NCBI GenBank assembly: GCA_947259215.1 | Contig: CAMYLJ010000002.1 | Location: forward strand, 67,524 to 131,523 | From: an uncultured delta proteobacterium | GTDB lineage: Bacteria > Myxococcota_A > UBA9160 > JAFDET01 | Length of the DNA stretch: 64,000 nt | Direction of reading: 5' to 3' | In this document: positions 1-64,000 of the stretch, piece after piece | Numbering within the stretch: position 1 is the stretch's first letter | How the letters are laid out: every line of letters begins with the position of its first letter | Translations under genes and position numbers: made by a program | Notes under the pieces: model-generated | Told to the model about the DNA's origin: nothing | The model's input: only the letters and a program-made list of their open reading frames with translations | Databases searched by the model: none

Positions 1-1669
1 CGCGCAGGGCGGCGGCCCGCACGCGCGGGTCTTCGTCGTCGGCCAGCCTGCGCAGGTCCATCAGCGCCTGGGGGCTCGTCGAGCTGCCGAGCGCGCGCGC
101 GGCCGCGATCCGCACCCCCGCCGATTCATCCGCCAATGCGAGCCGCAGGGGCTCCGACGCCTCCCCGTGGTCCAGCCGCGCCAGGGCCTGCACGGCCTCG
201 CGCCGCACGCCCGCGCTGGAATCCTTGAGCAGCCACTCGACCAGGGCGTGGTCCGAGCCGCGGCCGATGCGGCCGAGCACGGCGGCCAGGGCGAGGCGCA
301 CCGGCTCGGGCGCGCCGTCCAGCCGCTGGCCCAGGAGATCCACCGCCTGGTCGCGAACGCCGCCCTCCGGGCCGCTCGCCAGCTCGATCAGGGCGCCCGT
401 CAACGCCCCCAGCTCGTCCTCGCTGTCGACGTCGTCCTCCTGCGCGGCCACGGCCTCGAGCCGACGCAGCAGCGGCGCCAGCGCGTCCGCTCCACGACGT
501 CGGCCCAGGGCCAGCGCCGCCGCGGTGCGCAGCGGCGCGTCCGGATCGTCCAGCGCCGCGAGCAGACGGGACTGACCGACCGGACCGTCGGTGGACGCCA
601 GCACGCGGCACGCGAGCCTGCGCGCCTCGGGCTCGAGCTCGCCCCAGGAGGCGTCGAAGGCCGCCTCGGCGATCTCGCCCAGGCTCTGCAGGGTGGCCAA
701 CGCGACCTCGGCCAGGGCCTCGTCGGCCCCCGCCCGCGCGATGGGAGCCACGGCCTCCGGCCGCCGGAGCATGCCCAGGAACTGGATCAGCACGAGCCGG
801 GTCGACAGGTCTGCGCGCGACAGACGCTCGTGCGCGTCGCTGAAGGTCTCGCCGGCGACCGTCTCGCGGATGCGCTGCGTCAGCTGCTCGGCCCGGTCGC
901 GGTCGAGGCGCCCCACCAGCCGCAGCAGCGAGGCCATGGCGGCCTCGCGACTCGAGCGGGACGCGGACAGAACGCCCTTCAGCAGGGCCTCCACCGCCCC
1001 GGCGTCGGCCTCGGCGGCGCAGCCGAGCACCGCGTAGGCGGCGGGCCGCAGCAGCCCGTCCTCCATTGCGGGCGCCAGGTCCGTGGCCGCCACGGCCACC
1101 TCCAGGCGCGCCAGGGCCTGGAGGGCGGAGAACGCCACCAGCCGGTCGTCCCCGCGGCGGGTCGCCACCTCCAGCAGCGGGGCCGCCACGGCCTCGTCTC
1201 CCACCACGCCCAGGGCGTCGGCGGCGGCGGCCTGCACGTTCGCGTCGGAATCCCCGAGCATGACCAGCAGGCGATCGGTCGCTCGAGGCGCCCCGATCCC
1301 CGCCAGCGTGTCGACGGCCAGCTTCCGCACGTCGCAGTCAGCGCTGTCGGTGGCGCCGACCAGCGCGTCCACCACCGAGTCGCCGCGCCGCACCAGCGCC
1401 TCCACGGCGGCGTTGCGTCGCCCCGGGTTCTCCCCGTCGGAGAGGGCGTCCACCAGCACGTCCGCCACGGGCCACGCCTCGGGCGCCTGCGCCAGCCGTT
1501 CCACGGCCGCCTTGCGCACGCGCCAGCCGGGATCGCCCAGACAGTCCACCAGCCGAGGCAACGCCTCGGCGGGCGGGAGCGTCGCGAGGCGCTCCACGGC
1601 CAGCCGCCGGATCTCCTCGTCGGAGCTGTCCAGATCGGCCAGGATGCTGTCTCGATCCCTCTCGTCCAT
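1..1669 (-). CDS. HEAT-repeat protein, C-terminus beyond the window edge
   Basis: About 556 codons are visible with no stop before the left edge, so the 3' end is missing. The frame opens with an ATG at 1669 (MDERDRDSILADLDSSDEEI), 8 bases after the stop of the upstream zinc-ribbon gene. The protein is built from roughly 30-residue helical repeats with the HEAT/PBS-lyase signature (for example GDPGWRVRKAAVERLA, DPDAPLRTAAALALG, DSSAGVRREAVQALARL). Such repeats form superhelical scaffolds for protein-protein contacts. As the last visible gene of the chemosensory operon it may scaffold or link the receptor array to its output; that role is inferred from position only. Confidence 0.85.
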   Translation of the reverse strand, partial: MDERDRDSILADLDSSDEEIRRLAVERLATLPPAEALPRLVDCLGDPGWRVRKAAVERLAQAPEAWPVADVLVDALSDGENPGRRNAAVEALVRRGDSVVDALVGATDSADCDVRKLAVDTLAGIGAPRATDRLLVMLGDSDANVQAAAADALGVVGDEAVAAPLLEVATRRGDDRLVAFSALQALARLEVAVAATDLAPAMEDGLLRPAAYAVLGCAAEADAGAVEALLKGVLSASRSSREAAMASLLRLVGRLDRDRAEQLTQRIRETVAGETFSDAHERLSRADLSTRLVLIQFLGMLRRPEAVAPIARAGADEALAEVALATLQSLGEIAEAAFDASWGELEPEARRLACRVLASTDGPVGQSRLLAALDDPDAPLRTAAALALGRRRGADALAPLLRRLEAVAAQEDDVDSEDELGALTGALIELASGPEGGVRDQAVDLLGQRLDGAPEPVRLALAAVLGRIGRGSDHALVEWLLKDSSAGVRREAVQALARLDHGEASEPLRLALADESAGVRIAAARALGSSTSPQALMDLRRLADDEDPRVRAAALR

Positions 1670-1677
1670 GTCCTTCC

Positions 1678-2691
1678 TCAGACCATCCCGCGCTGCTTCG
1701 CGACCCGCAGGAGCTCCTCGCGCAGGAAGTCGCGCTGCGAGACCACCTGCGGGTCGACCCGGCTCTGGAAGAGGGCGCGGCCCTCGGCCATGTCCGGCTC
1801 CATGGCCTGGGCCACGTTGCCGGCGGCGATGGCCGCCGCGAACTTCTCCTCGTTGTAGAGGATCACGTCGGAGATGATGATCCGTGCCAGGCGCTCGGCC
1901 TGGGCGATCCCGTCGTCGGGCGCCACCGGCTGCGGTGTGGCGGGCTGCGGCGCCACGGCCGGCCGCGACGCCACGGGTTGGGGCGGCGCAGCTACCGGAG
2001 CGGGCGCCGGTTCGGCTTCCGCCGGCTCCGCGGCCTCGAGAGCCGCCGCGGTGTCGATGCCGCCGATGCCCCGCGGCGCGTCCGCCGCGCGCGGGGTGGG
2101 ACTCTCCGGCGCCGCTCCCTCGAGCGGCATTCCGAAGCCCGCGAGGGCCGCGTGCAGGCCGTCGGGCACGTCCGGCGTCTCCAGGTAGTGATCGGCGCCG
2201 TAAAGCTCCTCGGGCGCACGCCGGTAGCGCGTGTCGTCGTGGATGGCGCCCACCAGCACCACCCGCGTCGCGCACAGCTGCTCATTGCGCTTGATCAGCT
2301 CGCAGACCTGGAAGCCGTACATCTTGGGCAGGGCCGCATCCAGGACCACCACCTTCGGCAAGGTCCGCTGCACGGCCAGGATGGCCTCGACTCCGTCGAA
2401 CGCGGGCAGCGCCTGCAGGCCCCACGCCTCCAGGGCGTCCGCGGCCTGCTTGCCGAGTTCCGGCTCCGAGATCGCCAGCACCACCAACCGTTCCCGGTCC
2501 ATGCTGCGCGGCAGCGGCGTCGGCTGGGCGTCGACCGTCGGCTCGACAGGCGCCGGAGCCGGACCGTCCTCGGGGGCCTTCACCCGGAACACGGTGCTGC
2601 ACTGGGTACAGCGCAACCGCACACCCTCGGCCGCGAGTCGCTCCTTCGCGATCCGGAACTTCGTCCTGCACTTCGGACACGCCGCAATCAT
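1678..2691 (-). CDS. Zinc-ribbon protein with degenerate receiver domain
   Basis: The start is the ATG at 2691, because the MJ0042-type zinc ribbon begins directly after it (CPKCRTKF, then CTQCSTVFRV). The zinc ribbon (about residues 1-40) is followed by a linker and a receiver-like domain (about 60-180). The phosphoacceptor-like Asp is kept (VVVLDAALP), but the N-terminal acidic pair is replaced (ISEPEL) and the conserved Lys near the end is missing (ADHYLETP where ADxxLxKP is expected). A Pro/Ala-rich linker then leads to a helical C-terminal segment of about 80 residues. The receiver probably does not signal by normal phosphotransfer. The gene lies between the MCP and the HEAT-repeat gene, in one operon with them. 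337 aa. Confidence 0.8.
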   Translation of the reverse strand: MIAACPKCRTKFRIAKERLAAEGVRLRCTQCSTVFRVKAPEDGPAPAPVEPTVDAQPTPLPRSMDRERLVVLAISEPELGKQAADALEAWGLQALPAFDGVEAILAVQRTLPKVVVLDAALPKMYGFQVCELIKRNEQLCATRVVLVGAIHDDTRYRRAPEELYGADHYLETPDVPDGLHAALAGFGMPLEGAAPESPTPRAADAPRGIGGIDTAAALEAAEPAEAEPAPAPVAAPPQPVASRPAVAPQPATPQPVAPDDGIAQAERLARIIISDVILYNEEKFAAAIAAGNVAQAMEPDMAEGRALFQSRVDPQVVSQRDFLREELLRVAKQRGMV

Positions 2692-2704
2692 CGGATTCCT
2701 CCGC

Positions 2705-5254
2705 TCAAACGCGGAAGTGCCGCACGCCCTCGCGCAGCCCTTCCGCTTGCTGGAGCAGCCCGCGCATGGCTTCGCGCATGCGCTGGGCGGACTCCTCGTT
2801 GGACCTCGTACGGCCGTGGATGCGATCCAGCTGGTCTGCAATCTGCTGGCACGCGTTCGACTGCCCCTGCAGCGAGTGATGGATCTGCTCCACGACGGAG
2901 CGCACGTTCTCGATCGCGTCGCGCATGCGAAGGGAGCCGCCGGCCTGCTCCCCGCTCGCGGCCCGCACCTGCTCGGCCACCTCGCTCATGGCCGAAGCGC
3001 TGCGCAGCACCACCTCGTTGCCGTGGATCTGTTCACTGCTGGCGCCCCGGATGCTCTCGGCGCCGTCCTTCACGCTTTCCATCAAGGTGACCACGTGCGC
3101 GGCCGCCTTCGACTGCTCCTGCACCGCCGATACGATCTCCGCGATGCGGTCCCCGCTCTCGCGCGCCGCTGTGGTGATCTTCTCCAGGGCCACTCCGGCT
3201 TCGGCGGAGAGTTCGACGCCGCTCTCCACGCTGCGGGCCCCGGTCTCGATGGCCCCGACGGCGTTGCCGACCTCTTCCTGCACCGCCCGGATCAGGCCTC
3301 CGATCTCCTTGGTGCTGGCGAGGACCTTGTCCGCCAGGTCCTTGATCTCATCGGCCACCACCGAGAACGCGCGACCGTGCTCACCCGCCTGGGCCGCGAT
3401 GATGGCGGCGTTCAGGGCCAGCAGGTTGGTCTCGTCCGCGACGTCGTCGATCACGTTCAGGATCGAGCCGATTTCGCCGGCTCGTTGGCCGAGGCCGCGG
3501 ATCACCTCGCGCGCCGTGTCGGTCGCCAGCTGGATGTCCTGCATGCCTCGGATCGTCTGCTCCACCTGGCTCCGCCCGCTGTCGGCGATGTCCACCATGT
3601 GGCTCGAGAGGCGCGCGGTCTCCGCGGCGTTGGCGTCGACGTCGCGCATCGAGGTGGCCATCTGCTCGATGCTGGTCGAGGTTTCGGCAGAGGCGCCTGC
3701 CAGCTCCTCGATCGATCCCAGCGCCTGCTTGCCGCTGCGCATCATCTGCTCGATCGAGCCCGAGACCTCGCTGACCCGACCCGACAGCGCGGAGGCATTC
3801 TGGCTGAACTGCTCGCTCGTGACGCCCAGCTCGAGCACCGAGCTCGACGACTCCTCGACCGACATGGAAAGGGCGTGCGCCGAGTCGGCGATCCCGCTCA
3901 CCTCGGTCCGGATGCTGCCCATCGAGGCGCTCACCCGCTCGATGGCCTGGACCTGGTCCGCGGTCACGTCCCCGAGATCGTCCCCGACGGCGGCGATGTC
4001 CGAGGCGGTCTGCTCCACCCCGTGGGCCGCCTCCACCACCCCGCCCACCGTGACGCGCAGGGCCGACGTCATCCGCTCGAAGCCCCGCGCCAGCTCCCCC
4101 AATTCGTCTTCGGATTCGACCACGTCGCCGGGGGTGAGGTCGCCGCCGGCCACCCGCTCCAGCTTCTGGATCAGTGCGCGGGTCATGCGCGCCGCGTCGT
4201 CGGAGGCCAGGCGCGCGAGCCCCACGGCCAGCATCAGCGCCAGGGCCGCGAAGATCCCGAGCTTCGCCCAGGTCTGGCCGGCGGACGCGGCGAGCGCCGC
4301 CGGGTCGGCCACGGCCACCAGGATGCCCGAGCCGAGCGTGCGCCAGGCGAACACGTTCGGGGTGTCGAAGCGCGCGCTGTCGCCGCGCTCGCCGAGGGCG
4401 CGGATGGCGGACAGCTCGTCGCCCAGGAGCAGGTCCTTCGGCCCCGAGACGACCCGCGAGGCGTCGGCGTCGAGCAGCACGAGGCGGGCGCCGAGCACGC
4501 TGGACTCGAGGTCCTTCCCCGGGGCGAGCCCGCGTCCCGAGGCCAGGGCTTCGGCGCCCCGCGTGAGCAGCTGTTCGTTTACGCGGTTGGCCAGACTCTC
4601 CACGTTCTGCCGCGACAGCACCTCCGCCATCATGACGGCGAAGCCCATGGTCATCACCGCGATCCCCACCACGGAGACCAGCAGCTTGTGGCCCAGGGGG
4701 ATCGGGTGCACCAGCCGACCCCGCTCCGCGGCGTCGAGCAGGCGTGCGCCGAAGGCGCCGCGGATCGGATCCAGGTTCCGCTTCAGCAGGTGGAAGTTGA
4801 CGATCATGGAGACGAGCGCGCCGGTAACGGCCGCCACGAGCATGATCGTGAACGAGAACCAGGTGAAGGACTCGAACCGGAATTTCATCGCGCCGGCCAC
4901 CAGCACGCCAGCGACGAGCCACCAGCCGAGGCCCGCGAGAAACTGGAGCACCGGGATGTTCGCGGCGTAGCGGAAGCCTTCCCGTGCCTCCAGCGCATCG
5001 AGACTGCCGTCCCGGTAGCGGTCCAACGCCCGCTGCAACGGTCCGAACATGCGCGCCGACGTCCAGGCGCTAGCCCCGAACATCAGCAGCGCGACTCCCG
5101 GGAGCACTACGAACAGGAATTCCCGCAGCTGGTCCGGCGGCAGCCGCAGCAGGGTCAGCAGATAGAGCGCGATCACGCTCACGCTCGCCAGGGACGACGC
5201 CAGCATGATGCGCATCCAGCCCGCGAAGAACTGCTTGCCGCTGGGGACGTTCAT
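2705..5254 (-). CDS. Methyl-accepting chemotaxis protein with six TM segments
   Basis: An 849-aa chemoreceptor that would pass a sensed signal to CheW/CheA. Hydrophobic segments lie near residues 15-35, 45-65, 101-121, 131-152, 189-211 and 329-349; the sensory part is thus a multi-pass domain followed by a short extracytoplasmic loop (about 212-328). A HAMP domain (about 350-402) and a long methyl-accepting coiled coil follow. The hairpin tip (about 600-640) is recognisable but deviates from consensus: ADETNLLALNAAIIAAQAGE and AFSVVADEIKDLA. The gene starts at 5254, overlapping the cheW stop by 4 bases, which indicates translational coupling. The ligand cannot be deduced. No CheR or CheB is visible nearby, so adaptation enzymes must be elsewhere or absent. 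Confidence 0.93.
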   Translation of the reverse strand: MNVPSGKQFFAGWMRIMLASSLASVSVIALYLLTLLRLPPDQLREFLFVVLPGVALLMFGASAWTSARMFGPLQRALDRYRDGSLDALEAREGFRYAANIPVLQFLAGLGWWLVAGVLVAGAMKFRFESFTWFSFTIMLVAAVTGALVSMIVNFHLLKRNLDPIRGAFGARLLDAAERGRLVHPIPLGHKLLVSVVGIAVMTMGFAVMMAEVLSRQNVESLANRVNEQLLTRGAEALASGRGLAPGKDLESSVLGARLVLLDADASRVVSGPKDLLLGDELSAIRALGERGDSARFDTPNVFAWRTLGSGILVAVADPAALAASAGQTWAKLGIFAALALMLAVGLARLASDDAARMTRALIQKLERVAGGDLTPGDVVESEDELGELARGFERMTSALRVTVGGVVEAAHGVEQTASDIAAVGDDLGDVTADQVQAIERVSASMGSIRTEVSGIADSAHALSMSVEESSSSVLELGVTSEQFSQNASALSGRVSEVSGSIEQMMRSGKQALGSIEELAGASAETSTSIEQMATSMRDVDANAAETARLSSHMVDIADSGRSQVEQTIRGMQDIQLATDTAREVIRGLGQRAGEIGSILNVIDDVADETNLLALNAAIIAAQAGEHGRAFSVVADEIKDLADKVLASTKEIGGLIRAVQEEVGNAVGAIETGARSVESGVELSAEAGVALEKITTAARESGDRIAEIVSAVQEQSKAAAHVVTLMESVKDGAESIRGASSEQIHGNEVVLRSASAMSEVAEQVRAASGEQAGGSLRMRDAIENVRSVVEQIHHSLQGQSNACQQIADQLDRIHGRTRSNEESAQRMREAMRGLLQQAEGLREGVRHFRV

Positions 5255-5766
5255 CGCTCCTCCCCGGCAGCCGGACCGCCTGCAGCGGGCAGGGCCGAGC
5301 GATACACGCTCTCCAGCAGGTGATCGAGGGACAGCACCAGCACCGGACGCGCCTCCGCGCGGCGCACGACGGCGCGGACGGCGTCGTAGCCCGCCTGGGA
5401 GGCCAGGGCCGGCGGGCTCTCCAGGCTGGCGGCGTCGGCAGACAGCACGTCGACCGCCGCATCCACCCGCAGCCCGAGCACCAGCCCGTCCACGTCGAGC
5501 AGCACGATCCGCGTGGAAGGCCCTTCCACCACCGGCTCGCCGTCGAGGGCGCGCCCGAGGTCGACTACCGGCACTACGGCCCCGCGCAGGTCGATCACGC
5601 CCTCGATCAGCGCCGGCGCCTTCGGCAGCGGCGTCACGTCCTGCCCGCGCACGATCTCGCGGATCTGGGTGACGTCGATGGCGTACTCGCGCCCGCGAAC
5701 CTCGAAGGTCGCCAGGTCCACCTGGTTCTCGGCCACGCTGGCCGCGTCAAGATTCCCCGTCAACAT
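5251..5766 (-). CDS. cheW: CheW-like coupling protein
   Basis: 171 aa with one CheW domain (about residues 15-155): FEVRGREYAIDVTQIREIVR, then the core IEGVIDLRGAVVPVVDLGR typical of CheW. It would dock the receptor tip to the CheA P5 domain. It overlaps the second cheW upstream by 20 bases and the MCP gene downstream by 4. Two adjacent cheW genes in one operon suggest either separate receptor preferences or that one copy builds the array rings; the sequence does not tell which. Confidence 0.92.
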   Translation of the reverse strand: MLTGNLDAASVAENQVDLATFEVRGREYAIDVTQIREIVRGQDVTPLPKAPALIEGVIDLRGAVVPVVDLGRALDGEPVVEGPSTRIVLLDVDGLVLGLRVDAAVDVLSADAASLESPPALASQAGYDAVRAVVRRAEARPVLVLSLDHLLESVYRSALPAAGGPAAGEER

Positions 5767-6250
5767 CCATCACTCGTTCGAGATCGATCAGGGACACGAA
5801 GCGGCCCTCGCGCTGGCAGAGCGCCGCCACGGATTCGGAGTCGCCCGCGCCGGCGGGCTGGATCGCGTCCTCCGGCAGGCGCAGCACCTCGTTGACGGCA
5901 TCCACCAGCAGCCCCGCCACGCGCCCGTCCTCGCCGTGGAGCACGATGATCCGCGTCCGGCGGCTGGTCTCGGCACACGGCAGGCGCAAGCGCAGGCGCA
6001 GATCCACCACCTCGATGATCTCGCCGCGGAGCGCGATCACGCCGCAGACCGGGTCGGGCACGCGGGGCACCGGCGTGATGGCCCGCATGCGCACGATCTC
6101 GCGCACCCGCTCCACCGGCACGGCGTAGGGCGTGCCGTCCAGCTCGAAGCAGAGCAGCTCCCGCAGGAGTTCCGTCTCCTCGTCGCCAGCGGGGGCCGCC
6201 GCCGTCCGAGCCAGCGCGTCCCACTCCGCCGCCGCCTCCGAAGCGCTCAT
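5747..6250 (-). CDS. cheW: CheW-like coupling protein, second copy
   Basis: 167 aa with a CheW domain starting near residue 30 (LLCFELDGTPYAVPVERVRE) and the core motif CGVIALRGEIIEVVDLRLRL. The Ala/Glu-rich N-terminal tail of about 25 residues is extra to the fold. The ATG at 6250 overlaps the cheA stop in ATGA, so it is coupled to cheA. It is clearly diverged from the neighbouring CheW rather than a recent duplicate. Confidence 0.92.
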   Translation of the reverse strand: MSASEAAAEWDALARTAAAPAGDEETELLRELLCFELDGTPYAVPVERVREIVRMRAITPVPRVPDPVCGVIALRGEIIEVVDLRLRLRLPCAETSRRTRIIVLHGEDGRVAGLLVDAVNEVLRLPEDAIQPAGAGDSESVAALCQREGRFVSLIDLERVMDVDGES

Positions 6251-8352
6251 GCCGCCTCCCGTCGCCGCAGCGCGTCCTCGATCAGCGCCGCCACGTCGAG
6301 CACCAGCACCGCGCCCAGGTCTCCCAGCTCGGTGGCGCCCGCGATGCCGCGCACGTTCTGGATCGGGCCCTGCACGGGCTTGATGACCGTGTCCTGCTGA
6401 CCCTCGAGGCGATCGACCAGCACACCGAGGCGGGCATCGCCCAGACCGAGGACCACCACGTTCGGCTTCTCCACGCCCCCTCCGGTGAGACCGAACTCGT
6501 CCGCCAGCCGGCGCAGCAGCAGCGGATCGCCGCGCAGGTTCAGGATCTCGCGCCCGTCGCTCTGCTGGATGTCGCTGACGTCGATGAGCAGCGTCTCGAG
6601 CACCGAGTTGAGGGGGATCGCGTAGCGCTGGTCGGCGACCCCCACGACCAGGGCCTGGATGATCGCCAGGGTGATCGGCAGCGTGAACGTGACACGGCTG
6701 CCCCGCCCCCGCTCGGACTCGAGGTCCACCACGCCCCCGAGTGCGGTGAGGTTGTTCTTGACCACGTCCATGCCGACGCCGCGACCGCTGGTCTCCGTGA
6801 CCTCGTCGCGGGTGGAGAAGCCGGGCACAAAGACCAGGTCGAGCAGCTCGCGGCGGCTCGCTGTGGCGTCGGGCTCGAGCAGCCCCCGTTCGATCCCGCG
6901 GGCCTGGATCCGCTCCAGATCGAGGCCCCGACCGTCGTCGGCGACCTCGATCACCACGTGGTTTCCGCGCTGGAAGGCCTGGATCCGGATCGAACCCTCG
7001 CTGGGCTTTCCGGCGGCGGAGCGCTCTTCGACGGACTCGATGGCGTGATCGAAGGCGTTGCGCACCACGTGCATCATGGGATCCACGAGATCCTCGACGA
7101 TCAGCTTGTCGAGCTCCGTGTCGGCCCCGCGCAGCTCGAGCCGCACGTCCTTGCCCAGGTCGCGGCGCAGGCGACGCACCACGCGCGACAGCTTCTCGAA
7201 GACCTGGCGCAGCGGAACCATGCGCACCTCCAGCACCCCGGCCTGGAGCTCCTGGATCTTGCGGTCGAGCTGCTTGTGCGCCTTGTCGAGCTCCATGCCC
7301 ACGCGCGCGGTCGCCGGCTCGGCGCCGAGCCGCCGGGCGATCGAGCCGATCGCACCGCGCTGGATCACCAGCTCGCCCACCAGGTTCATGAGCTCGTCGA
7401 GCTTGCGGATGTCCACACGCACCGTGTCGCTGATCGACTTGAGCGACTCGATGTCGGCGCTCGCGGGGGGCTTGGGGCCGCGCTCGGGCGCCGCCGGCTG
7501 GGGCGCCGCGGGCGCGGCGACCCGCGCCGGCTGGCGGCGCGACTCTGCGACCGGCGGCTCGTACACGCTGCGCACGGCGGCGTGGGGAAAATCGAGGCCG
7601 GCGCGCACGGACTCGGCGTCCCGCTCCGTCGCCGCCAGCAGGCCGAAACGGATCTGCGACTCCGGCGCGGCACCCGGCGAGGGCAGCGTCGAGAGCACCT
7701 CGCCCGCCTCGCGCACCGCGGCCGTGAGCTCCGCCAGGCCTTCATCGAAGGCCAGGATCTCGAAGGTGGCCTCGACCAGCAGGATCCGCCGACCGCGGCG
7801 GATGTTCTCGCGCAGCCGGTGCTCCTCGTACTCCGTGAGCGCGCGCAGCAGCGCCGGGTCCAGATCCAGGTCGGTCAGCTCGACGTCCCGATCGGCCGGC
7901 GCCTGCACGGCGCCATCGATGCGGGAGATCAGATCCTGCAGGGCAGCGCCGTCGCTGCCGGCGGACGGGCCCGCGCCGAGCACACCCAGCTCTGCGGCGA
8001 AGACCGCCACCGCCTCGTCCAGCAGGTTCGGCGCCGGCGAATCGAGGGCGACCCGGCCGAGCCGCATGCCGTCGAGCACGTCCTCCAGGTGGTGGGCCAG
8101 CTCGGACAGCGACTCCAGTCCGAACATGCCCGCCAGGCCCTTCAGCGAGTGCGCGGAGCGGAACAGGCGGTTCACCAGATCCGGGTCCACGTCGCCGCCC
8201 GCGGCGCGCTGGTCCGCCAGGTCGGACAGGTCCCCGCGCATGCGCTCGAGGATCTCCTCGGCCTCGGAGACGAACTCCCGCTGGGCCTTGCTCTGGCTCG
8301 GCCGCTTGGCCGGCCCCTTGCTCGAGCGGGATCGCGAACGTCGCGCGGCCAC
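6247..8352 (-). CDS. cheA: Chemotaxis histidine kinase CheA
   Basis: 701 aa. Domains in order: basic N-terminal tail; HPt domain with the phosphorylated His68 in SAHSLKG; an intermediate region (about 150-270) in the place of the response-regulator-binding P2 domain; dimerisation helices (about 300-390); HATPase with N-box VVRNAFDHA, G1 box DDGRGLD and G2 box GRGVGMDVVK; C-terminal CheW-like P5 domain (about 560-700). All catalytic boxes are intact, so it should be an active kinase phosphorylating the CheY encoded just upstream. The start is GTG at 8352, with an AGGAGGGG ribosome-binding site lying inside the end of the cheY gene. Confidence 0.96.
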   Translation of the reverse strand: MAARRSRSRSSKGPAKRPSQSKAQREFVSEAEEILERMRGDLSDLADQRAAGGDVDPDLVNRLFRSAHSLKGLAGMFGLESLSELAHHLEDVLDGMRLGRVALDSPAPNLLDEAVAVFAAELGVLGAGPSAGSDGAALQDLISRIDGAVQAPADRDVELTDLDLDPALLRALTEYEEHRLRENIRRGRRILLVEATFEILAFDEGLAELTAAVREAGEVLSTLPSPGAAPESQIRFGLLAATERDAESVRAGLDFPHAAVRSVYEPPVAESRRQPARVAAPAAPQPAAPERGPKPPASADIESLKSISDTVRVDIRKLDELMNLVGELVIQRGAIGSIARRLGAEPATARVGMELDKAHKQLDRKIQELQAGVLEVRMVPLRQVFEKLSRVVRRLRRDLGKDVRLELRGADTELDKLIVEDLVDPMMHVVRNAFDHAIESVEERSAAGKPSEGSIRIQAFQRGNHVVIEVADDGRGLDLERIQARGIERGLLEPDATASRRELLDLVFVPGFSTRDEVTETSGRGVGMDVVKNNLTALGGVVDLESERGRGSRVTFTLPITLAIIQALVVGVADQRYAIPLNSVLETLLIDVSDIQQSDGREILNLRGDPLLLRRLADEFGLTGGGVEKPNVVVLGLGDARLGVLVDRLEGQQDTVIKPVQGPIQNVRGIAGATELGDLGAVLVLDVAALIEDALRRREAA

Positions 8353-8355
8353 CGC

Positions 8356-8739
8356 TCACCCCTCCTCGCGCTTGCCGAGCAGCTCGCGGACGACCCGGAG
8401 CAGCGCCTCGGGCTCGAAGGGCTTGACCAGGTACGCGTCGGCGCCGAGCTCGAGGCCCTTGGCGCGGTCGCGCTCGGAGCCCTCGGTGGAGATGATGATC
8501 AGCGGAATCGCCCGGTAGCTGGCGTTGCTCTTGACGAACGACACCAGCTCGAGCCCGTTGATGTCGGGCATGTTGATGTCGGTCACGATCAGGTCGAACG
8601 CATCGCGCGGCAGGATGCGCAGCGCCTCGAAGCCGCTGGCCGCCTCGCAGACCTCCAGCTCGCCCCCGAGCTCTTCCAGGCTCGACGCGAGCAGCGACCG
8701 CATGGTCGCGGAATCCTCGACGATCAGGACGCGCGGCAC
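8356..8739 (-). CDS. CheY-like single-domain response regulator
   Basis: 127 aa from the GTG at 8739, which has a GGGAG ribosome-binding site 6 bases upstream; an upstream in-frame ATG would add about 14 residues lacking family similarity. All receiver residues are present: Glu8-Asp9, phosphoacceptor Asp54 (IVTDINMPD), Ser/Thr84-85 (IISTEG) and Lys106 (DAYLVKPF). It is the expected phosphate acceptor for the CheA encoded 3 bases downstream. Whether its output is flagellar, pilus-linked or another process is not visible; the nearest motility genes in the window are type IV pilus genes. Confidence 0.93.
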   Translation of the reverse strand: MPRVLIVEDSATMRSLLASSLEELGGELEVCEAASGFEALRILPRDAFDLIVTDINMPDINGLELVSFVKSNASYRAIPLIIISTEGSERDRAKGLELGADAYLVKPFEPEALLRVVRELLGKREEG

Positions 8740-8882
8740 GGCACACTCCCTCCCCGCTGCGGGCGGCCGATGGGGGCTCATGGCTGTATCGGCGGGCAGG
8801 GGAAGTTCTTGATCTGGGAAGCGGACTTCGCACGCCTGCGCGCGTGTCCCCGGCGACCTGAGGGGAACCCCGGATCGAGCTT

Positions 8883-8898
8883 GGATCCCCCAGGGGGA
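8883..8898 (-). terminator. GC-palindrome just after the DUF4388 gene
   Basis: GGATCCCCCAGGGGGA begins 5 bases past the stop of the minus-strand DUF4388 gene. The core TCCCCCAGGGGGA is a perfect palindrome. The same 16-mer occurs at 34430-34445, again immediately after a minus-strand stop. There is no T-run, so it is terminator-like by position and symmetry only. Confidence 0.4.
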
Positions 8899-8903
8899 GG
8901 GGG

Positions 8904-10811
8904 TCAGACGTCGGACTCGAGCTCGGCCAGCTGCCGCTCCAGCGCCGCCCGGTCCAGGATCAGCCCCGCCTCCTGAATCACGATCTCGAGCCCCGCGGTG
9001 TCCGGGAGGGGCCCGCCGTCGGGCAGGTTGTCGGCGTACAGAAGCGCGACCACCTGGCCGCCGCTCTCGAGCGGCGCCACGTAGGCCTCGGCGGGCACTG
9101 CCTCGCCCAACAGGGCCGCCAGGCGCCGGTCGCCGTCGTCGCTCACGGGTCCGCGTACCGACGCCCGCGACTCCGCGACCCTCCGGAACCAGGCGGGCTC
9201 GTCGGCGCGAATCGCCAGATCCCGCACGGTCGCCTCGTCCGGGCCCCCGGCCCGCTCCAGGCCACGGCCGGCCATGCCCACGGCCAACTCGTCGCGCACC
9301 AGGAAGAGCGCCACGCGCGCGAAGTGCTCCGCGGCAAAGCGCAACACCACGGGAATGATCTCGCCCCGAGGCGCCGCCCGGCGCAGCTCGGCCGACACGG
9401 CCTTCACGCGCGAGAGCGCAACGCGCGAGGGAGCGGGCTGCGGCCCGGTGTTCCGGATCCGCCGCAGGGCCGTGGCCACGGCCTCGCGCAGACCCTCGCC
9501 GAGCTTGAGGGTGGTGGAGGCGCGACGCGGGTTGTAGAGGTCGCTCGGATCCGGCTTGCGGACGACGCCGTCCACGCCCCAGCCGGCGGCGGACTCCGAC
9601 GCGGGCACCAACGCCAGGATCGCCATGCGCGCCACCTGGCCCTTCAGCCGCGAAACGATCTCCGCCGGCGAGGTGGCGCCGCTGTTCGGATCCGGCGGCG
9701 TGGCATCGGAGAGGATCACGAGCGGCGTCTCGCGCCGCACCAGGTACTGGCGGATGCGCGCGATCGCGAGCTCGGTCTTCTGGAAGATGTGAACCCGCTC
9801 GTAGCGGGACTTCAGCGCCTCCTTCGCCCACTCGAGCAGGGCGAGGTCCGGGTCGACCACCACCAGCGGGATCGGCACGCGCTCCGGCGCGGGCCCGGAG
9901 ACGACCTCCGGCGCGCGGGCCTGGGGCGCGCGGGCCGGCGACTCGGCCTCGAAGCGTTCCGCGGTGGCGAGCGCGACCACCTCGGGGGCGTCCGTCGGAC
10001 CGTCGTCGGCCTCGGGCACGACTTCGGCCGCGTGGCTCGGACCCTCGACGTGCTCGGCCACCACTTCGGCGACCCGCTCCGCCGCCGCGTCGGCGGGCTC
10101 CGGGGCGGGCGTCGGCTCGTCCACGGCCAGCGCCTCGACGACGGCCTCCGCCTCGACCAGCGCCTCGGCGGCGAGCGCGTGGTCCTCCGCGTCGCCGGAT
10201 TCCGCCACCGCGACGGCCACCGCCTCGACCTCGGGCGCCGGTCGGCCGTCGTCGCGCAGCTCGGCGCCCAGGTCGGCGAAGCTCGTCGGATCCGAGGCGT
10301 CCACCGGCTCGACGGCGTCGCGATCCTCCTCGTCCCGGAGCCGCGCCCCCTCCATGGCCAGGTACTGGGCGTCCACCCCGGCCGCCACGCACAGCGCCGG
10401 GTCCACGTCATCGGAGTCGTCGCGCACGTCGAAGCTGAACTCCCCCGAGGGCCAGGAGAACATCGTGAAGGCCGCGCGCTCGAGGTTGCCCACCCGCAGC
10501 GCGTCCAGCTTCGGACCCGCCAGCCCGGTCATCTCGCGCAGGACGTCGTCCAACGGCACGCCGCGATCCTGGCTCTCGCGGACGGCCGCCGCGTACGCAG
10601 CGTCGCTGGCCGCGCCGGATCCGACCACCAGGCTGCGGAGGTCGCTGGGTCCGCCCTTGCAGAAGGCGCCCGTGACGCGGCCTTTCGCAAATACGAAGCG
10701 ACCCTCCCCGTCGTCCGAGCGCAGCAGCAGCACGCCCGACTTCCGGGAAAGGCTGATGATCTGCAGGATGTCGCCGAGCCCGAGGTCCTCGAGGCTCCCG
10801 ACCAGACTCAT
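8904..10811 (-). CDS. DUF4388 - receiver-like - GAF-like regulatory protein
   Basis: 635 aa. Residues about 1-130 match the DUF4388 (PATAN) type of domain (MSLVGSLEDLGLGDILQIIS), common in delta-proteobacterial signalling proteins. A long acidic, Ala/Glu/Val-rich linker (about 150-325) follows. Next is a receiver-like module (VVVDPDLALLEWA, phosphoacceptor candidate in VILSDATPP, late Lys in VVRKPDP). The last 150 residues resemble a GAF domain (VVLRFAAEHFARVALFLVRD). No catalytic output domain is seen. It is first in the chemosensory gene series and has its own GGAGGGCGGGG ribosome-binding site before the ATG at 10811. A role as adaptor or response protein is inferred. Confidence 0.85.
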   Translation of the reverse strand: MSLVGSLEDLGLGDILQIISLSRKSGVLLLRSDDGEGRFVFAKGRVTGAFCKGGPSDLRSLVVGSGAASDAAYAAAVRESQDRGVPLDDVLREMTGLAGPKLDALRVGNLERAAFTMFSWPSGEFSFDVRDDSDDVDPALCVAAGVDAQYLAMEGARLRDEEDRDAVEPVDASDPTSFADLGAELRDDGRPAPEVEAVAVAVAESGDAEDHALAAEALVEAEAVVEALAVDEPTPAPEPADAAAERVAEVVAEHVEGPSHAAEVVPEADDGPTDAPEVVALATAERFEAESPARAPQARAPEVVSGPAPERVPIPLVVVDPDLALLEWAKEALKSRYERVHIFQKTELAIARIRQYLVRRETPLVILSDATPPDPNSGATSPAEIVSRLKGQVARMAILALVPASESAAGWGVDGVVRKPDPSDLYNPRRASTTLKLGEGLREAVATALRRIRNTGPQPAPSRVALSRVKAVSAELRRAAPRGEIIPVVLRFAAEHFARVALFLVRDELAVGMAGRGLERAGGPDEATVRDLAIRADEPAWFRRVAESRASVRGPVSDDGDRRLAALLGEAVPAEAYVAPLESGGQVVALLYADNLPDGGPLPDTAGLEIVIQEAGLILDRAALERQLAELESDV

Positions 10812-10901
10812 CCCCGCCCTCCGAGTGGACGGGTGCGGATGGGCTCGTGCCCACCTGACGGCACCCGACCACAGACACAGATCGGCCGGCGGAATCTCGA
10901 C

Positions 10902-11480
10902 TTAAGAGCGTCCGGCGGAAGGGGAAATCGGACTTCGGAGGGACGTGGCCCCGACGTTCGGGCGAACCGGCTCCCCGGGCGTCCGCTCGAGGTCGGGCAG
11001 CTCCAGCTCGATGCCCGTGGCCCGCGCCCGGCTGCGGGCGGCCTCGAGGCCCCGGAGCGCCCTGCCGCAGGCCGCCTCCGGCACCAGCAGCCGCAGGCAG
11101 GCGTCGCGGTCCCGCTCGGCCAGGGCCTCGATTGCCCCGCGGGTGCAGGCCTCGGCGCCTGGGCGGATCGGGACCGCTCCGATCCACTCGCCGGGAATCG
11201 CCAGCGCCACGGATTCCAGGCCGAGGTCCAGGGCGTGGCCCAGCATGGAGGCCGCGGCGCGGCTCACCTCGGCGGCACCGAACGGACTCGGCCGGCCGAG
11301 CCCCACCACCAGCAGGCGCGGGGCGCGCAGCCGGGTGCCCGTGGGCACGAGCAGCGCCTCGTCCGCGGCGCCGGACAGCCAGCCGCCGGCCACGAGCCGC
11401 GAGAGCATCCCGCACAGCCGCCAGTCGGCGCGGCTGGCAGCGCCGCGCAGGGGCCGGTCGGTCTCGAAGAAGCCGGCCAC
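10902..11480 (-). CDS. Stand-alone M17 aminopeptidase N-terminal-like domain
   Basis: 192 aa from a GTG at 11480. The fold-level pattern (VAVAGFFETDRPLRGAA, LLVPTGTRLRAPRLLVVGLG, then helices and a Leu/Val-rich strand ALDLGLESVALAIP) resembles the macro-like N-terminal domain of leucyl aminopeptidase (M17). The metal-binding catalytic domain is absent. The open frame continues upstream without a stop to a CTG at 11546 that overlaps the nusB stop (CTGA) and sits 7 bases after GGAGG. That region encodes TLRIELETEPFERARAEV, which would supply the missing first strand, so translation may start at CTG. Function unknown. Confidence 0.75.
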   Translation of the reverse strand: MAGFFETDRPLRGAASRADWRLCGMLSRLVAGGWLSGAADEALLVPTGTRLRAPRLLVVGLGRPSPFGAAEVSRAAASMLGHALDLGLESVALAIPGEWIGAVPIRPGAEACTRGAIEALAERDRDACLRLLVPEAACGRALRGLEAARSRARATGIELELPDLERTPGEPVRPNVGATSLRSPISPSAGRS

Positions 11481-11542
11481 CGCAACCTCCGCGCGGGCCC
11501 GCTCGAAGGGCTCGGTCTCGAGCTCGATGCGCAGGGTCGCGC

Positions 11543-11980
11543 TCAGGGTCGCCCCTCCCGTGCCGCGGCGTCCAGCACGCCGTTCACGAAGGCCGGCGAG
11601 CGCTCCCCGCCGAAGCGGCGGGCCAGGTCGACGGCCTCGTCGATCACGACGGGCGCCGGCGTATCGGTGAAGCGCAGCTCGTAGAGGGCCAGGCGCAGCA
11701 CGTTGCGATCCACCGCGGCCATGCGCGCCACGCGCCAGTTCTCGGCCCGCTGCTCGAGCTCCCGATCCAGCGCCTCGCGCTCGGCCGCCGCGCCGAGCAC
11801 CAGCTCCTTGGCGAAGGCACGAGCCGCCTCGGGCAGCTCGAAGTGGGCCGAGGCGCTCTCGAACATCTCCTGGGGCGCGGGTGACGCCCCCGGCGCGCGG
11901 CCCGCCAGATCGAGGGCGTAGAGCACCTGGAGCGCGACCTCTCGCGAGCGCCGGCGCGGGGCGCTTCGCCGCGGGCTCAC
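11543..11980 (-). CDS. nusB: Transcription antitermination factor NusB
   Basis: 145 aa, an all-helical RNA-binding protein that acts with NusE in antitermination, notably on rRNA. It shows the RREVALQ-like opening (RSREVALQVLYALDL), the central NWRVARMAAVDRNVLRLALYEL segment and the C-terminal VVIDEAVDLARRFGGERSPAFVNGVLD motif typical of NusB. The start is the GTG at 11980, which overlaps the ribH stop (GTGA). The ribH-nusB linkage is widespread in bacteria and supports both calls. Confidence 0.95.
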   Translation of the reverse strand: MSPRRSAPRRRSREVALQVLYALDLAGRAPGASPAPQEMFESASAHFELPEAARAFAKELVLGAAAEREALDRELEQRAENWRVARMAAVDRNVLRLALYELRFTDTPAPVVIDEAVDLARRFGGERSPAFVNGVLDAAAREGRP

Positions 11981-12468
11981 GAGGCGTCCCCGGGCGGCGC
12001 GTCCAGCGCCGGGCCCAGACAGGCCATCTCGACGGCTGCCTGCGCGGCTTCGCGGCCCTTGTTCTCCTCGCCCTCGCCGGCGCCCGCGCGCGCCAGGGCC
12101 TGGTCCACGTCGTCGCAAGTCAGCACGCCGAACGCCACGGGCACGCCCGTGTCCCGCGCCAGCTCGCGCACGCCGTCGGTGACGGCGCGGCAGACGTAGT
12201 CGAAGTGCGGTGTCCCGCCGCGAATCACGACACCCAAGGTCACGACGGCATCGTAGCGCCCACTGGCCGCCAGGCGGGCGGCGGCCGGCGGGATCTCGAA
12301 GGCACCCGGCACCCACGCCACGTGGACGGCGTCCTCGGCGGCGCCGCGATCCCGCAGCTCCTGCACGCAGCCCTCGAGCAGGCGGGAGGTGATCAGGTGG
12401 TTGAAGCGGGACACCACCACGGCGAATCGCCGGCCCGTGGCGTTGCAGGTGGTGGGGTAGAGCTTCAT
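11977..12468 (-). CDS. ribH: 6,7-dimethyl-8-ribityllumazine synthase
   Basis: 163 aa from the ATG at 12468, chosen because it overlaps the ribD stop (ATGA), has a GGAAGGA ribosome-binding site and puts the family start FAVVVSRFN at the right distance. It condenses 3,4-dihydroxy-2-butanone-4-phosphate with the aminopyrimidine made by RibD. Conserved motifs: PGAFEIP, the active-site region GVVIRGGTPHFDYVC with its catalytic His, and FGVLTCDD. A Glu/Lys-rich tail (GAGEGEENKGREAA) retains the family EQA-like segment. The riboflavin synthase and ribBA genes usually found between ribD and ribH are not here. Confidence 0.95.
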   Translation of the reverse strand: MKLYPTTCNATGRRFAVVVSRFNHLITSRLLEGCVQELRDRGAAEDAVHVAWVPGAFEIPPAAARLAASGRYDAVVTLGVVIRGGTPHFDYVCRAVTDGVRELARDTGVPVAFGVLTCDDVDQALARAGAGEGEENKGREAAQAAVEMACLGPALDAPPGDAS

Positions 12469-13589
12469 CGCGTCCTTCCCGACGAAGCGGGCAACGGTCG
12501 CCCGCGCAGCCACAGATCGCCTCCCAGGCGGCGAACCGCCAGCTCCTCCAGCTGGGGGGCCCCCGCCAGCCGGGCCAGGCCCAGGGGACCCAGCGCCGGT
12601 CTGCCGTCGCCCCCCAGGAGCCTAGGAGACACGATCCAATGCACCTCGTCCACGAGCCGGTCGCGCAGCAGGGCGGCGGCCAGCACCCCGCCTCCCTCGA
12701 CCAGGAGGCTGGTGAGCCCCTCCCGGGCCAGGGCGCGCAGCGCCCGTCCCAGCTGCACGCCGCCGCGGGAGCCCGGCACGGGCACGATCCGGACCCCGGC
12801 CGCTTCCAGCCGACGGCGCGGCGCCGCCGCGGTGCGCGGGCCGCAGACCGCAAAGCGAGGCGCGTCGTCGCGGAACAGGCGCGCGCCGGCGGACAACCGC
12901 AGGCGGGTGTCGAAGACGACCCGGGCCGGGCGGCGCACGACGCGTCCGCCGCGGCGCACGGTCAGGGCCGGATCGTCCTCGCGCGCCGTCCGCGATCCCA
13001 CCGCCACCGCGTCGTGGGCGTCACGCAGGCGGTGCACCAACGCCCGGGCCCGCGGTCCGCTGATCCAACGCGACTCCCCGCTCGCGGTGGCGATGCGCCC
13101 GTCCAGGCTGGCGGCCAGCTTGAGCGTCAGCCAGGGCCGCCCCCGGCTGTGGACCGACGTGAAGCCCCGGTGCTGGTCGCGACACGCATCGGCCAGCACG
13201 CCCACCTCGACCGTCAGGCCCGCGCGCCGCAGCCGCCGCAGCCCGCGGCCCGCGACCTGCGGATTCGGATCGCGCTGCCCCACGACGACGCGCGCGATGC
13301 CGGCCGTCAGGATCGGCCCGGTGCAGGGACCGGTGCGCCCCTGGTGGCTGCACGGCTCGAGGGTCACCGCCAGCGACGCACCGCGCAGGGCCGCGGCGCC
13401 GTGGGCGCGGCGCGCGGCACGCAGGGCGACCACCTCGGCGTGGGGCCCGCCCGCCGGGCGCGTGTAGCCACGCCCGAGGACCCGCCGGCCCCGGAACACC
13501 ACGGCTCCCACCGGCGGGTTCGGCCAGGTGCGACCCGAGGCCCGGCGGGCCTGCGCCAGCGCCAGCCGCATGGCGGCCTCCGCGGTCAC
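12465..13589 (-). CDS. ribD: Bifunctional riboflavin deaminase/reductase RibD
   Basis: 374 aa. The N-terminal deaminase domain (about 1-145) has the zinc-binding HAEVVAL and PCSHQGRTGPC motifs. The C-terminal reductase domain (about 150-365) has LKLAASLDGRIA, SRTAREDDPALTVR and LVEGGGVLAAALL. It performs the second and third steps of riboflavin synthesis. GTG start at 13589, 10 bases after the nrdR stop; it overlaps ribH by 4 bases. Confidence 0.95.
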   Translation of the reverse strand: MTAEAAMRLALAQARRASGRTWPNPPVGAVVFRGRRVLGRGYTRPAGGPHAEVVALRAARRAHGAAALRGASLAVTLEPCSHQGRTGPCTGPILTAGIARVVVGQRDPNPQVAGRGLRRLRRAGLTVEVGVLADACRDQHRGFTSVHSRGRPWLTLKLAASLDGRIATASGESRWISGPRARALVHRLRDAHDAVAVGSRTAREDDPALTVRRGGRVVRRPARVVFDTRLRLSAGARLFRDDAPRFAVCGPRTAAAPRRRLEAAGVRIVPVPGSRGGVQLGRALRALAREGLTSLLVEGGGVLAAALLRDRLVDEVHWIVSPRLLGGDGRPALGPLGLARLAGAPQLEELAVRRLGGDLWLRGRPLPASSGRTR

Positions 13590-13599
13590 GCCCGCGGGC

Positions 13600-14058
13600 T
13601 CACGACTCGCCCCGTGCCAGGGAATCGAAGAAGTCGGCGTAGTCGTCGGCGTTCTCGAAGTTGCGGAAGACCGACGCGAAGCGCGCCGCGGCCAGCGCGT
13701 CGAGGCGTACCAGCTCCACCATCACCCAGTCGCCGATCCGCTGGCTCGCCACTTCGCGGTCGGCCAGCTCCTGGAGTCGCTTCTCGAGCCGGTCCACCAG
13801 CCGTTCCAGCTCGTCGGCCGAAACGGGACGCTTCTGGCAGGCCTTCTGGAGGCTCGTGACCAGCTTGGCGCGGTCGTAGTCCTCGCGGCGCGCGTCCTTC
13901 TTCACCACCTTGGGCATCACCTCGTCGATGCGCTCCCGGGTGGTGAAACGACGGCTGCACTCGAGGCATTCGCGCCGGCGCCGGATCTCCGCGCCTTCGC
14001 GGCCCAGACGCGAGTCGACGACGCGGCTCTCCGGGTTGCCGCAGGAGGGGCAACGCAT
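13600..14058 (-). CDS. nrdR: Ribonucleotide reductase repressor NrdR
   Basis: 152 aa. It has an N-terminal zinc ribbon ([20 protein letters not shown]) and an ATP-cone (about residues 46-136; VVKKDARREDYDRAKL). NrdR binds NrdR-boxes upstream of ribonucleotide reductase operons when loaded with ATP/dATP. Its ATG overlaps the stop of the RpiB-GlyA gene by one base (TGATG). The glyA-nrdR-ribD order is common in bacteria. Confidence 0.96.
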   Translation of the reverse strand: MRCPSCGNPESRVVDSRLGREGAEIRRRRECLECSRRFTTRERIDEVMPKVVKKDARREDYDRAKLVTSLQKACQKRPVSADELERLVDRLEKRLQELADREVASQRIGDWVMVELVRLDALAAARFASVFRNFENADDYADFFDSLARGES

Positions 14059-15767
14059 CAGCCGTCGGCGTCGTCCCAGCGCGCGGCGTAGAGGGGGAAG
14101 CGGCGGCAGAGCGCCTCGACCTCGCCGCGCACCGCGTCGAGCCCCTCGACGTCACCCGGCTGATCCAGCACCCGGGCGATGAGCGCGGCGACCTCCAGCA
14201 TCTCCGGCTCGCGCATGCCCCGGGTGGTGACCGCGGGCGTCCCGATCCGGACCCCCGAGGTGACCATGGGCTTGCGGGTGTCGAAGGGCACCATGTTCTT
14301 GTTCGTGCTGATGCCCGCGCGCTCGAGCGCCACCTGGGCCGCTTTGCCGGTGAGGTCCCGGTCCAGCAGCGAGATCATGAAGAGGTGCGTGTCGGTGCCG
14401 CCCGACACGATGCTGTGATCGCGCTCGGCCAGGCCCTGACACAGGGCCCGGGCGTTGGCCAGGATCTGCCGGCAGTACTCCCGGAACGACGGCTCGGCCG
14501 CCTCGCGGAACGCCACGGCCTTGGCGGCGATCACGTGCATCAGGGGCCCACCCTGCCCGCCCGGGAAGACGGCGCTGTCGATCTTCTTGCCCCACTCCGC
14601 GTCGCACAGGATCATGCCGCCGCGCGGGCCGCGCAGGGTCTTGTGGGTGGTGGTGGTGACGATCTGGGCGCGACCCACGGGCGTCTGGTGCAGCCCCGCG
14701 GCCACCAGTCCCGCGATGTGGGCGATGTCGGCCAGCAGCACCGCGCCCGCCTCGTCGGCGATGGAGCGGAAGGCGTCGAAGTCGAGGCTGCGCGAGTAGG
14801 CGGTGGTGCCGCACTGGATCAGCTTCGGCCGGTGCTCCAGCGCCAGCTTGCGGACCTCGTCGTAGTCGATCTGCATCGTGTCGCGGCGCACGCCGTAGGG
14901 CACCACCCGGTAGAGCTTGCCCGAGAAGTTGACCGGGCTTCCATGGGTCAGGTGGCCGCCGTGGTCCAGGTTCATGGCGAGGATGGTGTCGCCGACGTCG
15001 AGCACGGCGCGGTAGGCCGCTTCGTTGGCCTGGGATCCCGCGTGCGGCTGCACGTTGACGTGGTCGGCCCCGAAGAGCGCCTTGGCCCGCTCGATGGCGA
15101 GGATCTCGGCCTCGTCCACGACCTCGCAGCCGCCGTAGTAGCGGCGCCCCGGGTAGCCCTCGGCGTACTTGTTGGTGAGGACGGAGCCGGCGGCCTCGAG
15201 CACGGCCTCCGACACGAAGTTCTCCGACGCGATCAGCTCCAGGCTGAGCGCCTGGCGCCGCGCCTCGCGCCGCAGCACGTCGGCGATCGCCGGGTCCGCC
15301 TCGGCGAGGCTCGGCCCGCCGCCCGGTCGGGTGAGGGAGTCGATCTTCTCCACCCGTGCCACGTGGCGTCCGCCTTCGAAGGGCGTCTCGAGCCAGCGCT
15401 CCACGATCGCCCAGGCGCCGTCGACGTCGAGGCGATCGGCGCCGAGCGCTAGCACGTTGGCGTCGTTGTGGCGCCGCGCCATCTCCGCCGCATCGGGATC
15501 CACCGCCAGGGCCGCGCGCACGCCCGGGAAGCGGTTGGCGGTGTAGCTGACCCCCAGGCCGCTGCCGCAGATGACGATGCCCCGCGCGACCCCGCCGGAG
15601 GACACGAGCCGCGCCGCCGGCGCCACGAAGTCCGGGTAGTCCACCGACTGGTCGTCGTGGGTGCCGAGGTCGCGCACCTCGATGCCGCGCTCCTCGAGGC
15701 GCTGGCGCAGCTCGTCCTTGAGCTTGTATCCCCGGTGATCGCTGGCCATCACGAGCGCTTCCGCCAT
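14058..15767 (-). CDS. RpiB-GlyA fusion: ribose-5-P isomerase B / serine hydroxymethyltransferase
   Basis: One uninterrupted 569-aa frame holds two complete enzymes. Residues 1 to about 145 are RpiB ([22 protein letters not shown], catalytic Cys in [29 protein letters not shown], ending [15 protein letters not shown]). After a linker of about 15 residues, residues about 160-569 are GlyA ([28 protein letters not shown]-binding Lys in [10 protein letters not shown]). No stop codon separates them; GTG codons near the junction (HVARVEKI) could allow separate GlyA translation as well. Start: ATG 15767, 9 bases after AGAGGA; an ATG at 15776 overlapping the fabF stop is the alternative. Confidence 0.93.
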
Positions 15768-15772
15768 GGTCC

Positions 15773-17029
15773 TCATTCCTCTTTCCACGACCGTAGGATC
15801 ACGGCCGCATTGGTGCCCCCGAAGCCGAACGAGTTGGAGACCACCGCACGCACCCGCGCCTCGCGAGCCTTGTTGGCCACGTGGTCGAGCGCGCAGTCGG
15901 GGTCGGGGTTCTCCAGGTTGATGGTGGGCGGGATGCGTCCGGTCTCGAGCGCACGCACGCACAGGATCGCTTCCAGCGCGCCGGCGGCGCCGAGCAGGTG
16001 GCCCATCATGGACTTGGTGGCCGAGACCGGCAGCCGCTCCGCGTGTTCTCCGAAGACCGCGCGAATCGCATCCGCCTCCACCGGGTCGCCGGCCGGGGTG
16101 CTGGTGGCGTGGGCGTTCAGGTAGTCGATCTCGCCGGGCTCGAGCCCCGCATCGGCCAGGGCCAGGCGCATGCAGCGCCGGGCGCCCAGGCCTTCGGCGT
16201 CCGGGAGGGTCAGGTGGGCCGCGTCCGCCGTGGCCCCGTAGCCCGCCAGCTCCGCCCGGATGTCGGCCCCTCGGGCCCGCGCGTGCTCCAGGGACTCCAG
16301 CACGAGGACGCCGGCACCCTCGCCGATCACGAAGCCGTCGCGGTCGCGGTCGAAGGGACGGCTGGCGCCGGCGGGGTCGTCGTTGCGGGTCGAGAGGGCC
16401 TTCATGCTGGCGAACCCGGCCACACCGAGGTCGGTCACCGGCGCCTCGCTTCCGCCCGCCAGCATGGCGTCGGCCTCGCCGCGCTGGATGGTGCGCGCGG
16501 CCTCGCCGATGGCGTGGGTTCCCGTCGCGCAGGCGCTCACGTGGCAGAGGTTCGGTCCGCGCAGCCCGTGCTGGAGCGCGAGGTAGCCGGGCGCGATGTT
16601 GCCGATCACCATCGGGATGAGGAAGGGCGAGACCCGTCGCGGCCCGCGCTCGCGCAGGATGCGGTCGTTCTGCGACAGCGTCCCCAGCCCGCCGATGCCG
16701 CTGCCCACGAACACGCCGATGCGATCGCGATCCGCCGCCTCGAGGTCGAGACGCGCGTCGGCCAGCGCCTCGCGCCCGGCGGCCAGGGCGAAGCGCAGGA
16801 AGCCGTCCATGCGGCGCGCCTCCTTGGGCGTGACGTCGCCGAGGTCGATCGGGTCGCTCACCTCGCCCGCGATGCGCGAAGCGTGGTCCGTCGCGTCGAA
16901 GCCCGCGATCGCAGCGATCCCGGAGCGCCCCGCCACGGCGCTCGCCCAGGTGGTCTCGACGTCCGGACCCAGGGGCGACACGCACCCCATGCCGGTCACG
17001 ACCACGCGTCGGCGCTCGGGGGGATTCAT
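15773..17029 (-). CDS. fabF: 3-oxoacyl-ACP synthase II
   Basis: 418 aa condensing enzyme of fatty acid elongation. Catalytic Cys in SACATGTHA, and both His in [12 protein letters not shown] and [12 protein letters not shown], give a full Cys-His-His triad. The C-terminus has the glycine-rich [12 protein letters not shown]. The ATG at 17029 is 4 bases after acpP. The fabD-acpP-fabF order is typical, but fabG, fabH and plsX, normally interspersed, are absent from the cluster. Confidence 0.97.
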
Positions 17030-17032
17030 GCG

Positions 17033-17269
17033 CTAGCTCCCCAGCTTCTCCCGCACGTAGGCGATGGCGTCCCCGATCGTCTGGATGCGCTCCACGTCCT
17101 CGTCGGGGATCTCCACCTCGAAGGCCTCTTCCATCGCCATCACCAGCTCCACGATGTCGAGGGAGTCGGCGCCCAGGTCGTCGATGAACGACGCCTCGGG
17201 CACCACCTCCTCCCGGGTGATGCCGAGCTGCTCCACGATGATCTCGGTCACGCGCTGCTCAGGATCCAT
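17033..17269 (-). CDS. acpP: Acyl carrier protein
   Basis: 78 aa, acidic, with the phosphopantetheine-attachment Ser in [19 protein letters not shown]-terminus [16 protein letters not shown] and C-terminus [11 protein letters not shown] are those of canonical ACPs. It carries growing acyl chains to FabF and FabD, encoded either side. Confidence 0.97.
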
Positions 17270-17282
17270 GCCGCCTCTCCTC

Positions 17283-18227
17283 TCACCGGGCCGCGGAGAC
17301 GAACTCCGCCGCCCGGGGAAGATCGTCCAACCCGGCCAGATTCGCTCGCGCCAGGTCGCCGTCGATCCGCGCCACCAGGCCGCCCAGGACGCGGCCGGGC
17401 CCCACCTCCAGGACCCCGGTCACGCCCAGCGACCGCAGCCGCCCGATCATCTCGACGAAGCGGACCGGGGAGGTCAGCTGGCGCCGGAGCAGGTCGGGGA
17501 TGCGCCCGGGGTCGGCGTTGGGCTCCGCCTCCACGTTGCCCACCACCGGCGGCTCCGGCGCCCGGGCCACGACGCTCGCCAGCTCGGGGCCGAGCTTGTC
17601 GGCGGCCGGCGCCATCAGGGGACAATGGAAGGGAGCGGACACCGCCAGCGGCTGCGTGCGCCGGGCGCCGGCCTCGCGGGCCCGAGCGCAGGCCGCCTCC
17701 ACCGCCGCCACTTCCCCGGCCACCACGGTCTGCTGGGGCGCGTTGTAGTTGGCGGGCGTCACGATGCCGCCCGTCTCCTCCCGGGCCGCCGCGCACGCCG
17801 CCTCCACCGCGGCCGGATCCAACCCCAGGACCGCCGCCATGGCGCCCCGGCCGGCCGGGACCGCCTCCTGCATGTAGCGACCCCGGGCGTGCACGAGGCG
17901 CACCGCGTCTTCGAGGGAGAAGGCGCCGGCCGCCACCAGCGCCGTGTACTCACCCAGGCTGTGGCCGGCGACGAAGGCCGGGCGCGTGGCCACCCGGGCC
18001 TCGAGGGCCCGCAGCAGGGCGATGCTGGTGGTCAGGATCGCGGGCTGCTGGATCTCGGTGCGCAGCAGCTCCGCCTCGGGTCCCTCGAAGCACAGCCGTG
18101 AGAGGCCGAAGCCCAGGGCAGTGTCGGCGGCGTCGAAGACGGCTCGGGCCGCGGGCGACTCCTCGCAGACGTCGCGCCCCATGCCGACCGCCTGTGATCC
18201 CTGGCCGGGGAAGAGGAGCGCGAGCAT
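17283..18227 (-). CDS. fabD: Malonyl-CoA-ACP transacylase
   Basis: 314 aa. It loads malonyl groups onto ACP. Motifs: [15 protein letters not shown], the nucleophile Ser in [15 protein letters not shown], an Arg in [14 protein letters not shown], the catalytic His in [10 protein letters not shown], and the C-terminal [12 protein letters not shown]. The 13-base gap to acpP and the tight cluster imply cotranscription from the yceD-rpmF end. Confidence 0.96.
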
Positions 18228-18236
18228 GGCGGTCGC

Positions 18237-18425
18237 CTAGTCCTCGTCTTCCTCGGTCTGGATGACGGTGCGGTCTCGGTAGAAGCCGCAGTGGGTGCAG
18301 ACCCGATGCGGCGCCTTCGGCTCGCCACACTGGGAGCAGCTGGTGCGGGCCGGCGCTCGCAGGGAGTCGTGGGCGCGCCGCTTGTCGCGCCGGGACCGGG
18401 AGGTCCTCCGCTTCGGTACGGCCAT
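18237..18425 (-). CDS. rpmF: 50S ribosomal protein L32
   Basis: 62 aa. Starts MAVPKRRTSRSRRDKRRAHD, as in the L32 family. It is the zinc-binding C+ form, with CSQCGE and CTHCGFYRDRTV. The acidic tail TEEDED is somewhat long. Position between yceD and the fab genes is the standard one. Confidence 0.96.
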   Translation of the reverse strand: MAVPKRRTSRSRRDKRRAHDSLRAPARTSCSQCGEPKAPHRVCTHCGFYRDRTVIQTEEDED

Positions 18426-18428
18426 GGC

Positions 18429-18998
18429 TCAGTCTCCTCGCTCCACCTGAAGCTTGCGAAGCACCGCGAAGGGGGAGTCCGGGCTCGCCTTCGCACAGCT
18501 GCAGGTCTCGACGTTGCGGTCCGCGCCGCAGTGCGGGCAGAGCCCGCGGCAGTCCTCCCGGCACAACGGCTGGACCGGAAGAGCCAGCGCCACCACCTCC
18601 CGGAGATAGCGGCGGAGATCGATCTCGCTCCCGCGATACCAGCCCGCGTCGAGCTCGTCGCCCAGGCAGACGCCGTCGCGCGCCAGGGCCTGGGCGGCCT
18701 CCGGATCGGCGGGCACGCGGCCCGACGCCGGCTCGAGGACGATGCGGAACGGTTCGCGGAGCGCCTGACGATAGCGCGCGAGGCAGCGGCTGCACCCGCA
18801 CTCGAGCTCGGTCTCGGCCTCGCCCTCGAGGTAGACGTCCTCTCCCATCTTGTGGGCGCGCAGCTGGATGCGGACGCTCCGCAGCGGCCGGGGGGCCAGC
18901 TCGTCGTCGCCGCCGGACTCCGCCCAGAAAGCCGCATCGCCCTCGAAGGCGAGCTCTTTCGGGGTCGTGGTGAGGCGCTCCACCAGCAGCTTCATCAT
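18429..18998 (-). CDS. YceD/DUF177 family protein
   Basis: 189 aa from the ATG at 18998 (MMKLLVERLTTTPKEL; the next ATG at 18995 is equally possible). DUF177 proteins are encoded just before rpmF in many bacteria and have been linked to 23S rRNA/ribosome metabolism. Four Cys in two pairs lie in the middle (CGCSRCLARY) and a second set near the C-terminus (CREDCRGLCPHCGADRN), a family hallmark. The gene opens the fab operon and is divergent from gltX; only 61 bases separate the two starts, so the promoters overlap or share that gap. Confidence 0.88.
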   Translation of the reverse strand: MMKLLVERLTTTPKELAFEGDAAFWAESGGDDELAPRPLRSVRIQLRAHKMGEDVYLEGEAETELECGCSRCLARYRQALREPFRIVLEPASGRVPADPEAAQALARDGVCLGDELDAGWYRGSEIDLRRYLREVVALALPVQPLCREDCRGLCPHCGADRNVETCSCAKASPDSPFAVLRKLQVERGD

Positions 18999-19059
18999 GA
19001 GGAAACTCTTGAAAATCCGGCAGGTTGTCAACCAGGGGCGCAGCGGTACCCTGCCGCCC

Positions 19060-20469
19060 GTGAGCGACGTGCGGACGCGCTTTGCCCCGAGCCCCACCGG
19101 CTTCCTCCACATCGGGGGCGCGCGCACGGCGCTCTTCAACTGGGCCTTCGCGCGCCGCCACGGGGGGCGCCTGGTGTTGCGCCTCGAGGACACCGACCGG
19201 GAGCGCTCGACCCGTGAGGCCGAGGAGGCCGTGCTCGAGGGCATGCGCTGGCTCGACCTCGACTGGGACGAGGGACCCCACCGCCAGAGCGAGCGCGGCG
19301 AGCGCCACGCCGAGGCGGTGGAGACGCTGCTCGCGACGGGCCGCGCCTACCGCTGCACCTGCACCCGCGAGGAGCTGGAGGAGCGCAAGCAGGCCACCAT
19401 CGCCGCCGGCGGCAAGTGGACCTACGACGGACGCTGCCGCGACGCCGGCCACGGCCCCGACTGCGGCCCCCATACGGTGCGCCTGCGGCTGGCGCCCGAC
19501 GCGCGCCTGGCGTGGGACGACCTGGTGTTCGGCCCGAGCGGCCAGGAAGCACGGGAGATCGGCGACGCCATCATCCGGCGCAGCGACGGCGCGCCGCTCT
19601 ACCACCTGGCCGTGGTGGTGGACGACCTGGACATGGGCATCAGCCACGTGATCCGCGGCGCGGACCACCACAGCAACACGCCGCTCCAGCTCGCCATCTA
19701 CGCGGCGCTCGACGCGACGCCGCCGCAGTTCGCACACGTACCGCTCATCCTCGGCGACGGCGGCAAGAAGCTCTCGAAGCGCATGGACGCGGTGTCGGTG
19801 CAGCACTACCGCAGCGCGGGCTACCTGGATGACGCCATGCGCAACTGGCTCGTGCGCCTGGGCTGGTCCCACGGCGACCGCGAGATCTTCTCCGGCCCCG
19901 AGATCGCGGCGCTCTTCGAACTCGCGAACGTCAGCCGCTCGAGCGCCCAGGCCGATCCCGACAAGCTCGCGTGGCTGAACCAGCACTACCTGAAGCAGAT
20001 GCCGCGGCCGGAGCTGCTGGCGGAGCTCACGCCCTTCCTGGAGCAGGCCCTGGGACACGCCGTGGAGCCGTCCGACGGTCTGGCCGACCTGGTGGACCTG
20101 CTGCGCGAGCGCGCCAGGACGCTCGCGGAGATGGCCGAGCAGGCGACCTTCGTCGCGGTCCAGAACCTCCCCTACGACGAGAAGGCCGCGGCCAAGCACC
20201 TGAAGCCGGCCGCCCGGCCCCTGCTCGAGGCCCTGCACACCGCACTGGCCGAAGTGGACCCGTGGACTCCCGAGGCCATCGAGCCCGTCTTCGAGACCGT
20301 CCGCGCCCGCCACGACGTCGGCATGGGCAAGCTCGCCCAGCCGGTCCGCGTCGCCCTCACCGGCCGCGCCGCATCACCGGGGATCTACGAGACCCTGGCC
20401 GTGCTCCCGCAAGCCACGGCACTCGCTCGCATCGCCGAGGCCATCCACTTCATCAAGCACGGCGGTTGA
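19060..20469 (+). CDS. gltX: Glutamyl-tRNA synthetase
   Basis: 469 aa class I synthetase from the GTG at 19060 (VSDVRTRFAPSPTGFLHIGG). The HIGH-type motif is FLHIGG and the KMSKS-type motif is KLSKRMD. The C-terminal anticodon-binding region (about 330-469) is all helical. No in-frame ATG exists near the true N-terminus. Only one such gene is in the window, so whether it also charges tRNA-Gln cannot be judged. Confidence 0.96.
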   Translation: MSDVRTRFAPSPTGFLHIGGARTALFNWAFARRHGGRLVLRLEDTDRERSTREAEEAVLEGMRWLDLDWDEGPHRQSERGERHAEAVETLLATGRAYRCTCTREELEERKQATIAAGGKWTYDGRCRDAGHGPDCGPHTVRLRLAPDARLAWDDLVFGPSGQEAREIGDAIIRRSDGAPLYHLAVVVDDLDMGISHVIRGADHHSNTPLQLAIYAALDATPPQFAHVPLILGDGGKKLSKRMDAVSVQHYRSAGYLDDAMRNWLVRLGWSHGDREIFSGPEIAALFELANVSRSSAQADPDKLAWLNQHYLKQMPRPELLAELTPFLEQALGHAVEPSDGLADLVDLLRERARTLAEMAEQATFVAVQNLPYDEKAAAKHLKPAARPLLEALHTALAEVDPWTPEAIEPVFETVRARHDVGMGKLAQPVRVALTGRAASPGIYETLAVLPQATALARIAEAIHFIKHGG

Positions 20470-20479
20470 GGGTCCGGGG

Positions 20480-20608
20480 CGAGGGCGGAGCGGGGGCTCG
20501 CTGCGCTCATCCGGGGTTCCGCGCGCGCCACAGGGTCCCGAGCCAGGAGCGGAGTCCGTCAGCGCGCTCCACTCAGTCGTCGCTCCGCGAGCCCCCGCTC
20601 CGCCCTCG
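20480..20608. repeat. Perfect 22-bp inverted repeat, 85-base spacer
   Basis: The left arm at 20480-20501 starts CGAGGGCGGAGCGGGGG and its exact reverse complement lies at 20587-20608. A further 7-base match (GGCGGTT at 20461-20467, AACCGCC at 20609-20615) extends the symmetry imperfectly into the gltX stop region. It could fold the gltX 3' end or be a remnant of a small mobile palindromic unit. Confidence 0.6.
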
Positions 20609-20859
20609 AACCGCCTACGGGCGCGCGAACGCCTCCGGCTCCGCGCGACGCAGAAAGACCGTCACTCGCCGCTCCCGGGCGAACACGCCAACGGAGGCCG
20701 AGGCCGCAAGCGACGCCGAAGGTGGCGCGCGCAGCGAGGCGAAGCCGAGCGAAGTCACGATAGATGGGAGCGCACGGGCCACGCGAACCCCGAGGAGCCC
20801 CGAGGCCCAACGAGACCGAGCCTCCAGGCCCGCGCGAGCCCCGAGGCGGACGCCCACAA

Positions 20860-20880
20860 GCGCCGCCCTTCGGGCGGCGC
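20860..20880 (-). terminator. Hairpin downstream of tRNA-Gln
   Basis: Arms GCGCCGCCC and GGGCGGCGC form a perfect 9-bp stem closing a TTC loop (a cUUCGg-like stable turn), 12 bases past the tRNA 3' end on the minus strand. No T-run follows. Confidence 0.5.
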
Positions 20881-20892
20881 GCGCAGAGGCGA

Positions 20893-20966
20893 TGGATCCC
20901 CGGGAAGGATTCGAACCTTCATTGACGGGGCCAGAACCCGTTGTCCTGCCATTAGACGACCGGGGA
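20893..20966 (-). tRNA. tRNA-Gln (anticodon CTG)
   Basis: Minus-strand cloverleaf: acceptor TCCCCGG pairs with CCGGGGA, anticodon stem ACGGG/CCCGT holds loop TTCTGGC with anticodon CTG, and T-arm GAAGG-TTCGAAT-CCTTC. The 3' CCA is encoded (20893-20895). It reads CAG codons, the favoured Gln codon in this GC-rich genome. Confidence 0.95.
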
Positions 20967-21104
20967 AGAGCCCGGATGGGCCAGGGGGATCGGTAGCGGA
21001 GCCGACCGCGATCCTCAACCCTTGGGCTCGCGTCCCGGGCCCGACACCCCATCCGCCCGCAGATCGGACTCTAGATCCGCGCCCGGAAAGCCGATGCGAA
21101 GAAC

Positions 21105-22745
21105 GTGGGGTCCCGCCGAGCGAGACGCTGGACCGCGGCGGGGTTCGCCGCGATCGTCGGGGTGTACGCGGCGCTCTACGCCCGGGCGGCACGCTTCGAG
21201 TTCGTCTGGGACGACGTGCCGCAGGTCGCGCGGAACCCGCTCCTGGAAGCACCGCTCGCCGCCGGGCTGCGAGCGACCCAGCACGACCACCTGGACCCGA
21301 GCCTGGCCAGCGCCGGCCACGCGAGCCCCCACGAGAGCTACCGGCCGGCGCTCTTCGTCTCCCACCGCCTGGACGTGGCGCTCTTCGGGCGCCGCCCGGG
21401 TCCGATGCACCTGCACAACCTGCTGCTCGGCGCGCTCGGGATCGCCGCGAGCGGCTGGCTCGCGCGCCAGGCCCTGGGCGACGGACGCCTCGCGCTGCTG
21501 CCGGCCGCGGTCTACGCCCTGCACCCGCTCCAGAGCGAGCCCTTCTGCTACATCTCGGGCCGCGCGGACCTGGCGGCGGGGCTCTTCGCGCTCGTCAGCA
21601 CGGGCGCGGCCTTCGCCGCCACGGACGCACGCAAGGCGGGACGCCGGGCGGCGCTCCTGGCCGCGGCGTGCGCGACCTACGCGCTGGCGCTCGGGTTCAA
21701 GGAGTCCGCCGCAGGCGTGCCCGCGGCCGTGGCGCTGCTGCTGGCCGCGCGCGGACGGCTCCGGTCGGGCGTGCCGGTGCTGGCGACGCTCGCCGCCACG
21801 CTCCTGGCCTACGCGGGGGCGCGGCTCGCGCTGGTCGGCGGCGGAGCGACGGGCGTCGACCCCGGAATCGGCAGCGGCGCCCTGCTGGCGCTGCCGGTCT
21901 GGAGCGCACGCTACCTCGCGCTCGCGATCGCTCCCCACGACCTCTCGATCGCCCGCAGCGCCGCCCCGGTGGCGGGCGTTCTCGCCGTCGCCGGCTGGGC
22001 CGCGGTCCTCGGCGGGGCGGCGCTCTTCGGCCTGCGGGTCACGCGCGCGGAGCGACGCCAGCCCGACGACCCGGCCCTCGTCGGGGCCGGCCTGGGCATC
22101 GCCACGGTCTTCCTGGCACCTGCGGTTCCGGCCGTCCTCAGCACGGGAATCGCGGCGGACCGCTACGTACACCTGGCGCTGTTCGGCGTCGGACTGGCTG
22201 CGGCGGCCGGAGGGCGGGAGGTCGCGCGCCGCGGCTGGCTCGATCCGAAGCTGCTCGCGGCCGCGGCCGTGGCCTGGCTCGCGCTCCTGGCCGCGGTGAC
22301 GGTGCGCCAGGTACCCGTCTGGCGGGACAGTGGGACCCTCTACGGCCACGCGGTGGCGACCGCACCGGAGAGCGCCAGCGGGCACTACCTGGCCGGCACC
22401 CTGGCGCTGAAGGAGCACCACAACGGCGAGGCCCTGCACCACCTGCAGCGTGCGGTCTCGCTCGATCCCGCCGACTTCCGCTCCGCCAACAACCTGGGTG
22501 TGCTGTACCGGCGCCTCGGACGCCTGGAGGACGCCGAGCGCGTGACCCGGCACGCCATCGAGACGAGCGGCGGGCGCCACTACCGGGCCTGGAACAACCT
22601 CGGCGCAGTACTCGTCCAGCGCGGTCGCGTCGGCGACGGCTGCGCCGCCCTCGCGCGTGCCCTGCACCTCAACCCCGCCTACCGCGTCGCGCACGAGAAC
22701 CGCGCGCGGTGGTGCGCCTCCGAGGCCGGGGAGCCGGCCGCCTAG
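21105..22745 (+). CDS. TMTC-like GT-C membrane glycosyltransferase with TPR tail (1)
   Basis: 546 aa. The first TM helix is followed by the extracytoplasmic FEFVWDDVPQVARNPL loop; an Asp-Asp pair after TM1 is the catalytic signature of GT-C enzymes that use polyprenyl-phosphate sugars. About ten hydrophobic segments follow to residue 400, then TPR-like repeats (SGHYLAGTLALKEHHNGEAL, ADFRSANNLGVLYRRLGRLE). This layout matches the TMTC/DUF1736 group, whose animal members O-mannosylate cadherins; bacterial members are uncharacterised to my knowledge. GTG start at 21105 is the best in-frame choice. It leads a four-gene operon; the next gene starts 2 bases after its stop. Confidence 0.85.
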   Translation: MGSRRARRWTAAGFAAIVGVYAALYARAARFEFVWDDVPQVARNPLLEAPLAAGLRATQHDHLDPSLASAGHASPHESYRPALFVSHRLDVALFGRRPGPMHLHNLLLGALGIAASGWLARQALGDGRLALLPAAVYALHPLQSEPFCYISGRADLAAGLFALVSTGAAFAATDARKAGRRAALLAAACATYALALGFKESAAGVPAAVALLLAARGRLRSGVPVLATLAATLLAYAGARLALVGGGATGVDPGIGSGALLALPVWSARYLALAIAPHDLSIARSAAPVAGVLAVAGWAAVLGGAALFGLRVTRAERRQPDDPALVGAGLGIATVFLAPAVPAVLSTGIAADRYVHLALFGVGLAAAAGGREVARRGWLDPKLLAAAAVAWLALLAAVTVRQVPVWRDSGTLYGHAVATAPESASGHYLAGTLALKEHHNGEALHHLQRAVSLDPADFRSANNLGVLYRRLGRLEDAERVTRHAIETSGGRHYRAWNNLGAVLVQRGRVGDGCAALARALHLNPAYRVAHENRARWCASEAGEPAA

Positions 22746-22747
22746 CC

Positions 22748-23515
22748 ATGGATCCGACCGGCGCCAAGGAGATCGCGCTCTCGCTGGTGATCCCGTGCTA
22801 CCGGGACGCCGCGCGGCTGGAGCGCCACCTGCCGCTGCTGGTGGAGTACCTGGAGGCGCTGGAGCTCGCGTACGAGGTGATCGTCGTCGACGACGGCAGC
22901 GCCGACGCGGGCGCCACCCGCGCGGTCGCGGAGCGCTGCGCCTGCGCCTGCGTCGCGCTGCCGCGAAACCGCGGCAAGGGCGCGGCCGTGCGCCTCGGGA
23001 TGGCCCACGCCCAGGGCCGCGTTCGCCTGTTCACCGACGCCGACGTTCCCTACCAGCTCGATGCGATTCCGCGGGCGTGGAGCGCGGTCGAGGAGACCGG
23101 CGCCGACGTGGTGGTGGGAGACCGGCACCTCGCCGCCGCGGATCCGGATGCGCCTCCGCCGCTGTCGCGCCGGCTCGCGAGCCCGCTGTTCGCCTGGGTC
23201 GCCGGACGCCTCGCCGCGGGGCCGCCCCTCGACACCCAGTGCGGCTTCAAGGCCTTCCGCGCCGAGGCGGCCGACGCCCTCTTCCCCGCCAGCACGATCG
23301 ACGGCTTCGCCGCGGACGTGGAGATCCTGCTCCTGGCCCGCGACCGGGGGCTCACGATCCTGCGCCTGCCGGTCCAGCTGCGCGCCTTCGACGGCTCCAG
23401 CGTGCACCCGGTCCGCGACGGCCTGGCCATGCTGAGAGACGTGGCGCGGATCGCCTGGCGGCGTCGGGCGGGCCGGCTCAAGCAGGGCCTTTCCCCCGCC
23501 GAAGCGGACTCTTAG
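22748..23515 (+). CDS. GT2 polyprenyl-phosphate glycosyltransferase (ALG5/DPM1-like)
   Basis: 255 aa, a single GT-A domain: LSLVIPCYRD, VIVVDDGSADAG, PRNRGKGAAVRLGMAHAQG, the DXD motif in LFTDADVPYQ, and CGFKAFRAEAAD with DGFAADVEILLLA. The NRGKGAA and QCGFK segments are those of dolichyl/polyprenyl-phosphate glucosyl- or mannosyltransferases. No C-terminal TM helices are seen, unlike ArnC/GtrB types. Inferred job: move a sugar from a nucleotide donor to a polyprenyl phosphate for the GT-C proteins encoded on either side. Confidence 0.88.
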   Translation: MDPTGAKEIALSLVIPCYRDAARLERHLPLLVEYLEALELAYEVIVVDDGSADAGATRAVAERCACACVALPRNRGKGAAVRLGMAHAQGRVRLFTDADVPYQLDAIPRAWSAVEETGADVVVGDRHLAAADPDAPPPLSRRLASPLFAWVAGRLAAGPPLDTQCGFKAFRAEAADALFPASTIDGFAADVEILLLARDRGLTILRLPVQLRAFDGSSVHPVRDGLAMLRDVARIAWRRRAGRLKQGLSPAEADS

Positions 23516-23529
23516 TGGTGGAGGTGCCC

Positions 23530-25440
23530 ATGCGAGAAGGCGCGGCCCACGAGGCGCGCTGGGTCGCGGCCGTGCTGGTCGCGGTGGCGCTCGTCTACCT
23601 GGGCGCCCTGGCGGGCGAGTTCGTGTGGGACGACCACGTGCTGGTGGAGGAGCACCCGGCGGTCACCCAGCTCCAGCCCCTGCCGGACTATTTCCTGCGC
23701 ATGTTCTGGTCCGACACGGAGCACAACGACACGGGCGCCTTCTACCGCCCCTTGACCACGCTCTCCTACGCCGTCGAGTACGCGCTCTGGGGCCCCGACC
23801 CGCGCTACTTCCACTTCACGAACCTGCTGGTGCACCTGGCCGTCTGCGCGCTCGTGTTCGAGCTGTCGCGCCGGGCGGGCGCGTCCCCCGGCACGGCGGC
23901 GGCGGCGGCGGCGCTCTTCGGACTGCTGCCCCGGGCGACCGAGTCCGTGGCCTGGGTGAGCGGTCGGACCGACCTGCTGGCGGCGCTGGGCGCGCTGGCC
24001 GCGTGGTGGCTGCATCGCAGCGAGCCGACGCGCGGCGGTCGCCGCGTGGCGGCGGCCGTGGCGCTGCTGGCGGGCCTGCTCTGCAAGGAGGTGGCGGCCG
24101 CCGGAGCGGTGGCGATCGCGACGCTCGAGACGCTGGCGTGGCGGCGCGGCCGGCAGTCGGCCGAGCGGGCCATGGGCAACCTGCTGCCCCTGGCCGTCGC
24201 CCTGGCCGGGTACGGCGCCCTGCGCGCTGCCGCCTGGTCCGCGGGCGGGGCCGTCCTCGGAAACGACCTCGCCGCGCCCTGGCACCTGCGGCCGCTCTTC
24301 GCGCTCCAGGCCCTCGGCAGCTACGTCGGCATGCTGCTCGACCCGCTGCGCCCGCGGCTCCTGATCGGCACCCGTGGCTACCTCGAGTGGCCGTGGATCG
24401 CGGCGGGAGCGGGGGTCGCGCTCGCCCTGGGTTTCGTCGCTCCGCGGCTCTGGCGACGCGCGCCCGCGGCCAGCGTGGCCGGCTGCGCGTTTGCCGCTGC
24501 TGCGCTGCTGCCGGTGCTCCACCTCGTGAGCCTGCCGTTGCCCGTGATCGCTGCGGACCGCTTCCTGTACCTGCCGGCCGCAGGGCTGGCCGTCGCGCTG
24601 GCGGCGGCGGCGCGGCGCATCCCGGCGCGCGCGCTGCAGCCGGCGCGGGTGGCGGCGATGCTCGCGATCGGCGCCTTCGCCTGGGCCACGGCGGCGCGCG
24701 CCCTCGACTGGAGCGACGACCCGACGCTCTTCCGCGCCGCCATGGCGCGCTCGCATGCGGCCAACCCGTCGGCGCCCACCGGGCTCGGCGAGGCCCACTT
24801 CCGGCGCGAGCAGTTCGCAGAGGCGCTCCAGGCCTACCGCGAGGCCGAGCGGCGCCACAGCGAGGCCGGCCGGCGCGCCCCCTGGGCCTACGGCTACTCC
24901 GAGACCATCCACACCAACATCGGGCTGTGTCTCCTGGCCGAGGGCCGGACGGACGAGGCCACCGGCCTGCTGGCCGGCGCCGCGGCGCGGAGCCCCAGTC
25001 TGCCCTCGGCCCACTTCAACCTGGCCTTCGCCCTGGCCCACGGCCTGGATTTCGACGCTGCCGAGCGGGAGCTGCGGACCGCCCTGGTGCTGCGGCCGGA
25101 CTTCGAGCGCGCCCGCGTGCTGCTGGCCTCGCTGGAACGCGCGCGCCGTGACTGGGAGGCCCTGCCGCCGCCGCATCCCGACGAGGCGACCGACGTACAG
25201 GCGGCGCGGGCACGCGTCTTCACCCGCGTCGGCCATCGCATCGCGGCCTCCGCGCTGTGGACCCGCGTGGTCGACGCACCGGACGCCACGCCGGAGCAGG
25301 TGCGGGGCGCGGCGGTCTATCTGGTGATGGGGGGCGAGCCCGCGGACGCGCGCCGCGCGCTGCAGCGCCTGAGGGCGATCCCGTCCCAGGCAAACGAGGC
25401 CCGGCGGCTCGAGCTCGCGCTGGCGGCACGCCTGTCTTGA
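23530..25440 (+). CDS. TMTC-like GT-C membrane glycosyltransferase with TPR tail (2)
   Basis: 636 aa from the ATG at 23530, with GGAGG 6 bases upstream. It has the same architecture as the first copy: TM1, then LAGEFVWDDHVLVEEHPAV with the Asp-Asp pair, GAFYRPLTTLSYAVEY, about ten TM segments to residue 400, and a longer helical-repeat tail (SAPTGLGEAHFRREQFAEAL, HTNIGLCLLAEGRTDEATG, SAHFNLAFALAHGLDFDAA). The two copies are diverged in sequence, suggesting different acceptors or sugars. The tail may capture the acceptor protein. Confidence 0.87.
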   Translation: MREGAAHEARWVAAVLVAVALVYLGALAGEFVWDDHVLVEEHPAVTQLQPLPDYFLRMFWSDTEHNDTGAFYRPLTTLSYAVEYALWGPDPRYFHFTNLLVHLAVCALVFELSRRAGASPGTAAAAAALFGLLPRATESVAWVSGRTDLLAALGALAAWWLHRSEPTRGGRRVAAAVALLAGLLCKEVAAAGAVAIATLETLAWRRGRQSAERAMGNLLPLAVALAGYGALRAAAWSAGGAVLGNDLAAPWHLRPLFALQALGSYVGMLLDPLRPRLLIGTRGYLEWPWIAAGAGVALALGFVAPRLWRRAPAASVAGCAFAAAALLPVLHLVSLPLPVIAADRFLYLPAAGLAVALAAAARRIPARALQPARVAAMLAIGAFAWATAARALDWSDDPTLFRAAMARSHAANPSAPTGLGEAHFRREQFAEALQAYREAERRHSEAGRRAPWAYGYSETIHTNIGLCLLAEGRTDEATGLLAGAAARSPSLPSAHFNLAFALAHGLDFDAAERELRTALVLRPDFERARVLLASLERARRDWEALPPPHPDEATDVQAARARVFTRVGHRIAASALWTRVVDAPDATPEQVRGAAVYLVMGGEPADARRALQRLRAIPSQANEARRLELALAARLS

Positions 25441-25475
25441 GCTACCCCCCAGGTGCGAGCCGGGGAGGTGGAGCG

Positions 25476-26378
25476 ATGAGCTTCCGGGAGGCGCGAGTGC
25501 GCGACGCCCACAGCGCGCGCGGTCCGGCGCTGCTGCGCCTGCTGCGCCCGCACCATTGGGTGAAGAACGGCTTCGTGCTGCTTCCCGTGCCCTTCGCGCT
25601 GGCGGCCGGAGCGCAGCTCGAGCTGCCGCGCTTCCTGGCGGGATTCGCCGGCTTCTGCCTGCTGAACTCGGCCATCTACGTGCTGAACGACATCCGCGAC
25701 GCCGAGGCCGACCGCCTGAGCCCGCGCAAGCGAACCCGCCCCATCGCCGCGGGCGAGGTGTCGCTCGCCGCGGCCTGGGGCACGTTCGTGGCCACCCTGG
25801 CCTGCGCGCTGGCACTCGGCGCGGCCACCGGGCTCGCGAGCGCACTCACGATCTACGCGATCTACGGGGCCGCCAACGTCATCTACTCCCTCGGCGCCAA
25901 GCACGTCCCGCTGCTCGACGTCTTCATCCTGGCGTCGGGCTTCCTGCTGCGAGTGCTTCTCGGCACCGCGCTCGTCGAGGCGCCGCCCTCCAGCTGGCTC
26001 TTGCTGTGCACGTCGGCGCTGGCGCTCTTCCTGGCCTTCGCCAAGCGCCGCGGCGACCTGGCCGAGGGCGTGGGTGCGGACCACCGGCCCGCGCTCTCGG
26101 GCTACAACGAGCGCTTCCTCGACAGCGCCATCGGCATCTGCGCGGGACTCGCCCTGGTGACCTACGCCCTCTACTGCGGCGAGGCGGAGGTGCTCGCACC
26201 GGGCCGCGAGATGGCGAGCCTGCCCCCGGTGGCGTTCGCCATCTTCCAGTATCTGCGGCTCGCCCTGGTGACCGGCGCCGGTGCGAATCCCGTGACCCTG
26301 GCCTGGAGCGAGCGCTCGCTCCAGGTCTGCGGCCTGCTCTGGCTGGCCGCCATCGGCTGGAGCCTCGGGCTCTACTAG
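25476..26378 (+). CDS. UbiA-family decaprenyl-phosphate phosphoribosyltransferase-like protein
   Basis: 300 aa with about eight TM helices. The first aspartate motif is LNDIRDAEADRLSPRKRTRP, the second region contains LAFAKRRGDLAEG, which resembles the KRRxEL segment of mycobacterial DPPR synthases (the UbiA protein that makes decaprenyl-phosphoryl-phosphoribose). The N-terminal LLRLLRPHHWVKNGFVLLP is also characteristic of that subgroup. It would give a furanose donor, but the phosphatase and DprE1/E2 epimerase partners are not in the window. ATG at 25476 with GGGGAGG upstream. Its stop shares CTAG with the convergent pilD stop. Confidence 0.87.
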   Translation: MSFREARVRDAHSARGPALLRLLRPHHWVKNGFVLLPVPFALAAGAQLELPRFLAGFAGFCLLNSAIYVLNDIRDAEADRLSPRKRTRPIAAGEVSLAAAWGTFVATLACALALGAATGLASALTIYAIYGAANVIYSLGAKHVPLLDVFILASGFLLRVLLGTALVEAPPSSWLLLCTSALALFLAFAKRRGDLAEGVGADHRPALSGYNERFLDSAIGICAGLALVTYALYCGEAEVLAPGREMASLPPVAFAIFQYLRLALVTGAGANPVTLAWSERSLQVCGLLWLAAIGWSLGLY

Positions 26379-27217
26379 CCGGCGAGTCCCACCAGCAGCG
26401 GCCGGTGCGGCACGAGCACCACCAGCAGCGCCCCGGCCGCGATCGCCGGCCCGAAGCCGAAGGGACCGCCCGAGCGGGCGGCCAGCAGCCCGAGGACGAG
26501 CCCCAGGAGCGACGCGGCCACGATGGTCTCGAGCACGCCCACGGGACCGACGAAGGCGCCGATCGCCGCCAGCAGCTTCACGTCGCCGAGTCCCATGCCG
26601 GGAAACCAGAGCCAGTAGTCGGCGCTGGCGGGGCGCGGCGGGTCCTGGCCCTCGCCCGGCCAGTGGTCGAACGTGCGTCCGAAGGCGACGGAGATCCGGG
26701 CGTGCACGAATCCCACGAGCCACAGGAGCCCGCCGCCCAGCACCGCGCCGGCCAGGGCCTGGATCCCGGCGCCCGCCGGCGGCTCGCCGCGCCAGGCCGC
26801 GAGGCCGGGCATGGCCACCAGGCCCACGGCGAGCCCGCCCAGGGAGAGCGCGTCGGGGATGATCCCGTGGTCGAGGTCGATCCAGGCCGCTGCCACGAGG
26901 CCCGCGCAGAAGAGCATCCACAGCGCCGCGATCGGGGTCGGCCCGTAGCGCCAGGCCACGGCCGCGAAGAGCAGCCCCGTCAGCAGCTCGACGCCCGGGT
27001 AGCGCAGCGGGATTCCCACCCCGCAGCCCCGGCAGCGTCCGCGCAGCGCCAGATACGAGACGAGCGGCACGTTCTCCCAGGGACGGATCGGGCGCCGGCA
27101 GGCGGGGCAGCGCGACGCGGGCCGCACCAGGGACTCGCCGCGCGGGAGCCGGTGGATGACGACGTTCAGGAACGAGCCGATCACCAGTCCCAGGGCGAAC
27201 GCGCCGCCGATCCACAT
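26375..27217 (-). CDS. pilD: Type IV prepilin peptidase / N-methyltransferase
   Basis: 280 aa. GSFLNVVIHRLPRGESLVRP, then the cytoplasmic zinc-type cysteine pairs CPACRRP and CRGCGVG (methyltransferase part), then the aspartyl protease residues in AAWIDLDHGIIPD and GMGLGDVKLLAAIG. About eight TM helices. It cleaves and N-methylates the pilins encoded upstream. It is last in the pil gene series, as in Myxococcus xanthus. Confidence 0.96.
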   Translation of the reverse strand: MWIGGAFALGLVIGSFLNVVIHRLPRGESLVRPASRCPACRRPIRPWENVPLVSYLALRGRCRGCGVGIPLRYPGVELLTGLLFAAVAWRYGPTPIAALWMLFCAGLVAAAWIDLDHGIIPDALSLGGLAVGLVAMPGLAAWRGEPPAGAGIQALAGAVLGGGLLWLVGFVHARISVAFGRTFDHWPGEGQDPPRPASADYWLWFPGMGLGDVKLLAAIGAFVGPVGVLETIVAASLLGLVLGLLAARSGGPFGFGPAIAAGALLVVLVPHRPLLVGLAG

Positions 27218-27238
27218 GCCCGCGGACTCTAGCAGCCG

Positions 27239-28006
27239 CTAGCGGAAGTCCCGGCGCTGGAAGATCAACGACGCCAGGAGCAGGAGAACGCTCGTGTACG
27301 CGATGGCGTAGAACACGGGCAGCACCACGTCGGATGCCGTGATGGGCAGATGGTGGACCGCGTGGAGCGTCAGGTTGAAGCTCTCCAGGTCCGGCAGCAC
27401 CCGATGCAGCCAGCGGGTGACCGCTTCCACCCCCGGGTCACCGGAGGCCGCCGCGAGAGCCAACAGGTCGCGCGTGAGGTGACCGGCGGCCGTGATGCCG
27501 GTGGTGAAGAGTGCAGCCAGCATGGGTGTGGTGAACGCCGAGAAGAGGGTCGCGAGTCCCACCACGACCGCCAGCTCCAGCCCCACCAGCGCTACCGCGG
27601 CCAGGTGGCCCAGGCCGAGCGGGGCGTCTCCAACCCACGACGTCAGCGCGAAGGCCACCGCCATGATGGCCACCAGCAGCCAGATGGTGGCCACCAGGCC
27701 CAGGTACTTGCCGATCAGGAAGGCCGTGCGCGAGACCGGCTTGGAGAGGATCGTGTAGACCGTGCGCCGATCGACCTCCCGGTGGATCAGGTTGATCCCC
27801 ACCGCGATGGCGATCACGATGCCGAAGAGCCGCATGGCGCCGAAGGCCAGGTTCTGGAGGATCCGCGTCTGCTCCACGTAGGAGAGACTCGAGAGGACCA
27901 TGCTGGCCGCGATCAGCACGATCGCGAAGGCGAGCAGGATGTAGAGGACCCGGTTTCGGATCGCCTCCCGGAACGTGTTGGCGGCGACGGCGAGTACGGC
28001 GGTCAC
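27239..28006 (-). CDS. pilI: ABC transporter permease (PilI-like)
   Basis: 255 aa with six predicted TM helices, of the ABC-2 permease type (FREAIRNRVLYILLAFAIVL near the N-terminus, YTILSKPVSRTAFLIGKYLG in the coupling region). Its ATG at 28006 overlaps the ATPase stop by 4 bases. In M. xanthus pilG, pilH and pilI lie between pilA and pilD and are needed for pilus assembly; order and size here fit that arrangement, which is the basis for the symbol. Confidence 0.82.
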   Translation of the reverse strand: MTAVLAVAANTFREAIRNRVLYILLAFAIVLIAASMVLSSLSYVEQTRILQNLAFGAMRLFGIVIAIAVGINLIHREVDRRTVYTILSKPVSRTAFLIGKYLGLVATIWLLVAIMAVAFALTSWVGDAPLGLGHLAAVALVGLELAVVVGLATLFSAFTTPMLAALFTTGITAAGHLTRDLLALAAASGDPGVEAVTRWLHRVLPDLESFNLTLHAVHHLPITASDVVLPVFYAIAYTSVLLLLASLIFQRRDFR

Positions 28007-28953
28007 CGGCCTCCCCCCGCTGCGCCTTCGACGGCGGACAGGAAGATCGTCTCCAGGGATTGGCGCAACGGCGTCACGGAGACCACCTCGGCACCGGCCC
28101 CCAGGGCCATCCCCAGCACGCCCTCCACGTCCTTTTCCGCCACCCGCAGCTCGACCCGCTCACCGTGGCCGCGCAGCTCCGCCTGGCAGCGTTGCTCCAG
28201 CCGCTCCGCCAGCTCGGGCTTCAGGTTGGCGAGCACCACCTGGCTCTTGCGCTCGCCCTCGCGCTCGAACTCCTCCAGCCGGCCCTCCCAGCGGATGCGG
28301 CCGTCCACCAGGATGGCGACCCGGTCGCAGAGCATCTCCACGTCGTGGAGGATGTGCGTGTTCATGAAGACGGTCTTGCCCTCGTCGCGCAGGCGCAGGA
28401 TGAGGTCGCGGATCTCCACGCGCCCGATCGGATCGAGGCCGCTCATGGGCTCGTCCAGGAACACCACCTGGGGGTCGTGGATCAGCGCCTGGGCGATACC
28501 CGCGCGCTGGAGCATGCCCTTGGAGTAGGTCCGCAGACGCGCGTCGCCCGCGTGCGCGAGCCCCACCCACGCCAGCAGGGTGTCGATGCGCGCCTCGCGC
28601 TCGGCGCGCGGGACCTTGGCGAGCCGGGCGTAGAAGCGCAGGAACTCGCGCCCGGTGAGGAAGTCGTGGAACCAGGGGTTCTCCGGCAGGAAGCCCACGT
28701 GCTCGCGAAACGCGGTCTCGCGCACGTCGTGCCCGAGGATGCGGGCGGTGCCGGACGTGGCGCCGATCAGGCCCATCAGGACCTTCAAGGTGGTGGTCTT
28801 GCCGGCGCCGTTGGGCCCCACGAAGCCGAAGATCTCGCCGGGGCTCACCTGGAACGAGATGCCGTGCAGCACCCGCTTCGTGCGCAGTCCGAAGCCAGGC
28901 CGGAAGTCCTTCACCACGTTTTCCACGCGGACGATCGGCGTGCCGCCGCTCAT
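28003..28953 (-). CDS. pilH: ABC transporter ATP-binding protein (PilH-like)
   Basis: 316 aa from the ATG at 28953, which overlaps the upstream stop (ATGA). Walker A GPNGAGKTTT, Walker B VVFLDEPMSGLDP and H-loop NTHILHDVE are intact. The signature motif is YSKGMLQR in place of LSGGQ, common in CcmA/NatA-type ATPases. A C-terminal regulatory region of about 80 residues follows. It pairs with the PilI-like permease; the substrate is unknown. Confidence 0.86.
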   Translation of the reverse strand: MSGGTPIVRVENVVKDFRPGFGLRTKRVLHGISFQVSPGEIFGFVGPNGAGKTTTLKVLMGLIGATSGTARILGHDVRETAFREHVGFLPENPWFHDFLTGREFLRFYARLAKVPRAEREARIDTLLAWVGLAHAGDARLRTYSKGMLQRAGIAQALIHDPQVVFLDEPMSGLDPIGRVEIRDLILRLRDEGKTVFMNTHILHDVEMLCDRVAILVDGRIRWEGRLEEFEREGERKSQVVLANLKPELAERLEQRCQAELRGHGERVELRVAEKDVEGVLGMALGAGAEVVSVTPLRQSLETIFLSAVEGAAGGGR

Positions 28954-29897
28954 TCCGTCCCCCAACGCTCGCGGCGCTCGCGGTCCATCTGGTGGGCGTG
29001 AGGCTCGTAGCGACGCCCGTAGTGGGCCGAGACGATGCGCCCGGACTCGTCGTCGAGCGCCCAGCCGGCGCCGTGGAGCTCCTCGGGCAGCGCCGGCAGC
29101 ACGGGCTGCGGCCCGCGCGCCAGGTCCGCCGGAGCGGCGATGTCCCGCCCATGGAGCTCGCGGTAACGCGCGCGGGCGGCGTCGAGCACCCGCGCCCGGC
29201 GCTCGGTCTCCACCTCCAGCAGGGCCTCGCGGAACTGCTCCCGCGCCGACTCGTCCTCGGCGCTCCGGGCCAGCTCGGCCAGCAGCGCCGCCGCGGTGTC
29301 CAGCTCTCCGCCGTGTGCGCGCAGGCGCGCCACCAGGCGCAACAGGTAGACCGGCGGATCCAGCACCCGCGGGCCGCCGTAGGGCGGATCGCCGCCGGAC
29401 AGCCCGATGGCGCCCTCCAGGGCGTCCGCGGCCGCCTCGGTGTCCCCCAGGTAGAAGAACTGGTTGAACCCCAGGTAGAAGTGATTGCGCCAGTCCTTCG
29501 GGTGGAAGGCGATGCCCCGCCGCAGGAGCCGGTTGGCTTCGCGCACCTGCTCGACGGACTGGGTCAGGAAGACCGCCGCCAGCCGGTAGGGGTGGGCGAC
29601 CCAGGGATTCACCGCGGTCGTCACGTCCACCAGGCGCCCCACCAGGGACGCCCGGCTGTAGCCCTCGCCGGCGCCCACGATCTGGACCACCTGGAGCCAG
29701 TAGAAGTCCGCCAGCACGCCGTCGAAGCCGAGGGAGAGCAGGCGCGCCACCTCGGGCCGGGGCACGAAGGCGTCCATCTGCTCGGCGCGGGAGCCGAGCG
29801 GCATGCGCGCGTGCAGGACCGCGGTGGCCGCGACGGCCAGGGCCAGGAGCCCCAGACGCAACGCCTGACCGCCGGAGTCGTTCCCCCCCCGAGCCAC
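28950..29897 (-). CDS. pilG: Membrane-anchored helical-repeat protein (PilG-like)
   Basis: 315 aa from the GTG at 29897, 14 bases past the pilin stop. One N-terminal TM helix (LGLLALAVAATAVLHARM) is followed by an extracytoplasmic helical region with TPR-like units (DWRNHFYLGFNQFFYLGDTE, LDTAAALLAELARSAEDE). The position between pilin and ABC-ATPase genes corresponds to PilG of M. xanthus; the assignment rests on synteny and topology, since PilG proteins are poorly conserved. Confidence 0.68.
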   Translation of the reverse strand: MARGGNDSGGQALRLGLLALAVAATAVLHARMPLGSRAEQMDAFVPRPEVARLLSLGFDGVLADFYWLQVVQIVGAGEGYSRASLVGRLVDVTTAVNPWVAHPYRLAAVFLTQSVEQVREANRLLRRGIAFHPKDWRNHFYLGFNQFFYLGDTEAAADALEGAIGLSGGDPPYGGPRVLDPPVYLLRLVARLRAHGGELDTAAALLAELARSAEDESAREQFREALLEVETERRARVLDAARARYRELHGRDIAAPADLARGPQPVLPALPEELHGAGWALDDESGRIVSAHYGRRYEPHAHQMDRERRERWGTE

Positions 29898-29910
29898 GAC
29901 GAACCCCCCC

Positions 29911-30519
29911 CTAGAAGTCGTCTGCACCGGGGGGAAAGACGGGTGCGACCGTGTTGTAGATGGGCTGGCTGGTGGTGAAATCGAGGGGCGGCCCCGAGTG
30001 GGGCACGAGGCCACCGCAGATCGAGCAGTCCGGAACGGCGTTGGCGTTGTCCGGGTAGGCGTAGAGGAAGGCCGAGATGAAGCCGTCGTCGTCGACGTCG
30101 CCGAAGGCCGCCGCCATGAAGGACGGGCCGTTGCCCGTGTCGGCGGCGGCGGTCACCTCGTAGTCGAAGAACGTGGCGCCTTCCGGGACCCAGCCTACGA
30201 GCTCGAAGCCCAGGCCGACGGCCATGGTGGAGAAGCGGCCGGTGCCCGTGCCCTTCCAGTTGCGCTTGTTGCCGTTGGGCGTGCCCGCAGGCGAGGCGTC
30301 CGACTGGATGAAGCTGCCGAATTCCGTGGCGTAGGAGAGCTGTACCTTGCGGATCGACTCGAGGTTCGCGTAGGCCTCGCTGCGCTTGGTGCGCCACTGG
30401 TAGCGGGTGAAGGAGGTGATCGCCGTGGCCGCGAGGATCCCGAGGATCGCGACCGTGATCATGAGCTCGAGCAGCGTGAAGCCGCGTTCGCGATGCGTGC
30501 TACCGACCTCGACCCGCAT
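29911..30519 (-). CDS. Type IV pilin-like protein, second pilin
   Basis: 202 aa. The prepilin site HRERG/FTLLELMITVAILGIL has Glu5 and a hydrophobic helix. The mature protein has a C-terminal Cys pair in DCSICGG and an Asp-rich GDVDDDGF segment. It lies 87 bases downstream of pilA, past a strong hairpin, and is co-oriented with pilG. It may be a minor pilin expressed below pilA level because of the hairpin. Confidence 0.9.
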   Translation of the reverse strand: MRVEVGSTHRERGFTLLELMITVAILGILAATAITSFTRYQWRTKRSEAYANLESIRKVQLSYATEFGSFIQSDASPAGTPNGNKRNWKGTGTGRFSTMAVGLGFELVGWVPEGATFFDYEVTAAADTGNGPSFMAAAFGDVDDDGFISAFLYAYPDNANAVPDCSICGGLVPHSGPPLDFTTSQPIYNTVAPVFPPGADDF

Positions 30520-30560
30520 GGCGTGCTTCCCTTTCCGTCTGAGAGAGCGCGGCGAGAGTG

Positions 30561-30590
30561 AAGGTGGGAGGGCCGGAGCCCTCCCACCTT
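30561..30590 (-). terminator. Strong hairpin between the two pilin genes
   Basis: Arms AAGGTGGGAGGG and CCCTCCCACCTT give a perfect 12-bp stem around a 6-base loop, 17 bases after the pilA stop. It can act as a partial terminator or 3' stabiliser that raises pilA mRNA over the downstream genes. Confidence 0.7.
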
Positions 30591-30606
30591 CGTGGGTCTC
30601 GACGTC

Positions 30607-31188
30607 CTAGTAGATGCTCTGCCCGTGGCCAGCGGCGCACGGACCGACCGTCTCCAGGAGGTCCTGGGTGGCGGTGATGGAGTTGTACACGCCACCCACC
30701 ACGCAGGTACCACCGCTGGCGGAACCCGCGATACCATTGGAGGTACCCGGAACGGGCTTCACGTAGCCCCACCAGTTGATGGTGTTGTCGTTGTCGATGT
30801 CCGACCCGGCCTCGGCCGTGTAGTGGTCGGCCGGGGTGCCGCCGGTGGTCATGGAGTAGCTGTAGTACACCTCACCCTCGGGCGACCAGCCGACCGTGTT
30901 CAAGCCGGCCGTACCCGCACCCCACTTCGCCTTCTGCGTGTCCAGCGAGGTGGTCGCGCGCGGCCACAGGGTCGTGGACGCCACGTACACGCCGAACTCG
31001 GCGAAGTAGCCCTCCTCGGCCGTACGGATCGCGGCGAGGTTGGCCTTCCCCTCTGCGGCCTTCGACCGCAGCTGGAAGCGCAGGAAGTTGGGAATGGCGA
31101 TCGCGGCCAGAATGCCGATGATCGCAACCACGATCATGAGCTCGATGAGCGTGAAGCCGCCCGAGCGCTTGCGAAGAAGCTTGCGCAT
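30607..31188 (-). CDS. pilA: Type IV major pilin
   Basis: 193 aa. A short basic leader ends in KRSGG; cleavage gives [20 protein letters not shown] with Glu5. The next stretch, [20 protein letters not shown], resembles delta-proteobacterial PilA proteins. A C-terminal Cys pair about 30 residues apart ([14 protein letters not shown]) could form the D-loop disulfide. Ser/Thr-rich segments ([22 protein letters not shown]) are possible O-glycosylation sites. It is driven by the sigma-54 promoter upstream. Confidence 0.94.
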
Positions 31189-31288
31189 GTTCGCTTGTCT
31201 CCTTTGCGTGCCGAGCGCGCCTTCCGCCGAGCACCTTGCCCGGTCGGTTCGACCTCACACCCGGATACGCGGGTCACGCGTGCACGGA

Positions 31289-31304
31289 GCAATGGTCGTG
31301 CCAA
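31289..31304 (-). promoter_or_regulatory. Sigma-54 promoter of pilA
   Basis: Minus strand TTGGCACGACCATTGC has both -24 (TGGCAC) and -12 (TTGC) elements at the required spacing. Transcription would start near 31278, giving a leader of about 90 bases before the pilA ATG. In M. xanthus and Pseudomonas pilA is transcribed by sigma-54 with PilR; no pilR or pilS is in the window. Confidence 0.85.
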
Positions 31305-31416
31305 GGCCCCCACTGCGTACCCTTGCATCGGCAGCCCCGCGCTCGAAGTTGAGGCGCCTCCGCGGCGATCCGGGCCCCGGTCTGGCGCGCTCGGATCCCC
31401 CCGGGAGCCCTCAGAG

Positions 31417-31455
31417 GTGACATTCTGCGGCGCTCCCGGCGACGGAGCGCGTCAC
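31417..31455. repeat. Interrupted inverted repeat between pilA promoter and tRNA-Glu
   Basis: GCGCTCC (31430-31436) pairs with GGAGCGC (31444-31450), and outside it GTGAC (31417-31421) with GTCAC (31451-31455), with an 8-base bulge. It is about 115 bases upstream of the -24 element and could be an activator site or a structured leader; nothing else is seen between 31305 and the tRNA. Confidence 0.35.
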
Positions 31456-31510
31456 TCCGGGGTTGCTGGCGACCCCCAGCCAGAGCGGCTAGGTTGCCGC
31501 GCGTCCGCGT

Positions 31511-31586
31511 GCTCCCATCGTCTAGCGGTCTAGGACGGGGCCCTCTCAAGGCTCAAACACGGGTTCGAGTCCCGTTGGGAGCACCA
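31511..31586 (+). tRNA. tRNA-Glu (anticodon CTC)
   Basis: Acceptor GCTCCCA/TGGGAGC, D-arm TCGTCTAGCGG, anticodon loop CTCTCAA with anticodon CTC, T-arm ACGGG-TTCGAGT-CCCGT. The 3' CCA is encoded (31584-31586). It reads GAG. Confidence 0.95.
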
Positions 31587-31751
31587 CCCTTCTTTCCCTC
31601 TGCAGTGTTCCGCAGCGTCCGGGTGCGTCGTCCTCGATGATCGGAACGCCCGCGCGCGGGGCGATCTCCTGCGAGCAGCCGATGCAGCGCCGCTCGTCGC
31701 CCTCCGCATGGTCTTGTTGAAAGGCATGCGAGGCACGGTAGGCTCCCGCCC

Positions 31752-32336
31752 GTGAGTGCGTTCGTCTTCGCCTTCATGGACATGGAGTTCGGGGGACTCG
31801 ACCCGGAGCTGCACGACATCACCGAGATCGCGGTGATCCTGACGGACTACCGCCTGGCGGAGTTCGCGTCGCGGGAGTGGAAGGTCCGGGCGCGGCCGGA
31901 GCGCATCACGCCCCAGGCCGCCGAGATGTCCGGCTACTCGGACGAGGCCTGGAAGGACGCGATCCCGGTGCGCCAGGCGCTGACCGAGGTGGCGGAGATG
32001 CTGCCCGCCGGCAAGGTGTCGGTCCCGGCCGGTCAGAACGTGCGCATGGACGTGATGTTCCTGGAGCGCGCCTACAAGAGCTGCGGGATCCCCTACCCCT
32101 TCGACTACCACGTGATCGACCTGGCGACGCTCTTCTACAGCTGGTCGCTCGTCTGCGGCGAGACGGTGCCGGCCCTCTCCCTGCGCCAGGCGGCCACCCA
32201 CGCCGGGCTGATCGAAGGGGTGGTGGAACACCGGGCCATGGCCGACGCGCGCCTCACGCTGGAGGCCTTCCGGCACTACGTGGGCCGGCTGGCCCCGCGA
32301 CCGCTGCCGGACGCGCCCGCCGCAGCCCGCGCCTGA
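31752..32336 (+). CDS. DEDDh-family 3'-5' exonuclease
   Basis: 194 aa from the GTG at 31752. Exo I motif FMDMEFGGLD (Asp-x-Glu), Exo II AGQNVRMDVMFL, Exo III EHRAMADARLTLEAF with His-x4-Asp: the DnaQ/RNase T type. It lacks a polymerase-binding or other extra domain, so it could act on RNA or DNA ends. Its last 19 codons are echoed 470 bases downstream (see 32741-32797). It stands alone between tRNA-Glu and a 16-base palindrome. Confidence 0.88.
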   Translation: MSAFVFAFMDMEFGGLDPELHDITEIAVILTDYRLAEFASREWKVRARPERITPQAAEMSGYSDEAWKDAIPVRQALTEVAEMLPAGKVSVPAGQNVRMDVMFLERAYKSCGIPYPFDYHVIDLATLFYSWSLVCGETVPALSLRQAATHAGLIEGVVEHRAMADARLTLEAFRHYVGRLAPRPLPDAPAAARA

Positions 32337-32344
32337 GGTCCGAG

Positions 32345-32360
32345 CCCCGGCCGGCCGGGG
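32345..32360 (+). terminator. Palindrome after the exonuclease gene
   Basis: CCCCGGCCGGCCGGGG is a perfect 16-base palindrome 8 bases past the exonuclease stop. No T-run is present. Confidence 0.4.
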
Positions 32361-32385
32361 GCCCCGGCGGCCCCGGTTTCGGCGG

Positions 32386-32415
32386 TTGACTCCGCTACCG
32401 CATCGGGTGTAGAGG
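32386..32415 (+). promoter_or_regulatory. Possible sigma-70 promoter before the sigma-like gene
   Basis: TTGACT (32386-32391) and TAGAGG (32410-32415) are 18 bases apart. The -35 is good, the -10 weak. It lies 37 bases before the TTG start at 32452, which has GGAGG 10 bases upstream. Confidence 0.4.
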
Positions 32416-32451
32416 TAGAGCCGTTGGGGGGGGCCTGGAGGCGCCGCCCGC

Positions 32452-32727
32452 TTGTCTGAGTCGGCCCGAGCCCCGGAATCCGATCTCGCCTTGGTCGGCA
32501 AGGTGCTGCGCGGCAGCCAGCCGCACTTCGACCTCCTGTTCCAGAGCTACTTCGACCGTGTCTACGCCGTTGCCCAGCGTCACCTGGGCGACGTGCGCGA
32601 GGCGGAGCGCGTGACCGAAGAGGTGTTCGCGGTGCTGCTGCGCGACCTCGCCGCCTTCGATGGGCGTATCAGCCTCGCGCAGTGGGTGCTCGGCATCCTG
32701 AAGAAGGAGCTCGGCGCGCGGCGCTGA
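32452..32727 (+). CDS. Region-2-only sigma-70-like protein
   Basis: 91 aa from a TTG. Residues about 12-85 match ECF sigma region 2: DLALVGKVLRGSQPHFDLLF, YFDRVYAVAQRHLGDVREAE, VTEEVFAVLLRDLAAFDG, ISLAQWVLGILKKELGARR. It is close to region 2 of the ECF factor at 34449-35024 (SREHFELLYRSYFPRVYRFA). The protein stops right after region 2; region 4, which reads the -35 element, is absent. It may be a truncated paralogue or a regulator that binds core polymerase alone. Confidence 0.7.
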   Translation: MSESARAPESDLALVGKVLRGSQPHFDLLFQSYFDRVYAVAQRHLGDVREAERVTEEVFAVLLRDLAAFDGRISLAQWVLGILKKELGARR

Positions 32728-32740
32728 GAGCGGCTCCGGT

Positions 32741-32797
32741 CTTCCGGCGTTACGTCGGGCGGCTCGCCCCGCCCCCGCCGCCGGACGCGCCCGCCGC
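32741..32797 (+). repeat. Diverged copy of the exonuclease 3' coding end
   Basis: This 57-base stretch aligns without gaps to 32267-32323 inside the exonuclease gene, with 49 of 57 bases identical. Read in the matching frame it gives FRRYVGRLAPPPPPDAPAA against FRHYVGRLAPRPLPDAPAA; many differences fall on third codon positions. It now overlaps, antisense, the last codons of the kinase-like gene. Confidence 0.65.
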
Positions 32798-33367
32798 GGT
32801 CCTCGCCGCGGGCTCGAGCCTCACCCGCCACTTCTCCAGCGCGCGACGGTCGATCCACGCCAGCAGCGGCAGCAGCAGCCGCGCGGCGAGGCCGCCGGGC
32901 CGCAGGCAGACCGCGGAGCCGAAATCGATCAGTACCGGGCGACCCGACGCGTCCGCGAGCACGTTGCTCCGGTGGCGCAGGTCCAGGTGGGCCACGCCGC
33001 GGGCGTGCATGCCGTCGATGGCGCCGGCCAGGGCGTCCACGAATCCGGGCGGGACCTCGCCGGCCAGGCTGCGCCCCATGCGCCGGCCCGGCCGGTACTC
33101 GATCACCAGCGCCAGCTCGTCGATCCGCCCCAGCAGCCGCGGCACCGCCGGGTGCCCGCGAAGCGCCTGGTAGGCGCGCTCCTCGCGCCGCCCCAGCCAG
33201 GGCGCGAGCCAGCGGCGCACCCAGGGGCCGCGCGGCGCCCAGTCCTTCACGACCACCGGCCCGGACGGGCCCGGCACCAGCAACACGTCCGGGTTGCGGC
33301 GGTTGCCGCGGTTCAGGAGCTGGACGGTCTCGTGGCGGAGGCTGGCTCGCGTGACGCCGTGGCTCAC
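32750..33367 (-). CDS. Small kinase-like protein (LPS/RIO kinase fold)
   Basis: 205 aa. Catalytic loop HLDLRHRSNV (His-x-Asp-x4-Asn) and metal site VLIDFGSAV are intact; VVVKDWAPRG provides a Lys in the position of the ATP-binding Lys and EERAYQALRG the following helix Glu. The size and LIEYRPGRRM-like hinge resemble the lipopolysaccharide core kinase/RIO group (Kdo kinase-like) rather than Ser/Thr kinases. The Gly-rich C-terminus (GASGGGGGASRPT) is encoded antisense to the duplicated exonuclease tail, so this end was probably created by that duplication. Substrate unknown. Confidence 0.8.
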   Translation of the reverse strand: MSHGVTRASLRHETVQLLNRGNRRNPDVLLVPGPSGPVVVKDWAPRGPWVRRWLAPWLGRREERAYQALRGHPAVPRLLGRIDELALVIEYRPGRRMGRSLAGEVPPGFVDALAGAIDGMHARGVAHLDLRHRSNVLADASGRPVLIDFGSAVCLRPGGLAARLLLPLLAWIDRRALEKWRVRLEPAARTAAGASGGGGGASRPT

Positions 33368-33383
33368 ACGGGGAGCCTAGCTG

Positions 33384-33404
33384 ACGGAGCCCGAAGGGCT
33401 CCGT
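33384..33404 (-). terminator. Terminator hairpins after the ECF operon
   Basis: ACGGAGCCC and GGGCTCCGT form a perfect 9-bp stem with a GAA loop; a TTT follows on the plus side. A second imperfect hairpin (33416-33426 with 33434-33444) lies between it and the stop at 33448. Together they can end the minus-strand ECF transcript. Confidence 0.6.
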
Positions 33405-33447
33405 TTGCGGCGCAAGCCGGCCCAAGCCTTCGTCTTGGGTCGGCCTG

Positions 33448-33687
33448 CTAGCCGCTCCCCCCGTCGCTGCCGCCGAAGCGCTCGCGCACGATGGTCCAGA
33501 GCTTCCGCCGCAGCCGCTCGCGGAAGAGCGGATCGGCGTCCACCTCGACGTCGTCGGCGTCCAGGAAATCGCGGAGCTCGTCCGCGGAGATGTCGTCCGG
33601 AAGACTGTTGAACACGTCGTTCGCTTGCTCCTGATGCCAGCGCTCCGGCCCGCCGTCCCCCCCCTGGGTCGGGCGCGTCCGCCTCAC
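33448..33687 (-). CDS. Small acidic protein coupled to an ECF sigma gene
   Basis: 79 aa from a GTG at 33687 overlapping the sigma gene stop (GTGA). The N-terminus is Gly/Arg-rich and the core is DVFNSLPDDISADELRDFLD followed by ADPLFRERLRRKLWTIVRER. There is no TM helix and no zinc anti-sigma His-Cys motif. Translational coupling suggests a partner of the sigma factor, for example an anti-sigma or regulator, but the sequence itself gives no known family. Confidence 0.65.
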   Translation of the reverse strand: MRRTRPTQGGDGGPERWHQEQANDVFNSLPDDISADELRDFLDADDVEVDADPLFRERLRRKLWTIVRERFGGSDGGSG

Positions 33688-34280
33688 GCCGGGCTCCAAT
33701 CCGGTCCGCTCTTGTCGCTGTCCCGCTGCGCCTCGATGGCGTCCACCAACAACCGCTTCACGCGGTAGAGGCTCGAGCGGATCGCGTCGGCGGTGCGACC
33801 GGTGCGCTTTGCGATCTCCCGGATCGAGAGGTTGTCCTCGTGCCGGAAGCGGAAGACGTCCACCTGCCAATCCGACACGGACGCCAGCTGCTCCTGGATG
33901 ACACCCACGTAGCGGCGTAACACGAGCTGTTCGTCGGGAGCGCAGGAGCCGATCGAGGGCGCCGGCTGGAGGCTCTCCGCATCGACGGCGCCGAGGCGCT
34001 CGCTCTCGGCACGCATCCGGCGCAGGTGGTTGTTGATGGTGTTGCGGGCCACACCGAATATCCAGGTCAATAACTGGGACTCACCTCGGAATGCGCCCGC
34101 GGACCGGAAGACCGCAGCGAAGGTCTCCTGCACCACCTCCTCGGCGTCCGCCCGGTTGCGGATGCGGACCACCGTGAAGTTGTAGATGCGCTGGAAGTAA
34201 CGCGCATAGAGCTCGTTGAAACAAGCCTCTTCGGTGTTGCGGATGCCTTCTACCAGCTCCGCGTCCGTGAGGCTCGACAT
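33684..34280 (-). CDS. ECF-type RNA polymerase sigma factor (1)
   Basis: 198 aa from the ATG at 34280 (MSSLTDAELVEGIRNTEEAC). Region 2: ELYARYFQRIYNFTVVRIRN, ADAEEVVQETFAAVFRSAGA and WIFGVARNTINNHLRRMRAE. Region 4: DVFRFRHEDNLSIREIAKRT and TADAIRSSLYRVKRLLVDAI. Regions 1 and 3 are absent, as expected for group 4. No clear ribosome-binding site precedes 34280, so the start is uncertain; it is nevertheless the first credible ATG before region 2. It lies downstream of a second ECF gene, separated by a palindrome. Confidence 0.9.
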   Translation of the reverse strand: MSSLTDAELVEGIRNTEEACFNELYARYFQRIYNFTVVRIRNRADAEEVVQETFAAVFRSAGAFRGESQLLTWIFGVARNTINNHLRRMRAESERLGAVDAESLQPAPSIGSCAPDEQLVLRRYVGVIQEQLASVSDWQVDVFRFRHEDNLSIREIAKRTGRTADAIRSSLYRVKRLLVDAIEAQRDSDKSGPDWSPA

Positions 34281-34429
34281 CGGACGCACAGCGTCGTCCG
34301 AGGTTGCGGGGACCGTACGGGGCAACGCGGTTACTCCAGCGTTGTCCCCCTCCCAGGAAACGGGCTCCCTAGCCCTCACGCACTGAAGTGGAGCCGGGCA
34401 GCTCCACGTGGCAGGAAATCTCACTTGCG

Positions 34430-34448
34430 GGATCCCCCAGGGGGATCC
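34430..34448 (-). terminator. Palindrome directly after the second ECF gene
   Basis: GGATCCCCCAGGGGGATCC, a perfect 19-base palindrome, abuts the stop of the minus-strand ECF gene at 34449. Its first 16 bases are identical to 8883-8898. A 7-bp hairpin GTGGAGC/GCTCCAC follows at 34388-34407. No T-run. Confidence 0.5.
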
Positions 34449-35024
34449 TCAGAGCAGGCTTTCGAGCTCCGGCGCCGCGTTCCGGAGGGCCCGGCGCATC
34501 CGATAGAGGTTGGCCTTGACCGCGTCTTCGGACTTGCCCAGGGCCACGGCGATCGAGCGGATCGGCTGCCGGCGCAGGTGCTTCAGGTGGAAGATCCGGC
34601 GCTGGAGAGGCGTGAGCTCGCGCTCGATGACCGACTCGCAACGGGAGAGCATGCGGCGGGCGTCCGCAGCCCGGTCCGCGGGTGCCGTGGCCTCGCACGC
34701 CACGTCCCCGGCCGCTCCGTCGAGCGATTCCATCCGCGGGCGCTTGCGACGGAAGCGCCGGTTCACCGTGTTCCGCGTGATCCCGAAGATCCAGACCAGC
34801 AGCGCCGAATTGCCCTGGAAGCTCGAAAGCGCCCGGAAGACCGTGATGAAGACTTCCTGGCTGACGTCCTCCGCCTCCCCCGGGTCGCCGAGCCGCTTCA
34901 ACGCGAAGCGGTAGACGCGCGGGAAATAGCTTCGGTAGAGCAGTTCGAAGTGCTCGCGGCTACCGCCGAGGATGGCCTCGACCAGCTCGCGATCATCGGA
35001 CCAGGCTTCGGTGCCCTGCGCCAT
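34449..35024 (-). CDS. ECF-type RNA polymerase sigma factor (2)
   Basis: 191 aa from the ATG at 35024, 4 bases after GGAGG. Region 2: SREHFELLYRSYFPRVYRFA, PGEAEDVSQEVFITVFRALS, ALLVWIFGITRNTVNRRFRR. Region 4: QRRIFHLKHLRRQPIRSIAV and SEDAVKANLYRMRRALRNAA. It is transcribed from the sigma-54-type promoter at 35188-35202, so it would be an intermediate in a sigma-54 to ECF cascade. No anti-sigma gene with a recognisable motif adjoins it. Confidence 0.92.
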   Translation of the reverse strand: MAQGTEAWSDDRELVEAILGGSREHFELLYRSYFPRVYRFALKRLGDPGEAEDVSQEVFITVFRALSSFQGNSALLVWIFGITRNTVNRRFRRKRPRMESLDGAAGDVACEATAPADRAADARRMLSRCESVIERELTPLQRRIFHLKHLRRQPIRSIAVALGKSEDAVKANLYRMRRALRNAAPELESLL

Positions 35025-35187
35025 TCGACCTCCAGGCGCACTTCGGGCTCCAGGGAACGGGGGTTGCGGCACAGCGTGCCGCGCAGCGGACCTCGGATGG
35101 AATCTCTTGTGGGGATCCGGGGGGCTGGTTCTCCTCGCTCGTCCAGGGCTCTCAGAAGTGGGGACGCATGTCCCGGCGCTGTTGAGA

Positions 35188-35202
35188 GCAAGCTGCATGC
35201 CA
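35188..35202 (-). promoter_or_regulatory. Sigma-54 promoter before the ECF sigma gene
   Basis: Minus strand TGGCATGCAGCTTGC fits TGGCAyG-N4-TTGC exactly in spacing, with one common variant base. The start would be near 35177, about 150 bases before the ATG. The surrounding 35181-35333 is markedly richer in A/T than the rest of the window, as expected of an enhancer/activator-binding region. Confidence 0.75.
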
Positions 35203-35333
35203 CAAATCAGAAATCCGCAACAAGCAAGGCAACCTTTTGAGCGCAAACGGGGTGTTTGCCCTCGGGCCTACCCCCAAGTCACCCTGCGTTTGGCGCTGGT
35301 GGGTAAATTCTTTCCGTTAATGAGGAGAGGCGG

Positions 35334-35633
35334 TCACCCGGGGAGCGTGAACTCGCGGAGGACGCCGAGCGCCTCGGCGCTGCTCTGCTCCAGATCGAGC
35401 GCGACGGCGAAGCCCGCGTCGTCGCAGCGAGCCACTGTGCCGGCGAGGCGCAGCATGGCGGGATGGCCCGGCAGCTCCAGCATGACCCGAGCCGGGATCC
35501 CGGGCGAGGGAGGGTCCGCCGCCAGCAGATAGATCCCCGTCTCCGAAAGATCCCGGGTGGTCAGGAAGACCTGCCGCTGGGGGTCCTCGTAGGCGGCCTC
35601 CAGCGTCACCTCCACGCGCGGGGCCCGGGACAT
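35334..35633 (-). CDS. PilZ-domain protein
   Basis: 99 aa from the ATG at 35633, which overlaps the upstream stop by one base (TGATG). The PilZ second motif is present (TRDLSETGIYLL, fitting D/N-x-S-x2-G). The N-terminal RxxxR is degenerate: SRAPRVEV has RxxR. c-di-GMP binding is therefore uncertain. It ends the pilF-rodZ-recO-glyS operon; a diguanylate cyclase is encoded at 56683-58104. Confidence 0.78.
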   Translation of the reverse strand: MSRAPRVEVTLEAAYEDPQRQVFLTTRDLSETGIYLLAADPPSPGIPARVMLELPGHPAMLRLAGTVARCDDAGFAVALDLEQSSAEALGVLREFTLPG

Positions 35634-36142
35634 CACAGCCGGGCCGGGTCCACCCACCAGGTGCCGTCGCGCCGCACCCAGCGGTCCTCACGCACCAGGT
35701 GGGTCCTGCCGGGGCGCAGGGGCAGGCCGTTTTCGCCGGAGAGCCGCAGCCGGACCAGGGCCGAGCCGGGCCGGTCGAACAGGAACTCCATCACCTGCAC
35801 CTCCAGGGCCTGGTTGCGCTCGAACCAGGCGAAGGCCAGGGAGTCGGCCAGGTCGGCGTAGTAGTCCGCGAACGCCTCCTCGGTCTGGAAGTGCTCTCGC
35901 AGGACCCGGTCCGTGTAGGTGGCGTAGGTGTTCACGCGGCGGTTGGACAGCCGTTGGTAGAAGGTGTTGGCGCGCTCGTGGAACTGGGTGATGCCTTCGA
36001 AGTCCACGACCTCCACGCCGTAGCGGGGGTCCCCCGGCGCCAGTCCCGCGTCCCGCCACGGCCACCAGGCGCAGCCCAGCCCGGACGCCAGCACCAGGGT
36101 CAGGATCCCGGCGCCCCGCGCGACGCGATGCCCCCGTCTCAC
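35633..36142 (-). CDS. Putative exported or lipoprotein, function unknown
   Basis: 169 aa from a GTG at 36142 overlapping the glyS stop. A basic N-terminus and hydrophobic stretch (AGILTLVLASGLGCAWW) end in a Cys; the lipobox is imperfect (Gly at -3), so lipidation is only possible. The rest is mixed alpha/beta (EVVDFEGITQFHERANTFYQ, VQVMEFLFDRPGSALVRLRL, WVRRDGTWWVDPARL) with the look of an NTF2-like/SnoaL-type fold. It sits between glyS and a PilZ gene. Confidence 0.7.
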   Translation of the reverse strand: MRRGHRVARGAGILTLVLASGLGCAWWPWRDAGLAPGDPRYGVEVVDFEGITQFHERANTFYQRLSNRRVNTYATYTDRVLREHFQTEEAFADYYADLADSLAFAWFERNQALEVQVMEFLFDRPGSALVRLRLSGENGLPLRPGRTHLVREDRWVRRDGTWWVDPARL

Positions 36143-37485
36143 GCGGGAGACTCCAGGCGCTCCTCGAGCCAGGGGCGGACCTGATCGAGTGCGATGCGCT
36201 CCTGGGTCATGCTGTCGCGCTCGCGGATCGTGACCTTGGCATCCGTCTCCGAGTCGAAATCGTAGGTGACGCAGAACGGGGTACCCGCCTCGTCCTGGCG
36301 CCGGTAGCGCCGGCCGATGTTCCCGGACTCGTCGTGGAAGACGTTGAGGCGGCGGCGCAGGTCGGCCGCCAGCTTGCGCGTGGCCTCGCCGAGCTTCTTG
36401 GAGAGCGGGAGCACCGCCACCTGGATCGGCGCCAGGAAGGTCGGGAAGCGCATCACGGTGCGCGTCTCGCCGCCCTCCAGGGTCTCCTCGGCGTAGGCGT
36501 TCACGAGCAGCGCCAGGCAGGTGCGGTCCATGCCCACCGACGTCTCGATCACCATGGGCGTGTAGTGCTCCTTGGTCTGCTCGTCGGTGACGCCCTGATC
36601 CTTGCCGGCGTACTCGCTGTGACGCGACAGGTCCCAGTCACCACGATCGTGGATGCCCTCGATCTCCTGGAAGCCGAAGGGGAAGCGGAACTCCAGGTCC
36701 GCGGCCTGCTTCGCGTAGTGAGCCAGCTCGTCGGGCTCGTGGGCCCGCACCCGCAGCACGTCGTCGCCGAAGCCGAGATCGCGGTGGAAGCGGCGCCGCT
36801 CGTCGAGCCAGTAGTCGAACCACGTCTCGCGCTGCGAGGGATGGACGAAGAACTCGAGCTCCGCCTGCTCGAACTCGCGCGATCGGAACGTGAAGTTCCG
36901 CGGGTTGATCTCGTTGCGGAAGGCCTTCCCGATCTGCGCGATTCCGAAGGGCAGCTTCTGGCGCGAGACCTCGCGCACGCGCTTGAAGTCGGTGAAGACG
37001 GACTGGCACGTCTCCGGCCGCAGGTAGGCGCTGGCGGCGGCGTCCTCGGACGCCCCGATGAAGGTGCGGAGCATCAGGTTGAAATGGCGCGCCTCGGTGA
37101 AGTCGTGAACGCCGTCCTCGGCGGCCTCGCAGCGGCCCACGTCGTCGAGCTGGTCCGCCCGGAAGCGCTTCTTGCAGCCCCGGCAGTCCACCATGGGATC
37201 GCTGAAGTGCTCGACGTGGCCCGACGCCTCCCAGGTGCGCGGGTGGCAGATGATGGCCGTGTCCACCCCCTCCACGTCGTCGCGCTGGCGCACCACCCGC
37301 TGCCACCAGAATGCCTTCAGGTTGTTCTTCAGCTCGACGCCGAGGGGCCCGTAGTCCCAGAAGCCGTTGATCCCGCCGTAGATCTCGCTCGACTGGAAGA
37401 GCAGCCCGCGGCGCGCGCAGAGCGACACCAGCTCGTCCATGCGAACGGGGCAGCGGTCGCGGTCGTCGGCGGTTTCCGGGACCAT
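36139..37485 (-). CDS. glyS: Glycyl-tRNA synthetase, single-chain type
   Basis: 448 aa class II synthetase of the homodimeric (eukaryote/archaeal-like) type. Motif 1-2 region: SSEIYGGINGFWDYGPLG, LRPETCQSVFTDFKRV, FRNEINPRNFTFRSREFEQ; motif 3: ETSVGMDRTCLALL; C-terminal anticodon domain: PTFLAPIQVAVLPLSKKLGE. A zinc-type pair VDCRGCKKRF is present. The ATG at 37485 has no ribosome-binding site; MDELVSLC 15 codons later is an alternative. Confidence 0.95.
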   Translation of the reverse strand: MVPETADDRDRCPVRMDELVSLCARRGLLFQSSEIYGGINGFWDYGPLGVELKNNLKAFWWQRVVRQRDDVEGVDTAIICHPRTWEASGHVEHFSDPMVDCRGCKKRFRADQLDDVGRCEAAEDGVHDFTEARHFNLMLRTFIGASEDAAASAYLRPETCQSVFTDFKRVREVSRQKLPFGIAQIGKAFRNEINPRNFTFRSREFEQAELEFFVHPSQRETWFDYWLDERRRFHRDLGFGDDVLRVRAHEPDELAHYAKQAADLEFRFPFGFQEIEGIHDRGDWDLSRHSEYAGKDQGVTDEQTKEHYTPMVIETSVGMDRTCLALLVNAYAEETLEGGETRTVMRFPTFLAPIQVAVLPLSKKLGEATRKLAADLRRRLNVFHDESGNIGRRYRRQDEAGTPFCVTYDFDSETDAKVTIRERDSMTQERIALDQVRPWLEERLESPA

Positions 37486-37519
37486 CGCGGCGCGAGTATT
37501 GGTCTCGGGGCTGGGGGTG

Positions 37520-38299
37520 TCAAGCAGCGCCAGCGGCGGGTCCGTCGAGGATTTCGTCGAGAAATCCATCACTTCGGAGCTCGAGGCCGATGTGGAACCG
37601 GGCCAGGCGCGCCACCAGCTCGCGGGCCTCGGCGAGCAGCGGCCCCGCCAGCACGAGCCGGTCGAGGCGCGCCAGGGGCAGGCGCAGGGCTCCGGACAGC
37701 GCGCGCAGGGTGCCGGGCCGGACCGGGAGCAGGCCCCCCGCCACCCGCTGCGCGCAGGTCCCGCAGACGACCCCGCCCTCGGCCACCAGGAAGCCGGCTG
37801 GCGGACCGCCGCCGCAACGCACGCAGTCGTCGAGCTCCGGACGCAGGCCCAGCGCATCCAGGGCCACGAGCTCCAGCAGCACCCGCAGGCGCGCGTCGGC
37901 CGGGGCACGCTCGACCAGCGCCAGGGCCTCCCGCGCGAAGCGAAAGAGGCGCCGGGCGTCCTGCGGGTGGGCGTTTTCCGGCGCCAGCCGATCGAGCAGC
38001 TCGAGCACGAAGCAGCCCAGGGCAAAGCGCGTCGCGTCGCTCCGCAGCCCGGGAAACCAGCCGACGAGGCGTGCCTGCTCCAGGCGCGCGAGACCGCCGG
38101 GCCTGCGTCGCTCGGCGATCTGCACCCGCAGGTGGTGGAAGACGTCGAGCGTCCCGGGGAAGCGGCGCACACTTCGGCGGGCCCCCTTGGCGATGGCGGC
38201 CAGGCGGCCGGCGTGGGGCGTCAGCAGGTGGACGATCCGGTCGCTCTCGCCGAAGTCGACGACACGCAGCACCAGCGCCTCACGGGCCGGCGCGGTCAC
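37520..38299 (-). CDS. recO: DNA repair protein RecO
   Basis: 259 aa. N-terminal OB domain (REALVLRVVDFGESDRIVHL, GRLAAIAKGARRS), helical middle, and a zinc site (DDCVRCGG, CGTCAQ). RecO anneals strands and helps RecR load RecA in the RecF pathway. GTG start at 38299 overlaps the rodZ-like stop by 4 bases. Confidence 0.92.
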   Translation of the reverse strand: MTAPAREALVLRVVDFGESDRIVHLLTPHAGRLAAIAKGARRSVRRFPGTLDVFHHLRVQIAERRRPGGLARLEQARLVGWFPGLRSDATRFALGCFVLELLDRLAPENAHPQDARRLFRFAREALALVERAPADARLRVLLELVALDALGLRPELDDCVRCGGGPPAGFLVAEGGVVCGTCAQRVAGGLLPVRPGTLRALSGALRLPLARLDRLVLAGPLLAEARELVARLARFHIGLELRSDGFLDEILDGPAAGAA

Positions 38300-38781
38300 T
38301 CGCCGCGCTGCTCTTCGGCCAGCAGGCGCACGGGGTCCTGGCGGTAGACGACCGGGCTCTCCTCGGCGGGGGCCGCGCTTCCCGACAGGCGTGCCGCCAG
38401 CGAGGCGACCAGGGCCAGCGCCACCAGGATCGCCGCCGCGGCCGCGATGCGCCGCAGCGGCGGCTGCATTCCGGGGGCCGGCTCGACCTCGGGCTCCGCC
38501 AGCATGCGGGCCACCGTCTCGTCGGGATCCAGGCCGAGGGCGCCGGCCACCGTGCGCACGAAGCCCCGGGCAAAGCCGTCGGGCTGGCGGTCGAACTCCC
38601 CGCGCTCCAGCCGCTCGAGGGAGCGTCGGGGGATCCGCGTCACGGCCTGGAGCTCGTCCAGATCGATCCCGCGGACCTCCCGCTGAACGCGCAGGTAGGC
38701 GCCGATCGAGGTGGCGGGATCCGCATCGCCGGCGGCCGCTACCTCAGGAGCTTCAGGTATTCCTCCGACTTCTTTCCCCAC
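38296..38781 (-). CDS. RodZ-like helix-turn-helix membrane protein
   Basis: 161 aa. An N-terminal HTH of the RodZ type (SIGAYLRVQREVRGIDLDEL, then RIPRRSLERLERGEFDRQPD) is followed by one TM helix (AAAAAILVALALVASLAA). The large periplasmic domain of full RodZ is missing; only about 30 residues follow the TM. The GTG start at 38781 overlaps pilF by 43 bases; no later start codon exists before the HTH. A pilF-rodZ pair is also found in gamma-proteobacteria. Confidence 0.82.
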   Translation of the reverse strand: MGKEVGGIPEAPEVAAAGDADPATSIGAYLRVQREVRGIDLDELQAVTRIPRRSLERLERGEFDRQPDGFARGFVRTVAGALGLDPDETVARMLAEPEVEPAPGMQPPLRRIAAAAAILVALALVASLAARLSGSAAPAEESPVVYRQDPVRLLAEEQRGE

Positions 38782-39548
38782 TGGCCCTTGGGTTTCACCT
38801 CGGCGCTGGCCACGAAGTGGGGCAGCGCCTTTTCCTGCTGGCCGAGGGCGATGAAGATCTGACCCATGCGGTAGTGGGCCTCGGCTTGCACCAAGGGTGC
38901 AGGCTCGAGGTCCAGCACATCCTGGAAGAGCGCCATCGCCTCGACCTGACGGCCCTCCTCGGCCTCAAGGATGCCGAGGTTCAAGAGCGCCGGCCAGTAG
39001 CGCTCGTTGTACTGGATGGCCAACGCCAGGTTGCCCCGGGCCTCCTCCTTGCGGCCGACGCGATACTGGGCCCAGCCCAGGTTCGTGAGCCCGCGCCAGG
39101 GCGCGTCGAAGGTGGGATCGTCCACCAGGAGCTGAGCGTGCTGCGCCGCCTCCTCATGGCGTCCCATCTGGATGTAGACGCCCGAGAGATTGAGCCGAGC
39201 CGAATGCCAGGCGGGATCCAGGGCCAGCGCCTTCTCCAGGTGCACGATCGCGTCCTCGGGCCGATCCACCCGCCGGTAGGCCTCGCCCATGGCCAGCTGG
39301 ATCCACTTGTCGCTCGGGTCCATCTCCTCGGCGGTCATGAGCTCGCGCAACGCCAGGCCGTTGCGCCCAGTGCGCAGGTGGTCGATGGCCATGTTGTACT
39401 TGGCCTGGGCGCCCTGCTTGACGCGTTTCTCCTCTTCGGCCCGCTGCTCCGCCGGGCTCGGCCCCGACGTCACGCAGCCGCCCGCGAGGGCCACCAGGGC
39501 CAGCAGGGCCGGGATCGAGAGTGCTCGACGGGATCGCAGCATGATCAT
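38739..39548 (-). CDS. pilF: TPR lipoprotein, PilF/PilW/Tgl-like pilotin
   Basis: 269 aa. Lipobox LVALAGGC gives a lipoprotein of about 245 residues, then TPR units from residue 48 (KYNMAIDHLRTGRNGLALRE, KWIQLAMGEAYRRVDRPEDA, HSARLNLSGVYIQMGRHEEA, WRGLTNLGWAQYRVGRKEEA, YWPALLNLGILEAEEGRQVE). PilF/PilW (Tgl in M. xanthus) helps the PilQ secretin assemble in the outer membrane. Length, repeat number and the following rodZ-like gene all fit; a generic TPR lipoprotein is the alternative. Confidence 0.78.
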   Translation of the reverse strand: MIMLRSRRALSIPALLALVALAGGCVTSGPSPAEQRAEEEKRVKQGAQAKYNMAIDHLRTGRNGLALRELMTAEEMDPSDKWIQLAMGEAYRRVDRPEDAIVHLEKALALDPAWHSARLNLSGVYIQMGRHEEAAQHAQLLVDDPTFDAPWRGLTNLGWAQYRVGRKEEARGNLALAIQYNERYWPALLNLGILEAEEGRQVEAMALFQDVLDLEPAPLVQAEAHYRMGQIFIALGQQEKALPHFVASAEVKPKGQWGKKSEEYLKLLR

Positions 39549-39557
39549 TCCCCTCTG

Positions 39558-40277
39558 TCAGAAGGATCCGAGGATCCGCAGCAGGAGGCTCGGTCGCTCC
39601 TGCGCCGACTTCTTGCGCTTGCGCCGCACCAGCGGCACCCGGCCCAGGGCCTTGCGGCCCGGCGCGGGAGCGGGCTCGGGCGCCCCGGCGGTACCGGGAG
39701 CCAGGCCGCCCCGGAACTTGGTCAGGGTCGGGCCGGCGGGTTCGGGCTCGGCCGGTGCCGGCGCCGGCGCCGCCTCGGAAGGCGGCGGCGGGACGAGTTC
39801 GTCGAACAGGTCCACCAGCTCCAGGGCTGGCGCGGGCGGCTCGGGGGGCGGCTTCACCTCCTCGGGCAGCGGATTCGAGAGCTCCAGGGCCAGGTCGTCG
39901 TCGGCGCCCGCGAAGGCCTGCCAGGCCTCGATCACCTTGCCGCGACCGATGCTGTCGTCTCCGGAGAGCACGTCCTCGTCGAACAGGAACCCCATGCTCT
40001 CGGCGAAGTTCAGCGCCGCGTCGAGGGCGCTCTCCATCTCGCCGGCGGCATCCAGGGTCTCGTCCCAGGCATAGTCCACGACGCTGCCGGTGCCCTGGGA
40101 GCGGAGCCGCACCAGGAGCGACGGGCTGCCGTCCTCCGCGAACCACAGGACGATGGCCGCCCGCGCCGGACCCGCCGGCAGCTCCGCCACGGAGACGACC
40201 GGCGAGTTCATCGACACGCGCAGACCCCCGAACCTCCGGGGATCGGGGTCCGCCGCGTTGGAACGCGGGAAGAACAT
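39558..40277 (-). CDS. Unknown protein with Pro-rich tail, first gene of the pilF operon
   Basis: 239 aa. The N-terminal 110 residues look folded (ARAAIVLWFAEDGSPSLLVR, LDAALNFAESMGFLFDEDVL); residues about 140-239 are Pro/Ala/Glu-rich and end in a basic KRKKSAQERPSLLLRILGSF segment. No signal peptide or TM helix. The start is either 40277 or the ATG at 40211 (MNSPVVSVAEL); neither has a strong ribosome-binding site. I do not recognise a family. It is divergent from korA across 154 bases that hold no clear promoter. Confidence 0.65.
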   Translation of the reverse strand: MFFPRSNAADPDPRRFGGLRVSMNSPVVSVAELPAGPARAAIVLWFAEDGSPSLLVRLRSQGTGSVVDYAWDETLDAAGEMESALDAALNFAESMGFLFDEDVLSGDDSIGRGKVIEAWQAFAGADDDLALELSNPLPEEVKPPPEPPAPALELVDLFDELVPPPPSEAAPAPAPAEPEPAGPTLTKFRGGLAPGTAGAPEPAPAPGRKALGRVPLVRRKRKKSAQERPSLLLRILGSF

Positions 40278-40431
40278 GCTGCCGGTATCGGTCCAGGGCC
40301 CCCCTCACTTGAGGTTCCCCTGGGCGCAGGGGCGGCCCCAAGGCCCTACCGCCCCAGCGGGTTTTCCGGGGGCGCCGATTCGGGGGGTGCGGGCCCCGCC
40401 GACCCTTTCGCCCGGCCCGGGGGCGGATACA

Positions 40432-42287
40432 ATGACTCCGGCAATGCCCGAGTCCAGCCAGCCAGGCGGTTCGCCCAAGCCGGTGCACGAGATCGAGCGC
40501 GTTGCCATCCGCTTCGTCGGCGACTCCGGCGACGGCATGCAGCTCACCGGGACCAAGTTCACCGAGTCGACGGCGCTCGCGGGCAACGACCTCTCCACCC
40601 TGCCCGACTACCCGGCCGAGATCCGGGCGCCGGCCGGGACCCTGGCCGGGGTCTCCGGCTTCCAGATCCACTTCTCGTCCGTCGACATCCGCACCCCCGC
40701 GGACAAGCCCGACGTGCTGGTGGCGTTCAACCCGGCGGCCCTGCGCGCCAACATCGACGACGTGAAGCCCCAGGGCATGGTGATCGTGAACCGCGACGCC
40801 TTCACGAAGCGCAACCTCGAGCGCGCAGGCTACGACGAGGACCCTCTCCCGGCGCTGCGCGAGCGCTTCCAGCTGGTCGAGATCCCGATCGGCACGCTCA
40901 ACCGCGAGGCCGTGAAGGATCTCGGCCTGACCCAGCGCCAGGCGGACCGCTCGAAGAACTTCTTCGCCCTCGGGCTGATGTACTGGCTCTACAACCGCCC
41001 CACGACGCCCACCGAGGAGTGGATCGCCAAGCGGTTCCCCGACCCGATCCGAGAGGCGAATCAGCGGGTGCTGAAGGCGGGCTACCACTTCGGCGAGACC
41101 ACCGAGCTCTTCCCGACGTCGTTCCTCGTGCCACCCGCCAAGATCGAGCCCGGGCGCTACCGGAACATCACAGGCAACACCGCGCTGGCCTGGGGCATCG
41201 TGGCCGCGGGCGTGCAGATGCAGCGGCCCGTCTTCCTCGGCGCGTACCCGATCACCCCGGCCAGCGACGTGCTGCACGAGCTGGCGCGCTATCGCCAGTT
41301 CGGTGTGAAGACCTTCCAGGCCGAGGACGAGATCGCGGCGATCAGCGCGGCCGTCGGGGCGTCCTACGCGGGCCTGCTCGGCTGCTGCACCACCAGCGGG
41401 CCCGGCATGCTGCTGAAGCAGGAGGCCCTGAACCTGGCGGTGATGACCGAGCTGCCGCTGGTGGTGGTGGACATCCAGCGCGCGGGCCCGTCGACGGGCC
41501 TGCCCACCAAGACCGAGCAGGCGGACCTGCTGATGGTTCTCTACGGGCGCAGCTCCGACAGCCCGATCCCGATCGTGGCCCCGGCCACGCCGGGCGACTG
41601 CTTCCACGTGATGCTCGAGGCCTTCCGGATCGCCGTGAAGTACATGACGCCCGTGGCGGTGCTGTCGGACGGCTACCTGGCCAACAGCGCCGAGCCCTGG
41701 CGCATCCCGGAGGTGGAGACCCTGCTCCGCCACCCGGCCCAGCTGGAGACCGACCCCGAGGGCTTCGCCCCGTACCGCCGCGACCCGGCCACCCTGGCCC
41801 GGCCCTGGGCCGTCCCGGGCACGCCGGGTCTCGAGCACCGCATCGGAGGGCTCGAGAAGGAGGACGTCACGGGCAACGTCTCCTACTCGCCGGTGAACCA
41901 CGCGCGCATGACCGAGCTGCGGGCGCTCAAGATCGCCGGCATCGCCCAGGACATCCCGCCCGCGGAAGTGCGCGGCCCGGAGGCCGGGAAGCTGCTGGTG
42001 GTGACGTGGGGCGGGACGCATGGCGCGGCGGCCTCGGCGGTGGACCAGTCTCACGAGGCGGGCTTCACCGCCTCGCACCTGCACCTGCGCCACCTGAACC
42101 CCTTCCCCGCCAACCTGGGGGAGGTGCTCGGACGCTTCGAGCGGATCCTCGTGCCCGAGCTCAACACGGGGCAGCTCTCGCGGCTGCTGCGGGCGGAGTA
42201 CCTGGTGGCGGCGGAGCCGCTCTGCAAGGTGTCCGGCCAGCCCTTCAAGGTGCGCGAGATCCGCGACCGCATCGAGGCGATCCTGGC

Positions 42288-42291
<4 letters not shown>
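40432..42291 (+). CDS. korA: 2-oxoglutarate:ferredoxin oxidoreductase, fused gamma-alpha subunit
   Basis: 619 aa. The N-terminal gamma-like domain (about 15-200) has RFVGDSGDGMQLTGTKF; the alpha domain has FLGAYPITPASDVLHELARY and QAEDEIAAISAAVGASYAG, then CTTSGPGMLLKQEALNLAVM. With KorB it converts 2-oxoglutarate to succinyl-CoA, reducing ferredoxin. The fused gamma-alpha form is that of KorA enzymes from many aerobes and anaerobes. ATG 40432 or 40444 are both possible. It overlaps korB in ATGA. Confidence 0.92.
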
Positions 42292-43316
<1,025 letters not shown>

Positions 43317-43326
43317 GGAGAACGCC

Positions 43327-44064
43327 GTGAGCGCCGCGCCCGTCTATGAGTTCCAGGGCCGAGAGGTCCGTCTGCCCTGCCAGGTGCGCGACGCGTCGTC
43401 GGGGTCGGCCACCTTCCTGGTCGGCGCCCGCGCGGCCCGCGCCATGCTGCCCGGCGAGACCTACGACGTGGTGGAGATCCTGCCCGGGAGGGCGCTGCTG
43501 TCCCTGGCCATCATCGACTACAAGGACAACGACCTCGGCGACTACAACGAGGTCTCGCTGGCCTTCGTGGTGCGGGAGCGGACGGCGCCGCGGGGCCTGC
43601 CCTACCTGGGCGCCGCCTGGAACGTGGCGCGCGGGCGGCTCGCCACCTTCATCCACTGGCTGCCGGTCAACCAGGGTTTCACCCGCGACGCCGGCGAAGG
43701 TATCTGGGGCTTCCCCAAGACCGTCGAGGAGATCGACTTCGACTACGCGGAAGACCGCGCGACCTGTCGGCTCGCGGCGGGCGGACGCCACGTGCTGACG
43801 CTCTCCCTCCCCCGCGGCGGGAAGAAGACGCTGCCCGACAACGAGCTGGTGACCTACACCTACATCCAGGGAGTCCCTCACAAGACGCGCTTCACGTCCG
43901 GCGCCGAGGGCTTCGGCTTCGCCGGCGGCGGCGGGGCGCGCCTCGAGCTGGGAGATCATCCGTACGCGGACCAGCTCCGCACGCTCGGGCTGCCGAAGAA
44001 GCCGCTCATGTGCACCTGGATGGAGCGCATGCACGGGACCTTCCTCGCGCCCGAGAAGGTGTAG
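43327..44064 (+). CDS. Acetoacetate decarboxylase-superfamily protein
   Basis: 245 aa from a GTG with GAGGAG upstream, 10 bases after korB. It resembles the ADC fold (PYLGAAWNVARGRLATFIHW, FTRDAGEGIWGFPKTVEEID, TLPDNELVTYTYIQGVPHKT). The enzyme's Schiff-base Lys could be that in IWGFPKTVEE, equivalent to FGFPKK in bona fide ADC, but the assignment by eye is uncertain. Many superfamily members have other or unknown activities. Confidence 0.75.
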   Translation: MSAAPVYEFQGREVRLPCQVRDASSGSATFLVGARAARAMLPGETYDVVEILPGRALLSLAIIDYKDNDLGDYNEVSLAFVVRERTAPRGLPYLGAAWNVARGRLATFIHWLPVNQGFTRDAGEGIWGFPKTVEEIDFDYAEDRATCRLAAGGRHVLTLSLPRGGKKTLPDNELVTYTYIQGVPHKTRFTSGAEGFGFAGGGGARLELGDHPYADQLRTLGLPKKPLMCTWMERMHGTFLAPEKV

Positions 44065-44109
44065 GCGAACAGGCGTGATAGACTCACCCTCTCCCGCTGA
44101 GGAGGACCC

Positions 44110-44406
44110 GTGCGCGCACTCGGCATCGCCGCCATCGCCCTGCTGCTCTCGGCGGCCGCGCCCGCCTTCGCGAAGGATCCCCTGGATCTCGGGCCGCCGC
44201 CGCGACCGGAGCCCGGCGTGATCCACAAGGTCGCGGACGTCACCCTGTCGCGACCCGTGGCGCTGCTGCGAGCGGTGTTCGGGGTCGCGATGCTGCCCGT
44301 GGCCTGGCCCGTGGGCGCGGTCCTCGGCGACGGCCGGTGGGCCCTGGACGTCTGCCTGCACGACCCAATCCACGACCTCGCGCACCGGCCGCTCGGCGAG
44401 CTCTAG
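44110..44406 (+). CDS. Small exported protein, unknown
   Basis: 98 aa from a GTG preceded by GAGGAGGA. A clear signal peptide (MRALGIAAIALLLSAAAPAF, cleavage after AFA) leads to a 77-residue mature part with one further hydrophobic stretch (LLRAVFGVAMLPVAWPVGAV) and a His/Asp-rich end (CLHDPIHDLAHRPLGEL). No family recognised. Confidence 0.7.
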   Translation: MRALGIAAIALLLSAAAPAFAKDPLDLGPPPRPEPGVIHKVADVTLSRPVALLRAVFGVAMLPVAWPVGAVLGDGRWALDVCLHDPIHDLAHRPLGEL

Positions 44407-44442
44407 CCACCCAGCGCGCGCGATCTCGGCTACCCTGTCGCC

Positions 44443-44814
44443 ATGGCGCTCGGGGTCGCCCTCGTCGGACTCCTGATCGCGGCGCTCGGTCTCGTGGGGC
44501 TCGTGAATCCGGCAGCGCTCCGCGACGGTGTGAGGCGCCTGTGGGCAACCGGCCTCGGGATGCGAGTCGCCTTCGGCTTGCGGCTCGCCCTCGGCGTCTT
44601 CCTCTGGCTCGCGGCGCCGGAGTGCCGGTTCCCGACGGCGATCCGGGTGCTCGGCGGCATCACCTTCGCGAGCGGCGTCCTCGTGCCCGTGGTGGGGAGT
44701 GTCCGCATCGAGGCCCTGCTCGACTGGTGGCTGGGTCTCCCGGCGGGATTCGTGCGCGGGTGGGCCTGCATCGCCATGGCGGCCGGGGGCTTCCTGCTCT
44801 ACGCAGGCCTCTAG
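44443..44814 (+). CDS. Small integral membrane protein, unknown
   Basis: 123 aa with about four hydrophobic helices (VALVGLLIAALGLVGLVNPA, VAFGLRLALGVFLWLAAPE, VLGGITFASGVLVPVVGSV, RGWACIAMAAGGFLLYAGL). No functional motif. The stop at 44814 is directly followed by the frameshifted acetyltransferase start. Confidence 0.7.
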   Translation: MALGVALVGLLIAALGLVGLVNPAALRDGVRRLWATGLGMRVAFGLRLALGVFLWLAAPECRFPTAIRVLGGITFASGVLVPVVGSVRIEALLDWWLGLPAGFVRGWACIAMAAGGFLLYAGL

Positions 44815-45374
44815 ATGCAGCCCCTGGCACTGGACGCGGGCCGGGGCACCGAGCTGCGCTCGGTCCGCCCCCGCGACGCCGACAGCCTCTTCGCCCTGGT
44901 GGACGCGAACCGCAGCCACCTGCGCAGCTGGCTCCCCTGGGTCGACGCGCAGCGCTCCGCCGCAGACACGCGCAGCTTCATCGCCCAGTCGCGGAAGGCC
45001 GAGCGGGACGGCACCGGCTGCGTGGCCCTGATCCGGCACGCGGGCGAGCCCTGCGGGACCGTCGGCTTCAACAAGATCGACGCCGCGAACCGCAGCTGCG
45101 AGATCGGTTACTGGATCCGGGAGGACCGCCAGGGGCGTGGCATCGTGACCCGGGGCGTGGGGCGCTCGTGCGCCACGCCTTCGAGACGCTCGACTTGAAC
45201 CGCGTGGACCTCCAGGCGGCCGTCGCCAACGCGCGCAGCCGCCGGATCCCGGAGCGACTGGGCTTCCGCGAGATCGGCGTGCTGCCCGACGCCGAGTGGC
45301 TCTACGACCACTACGTGGACGGCGCCCTCTACGTGCTGCTGCGCCGCGACTGGGAGGCAGCGGGGGCCGGCTGA
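44815..45374 (+). pseudogene. GNAT acetyltransferase with a frameshift
   Basis: The frame from 44815 gives a RimJ-type start (RSVRPRDADSLFALVDANRS, SCEIGYWIREDRQGRGIVTR) up to the acetyl-CoA motif, then runs into nonsense and stops at 45198. The second half (LVRHAFETLDLNRVDLQAAV, RIPERLGFREIGVLPDAEWL) continues in another frame to 45374. The switch lies about 45150-45170, at CCCGGGGCGTGGGGCGCTC. A one-base loss in a G-run, real or from sequencing, would explain it. Whole protein about 186 aa if repaired. Confidence 0.7.
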
Positions 45375-45392
45375 GCGACGCGGCGCGAGTCG

Positions 45393-46589
45393 TCACGCCT
45401 CGCGCCGCAGCCCCCGGCTGGCGATCGCCAGCGCCGCGAGCAGCAGCGCGCCCCCGACGAAGAACGCCACCAGGACCCCGGCCAGCACCGCGTGGCTGAG
45501 GTCCACGCCGGCGAGCTCGCGGGACGCCAGTGCGAGGCAGGCGGCGAACGCCAGCCGCCCCGCCAGGCTCTGGACCGAGAGGTAGCTGGCGCGGATCTCC
45601 GCGGGCACCCGCGGATGGATCTCGGCGTGCGCCACGGGCCAGAGCACGCCCATGGGCGCGCTGCGCAGCACGATGGCGAGGAGCACCCAGGAGCTCAGGG
45701 CAGCCGTCATCGCTCCGATGATCGCCAGCTGGATCGCGCCGCAGAGCAGCATGGCGCCGTGGGCGCCGAGGCGCGCGCGCAGGGGCATGGCCACGCGGGT
45801 GGCGCCGGAACCGAACAGCATCATCACCGCTGCCACGCCTCCGGCCACCGCCGGCGACACGGCGAACCCGCCCGGTCGCAGGTCGCCGAAGAGCAGGTCG
45901 ACGTAGGGCTGAAAGAACTCGTAGGGGACGTGGTTCAGGACGATCATGCCGACGGCGAGCACGAACACCCACAGCAGCGCGGGCTGACGCACGCGCGCCG
46001 CCACCTGGCGCAGGGCCGGTCCCAGGGGCGGCGTCGCCCGCTCGCCGGCCGGCTCGAGGAAGCGCCAGGCGAAGAGGAGGGCCGCGACCTCGGCCAGCCC
46101 GACGAGCACGTAGGCGAGCCGCAGGTCCAGCCCGGCGACGAGGCCCCCGACCGCCGACGCGCCGGCCGCGGCGGCAAAGGCGGCTCCCTGACCGCGGGCC
46201 TCGTGCTCGCCGATCTCGTGCTCGCGCCCGAGTTCCGTCAGGGAGTCGAAGAGCAGCGCCGAGTCCGTGCCCGAGTTCAGTGCGTTGGTGGCGGCCTTCA
46301 GCACCTGGGCCACGGCGAAGGCCGCGAAGCTGGCGCCGATGACGAAGAGGCTCGCCGAGAGGACGCCGAGCCCCATGGCGAGCTGGAGCGTCAGCCGCCT
46401 GCCCACCCGGTCCGACAGGTAGCCGGAGGGCACCTCGAGCACGACCACGGCGAAGAAGTAGCTGGCTTCGAGGGCCACGGCCTCCGCCGGCGAGAGCACC
46501 GCGGCGAAGTACAAGAAGAAGACCGGCAGCGAGAAGTTCGCGCTCCGGGCCGCCTGGTACCACGGATACAGCCTGACGTTGCGGTCCAC
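45393..46589 (-). CDS. MFS transporter
   Basis: 398 aa from the GTG at 46589, with GAGAGG upstream. About twelve TM helices and the loop 2-3 motif GYLSDRVGRRLTLQLAMGLG. A Gly/Asp-rich central loop separates the halves. The substrate is unknown. It follows sucD after a hairpin at 46611-46648; its own start is flanked by an 8-bp inverted repeat (46572-46579 with 46603-46610) that could bind a regulator. Confidence 0.85.
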   Translation of the reverse strand: MDRNVRLYPWYQAARSANFSLPVFFLYFAAVLSPAEAVALEASYFFAVVVLEVPSGYLSDRVGRRLTLQLAMGLGVLSASLFVIGASFAAFAVAQVLKAATNALNSGTDSALLFDSLTELGREHEIGEHEARGQGAAFAAAAGASAVGGLVAGLDLRLAYVLVGLAEVAALLFAWRFLEPAGERATPPLGPALRQVAARVRQPALLWVFVLAVGMIVLNHVPYEFFQPYVDLLFGDLRPGGFAVSPAVAGGVAAVMMLFGSGATRVAMPLRARLGAHGAMLLCGAIQLAIIGAMTAALSSWVLLAIVLRSAPMGVLWPVAHAEIHPRVPAEIRASYLSVQSLAGRLAFAACLALASRELAGVDLSHAVLAGVLVAFFVGGALLLAALAIASRGLRREA

Positions 46590-46610
46590 GCGCCTCTCCC
46601 GGACGTCAGG

Positions 46611-46648
46611 GTACCCGAGCCCGGGTGCCGCCCGGGCGCCGCGGGTAC
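46611..46648 (-). terminator. Hairpin between sucD and the MFS gene
   Basis: GCCCGGG and CCCGGGC (46619-46637) pair around 5 bases, nested in GTACCC/GGGTAC (46611-46616, 46643-46648). It lies 40 bases past the sucD stop on the minus strand. Confidence 0.5.
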
Positions 46649-46687
46649 GCGGGCGCGGCCGCCTGCGGGGGCCGTACTGTCGGCCTG

Positions 46688-47566
46688 CTAGCCCGCGAGG
46701 GAGGGGGCGGCTTCGGCGAGGGTCTCGCCGATGGCGGCGGGGGAGCGGGCGACGCGCACGCCGGCGGCCTCGAGGGCGGCGATCTTGTCGCTGGCGCGGC
46801 CCTGGCCGCCGGAGATGATGGCGCCAGCGTGGCCCATGCGCTTTCCGGGCGGCGCGTTCTGGCCCGCGATGAAGGCCGCCACCGGCTTGCTCATGCGGGT
46901 CTTGGCGAACTCCGCCGCGGTCTCCTCGGCCGAGCCGCCGATCTCGCCGATCATCACCACGGCCTGGGTGTCGGGATCCGCTTCGAAGAGCGCGAGCGCG
47001 TCCACGAAGGTGGTGCCGATCACCGGATCGCCGCCGATCCCCAGGCAGGTGGACTGGCCGATGCCGAGCCGCGAAAGCTGGTCCACGGCCTCGTAGGTGA
47101 GGGTTCCCGAGCGCGACACCACGCCCACCGGTCCCGGGCGGGTGATCTGGGCAGGCATGATCCCGATCCGGCACTGGCCCGGCGTCACCACTCCGGGACA
47201 GTTCGGGCCCACGAGCCGCAGGTCGGAGCCCGCCAGCGCGGCCTTGGCCCGCAGCATGTCCTGGGCGGGGATGCCCTCGGTGATGCACGCGGCCAGCGAC
47301 AAGCCGGCGTCCGCGGCCTCGAGGATGGCGTCCGCAGCGCCCGGCGGCGGCACGAAGATCACCGACGCATCCGCACCCGTCTCGGCCACGGCCTCCGCGA
47401 CGGTGTCGAAGATCGGGATTCCGTCGATGCTGCCGCCGCCCTTGCCGGGATGCACGCCGCCCACCACCTGGGTGCCGTACTCGACGGAGAGCCGCGCGTG
47501 GAACTGACCCATGCGTCCCATGCCCTGGACCAGCAGCTTCGTGTTCGCGTCCGCCAGGATGGCCAC
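46688..47566 (-). CDS. sucD: Succinyl-CoA synthetase, alpha subunit
   Basis: 292 aa from the GTG at 47566, 1 base after the sucC stop. CoA-binding Rossmann domain ([20 protein letters not shown]) and the phosphorylated His in [15 protein letters not shown] are present, with [13 protein letters not shown] before it. It makes succinate with ATP or GTP gain from succinyl-CoA, the KorAB product. Confidence 0.96.
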
Positions 47567-47567
47567 G

Positions 47568-48734
47568 TCAGCGCCCCCCCGCCGCGGCGACGGCCTTCTC
47601 GCCCGCCTCCTGGAGGGTCTCCGCGGGAATGATGGCGAGGTCCGATTCCGCCAGGATCTTGCGGCCCTCTTCGGCGTTGGTGCCCTGGAGCCGCACGACC
47701 AGGGGCACGGACAGGCCGACCTCCTCCGCACCCGCCACCACACCCTCGGCGATCAGGTCGCAGCGCACGATGCCGCCGAAGATGTTGACGAGGATCGCCT
47801 TCACGTTCTCGTCGGCCAGGATCAGCTTGAAGGCCTGGATCACCGTCTCCTTGTCCACCCCGCCGCCGCAGTCCAGGAAGTTGGCGGGCTCGCCGCCGCA
47901 GACGGTGATCATGTCCAGGGTCGCCATGGCCAGCCCGGCGCCGTTCACCATGCAGCCGATGTCGCCGTCGAGTCCAACGTAGGCCAGGTCGAGCTCCTTG
48001 GCCGCGCGCTCCCGGGGATCCTCTTCCTCGGGGTCGTAGAGCTCGCGGATCGCCGCGTGCCGATACAGCGCGCTGTCGTCGAAGTTGAGCTTGCAGTCGA
48101 GGGCCAGGACCTCACCGTCCCCGGTCACCACCAACGGGTTGATCTCCGCCAGCGAGGCGTCCTTGTCCACGAACAGGCGGAACAGGCCGGCCAGGAAAGC
48201 CTCGAACTTCTTCACCTGGGCGCCGTCCAGGCCGAGTCCGAAGCCCAGCTTGCGCGCCTGGAATCCGTGCAAGCCCACGTTCGGATCGACGTACTCGCTG
48301 AGGATCTTCTCCGGCGTCTTCGCCGCCACCTCCTCGATCTCCATCCCGCCCTCGGTGGAGGCGATCACGGCGAGCTTCTCGCTGGCGCGGTCGAGCACGA
48401 CGCCCAGGTAGAGCTCGCGGGCGATCTGCGACCCGGCTTCCACGTAGACCGACCGGACCAGCTTGCCGGCGGAACCCGTCTGGGGGGTGACGAGGGTCAT
48501 GCCGAGGATCTCGCTGGCGGCCTGCTTGGCCTCGCCCGGCGACTTCGCCAGCTTGATGCCGCCGCCCTTGCCCCGCCCGCCGGCATGGACCTGCGCCTTC
48601 ACCACCACCACGTCGCCGCCCAGGCCGCGCGCCGCCGCCTCGGCCTCGGCGGGCGTGGTGGCCAGCTCGCCCGGGGGAACGGCCACGCCGTACTCCCGCA
48701 GCAGCGTCTTCGCCTGATACTCGTGAACGTTCAT
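47568..48734 (-). CDS. sucC: Succinyl-CoA synthetase, beta subunit
   Basis: 388 aa from the ATG at 48734 ([20 protein letters not shown]), 16 bases after mdh. ATP-grasp N-terminal domain ([20 protein letters not shown]), then [20 protein letters not shown] and the C-terminal [15 protein letters not shown]. Standard length and motifs. Confidence 0.96.
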
Positions 48735-48750
48735 GGGCTTGCTACGACCG

Positions 48751-50944
<2,194 letters not shown>

Positions 50945-50993
50945 GGCGCCCGGTGGATACCGGATTCCGTGCGTTGCCGCCAATTTAGCCGGA

Positions 50994-51065
50994 GGGGACG
51001 TTGGTTCAGAAGTTCAGTAACTGCCCCAGAGCGGGCAGTTACTGAACTTCTGAACCAACGTCCCC
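50994..51065. repeat. Perfect 33-bp-stem palindrome, REP-like
   Basis: Two exact 33-base arms (50994-51026 and 51033-51065) flank a 6-base loop CAGAGC. The ends are GGGGACGTT and AACGTCCCC; the arms contain GTTCAGAAGTTCAG and are much less GC-rich than the surroundings. Its right arm encodes the last codons and the TAA stop of glpC. The shape recalls REP/Y1-transposase-associated palindromes; no transposase is in the window. Confidence 0.9.
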
Positions 51066-51506
51066 GTGGCGGGCCAACGCGCCCTGGACACGCGCGATCG
51101 GGATGGCGGCGGGACAGGCGGGCTCGCAGGCACGGCAGGCGCCGCACGGGGCGGCGAGCTTCGGCAGGCCGAGGCGCAGGGCGTCGGTCTCGAGGCGCGC
51201 CGCCGCCAGCACCGCCTCTCGCGGGTCGAGGGGCGGGCGACCGCCCGCCGACGCGCAGGCGGCGGAGCAGAGCCCGCACACGAGACACGCCTGGGCACGG
51301 AGCTGGAGCGCGCTCCGCTCGGGATCGTGGGGACGCAGTCCATCGGCGGCGTAACTGGCGAGGAAGCGCGCCTCGGAATCGTAGGCTTCCTCCCGCCGCA
51401 GCACCTGACGCAGCCAGTGACGCGCCCCGGTGCGCAGCTGGAGTGAGAGCGCGCGCAGCGAACCGGTGCGGGCGAACTCACGCGTCAAGCCGCGATAGCC
51501 CCTCAT
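51039..51506 (-). CDS. glpC: Ferredoxin-type GlpC/HdrC-like subunit
   Basis: 155 aa. Two [4Fe-4S] cysteine sets: CLVCGLCSAAC and CGACRACEPAC. The CCG cysteine-rich domains that fill the C-terminal half of E. coli GlpC are absent. The last residues (GDVGSEVQ) and stop are read from the right arm of the palindrome, so the original 3' end was replaced. The ATG overlaps glpB in ATGA. It would pass electrons from GlpAB toward the membrane. Confidence 0.82.
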   Translation of the reverse strand: MRGYRGLTREFARTGSLRALSLQLRTGARHWLRQVLRREEAYDSEARFLASYAADGLRPHDPERSALQLRAQACLVCGLCSAACASAGGRPPLDPREAVLAAARLETDALRLGLPKLAAPCGACRACEPACPAAIPIARVQGALARHGDVGSEVQ

Positions 51507-52864
51507 GCGCTCGCCGCCTCGGCGACCAGGCGCGACGCCTCCTCGCCGGCGCGCCGTCCAGAGAGGAGCGCGAACCCGAGACCGGTGCGGCAGATCGCGG
51601 GATCGAAGCCCCCGACGAGCTCTCCCGCCGCCAGCACGTTGGCCTGGGCGGGCCGGCCGTCGGCGCCCACGGCCCGCAGGCGTCCGTCGACGCGGATCCC
51701 GCCGCTGAAGAGCGGCTGGGGGTCAGCGTAGCGCCGGCGCAGGCTGCGCCGCGCCGGCTCGCCGTCGAGCCGGCGCCCGCGGTCGTCGTAGACCGGGAGA
51801 TCCAGCAGCGATTCGCGCACCCGGTCTCCGGACTCGACCAGCCCGCCGCCGCTGAAGCGACCCGTGGCGAGCACCACGGCTCGCGCCGCCAGGCGCTCGC
51901 GTCCGCCGTCGGCGCGCTCCAGCTCGACGGCGGTGACACGATCCCCCTCGACGCCCAGCGCCAAGGCGCGACCCTGAACCAGCGACACGCCGGCGCGCGC
52001 CAGCGCCGCCAGCAGCGCGCGGTCGAGGCGCATGCCGGCCGGGCTCCAGGGCGGCGCGCCCAGCAGCTCGGCGACCCGGCAGCCCGCCCGCTCGGACGCC
52101 GCCGCCAGTAGCGGAAGCGTGCGCGCGAGGCCGACGACGGGCGGCAGCAGGATCAGGCCCTCGCGCGCGGCGAGCGGCGCGACCGCCTGCGCCAGGAGCG
52201 GCGCGGCGTCGGGTGCATCCAGGGCCGCCGCCAGCCGAGCCGGGCGCGACGCCTCGGCCCGCAGCGCGTCCGGCAGCGCGAGCGGCGCCACCCGGATCGG
52301 GCGCGCCGGGAGACCCAGGGCCGCCAGCTCTCCCGCCAACAGGCGCGCCGCCGCGCGCGGGTCGTAGCCGGGGAGTCCGGGCACGTCGGCCAGCACGATC
52401 GACTCTGCCGACCCCACGTCGCCCGCGGCGACGTCCGCCGTCGCCAGGTCCGCCACCCGCAGCGCGCCGCGCACGTTGGCCAGCAGGACGGTCGCGTCGA
52501 GACCGCCGCCGAGCCCCAGCCCCTCGGGCCGGAGCCAGGCGTCCAGCGCCACGGCAGCGTCCTTGGCGGCGCGGACGGCGCGTTGGGGGTCGCCCTCCGG
52601 AAACAGCGCGGCGTACGGATGCGCGGGACGCGAGCGCAGCAGGAAGCCCAGCCGCTCGGCGGGAGACAGCGGCTCGCCGCGCACGGGGTCGCGCCATGGC
52701 AGGCCGCCCGGATCGGGCGACGCACCCGCCACGTCGACGGCGCCCCAGCCGAGGGCGGTCGCGCCGGGACCGGCGCGAACCAGCGTCACCTCGGCGCCGC
52801 GCTCCGCCAGGGTGAGGGCCGCCGCCACACCCGCCAGTCCACCGCCGATCACCACCGCCGTCAC
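51503..52864 (-). CDS. glpB: Anaerobic-type glycerol-3-phosphate dehydrogenase subunit B
   Basis: 453 aa flavoprotein-like subunit. N-terminal dinucleotide fold VVIGGGLAGVAAALTLAERG, then GWGAVDVAGASPDPG, and C-terminal PLFSGGIRVDGRLRAVG and GGFDPAICRTGLGFALLSG. The GTG start at 52864 overlaps the glpA stop (GTGA). Longer than E. coli GlpB (about 419 aa). Confidence rests on context with glpA and the C-terminal motifs. Confidence 0.87.
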   Translation of the reverse strand: MTAVVIGGGLAGVAAALTLAERGAEVTLVRAGPGATALGWGAVDVAGASPDPGGLPWRDPVRGEPLSPAERLGFLLRSRPAHPYAALFPEGDPQRAVRAAKDAAVALDAWLRPEGLGLGGGLDATVLLANVRGALRVADLATADVAAGDVGSAESIVLADVPGLPGYDPRAAARLLAGELAALGLPARPIRVAPLALPDALRAEASRPARLAAALDAPDAAPLLAQAVAPLAAREGLILLPPVVGLARTLPLLAAASERAGCRVAELLGAPPWSPAGMRLDRALLAALARAGVSLVQGRALALGVEGDRVTAVELERADGGRERLAARAVVLATGRFSGGGLVESGDRVRESLLDLPVYDDRGRRLDGEPARRSLRRRYADPQPLFSGGIRVDGRLRAVGADGRPAQANVLAAGELVGGFDPAICRTGLGFALLSGRRAGEEASRLVAEAASA

Positions 52865-54513
52865 GGCCGGCTCGTGGCTCCGGGCGGCGGCGCGCTCCAG
52901 GGGCGACTCCCGCGGTGCACCGCGCGGTGGATCTCCATGGCCGGGAGCTGCGGCCCGGTCAGGATTGGCGCCACGGCGCGCCAGCGCTCGGCGGCGAACT
53001 CCGCCACCTCGGCGGCCGTGCGTTCGGCGTCCCAGCCGAGCTCGCGGGCCAGCACCTCCCCGGCGGCGCCGGCACACGCCGCTCCCTGGCACCCTCCCAC
53101 CCCGAGCCGGACCCGCAGCGCGCAGTCCGTCAGGGTGCGCACTCCCTCACGACGCGCCACGTGGGCCAGCTCCGCGTCGAGCAGCGGCTCGCAGTCGCAG
53201 AGCGTGCGCGGCGCGGGAACGGCGGCCAGCACGCGCTCGGCCCGATCGCCGTGGCGGAAGACCAGCCGCACCGCCGCTGGCCAGCCCACCCCGAAGCGGC
53301 GCGCGATCTCGGCCACGTCGGGCGTGGAGGCGCCGCCCGGCAGGGGCGCCGTCGCCGTGCGGCACGGGGCGTCCACGCCGAGCTCCGCGCAGAGCCGGTC
53401 GCTCGCGTCCTCGGCCATCAAGCGGTAGGCGGCCAGCTTGCCGCCGACGAGGCTGTAGAAGCCGGAGACCCCGTCTCGGGCGGCGTGGTCGAGCACCTCG
53501 TAGTCACGCGAGAGCTCGTCCTCGTAGGCGCCGAAGCCCCACAGGGTGGGACGCACGCCCGCGATGGAGTGGATCACCCGGTGTCGCCGGATGCCCGGGA
53601 TCGAGCGCTCCATGGCCTGGAGCACGTAGCGCACCTCGTCCTCCACGACGTCCACCCGGTCGAGGTCGCCGTAGAAGTCGTCGTCGGTGGTTCCCGCCAT
53701 GCTGTTCTGCTCGTGGGGGAACGTGAACATGTCGCGTCCGTCGACGCCCCGGGCGTAGATCGCCACGTCGGACACGCGGCGCTCGAAGACCAGGTGGATG
53801 CCCTTGCCAGGACGCAGGCGCAGCTCCACCCCGGCCAATGCCGCAAGCGCGGGGGCCCAGGGGCCGGTGGCGTTGAGGGTGACCTCCGCCTCCAGGTCCA
53901 GCTCGTCGCCGCGGACGAAGTCGCGCACGCGCGCGCCGCGCACCCGTCCGCTGCCGCCCTCGCGCAGCAACGACAGCACCTCGCAGTGGGTGTGCACCTC
54001 GGCCCCGCGCTCGGCGGCGTCGAGGGCGTTCAGCGCCACCAGGCGCGACGCATCCACGCCCCACTCGTCGAGCGTGAAGGCGCAGTCGATCCGCGGCGAC
54101 AACGCGGGCTCCAGCCGCAGCGCCTGCTCGCGGGAGAGGCGCGTGTGGGGCCGGCCGTTCTTCAGCGGCTGGTAGCGGTCGTACATCTCGAGCCCGATCT
54201 CCATCAGCTCGGGCCCGATGGGATCCTCGGGAAAGACCGGCATCAGGAACGGGATCCGGAACACCAGCTGCGGCGCGATGCGCTGGATCGCGCCGGAGTC
54301 GAGGCAGGAGTGGTAGGTGACCTCGGGATCCTGCTGCAGGTAGCGCAGGCCACCGTGGATCATGCCCGACGAGGCCCAGGTGGTGCCCGACCCGAAATCC
54401 TTCTTCTCCACCAGGGCTACGCGCACGCCGCGCAGGGCGAGGTCGCGGGCGACACCGGCGCCGTTGATGCCGCCGCCGATCACGAGCACCTGGAACGATC
54501 GGGTGGCGTTCAC
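52861..54513 (-). CDS. glpA: Glycerol-3-phosphate dehydrogenase, subunit A type
   Basis: 550 aa FAD enzyme. FAD-binding VLVIGGGINGAGVARDLALR, EKKDFGSGTTWASSGMIHGG, and the substrate region GVRPTLWGFG. The C-terminal 120 residues hold a BFD-like [2Fe-2S] set (CDCEPLL then GGCQGAAC), a mark of GlpA rather than GlpD. It oxidises sn-glycerol-3-phosphate to DHAP. GTG start at 54513 overlaps the lysM stop. Confidence 0.93.
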   Translation of the reverse strand: MNATRSFQVLVIGGGINGAGVARDLALRGVRVALVEKKDFGSGTTWASSGMIHGGLRYLQQDPEVTYHSCLDSGAIQRIAPQLVFRIPFLMPVFPEDPIGPELMEIGLEMYDRYQPLKNGRPHTRLSREQALRLEPALSPRIDCAFTLDEWGVDASRLVALNALDAAERGAEVHTHCEVLSLLREGGSGRVRGARVRDFVRGDELDLEAEVTLNATGPWAPALAALAGVELRLRPGKGIHLVFERRVSDVAIYARGVDGRDMFTFPHEQNSMAGTTDDDFYGDLDRVDVVEDEVRYVLQAMERSIPGIRRHRVIHSIAGVRPTLWGFGAYEDELSRDYEVLDHAARDGVSGFYSLVGGKLAAYRLMAEDASDRLCAELGVDAPCRTATAPLPGGASTPDVAEIARRFGVGWPAAVRLVFRHGDRAERVLAAVPAPRTLCDCEPLLDAELAHVARREGVRTLTDCALRVRLGVGGCQGAACAGAAGEVLARELGWDAERTAAEVAEFAAERWRAVAPILTGPQLPAMEIHRAVHRGSRPWSAPPPGATSRP

Positions 54514-54806
54514 CTGCCGAGTAACGCGCGCGCCTCGCGGCGGACCGCCGCGCGGGTGGCGGGATCGACGTCGGGGATGGCCAGCCGCTGCCCCGGGTGC
54601 AGGACGTGGGGATCCACGATCTGGTCGCGGTTGGCGCGATAGATGGCCGGCCACAGGGACGCATCGCCGATGGACACGGCCGCGATCACCCACAGGCTCT
54701 CCCCGGGCTGCACCACGTGCACGTCCGCATCCGGGGCGTCGGGCGCGCCGGCGCCCAGCGCCGCCGCGGCCACGAGCGCCAGCAGGCCGCGCAGGGCGGC
54801 GTTCAC
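54510..54806 (-). CDS. Small exported LysM-domain protein
   Basis: 98 aa from a GTG at 54806 overlapping the aspS stop. Signal peptide (LRGLLALVAAAALGAGAPDA) followed by one LysM (VHVVQPGESLWVIAAVSIGD, PAIYRANRDQIVDPHVLHPG, QRLAIP). It likely binds peptidoglycan. No partner domain is present. It is coupled to aspS and glpA by 4-base overlaps, with no evident functional link. Confidence 0.88.
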   Translation of the reverse strand: MNAALRGLLALVAAAALGAGAPDAPDADVHVVQPGESLWVIAAVSIGDASLWPAIYRANRDQIVDPHVLHPGQRLAIPDVDPATRAAVRREARALLGR

Positions 54807-56629
54807 GAGCCCCTCCGGCGCAGGCGCAGCCCCAGCTCTTCGAGCTGGGCAAGCTCCACCTCGCTCGGGGACTCCATCAGGGCGTCCTGGCCGCGCTGGG
54901 TCTTGGGAAACGCGATCACGTCGCGCAGGCTCTCGCCTCCGGCCATCAGCATCACCAGGCGATCGTACCCGAAGGCGAAGCCGCCGTGGGGTGGCGCGCC
55001 GGAGTCGAGGGCGTTCAGCAGGAAGCCGAAGCGCCGCTCCATCTCGCCCTTCCCGTACCCGAGCGTCTCGAGGACGCGTCGCTGCACGTCGCTGCGATGG
55101 TTTCGCAGGCTGCCCGACCCGAGCTCGACCCCGTTGCAGACCAGGTCGTAGTGCGTGGCGCGCACCCGATCGGGCTCGCTCTCGAGCAGCGGCAGGTCGT
55201 CCTCGTGGGGCGCGGTGAAGGGCATGTGGGCCGGCTCGAGCTCTCCGCGGTCGTTGCGCTCGAAGAGCGGGAAGTCGACGACGAAGAGCAGGTCCCACTC
55301 GCGCCCGTCGACGCGCCCGAGCCGCCAGCCCAGGTCCTGGCGCAGCCGCGCCAGCACGTGGTTGGCCTTGTTGGCAGCGTCGGCCTGGAAGAACAGCAGC
55401 GATCCCGGCCGCGCCCCGCTGCGCTCCGCGATGGCCGCGCGCTCGGCGTCGGAGAAGAACTTCACGATCGGCGACTGCCAGCCGCCGTCGGCGGTCACGC
55501 GCACCCACGCCAGCCCGCGCGCGGCCAGCTCCTTCTTGGCGAACGACTCGAGCCGGTCGACCTCGCCCCGGGAGAGGTCGCCCGCCTCGTGGACCGGCAG
55601 GCACTTCACGATGCCGCCTTCCTCGACCGCGCCGCGGAAGGCCCGGAAGTCGCTCTCGCGGAAGACGTCGGTCAGCTCCACCAGCTCGAGCTGGACGCGG
55701 GTGTCGGGCTTGTCGCTCCCGTAGCGCGCCACGGCCTCGGCGTGGCCCAGCCGCCGGAAGGGCCGCGGCAGCGCCACGTCCAGCGCGTCGTGGAAGGCGC
55801 GGGCCGTCAGCTCCTCGAGCACCTCGAGCACGTCGTCGACGCCGACGAAGGCCATCTCCAGGTCGATCTGCGTGAACTCGAACTGGCGGTCGGCGCGCAG
55901 GTCCTCGTCCCGGAAGCAGCGTGCGATCTGGTAGTAGCGATCGACACCGCCGATCACGAGCAGCTGCTTCATGATCTGCGGAGACTGCGGCAGTGCGTAG
56001 AAGGAGCCCGGGTGCATGCGGCTCGGAACCAGGAAGTCGCGGGCGCCCTCGGGCGTGGCCTTGGCCAGCAGCGGCGTCTCGATGTCGGCGAAGTCGAGGT
56101 CGGCCAGGGCCGCGCGCACCGAACGGGTGATCCGGTCGCGCAGGCGCAGGGCGCGCTGAAGCGGCGGCCGTCGCAGATCGTGGGTGCGGTGGCGGAGACG
56201 CACCGGCTCCTCCGCCTCCACCTCTTCCTCGATCGGAAAGGGCGGCGGCGTGGCGGTGTTCAGGATTCGCAGCTCCGAGACCGAGATCTCCACCTCGCCG
56301 GTCGGCAGGTTCGGGTTGACCGTCTCCGGGGAGCGGCGCTCCACCACGCCGCGCGTCGCGATCACGAACTCCGCGCGCAGCGCGTGGGCGCGCGCGTGGC
56401 AGGCGGCCTCGGCGTCGGGGCGGAAGACCACCTGCACCAGGCCCGAGGCGTCACGCAGGTCGACGAAGATCACCCCGCCGTGGTCCCGCCGGGTGTGCAC
56501 CCAGCCGGCGACGGCCACGGACTCGCCCACGTGCGCCGCGCGCAGCTCGGCACAGGCGTGGCTGCGGCGCAGGCCGCCGAGCCCGTCGAGCCGCACGTCC
56601 GTTCGCTCGGGTCCGCCCGGGGTGGACAA
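54803..56629 (-). CDS. aspS: Aspartyl-tRNA synthetase
   Basis: 608 aa class II synthetase of bacterial type, with the GAD insertion domain. N-terminal OB fold (VAVAGWVHTRRDHGGVIFVD), motif 2 RCFRDEDLRADRQFEFTQID, motif 3 FGYDRLVMLMAGGESLRDVI. Start is a TTG at 56629, with GAGG 8 bases upstream; no ATG or GTG fits the N-terminus. It leads the aspS-lysM-glpABC run. Confidence 0.96.
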   Translation of the reverse strand: MSTPGGPERTDVRLDGLGGLRRSHACAELRAAHVGESVAVAGWVHTRRDHGGVIFVDLRDASGLVQVVFRPDAEAACHARAHALRAEFVIATRGVVERRSPETVNPNLPTGEVEISVSELRILNTATPPPFPIEEEVEAEEPVRLRHRTHDLRRPPLQRALRLRDRITRSVRAALADLDFADIETPLLAKATPEGARDFLVPSRMHPGSFYALPQSPQIMKQLLVIGGVDRYYQIARCFRDEDLRADRQFEFTQIDLEMAFVGVDDVLEVLEELTARAFHDALDVALPRPFRRLGHAEAVARYGSDKPDTRVQLELVELTDVFRESDFRAFRGAVEEGGIVKCLPVHEAGDLSRGEVDRLESFAKKELAARGLAWVRVTADGGWQSPIVKFFSDAERAAIAERSGARPGSLLFFQADAANKANHVLARLRQDLGWRLGRVDGREWDLLFVVDFPLFERNDRGELEPAHMPFTAPHEDDLPLLESEPDRVRATHYDLVCNGVELGSGSLRNHRSDVQRRVLETLGYGKGEMERRFGFLLNALDSGAPPHGGFAFGYDRLVMLMAGGESLRDVIAFPKTQRGQDALMESPSEVELAQLEELGLRLRRRGS

Positions 56630-56682
56630 CGAAAAACCTCAGGAAAATCAGGCCTGTGGATAGCAGAGGGCCGACGGAGGTG

Positions 56683-58104
56683 TCAATCGGAGCGGACGCC
56701 CGGGGCGTTCGCTTCCTGCAGCTCCGCCGCGCTGCAAACGCGGTTTCGACCGAAGGATTTCGCCCGGTACATGGCCTTGTCGGACTGGTCCAGGAGCGCC
56801 TCGCGGTCGCCTCCGTGGACCGGGTAGGTGGCCACCCCGATGCTGATGGAGAGCTGCATCGACTCGCCGCGCCCACCGTCGAACCAGGTCTCCGCCACCG
56901 TGCTGCGGATGCGCTCCGCGATCTGCATGGCGTCCTCGTGGCCGGTGTCCACCAGGATGATGGTGAACTCGTCCCCGCCGTAGCGCGCCAGGGTGTCCAC
57001 CTGGCGCACGCAGCTGGAGAGCACCTGGCCCAGCTGTCGCAGGGCGCGCGATCCCACCAGATGCCCGTAGCGGTCGTTCACCAGCTTGAAGCGATCCAGA
57101 TCGAGGAAGAGCACCGAAAGCTCGCTCCCGTAGCGCTCGGCGCGCCGGATCTCGTGATCGGCGGCCAGCAGCAGGTAGCGCACGTTGTAGAGCTCGGTGA
57201 CATCGTCGATGAACGCGCGCTCCTTGGCGCGGTGATACTGCTCCGCGTTGCGCAGCGAGAGCGACGCGTGCCCGGCGATGATGCGCGCGCGCTCGAGGTC
57301 GTCCTCGTCGAACGGCTTCCCGTCTTCCAGGATCCAGATCACGCCGGCCTCGTTCTCGTCGCCCCGCATCGGGACGGCCAGCAGCCGATCGACGTCCACG
57401 CCGGCCTGGCGCAGGCAGGCGTGCGCCGCGCTGCGCGAGACCGGACCCACCGCGGCGTCGCCGTCCAGGTCCACCGGCTTCTCGTCCACGAGCAGATGGT
57501 GCAGGCGCGTCTCCACGCTCTCGTCGAATCCGCGCAGCACCAACGCGTCCGAGAGCGACAGGGTCGTGCGGCGGAACACCGCCAGGCCGCGCTGGCGCTC
57601 CAGGTTTCCGAGCAGCAGGTCGAGTGCCACCGCGTAGACCTCACCGGGCTCGAGACAGGGCGCCAGGCTGCGGCAGCCCTCGACGGTGCGCAGCATGTCG
57701 CGGAGCCGGGTGTTCTCGTCCACCAGCGCCCGCTGCTCCAGCAGGCGCCGCACCACCAGCACCAGCTCGTCGGCCTGGATGGGCTTGCGCAAGTAGTCGG
57801 CCGCGCCCATGCGCAGGGCCGAGACGGCGGTCTCGACGGACGCGTGGCCCGTCAGCACGACGAAGTCGGTGCCCGGGTACTCGCGGCGCACGCGCTCGAG
57901 GAGCTCGATGCCCGACAGGCCCGGCATGGTGAGGTCGGAGAGCACGAGGTCGACGGGCTCGCGGCGGAGCCGCTCGAGGGCCTCCTCGCCGTCGCTGCAC
58001 AGCTCCAGCTGGACCTCGGAGCCCAGCGCGTCGCGCGCCAGCTCCCGGTCCATCCGGCTGTCGTCCACCACGACGACGCGGGGGCGGCGTCGATGCGCCC
58101 TCAT
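56683..58104 (-). CDS. Receiver-GAF-GGDEF diguanylate cyclase
   Basis: 473 aa from the ATG at 58104, preceded by GGAGAG. Receiver (about 10-125: VVVVDDSRMDRE, phosphoacceptor in LVLSDLTMPG, Lys in ADYLRKPI), a GAF-like domain (about 150-300), and a GGDEF domain with the full ARYGGDEFTIIL active site. The RxxD inhibitory site is present (RQVDTLARYGGDEF), so product inhibition is expected. It makes c-di-GMP in response to an unlinked kinase; the PilZ protein at 35334-35633 is a possible reader. Confidence 0.93.
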   Translation of the reverse strand: MRAHRRRPRVVVVDDSRMDRELARDALGSEVQLELCSDGEEALERLRREPVDLVLSDLTMPGLSGIELLERVRREYPGTDFVVLTGHASVETAVSALRMGAADYLRKPIQADELVLVVRRLLEQRALVDENTRLRDMLRTVEGCRSLAPCLEPGEVYAVALDLLLGNLERQRGLAVFRRTTLSLSDALVLRGFDESVETRLHHLLVDEKPVDLDGDAAVGPVSRSAAHACLRQAGVDVDRLLAVPMRGDENEAGVIWILEDGKPFDEDDLERARIIAGHASLSLRNAEQYHRAKERAFIDDVTELYNVRYLLLAADHEIRRAERYGSELSVLFLDLDRFKLVNDRYGHLVGSRALRQLGQVLSSCVRQVDTLARYGGDEFTIILVDTGHEDAMQIAERIRSTVAETWFDGGRGESMQLSISIGVATYPVHGGDREALLDQSDKAMYRAKSFGRNRVCSAAELQEANAPGVRSD

Positions 58105-58259
58105 CCCGTCTCTCCGCAAGGCCTGCCTCTCTCCGATTCGGGTCTACCCTGGAATCCGGATCGTCCCGGCGCCGCGGGCCCTTGAGGGCGCCCGGCACCG
58201 CGGCATGATACCAGCGGTCGCAAGAGGATTTCCCCGCGGGGAATCCCAGAGGAGCAGCC

Positions 58260-59897
58260 ATGGCAGACGAGGCCGGACTCGAGGAGGCGCTGGAACGCCA
58301 TCGCCGCGCCCGGGACGCCTTCCGCTGGGAGGTGCCCGACGCCTTCAACTTCGGGCGCGACGTGGTGGACCGGTTCGCCTGCGACCCGGAGCGGCCGGCG
58401 CTCCTGTGGCGGGGCACCGCAGGCGACGAGCGCCGGCTCTCGTTCGCGGAGGTGCGGGACGCGTCGGACCGCATGGCGGCCCTGCTGGCGTCCCTCGGCG
58501 TGGCAGCGGGCGAGGCGGTGCTGATCCTGCTCCCGAAGCTGCCGGAGTGGCAGATCGCACTGGTGGGGGCGCTCAAGGCCGGCGTGCTGGCGATCCCCTG
58601 CTCGACGCTCCTGCGCCCGAAGGACCTGGTCTACCGGGCCGTGCACAGCGGCGCCGTCGCGATCGTGGCCGACGCCGCCCAGGCCGCCAGCGTGGACGCC
58701 GTCCGCAGCGAGATGCCGTCCGTGCGCCACTTCCTGCTCCGGACCGATCCGTCGGCGGGCGCTCCCGGCGGCTGGACGGACCTGGCCAGCGCCCTCGCCG
58801 CCCAGGCGCCGGGCGCAGCCGGCCGCCCGACCCGGGCCTCGGACCCGGCGCTCGTCTACTACACGTCCGGGACCACGGGACCGCCGAAGGCGGTGCTCCA
58901 CGCCCACGGCTACACCTTCGCCCAGCGCTACACGGCCGAGGTGTGGCTCGGCCTGCGCGGCGACGACCGCCTCTGGACCACCAGCGACACGGGCTGGGCC
59001 AAGGCGGCCTACAGCGTGCTCTTCGGACCCTGGAGCCTGGGCGCCGAGGTGTTCCAGTACGCCGGGCGCTTCGAGCCCGCCCGCGAGCTCGACCTGCTGG
59101 AGCAGGCGGCCCCGGCGGTCTTCTGCGCGCCGCCGACCGAGTTCCGGCTGCTCGTGAAGGAAGACCTCTCGCAGCGCCGCTTCCCGGCCCTGCGCGAGTG
59201 CGTCTCGGCCGGCGAGCCGCTCAACCCCGAGGTGATCCGCGCCTGGCGCGACGCCACGGGCCTCACGATCCGGGACGGCTACGGCCAGACCGAGAGCATC
59301 CTGCTCGTCGGCAACCACCCGGGCATGCCGGTGCGTCCCGGCTCCATGGGCTTGGCCATGCCGGGCCACGAGGTGGAGGTGATCGACGCAGACGGGCGCG
59401 TCTGCGCTGCCGGCGAGGTGGGGGACCTCGCGGTGCGCGGCCAGCCCCCGGGCCTGTTCCTGGAGTACTGGAAGGACGCCGACGCCAGCGCGCGCTGCCG
59501 CCGGGGCGAGTGGTACGTCACCGGCGACCGCGCCACCCGGGACGAGGACGGCTACTTCTGGTTCGTGGGCCGCGCCGACGACGTGATCATCTCCGCGGGC
59601 TACCGCATCGGGCCCTTCGAGGTGGAGAGTGCCCTGCTGGAGCACCCCGCCGTGGTGGAGGCGGCCGCCGTGGCGGCTCCCGATCCCGACCGGGGGTCGA
59701 TCGTGAAGGCGTACGTGGTGCTGCGGCCCGGCGTCGAGCCCGGTCCCGCCCTGGTCTCCGCCCTCCAGAGCCACGTGAAGGCGGTGACGGCGCCCTACAA
59801 GTATCCGCGGGACGTGGAGTTCGTGGACGCCCTGCCCAAGACGGTGAGCGGGAAGATCCGGCGCGTCGAGCTGCGCGGGCGCGCCGCCGGCGGCTGA
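58260..59897 (+). CDS. AMP-forming acyl-CoA synthetase
   Basis: 545 aa ANL-superfamily ligase, close to medium-chain/benzoate-type (Acsm) enzymes. P-loop YYTSGTTGPPKAVLHAH, YGQTESILLVGNHPG, hinge region TGDRATRDEDGYFWFVGRAD, VIISAGYRIGPFEVESALLE and the catalytic Lys in KTVSGKIRRVEL. It activates a carboxylic acid; the exact acid is unknown. It is divergent from the GGDEF gene across 155 bases with no clear promoter motif, and convergent with the Ycf48-like gene. Confidence 0.92.
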   Translation: MADEAGLEEALERHRRARDAFRWEVPDAFNFGRDVVDRFACDPERPALLWRGTAGDERRLSFAEVRDASDRMAALLASLGVAAGEAVLILLPKLPEWQIALVGALKAGVLAIPCSTLLRPKDLVYRAVHSGAVAIVADAAQAASVDAVRSEMPSVRHFLLRTDPSAGAPGGWTDLASALAAQAPGAAGRPTRASDPALVYYTSGTTGPPKAVLHAHGYTFAQRYTAEVWLGLRGDDRLWTTSDTGWAKAAYSVLFGPWSLGAEVFQYAGRFEPARELDLLEQAAPAVFCAPPTEFRLLVKEDLSQRRFPALRECVSAGEPLNPEVIRAWRDATGLTIRDGYGQTESILLVGNHPGMPVRPGSMGLAMPGHEVEVIDADGRVCAAGEVGDLAVRGQPPGLFLEYWKDADASARCRRGEWYVTGDRATRDEDGYFWFVGRADDVIISAGYRIGPFEVESALLEHPAVVEAAAVAAPDPDRGSIVKAYVVLRPGVEPGPALVSALQSHVKAVTAPYKYPRDVEFVDALPKTVSGKIRRVELRGRAAGG

Positions 59898-59906
59898 GCG
59901 CCGGCG

Positions 59907-61409
59907 CTACTCCCCCAACGCCGAGTCCGCCGACGCCGTCTTCGGGGGCGGCAGCACCTTGGTCCAGGTGTCGCCCTGGTCCGTGCTCCGCAGCACCAGA
60001 CCCCGCTGGCCCACGATCAGGCCCAGGCGCGCCTGAGGCTCGTAGGACACGTCGCGCATGAAGGTGAAGACCTCGGGGAAGGCCTCCTCCGGCGGGGCAT
60101 TCCAGGTGCGGCCGCCGTCCCAGGAGAACCGCGCCAGTCCCTTCTCTCCCACCGCGATCGCGCGCTCGTCGCCGGGTGCCATGGCGTAGAGCGCCTGCTT
60201 CACCCCGCTCGAGCCGTAGCGCCAGGTGACGCCGCCGTCGTCGCTGACGAGGACCACGCCGCCCAGGCCGGTGATGATGCCGTTCATGTCGTCCTGGAAG
60301 CGCACGCGGAACAGGTAGGGATTCTGGGCGATGACCACGGACACCTGGGGCCGCTCCGCGACCCGGCCGTCCAGGTAACGCGCCAGGAACTCCGGGTCGT
60401 CCTCCAGGAAGTCCTCGTAGTCCCAGGGCGGGGTGCCGCGCTTGCGCAGGCGGTCGGACAGGATGCCCGTCTCCTCGGCGATCTCCCGCATCGCGCTCAT
60501 GCGGCTGTCGAGGATGTCGAAGAGCGGCGTGGGATCATCCTCCTCCACGAACGTGCGCACCTCCCGCTCGCTCGCGAAGGGTTCGATCAGGATGTTCAGG
60601 TGCTCCTGGTCCAGGATCGACTCGACGAAGGCGCGAACCCGCTCGGCGTCCTCGTCGCCGACCTCACTCGCGTCGAAGTCGAAGACCACCGGATCGATCT
60701 TCTCGGTGCCGACGATCTCGGCGCGCTGCCAGCTGGCGCCCATGTCCTCGCTGTAGAAGATGTACCCGAACTCGCCCACGATCCAGCAGCGCTGGCTCGG
60801 GACCGGGCGGCAGTAGATGTCGTTCAGGCTGACGTCCTCGAAGACGTTCTCGCCGCCCCGCACGCGCTCCTGCTCCGGGGGCGTGAGCCAGACGTACTGC
60901 GGGTGGTCGAGGGTGATCGTGAGGGAGGAATCCTGCCAGGTCTGACCCCCGTCCTCGGTCAGGATGCGGGTGCCGAACTCCCCCACCGCCCACGCGCGCC
61001 GATCGTCCATCGCGTGCACCGCGAAGAGGTGGTAATCGCTCTTCGTCGTCTGCTGGGTCGTCCAGCCGGCGCCGCCGTCCTCGCTGCGCAGGACCGTCCC
61101 GAGCTGGCCCACGATCCAGCCGCGTAGCGGGTCGGCCATGGAGACGCCGTAGTACAGGCGCGAGGGCCCCTCGTCGCGGCTGCTCTTCAGCCAGGTCGTG
61201 CCCCCGTCGGACGTGGTGTAGATCGCGCCCATGTAGCCGGCGGCCACCGCGGTCTTGTCGTCGGCGACGGAGACGGCGTAGAGATCGTCGTAGAGGTCGA
61301 TCTCGCCCTCCGTCAGATGGGGCTCGAAGTGGACGTCGTGGCAGGCGATGCCCGCGACGGCCAGCAGCCCGAGCAGCAGACGAAGGCGAAGGCGGGGGGC
61401 GGACGACAT
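59907..61409 (-). CDS. Ycf48/BNR-like beta-propeller lipoprotein with helical insert
   Basis: 500 aa from the ATG at 61409 with GGAGGAG upstream. Lipobox LAVAGIAC. Repeated propeller blades with Asp-box-like turns (YTTSDGGTTWLKSS, LRSEDGGAGWTTQQ, ILTEDGGQTWQDSS, VLVSDDGGVTWRYG, RFSWDGGRTWNAPP, LRSTDQGDTWTKV). About 110 residues between the blades (from VGTEKIDPVVFDFDASEVG to RPQVSVVIAQNP) are predicted helical and unlike a propeller. Ycf48/BNR proteins of this type accompany DUF1329 and RND genes in Pseudomonas and relatives. Confidence 0.88.
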   Translation of the reverse strand: MSSAPRLRLRLLLGLLAVAGIACHDVHFEPHLTEGEIDLYDDLYAVSVADDKTAVAAGYMGAIYTTSDGGTTWLKSSRDEGPSRLYYGVSMADPLRGWIVGQLGTVLRSEDGGAGWTTQQTTKSDYHLFAVHAMDDRRAWAVGEFGTRILTEDGGQTWQDSSLTITLDHPQYVWLTPPEQERVRGGENVFEDVSLNDIYCRPVPSQRCWIVGEFGYIFYSEDMGASWQRAEIVGTEKIDPVVFDFDASEVGDEDAERVRAFVESILDQEHLNILIEPFASEREVRTFVEEDDPTPLFDILDSRMSAMREIAEETGILSDRLRKRGTPPWDYEDFLEDDPEFLARYLDGRVAERPQVSVVIAQNPYLFRVRFQDDMNGIITGLGGVVLVSDDGGVTWRYGSSGVKQALYAMAPGDERAIAVGEKGLARFSWDGGRTWNAPPEEAFPEVFTFMRDVSYEPQARLGLIVGQRGLVLRSTDQGDTWTKVLPPPKTASADSALGE

Positions 61410-61431
61410 GGCACTCCTCCAGGCAGACGAA

Positions 61432-61467
61432 GGTGGGGCCGGAGACGCGGCGCGCTCCGGCCCCACC
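61432..61467 (-). terminator. Hairpin between DUF1329 and Ycf48-like genes
   Basis: Arms GGTGGGGCCGGAG and CTCCGGCCCCACC make a perfect 13-bp stem with a 10-base loop, 22 bases after the DUF1329 stop. It could reduce read-through to the next gene. Its GAAGGTGGG flank resembles the pilA hairpin. Confidence 0.6.
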
Positions 61468-61489
61468 CGACGATCCCTCTCGTTCCCGG

Positions 61490-62803
61490 CTAGCGGCCGC
61501 GCGTCAGGCGGCCGATGTCGATGTAGCGCCGGACCTTGCCCTTGCTCTTGAGCGGGGTGCCGTCGTTGTCCCAGAACTCGATCCGGTTGCCCGTCCCCGT
61601 CTGGACGTTGACGATCATGTCGCTCACGACCTTGTGGTCACGCGGCACCGGGACACCCTCCCAGCCCTCGTAGTAATCGGCGTCCGACTCGCTCCAGCGC
61701 TTGTTGTGCCAGATGATCTTCCAGAGCTCCTCCTTCTGGTCGTAGGCGAAGGAGTAGAGCGGAACGAGGGTCTGCGTGTCGATGTAGATGTCCTTGTGAT
61801 GGTACGGATGGTCCTCGTTCTTCGGCGTCATCCGCACCTTCACGGCCCGGCGCAGCTCCCAGACGTCGTCGGCGTAGGAGAGGCCGTACGGGCCGAAGTT
61901 GTGGTTCTTGTCGTACGGATACGCCTTCACCTTGGAGTTCGTCGGGGCGATGATGTCGAACTCCCCGAGGCACTCCCACGTGTACTGGGTCACGATGCCG
62001 GCGAAGCTGCGCAGGTCGTCGAGGGTGAAGTCCGTCCCGGACACCGCGTCCGTGCGCTGGGCCGTCGAGATGCGGCGGACCCGGCGCAGGGTCGGCACGT
62101 AGACCCAGGTGTCGTCGTTCTTTCCCTCGGCCTGGGGCGCGTCGGAGCTCTTGTAGCGGTAGGTCATCACGTTGATGCCGCGCGCGTCGAAGGGAGCCGT
62201 GACCTCGATGCCGAACGCGTTCTTGCGCCGCTCCTTGCGGAAGAGGTCGCCGTCCTGCTTTTCGAGGTACTCGGCCTCCACGCGGTGCGCCAGACGGATG
62301 GAGCGGGAGGTGCCCTCGTAGTAGAGCGGCAGCTGCTCACCGCGGTCCCAGTAGGAGTAGAAGAAGTGGGTGGCGGTCCCGTCCCCTTCCCACTGGTAGT
62401 CGAAGTTCCACATGATCTTCACGCCCGCCTGGGGATCCCCCTTGCAATCGATCCCGTCCATCGGAAACGGCAGGCCGGCCGTGTAGTTCTCGAGGCTCTC
62501 GTCCGGACCGATGCGCGCCTGCCCCTTGAACTTCTCGGTGGCGGCGATGAACTCGGGCGCGGGCGTGTAGTCGGCGTTGGCGGGACCGACCTCGAGCCGC
62601 ATTCCCTCGTAGAAGAAGAAGTCACGGTTCGCCCAGAACTCCGGCGGCAGGTAGGCCTTCAGGGAATCGATCTTGTCGAACGTGATGACGTCGCCTTCCT
62701 TGAAGCTGGGTCCCGAGACGCCGGCGTCTTCTTGGGCCGCGACGGGCCCGGACAGTGCGAAGGCGAGGAGTCCGGCGAGGGCGGCGCGCTGCATACGGGG
62801 CAT
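61490..62803 (-). CDS. DUF1329 outer-membrane lipid-carrier-like protein
   Basis: 437 aa from the ATG at 62803 (AAGGAG 8 bases upstream). Signal peptide MPRMQRAALAGLLAFALSGP, cleaved after VAAQ. The mature part has the DUF1329 pattern (GLPFPMDGIDCKGDPQAGVK, MTYRYKSSDAPQAEGKNDDT, YVPTLRRVRRISTAQRTDAV, GTDFTLDDLRSFAGIVTQY). The family has a LolA/LppX-like lipid-binding fold. Partners DUF1302 and an MMPL/RND transporter are not in the window. Confidence 0.92.
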   Translation of the reverse strand: MPRMQRAALAGLLAFALSGPVAAQEDAGVSGPSFKEGDVITFDKIDSLKAYLPPEFWANRDFFFYEGMRLEVGPANADYTPAPEFIAATEKFKGQARIGPDESLENYTAGLPFPMDGIDCKGDPQAGVKIMWNFDYQWEGDGTATHFFYSYWDRGEQLPLYYEGTSRSIRLAHRVEAEYLEKQDGDLFRKERRKNAFGIEVTAPFDARGINVMTYRYKSSDAPQAEGKNDDTWVYVPTLRRVRRISTAQRTDAVSGTDFTLDDLRSFAGIVTQYTWECLGEFDIIAPTNSKVKAYPYDKNHNFGPYGLSYADDVWELRRAVKVRMTPKNEDHPYHHKDIYIDTQTLVPLYSFAYDQKEELWKIIWHNKRWSESDADYYEGWEGVPVPRDHKVVSDMIVNVQTGTGNRIEFWDNDGTPLKSKGKVRRYIDIGRLTRGR

Positions 62804-62881
62804 CGGTGGCTCCTTGTGCTGTTCCGGTGCGGTTGGGGGGGGGGAAGGTCGCACCCGATTCCCCCTGGGAAACCGACATCC

Positions 62882-62911
62882 TGTGTAAACTAGGCGCCAC
62901 TCCCTTGTCAA
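62882..62911 (-). promoter_or_regulatory. Sigma-70-like promoter before DUF1329
   Basis: Minus strand: TTGACA at 62911-62906, 18 bases later TACACA (62887-62882; or TTACAC with 17). A perfect -35 and a weak -10, about 80 bases before the ATG. Confidence 0.45.
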
Positions 62912-63119
62912 CGGGAATGGCCGGAACCGCGGGCGGCGGACCTGTGACGCCTTCTGTCGGCCCCGAGGGGCCCGCGCCGGGCCTCCCGCCACGGCTCCCC
63001 TCGCCGATTGGACTCCTTCGACGCGGGCGGCGTTTCAGGAATTCGCCGCACCTGGTGACGCGGCGAGGCGGCGGGCGAGCCTGTCTCGCGCTCCGGATCG
63101 GCGGTACGGTGCTCGCCGC
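62912..63119. other. Intergenic region between divergent DUF1329 and UbiB-like genes
   Basis: About 210 GC-rich bases beyond the DUF1329 promoter; I see no further gene, repeat or clear promoter for the UbiB-like gene. Confidence 0.4.
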
Positions 63120-64000
63120 ATGCAGCCCGCGCCCTCCGCCCCGCCGGCCTCCCACGTCGAGCGCTCGCACGCCGCCCGGCGGGGCCCGCGCTTCCGCCTG
63201 CGCGCCTGGGGCGTGGTGCAGTGCTGGGCCGCGCTTCGCTGCGCGCTGGCCCTGGCGGTGTCGGAGGCCTGGGGCCGGCTCGGCGACGCGTTCGTCGGCG
63301 CGCCCCGGCGTGCGGCGCGGCGCGCGGAGCGCCAGGCGCGCCACTTCGCGCGCATCGCCGCCACCCTGGGCCGCCTGAAGGGAGCGTTCGCCAAGGCGGG
63401 CCAGTTCGCAGCGCTGCGTTACGACGTGCTTCCGCCCGAGGTGCGCGGCAGCCTGGCCGAGCTTCAGGACCGCGTCCCTCCCCTCCCCTTCGGCCCGGTG
63501 CGACGCGTGGTGGAAGCCGAGCTGGGCGCCCCGCTGGAAGCGTGCTTCGAGCGCTTCGATCCCGAGCCGATCGGCGCGGCCTCCATCGCACAGGTCCACC
63601 GCGCGCGACTTCCCGACGGCGAGGAGGTGGCGGTCAAGGTGCAGTACCCCTGGCTCGAGGCATCGCTGCCGGCGGACCTCGGCCTGGCGCGCCGGCTCGT
63701 GGCCCTGTGGACCCGGGGCGACGCGGGCTCCGTCGACCGGCGGCGGCTCTTCGACGAGTTCGCGGCCGGCCTGCGCGACGAGCTCGACTTCACCCGCGAA
63801 GCCACCGCCGCCGGGGAGATCGCCCGCAACCTGGCCACCGACGACCGCATCGTGGTGCCGCGGATCTTCCCGGAGCGCTCGAGCCGCCGGGTCCTGACCC
63901 TGGAGTACGTGCGGGGAATCCGGATCACGGACCGCGAGGCTCTCGCCCGCGCCGGAGTGGATCCGACCGAGGTCCTCGGCGTCCTGGGGCGGGCCTACGC
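63120..64000 (+). CDS. ABC1/UbiB-family atypical kinase, truncated by window end
   Basis: The ATG at 63120 opens a frame still open at 64000 (293 codons). Hallmarks of the ABC1/AarF/UbiB family: KxGQ motif in GAFAKAGQFAALR, PPEVRGSLAELQDRVPPLPF, Ala-rich loop IGAASIAQVHRARL, and Lys in VAVKVQYPWLE. The family supports ubiquinone or lipid metabolism at membranes. The N-terminal 60 residues are basic. The rest of the kinase lies outside the window. Confidence 0.9.
   Translation, partial: MQPAPSAPPASHVERSHAARRGPRFRLRAWGVVQCWAALRCALALAVSEAWGRLGDAFVGAPRRAARRAERQARHFARIAATLGRLKGAFAKAGQFAALRYDVLPPEVRGSLAELQDRVPPLPFGPVRRVVEAELGAPLEACFERFDPEPIGAASIAQVHRARLPDGEEVAVKVQYPWLEASLPADLGLARRLVALWTRGDAGSVDRRRLFDEFAAGLRDELDFTREATAAGEIARNLATDDRIVVPRIFPERSSRRVLTLEYVRGIRITDREALARAGVDPTEVLGVLGRAY

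Follow-up and report, generated by a model that had tools for sequence, protein, structure and literature searches.

Loss of a stop codon as the source of convergent gene overlaps, and the turnover of such overlaps, are well established (PMC2174442, PMC2478687, PMC4161906, PMC3843671). Fifty-four possibly true convergent overlaps longer than 60 bp have been recorded, most of them kept only in very close species (PMC2478687); the published work treats the creation of overlaps, not their loss (PMC4161906), and a survey of Salmonella and E. coli counted overlapping pairs that had become separated (PMC3843671). The word "duplication" is absent from the texts of PMC2174442, PMC2478687, and PMC4161906, and no "duplicat-" word occurs in PMC3843671. 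Decompression, in which overlapping genes are placed side by side, has been discussed as an engineered change in phiX174 (PMC11527146), and a search limited to open-licence papers found no described precedent for a natural counterpart. How overlaps vanish has been little studied, and the locus described here, in a 64,000-nt stretch of DNA (hereafter the window), keeps a physical trace of one such loss, with both frames legible in both copies. We propose, with a probability of roughly 0.85, that an overlapping exonuclease-kinase gene pair was separated at this locus by duplication of an ancestral 61-nt antisense overlap, with a sigma factor fragment lying between the two copies. The order includes dozens of relatives, overlapping and non-overlapping, so that overlap turnover can be tested in it.

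The exonuclease gene (31752..32336, + strand) encodes a 194-aa protein with an RNase_T/DEDD 3'-5' exonuclease domain (Pfam PF00929, E=8.8e-15), which also showed NCBIfam DEDD exonuclease matches below cut-off. The gene is single copy, with one match in its own genome; a second exonuclease sought in that genome and a close second copy sought in the relatives were not found. On the opposite strand, the kinase-like gene (32750..33367, - strand) encodes 205 aa with the motifs HLDLRHRSN and DFG, and its matches to Pfam Pkinase (E=3.2e-5) and NCBIfam PRK12274 (E=8.9e-15) are below cut-off; the protein ends in GASGGGGGASRPT, followed by the stop. A tRNA-Glu (ctc) gene (31511-31586, +) lies immediately upstream of the exonuclease; before it come two ORFs of the opposite strand that resemble type IV pilins. 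Adjoining the kinase gene is a pair of complete ECF sigma genes (33684-34424 and 34449-35246, both on the - strand), one or both of which stand beside the exonuclease-kinase pair in many relatives of the order. Between the kinase and sigma genes, a small ORF (33448-33699, -) has no Pfam or NCBIfam match and is kept in most relatives. Promoter and terminator scans detected nothing.

The exonuclease end is repeated in the window. The initial annotation had reported 57 bases that match at 49 positions without gaps, and this count was reproduced exactly (32267-32323 against 32741-32797). This core is contained in a longer direct repeat (32264-32353 and 32738-32827, spacing 474 nt), in which 70/90 positions (78%) are identical and 20/90 differ. 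Copy 1 (32264..32353) covers the exonuclease end from 'AFRHY' to 17 nt past the stop, and copy 2 (32738..32827) carries the kinase C-terminus on the - strand. We infer that the 61 nt of copy 1 between a relic kinase stop (32276-32278) and the exonuclease stop (32276..32336) correspond to the ancestral exonuclease/kinase overlap. The copies are also alike upstream of the kinase stop (10/12, P ~2e-4) and downstream of the exonuclease stop (12/17, P ~7e-4), as expected if the duplicated segment held both gene ends. Thus, the duplicated piece would have exceeded the overlap by only a little, which is the least that keeps both genes whole.

We addressed the history of this gene pair using exonuclease loci fetched from Myxococcota-type MAGs that belong to the same order. 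The nearest relative, G001 (JANQFA010000091.1), is a Myxococcota MAG, and a scan of genome contigs revealed none closer. The exonuclease and kinase genes were adjacent in 49 relatives and convergent in 49/49, with identities to the window of 63-82% for the exonuclease and 46-63% for the kinase. The coding sequences shared 37-118 nt in 20/49 relatives. The kinase stop lay opposite the same exonuclease Tyr codon in 18 of the 20, which came from seven families, the other three members of the window's family among them; the overlap interval was 82-88 nt in G001-G003. Eight further relatives showed a 4-nt overlap of the two stops, and the remainder overlapped by <=15 nt or were spaced. Both genes are kept beyond the overlap in the relatives, the arrangement of an ancestral convergent overlapping pair. 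In relatives without the long overlap, the kinase generally ended shortly after the KWR.RL motif, which indicates that the Gly/Ser/Ala-rich tail is dispensable across relatives; the C-terminal extension of the kinase appears to be a dispensable read-through tail and not an acquired domain. More generally, a C-terminal tail rich in Gly and Ser may, in a GC-rich genome, be no more than antisense read-through of the gene next to it.

When the overlap label was placed on the exonuclease tree, ~10 changes were required, at least five of them forced by well-supported branches, and the label was clustered on the tree relative to shuffles. In this order, the overlap has come and gone repeatedly. The combination of a wide gap and a second exonuclease end occurred in the window only, where the second end matched at 50/60 positions; in 14 relatives, the best chance match reached 29-37/60. 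Other pairs with wide spacing (G034, 940 nt; G009, 124 nt) had no duplicate exonuclease end; the 940-nt spacing at the G034 locus (L102) represents a different way of separation. In ten relatives of families f8 and f5 (L006, L017, L020, and L108-L114), the exonuclease was kept and the fetched flank contained no kinase match; in two of these (L017 and L020), the sigma genes and the small ORF were still nearby.

The recurrence of the same antisense stop may be explained by the reading phase. Exonuclease codon positions 1, 2, and 3 face kinase positions 2, 1, and 3, a relation that PMC2174442 denotes as phase (123:213). The kinase stop is formed by the last base of one exonuclease codon together with bases 1 and 2 of the codon that follows. 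A His-Tyr or Tyr-Tyr pair (CAY/TAY-TAY) thus always gives TAG or TAA antisense in the kinase frame. The code and the alignment together suggest that the exonuclease motif FR[HY]Y[VI]GRL imposes the antisense stop, so that a kinase losing its own stop in this frame would halt there. The code predicts that Phe in place of the exonuclease Tyr removes the antisense stop, and in L027 and other loci with FRHF or YRHF that stop is missing and no kinase terminates there. The same phase bears on the substitutions in the repeat. The statement that many differences fall at third codon positions was half true, since the differences at exonuclease positions 1/2/3 number 3, 9, and 8; the constraint in the sense frame that had been read from them does not follow, because each third position of the exonuclease is paired with one of the kinase and an excess there cannot tell which strand was constrained.

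Relics of the overlap were found in both copies. In the kinase frame, copy 1 still reads RPGLGPQARAAAGASGSGRGASRPT up to a stop, and over a longer stretch GLGPQARAAAGASGSGRGASRPT up to the stop; the exonuclease has no need of the part of this stretch that lies beyond its own stop. This frame resembles the G001 tail (LGPQ..GASGSGRGASRPT in copy 1, LDPQ..GASGSGRGARRPT in G001, each followed by a stop), and the kinase Pro-Gln codons that face the exonuclease TGA in G001 face it in copy 1 too. Copy 2, on the + strand and in the exonuclease frame, still reads VFRRYVGRLAPPPPPDAPAAV. The locus shows features expected of a decompressed overlap: two copies of the overlap that serve one gene each, with a relic of the other frame and an extension past both stops in each. 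The initial annotation had proposed that the exonuclease end was duplicated and then reused antisense for the kinase C-terminus. The order of events was the reverse, since the kinase of 18 relatives already ends at the same exonuclease Tyr codon and copy 1 retains a relic kinase tail; the antisense use thus predates the duplication.

The timing of the duplication can be bounded from shared changes. From the RL[DE]P motif (RLGP; in the relic of copy 1, GLGP) to the kinase stop, both copies have 19 codons, compared with 26 in G001 and 28 in G002 and G003, so that the tail in both copies is 21 nt shorter than that of G001. Two third-position states are also common to both copies and absent from G001-G003. 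These results indicated that the duplication is younger than the split from the closest genus sampled. In the core, third-position identity was 12/17 between copies 1 and 2 and likewise 12/17 between copy 1 and G001, and identity between the window and G001 over the whole exonuclease was 0.70; identity between the copies is thus about at the level of window and G001, and the duplication was not recent. Compared with G001 over a 51-nt core, copy 1 carries five differences, all at third positions, which leave the exonuclease protein unchanged, and copy 2 carries 0/3/6 at exonuclease positions 1/2/3 (kinase positions 2/1/3). Two of the three second-position changes in copy 2 also alter the kinase (R to G and S to G), which indicates weak kinase constraint on the tail. 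The substitutions would fit copy 1 serving the exonuclease and copy 2 the kinase, as a pattern of only 14 changes, too few for a test.

Between the copies lies an insert of 384 nt (32354..32737, +) that is missing from the other 49 exonuclease-kinase loci and is known from one genome, a draft MAG-like assembly in 128 contigs and the sole sampled member of its genus. It contains a GGAGG (32437-32441) 10 nt before the TTG start of a truncated ECF sigma factor (32452..32727, +; 91 aa; PF04542, E=8.4e-7). This fragment is the 5' part of a gene and has region 2 only, not the Sigma70 region 2 plus region 4 of a full ECF factor. It is unique in its own genome and in the order. Its nearest relatives are the genome's own sigma gene at 34449-35246 (42%, - strand) and the orthologues of that gene (44-48%), and the tree placed it weakly, on a long branch, in the group of that gene. 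No intact orthologue was found at E<=1e-20 in 80 genomes of the order, save a 48% match in G053 that the tree placed with the neighbouring-sigma group. At the DNA level, the insert matched the neighbouring sigma gene weakly, with a score of 86 (shuffle maximum, 54), and by sequence comparison it appears to be related to that gene and not a recent copy of it. The fragment's G+C by codon position is 0.76/0.41/0.89 and its frame is uninterrupted, which oppose a long-neutral pseudogene and indicate that it served as coding sequence during much of its past; this suggests derivation from a diverged, once-functional paralogue. A transposon target-site duplication was also rejected, as the insert holds no transposase-type ORF and the duplication, at ~90 nt, is neither short nor perfect; none of the listed inverted repeats delimits the insert.

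Taken together, these data are consistent with an ancestral state in which the exonuclease and kinase genes converged and shared the DNA of their ends. The kinase would have lost its own stop and read the antisense of the exonuclease up to a stop dictated by the exonuclease protein. In the lineage of the window, a segment of ~90 nt, just larger than the overlap, would then have been duplicated, with the copies coming to be separated by 384 nt that carry the 5' part of an ECF sigma gene. The preferred route is a single step, with filler capture or template switching during break repair copying the overlap. Each gene would thereby have gained a private ending, and each copy would have been freed from one of two coding constraints. 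The most serious competitor, which we consider unlikely, is a tandem duplication that yielded a whole second exonuclease, followed by a deletion joining a sigma gene to its last ~90 nt; copy 2 would then be what is left of a full gene. Such a history would account for the abrupt start of copy 2 within coding sequence, ~10 nt after the sigma fragment stop, and a kinase relic after copy 1 would likewise result if the duplication extended 17 nt into the kinase. However, the genome has no second exonuclease and its relatives no close second copy, a sigma gene on the + strand would still be needed whereas those of the cluster lie on the - strand, and more steps are required. The initial annotation had invoked a local duplication/deletion, close to this history, that also cut off the sigma gene; the exonuclease end is truly duplicated and the sigma gene is cut at the boundary of copy 2, but the direction it gave was wrong.

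That direction, with the exonuclease end duplicated first and the kinase gaining its Gly-rich C-terminus by antisense reading of the copy, agrees with copy 2 encoding the kinase C-terminus on the opposite strand; it is very improbable, being refuted by the 18 relatives that encode the same tail antisense to their only exonuclease of this type and by the relic tail past the exonuclease stop in copy 1, unless all 18 overlaps arose independently of that in the window. We would give just as little credence to an assembly artefact misjoining contigs of two strains. The fragmented assembly and the lack of a second genome of the genus for comparison leave room for it, but the copies share derived states despite their 20 differences, and a simple join of two normal loci cannot yield an arrangement around a sigma fragment that neither the genome nor the order holds elsewhere. 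Least credible of all is chance similarity from GC-rich Pro/Ala codons lying opposite Gly/Ala codons. The repeat region is ~73% G+C, and an exonuclease tail rich in Pro/Ala will naturally yield one rich in Gly/Ala on the antisense strand; nevertheless, the next-best ungapped match to the 57-mer in the whole 64 kb, on both strands, is 36/57, codon-block shuffles never exceeded a local score of 17 (observed, 40.5), and homology extends beyond both stops, which practically rules convergence out. An ancient kinase tail combined with such convergence had been named in advance as grounds for abandoning the duplication; the tail did prove to be old, but the similarity is not convergent.

Separation of an ancestral overlap by duplication therefore remains our reading, and we consider it probable that it exemplifies a natural decompression, in which duplication of a shared segment is a further route, besides a stop-codon move or gene loss, by which antisense overlaps dissolve, within an order where overlaps turn over around an antisense stop fixed by the exonuclease. 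As in convergent overlaps created by stop loss (PMC2174442, PMC2478687, PMC4161906), the kinase of the relatives runs antisense into the exonuclease to an in-frame stop, in phase (123:213); in contrast to most of the long overlaps of PMC2478687, that at this locus recurs at the same antisense stop in seven families, and the overlap of the window was undone by duplication and not by a new stop. The nearest analogue is the decompression of phiX174 (PMC11527146), in which shared coding sequence was likewise copied for each gene and the relic frame can be read in the other copy; here, however, the event is natural and bacterial and concerns one antisense tail overlap, not a synthetic refactored genome. 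Like the separated pairs of Salmonella and E. coli (PMC3843671), the window has lost an ancestral overlap in one lineage, but here the physical route of the separation is visible.
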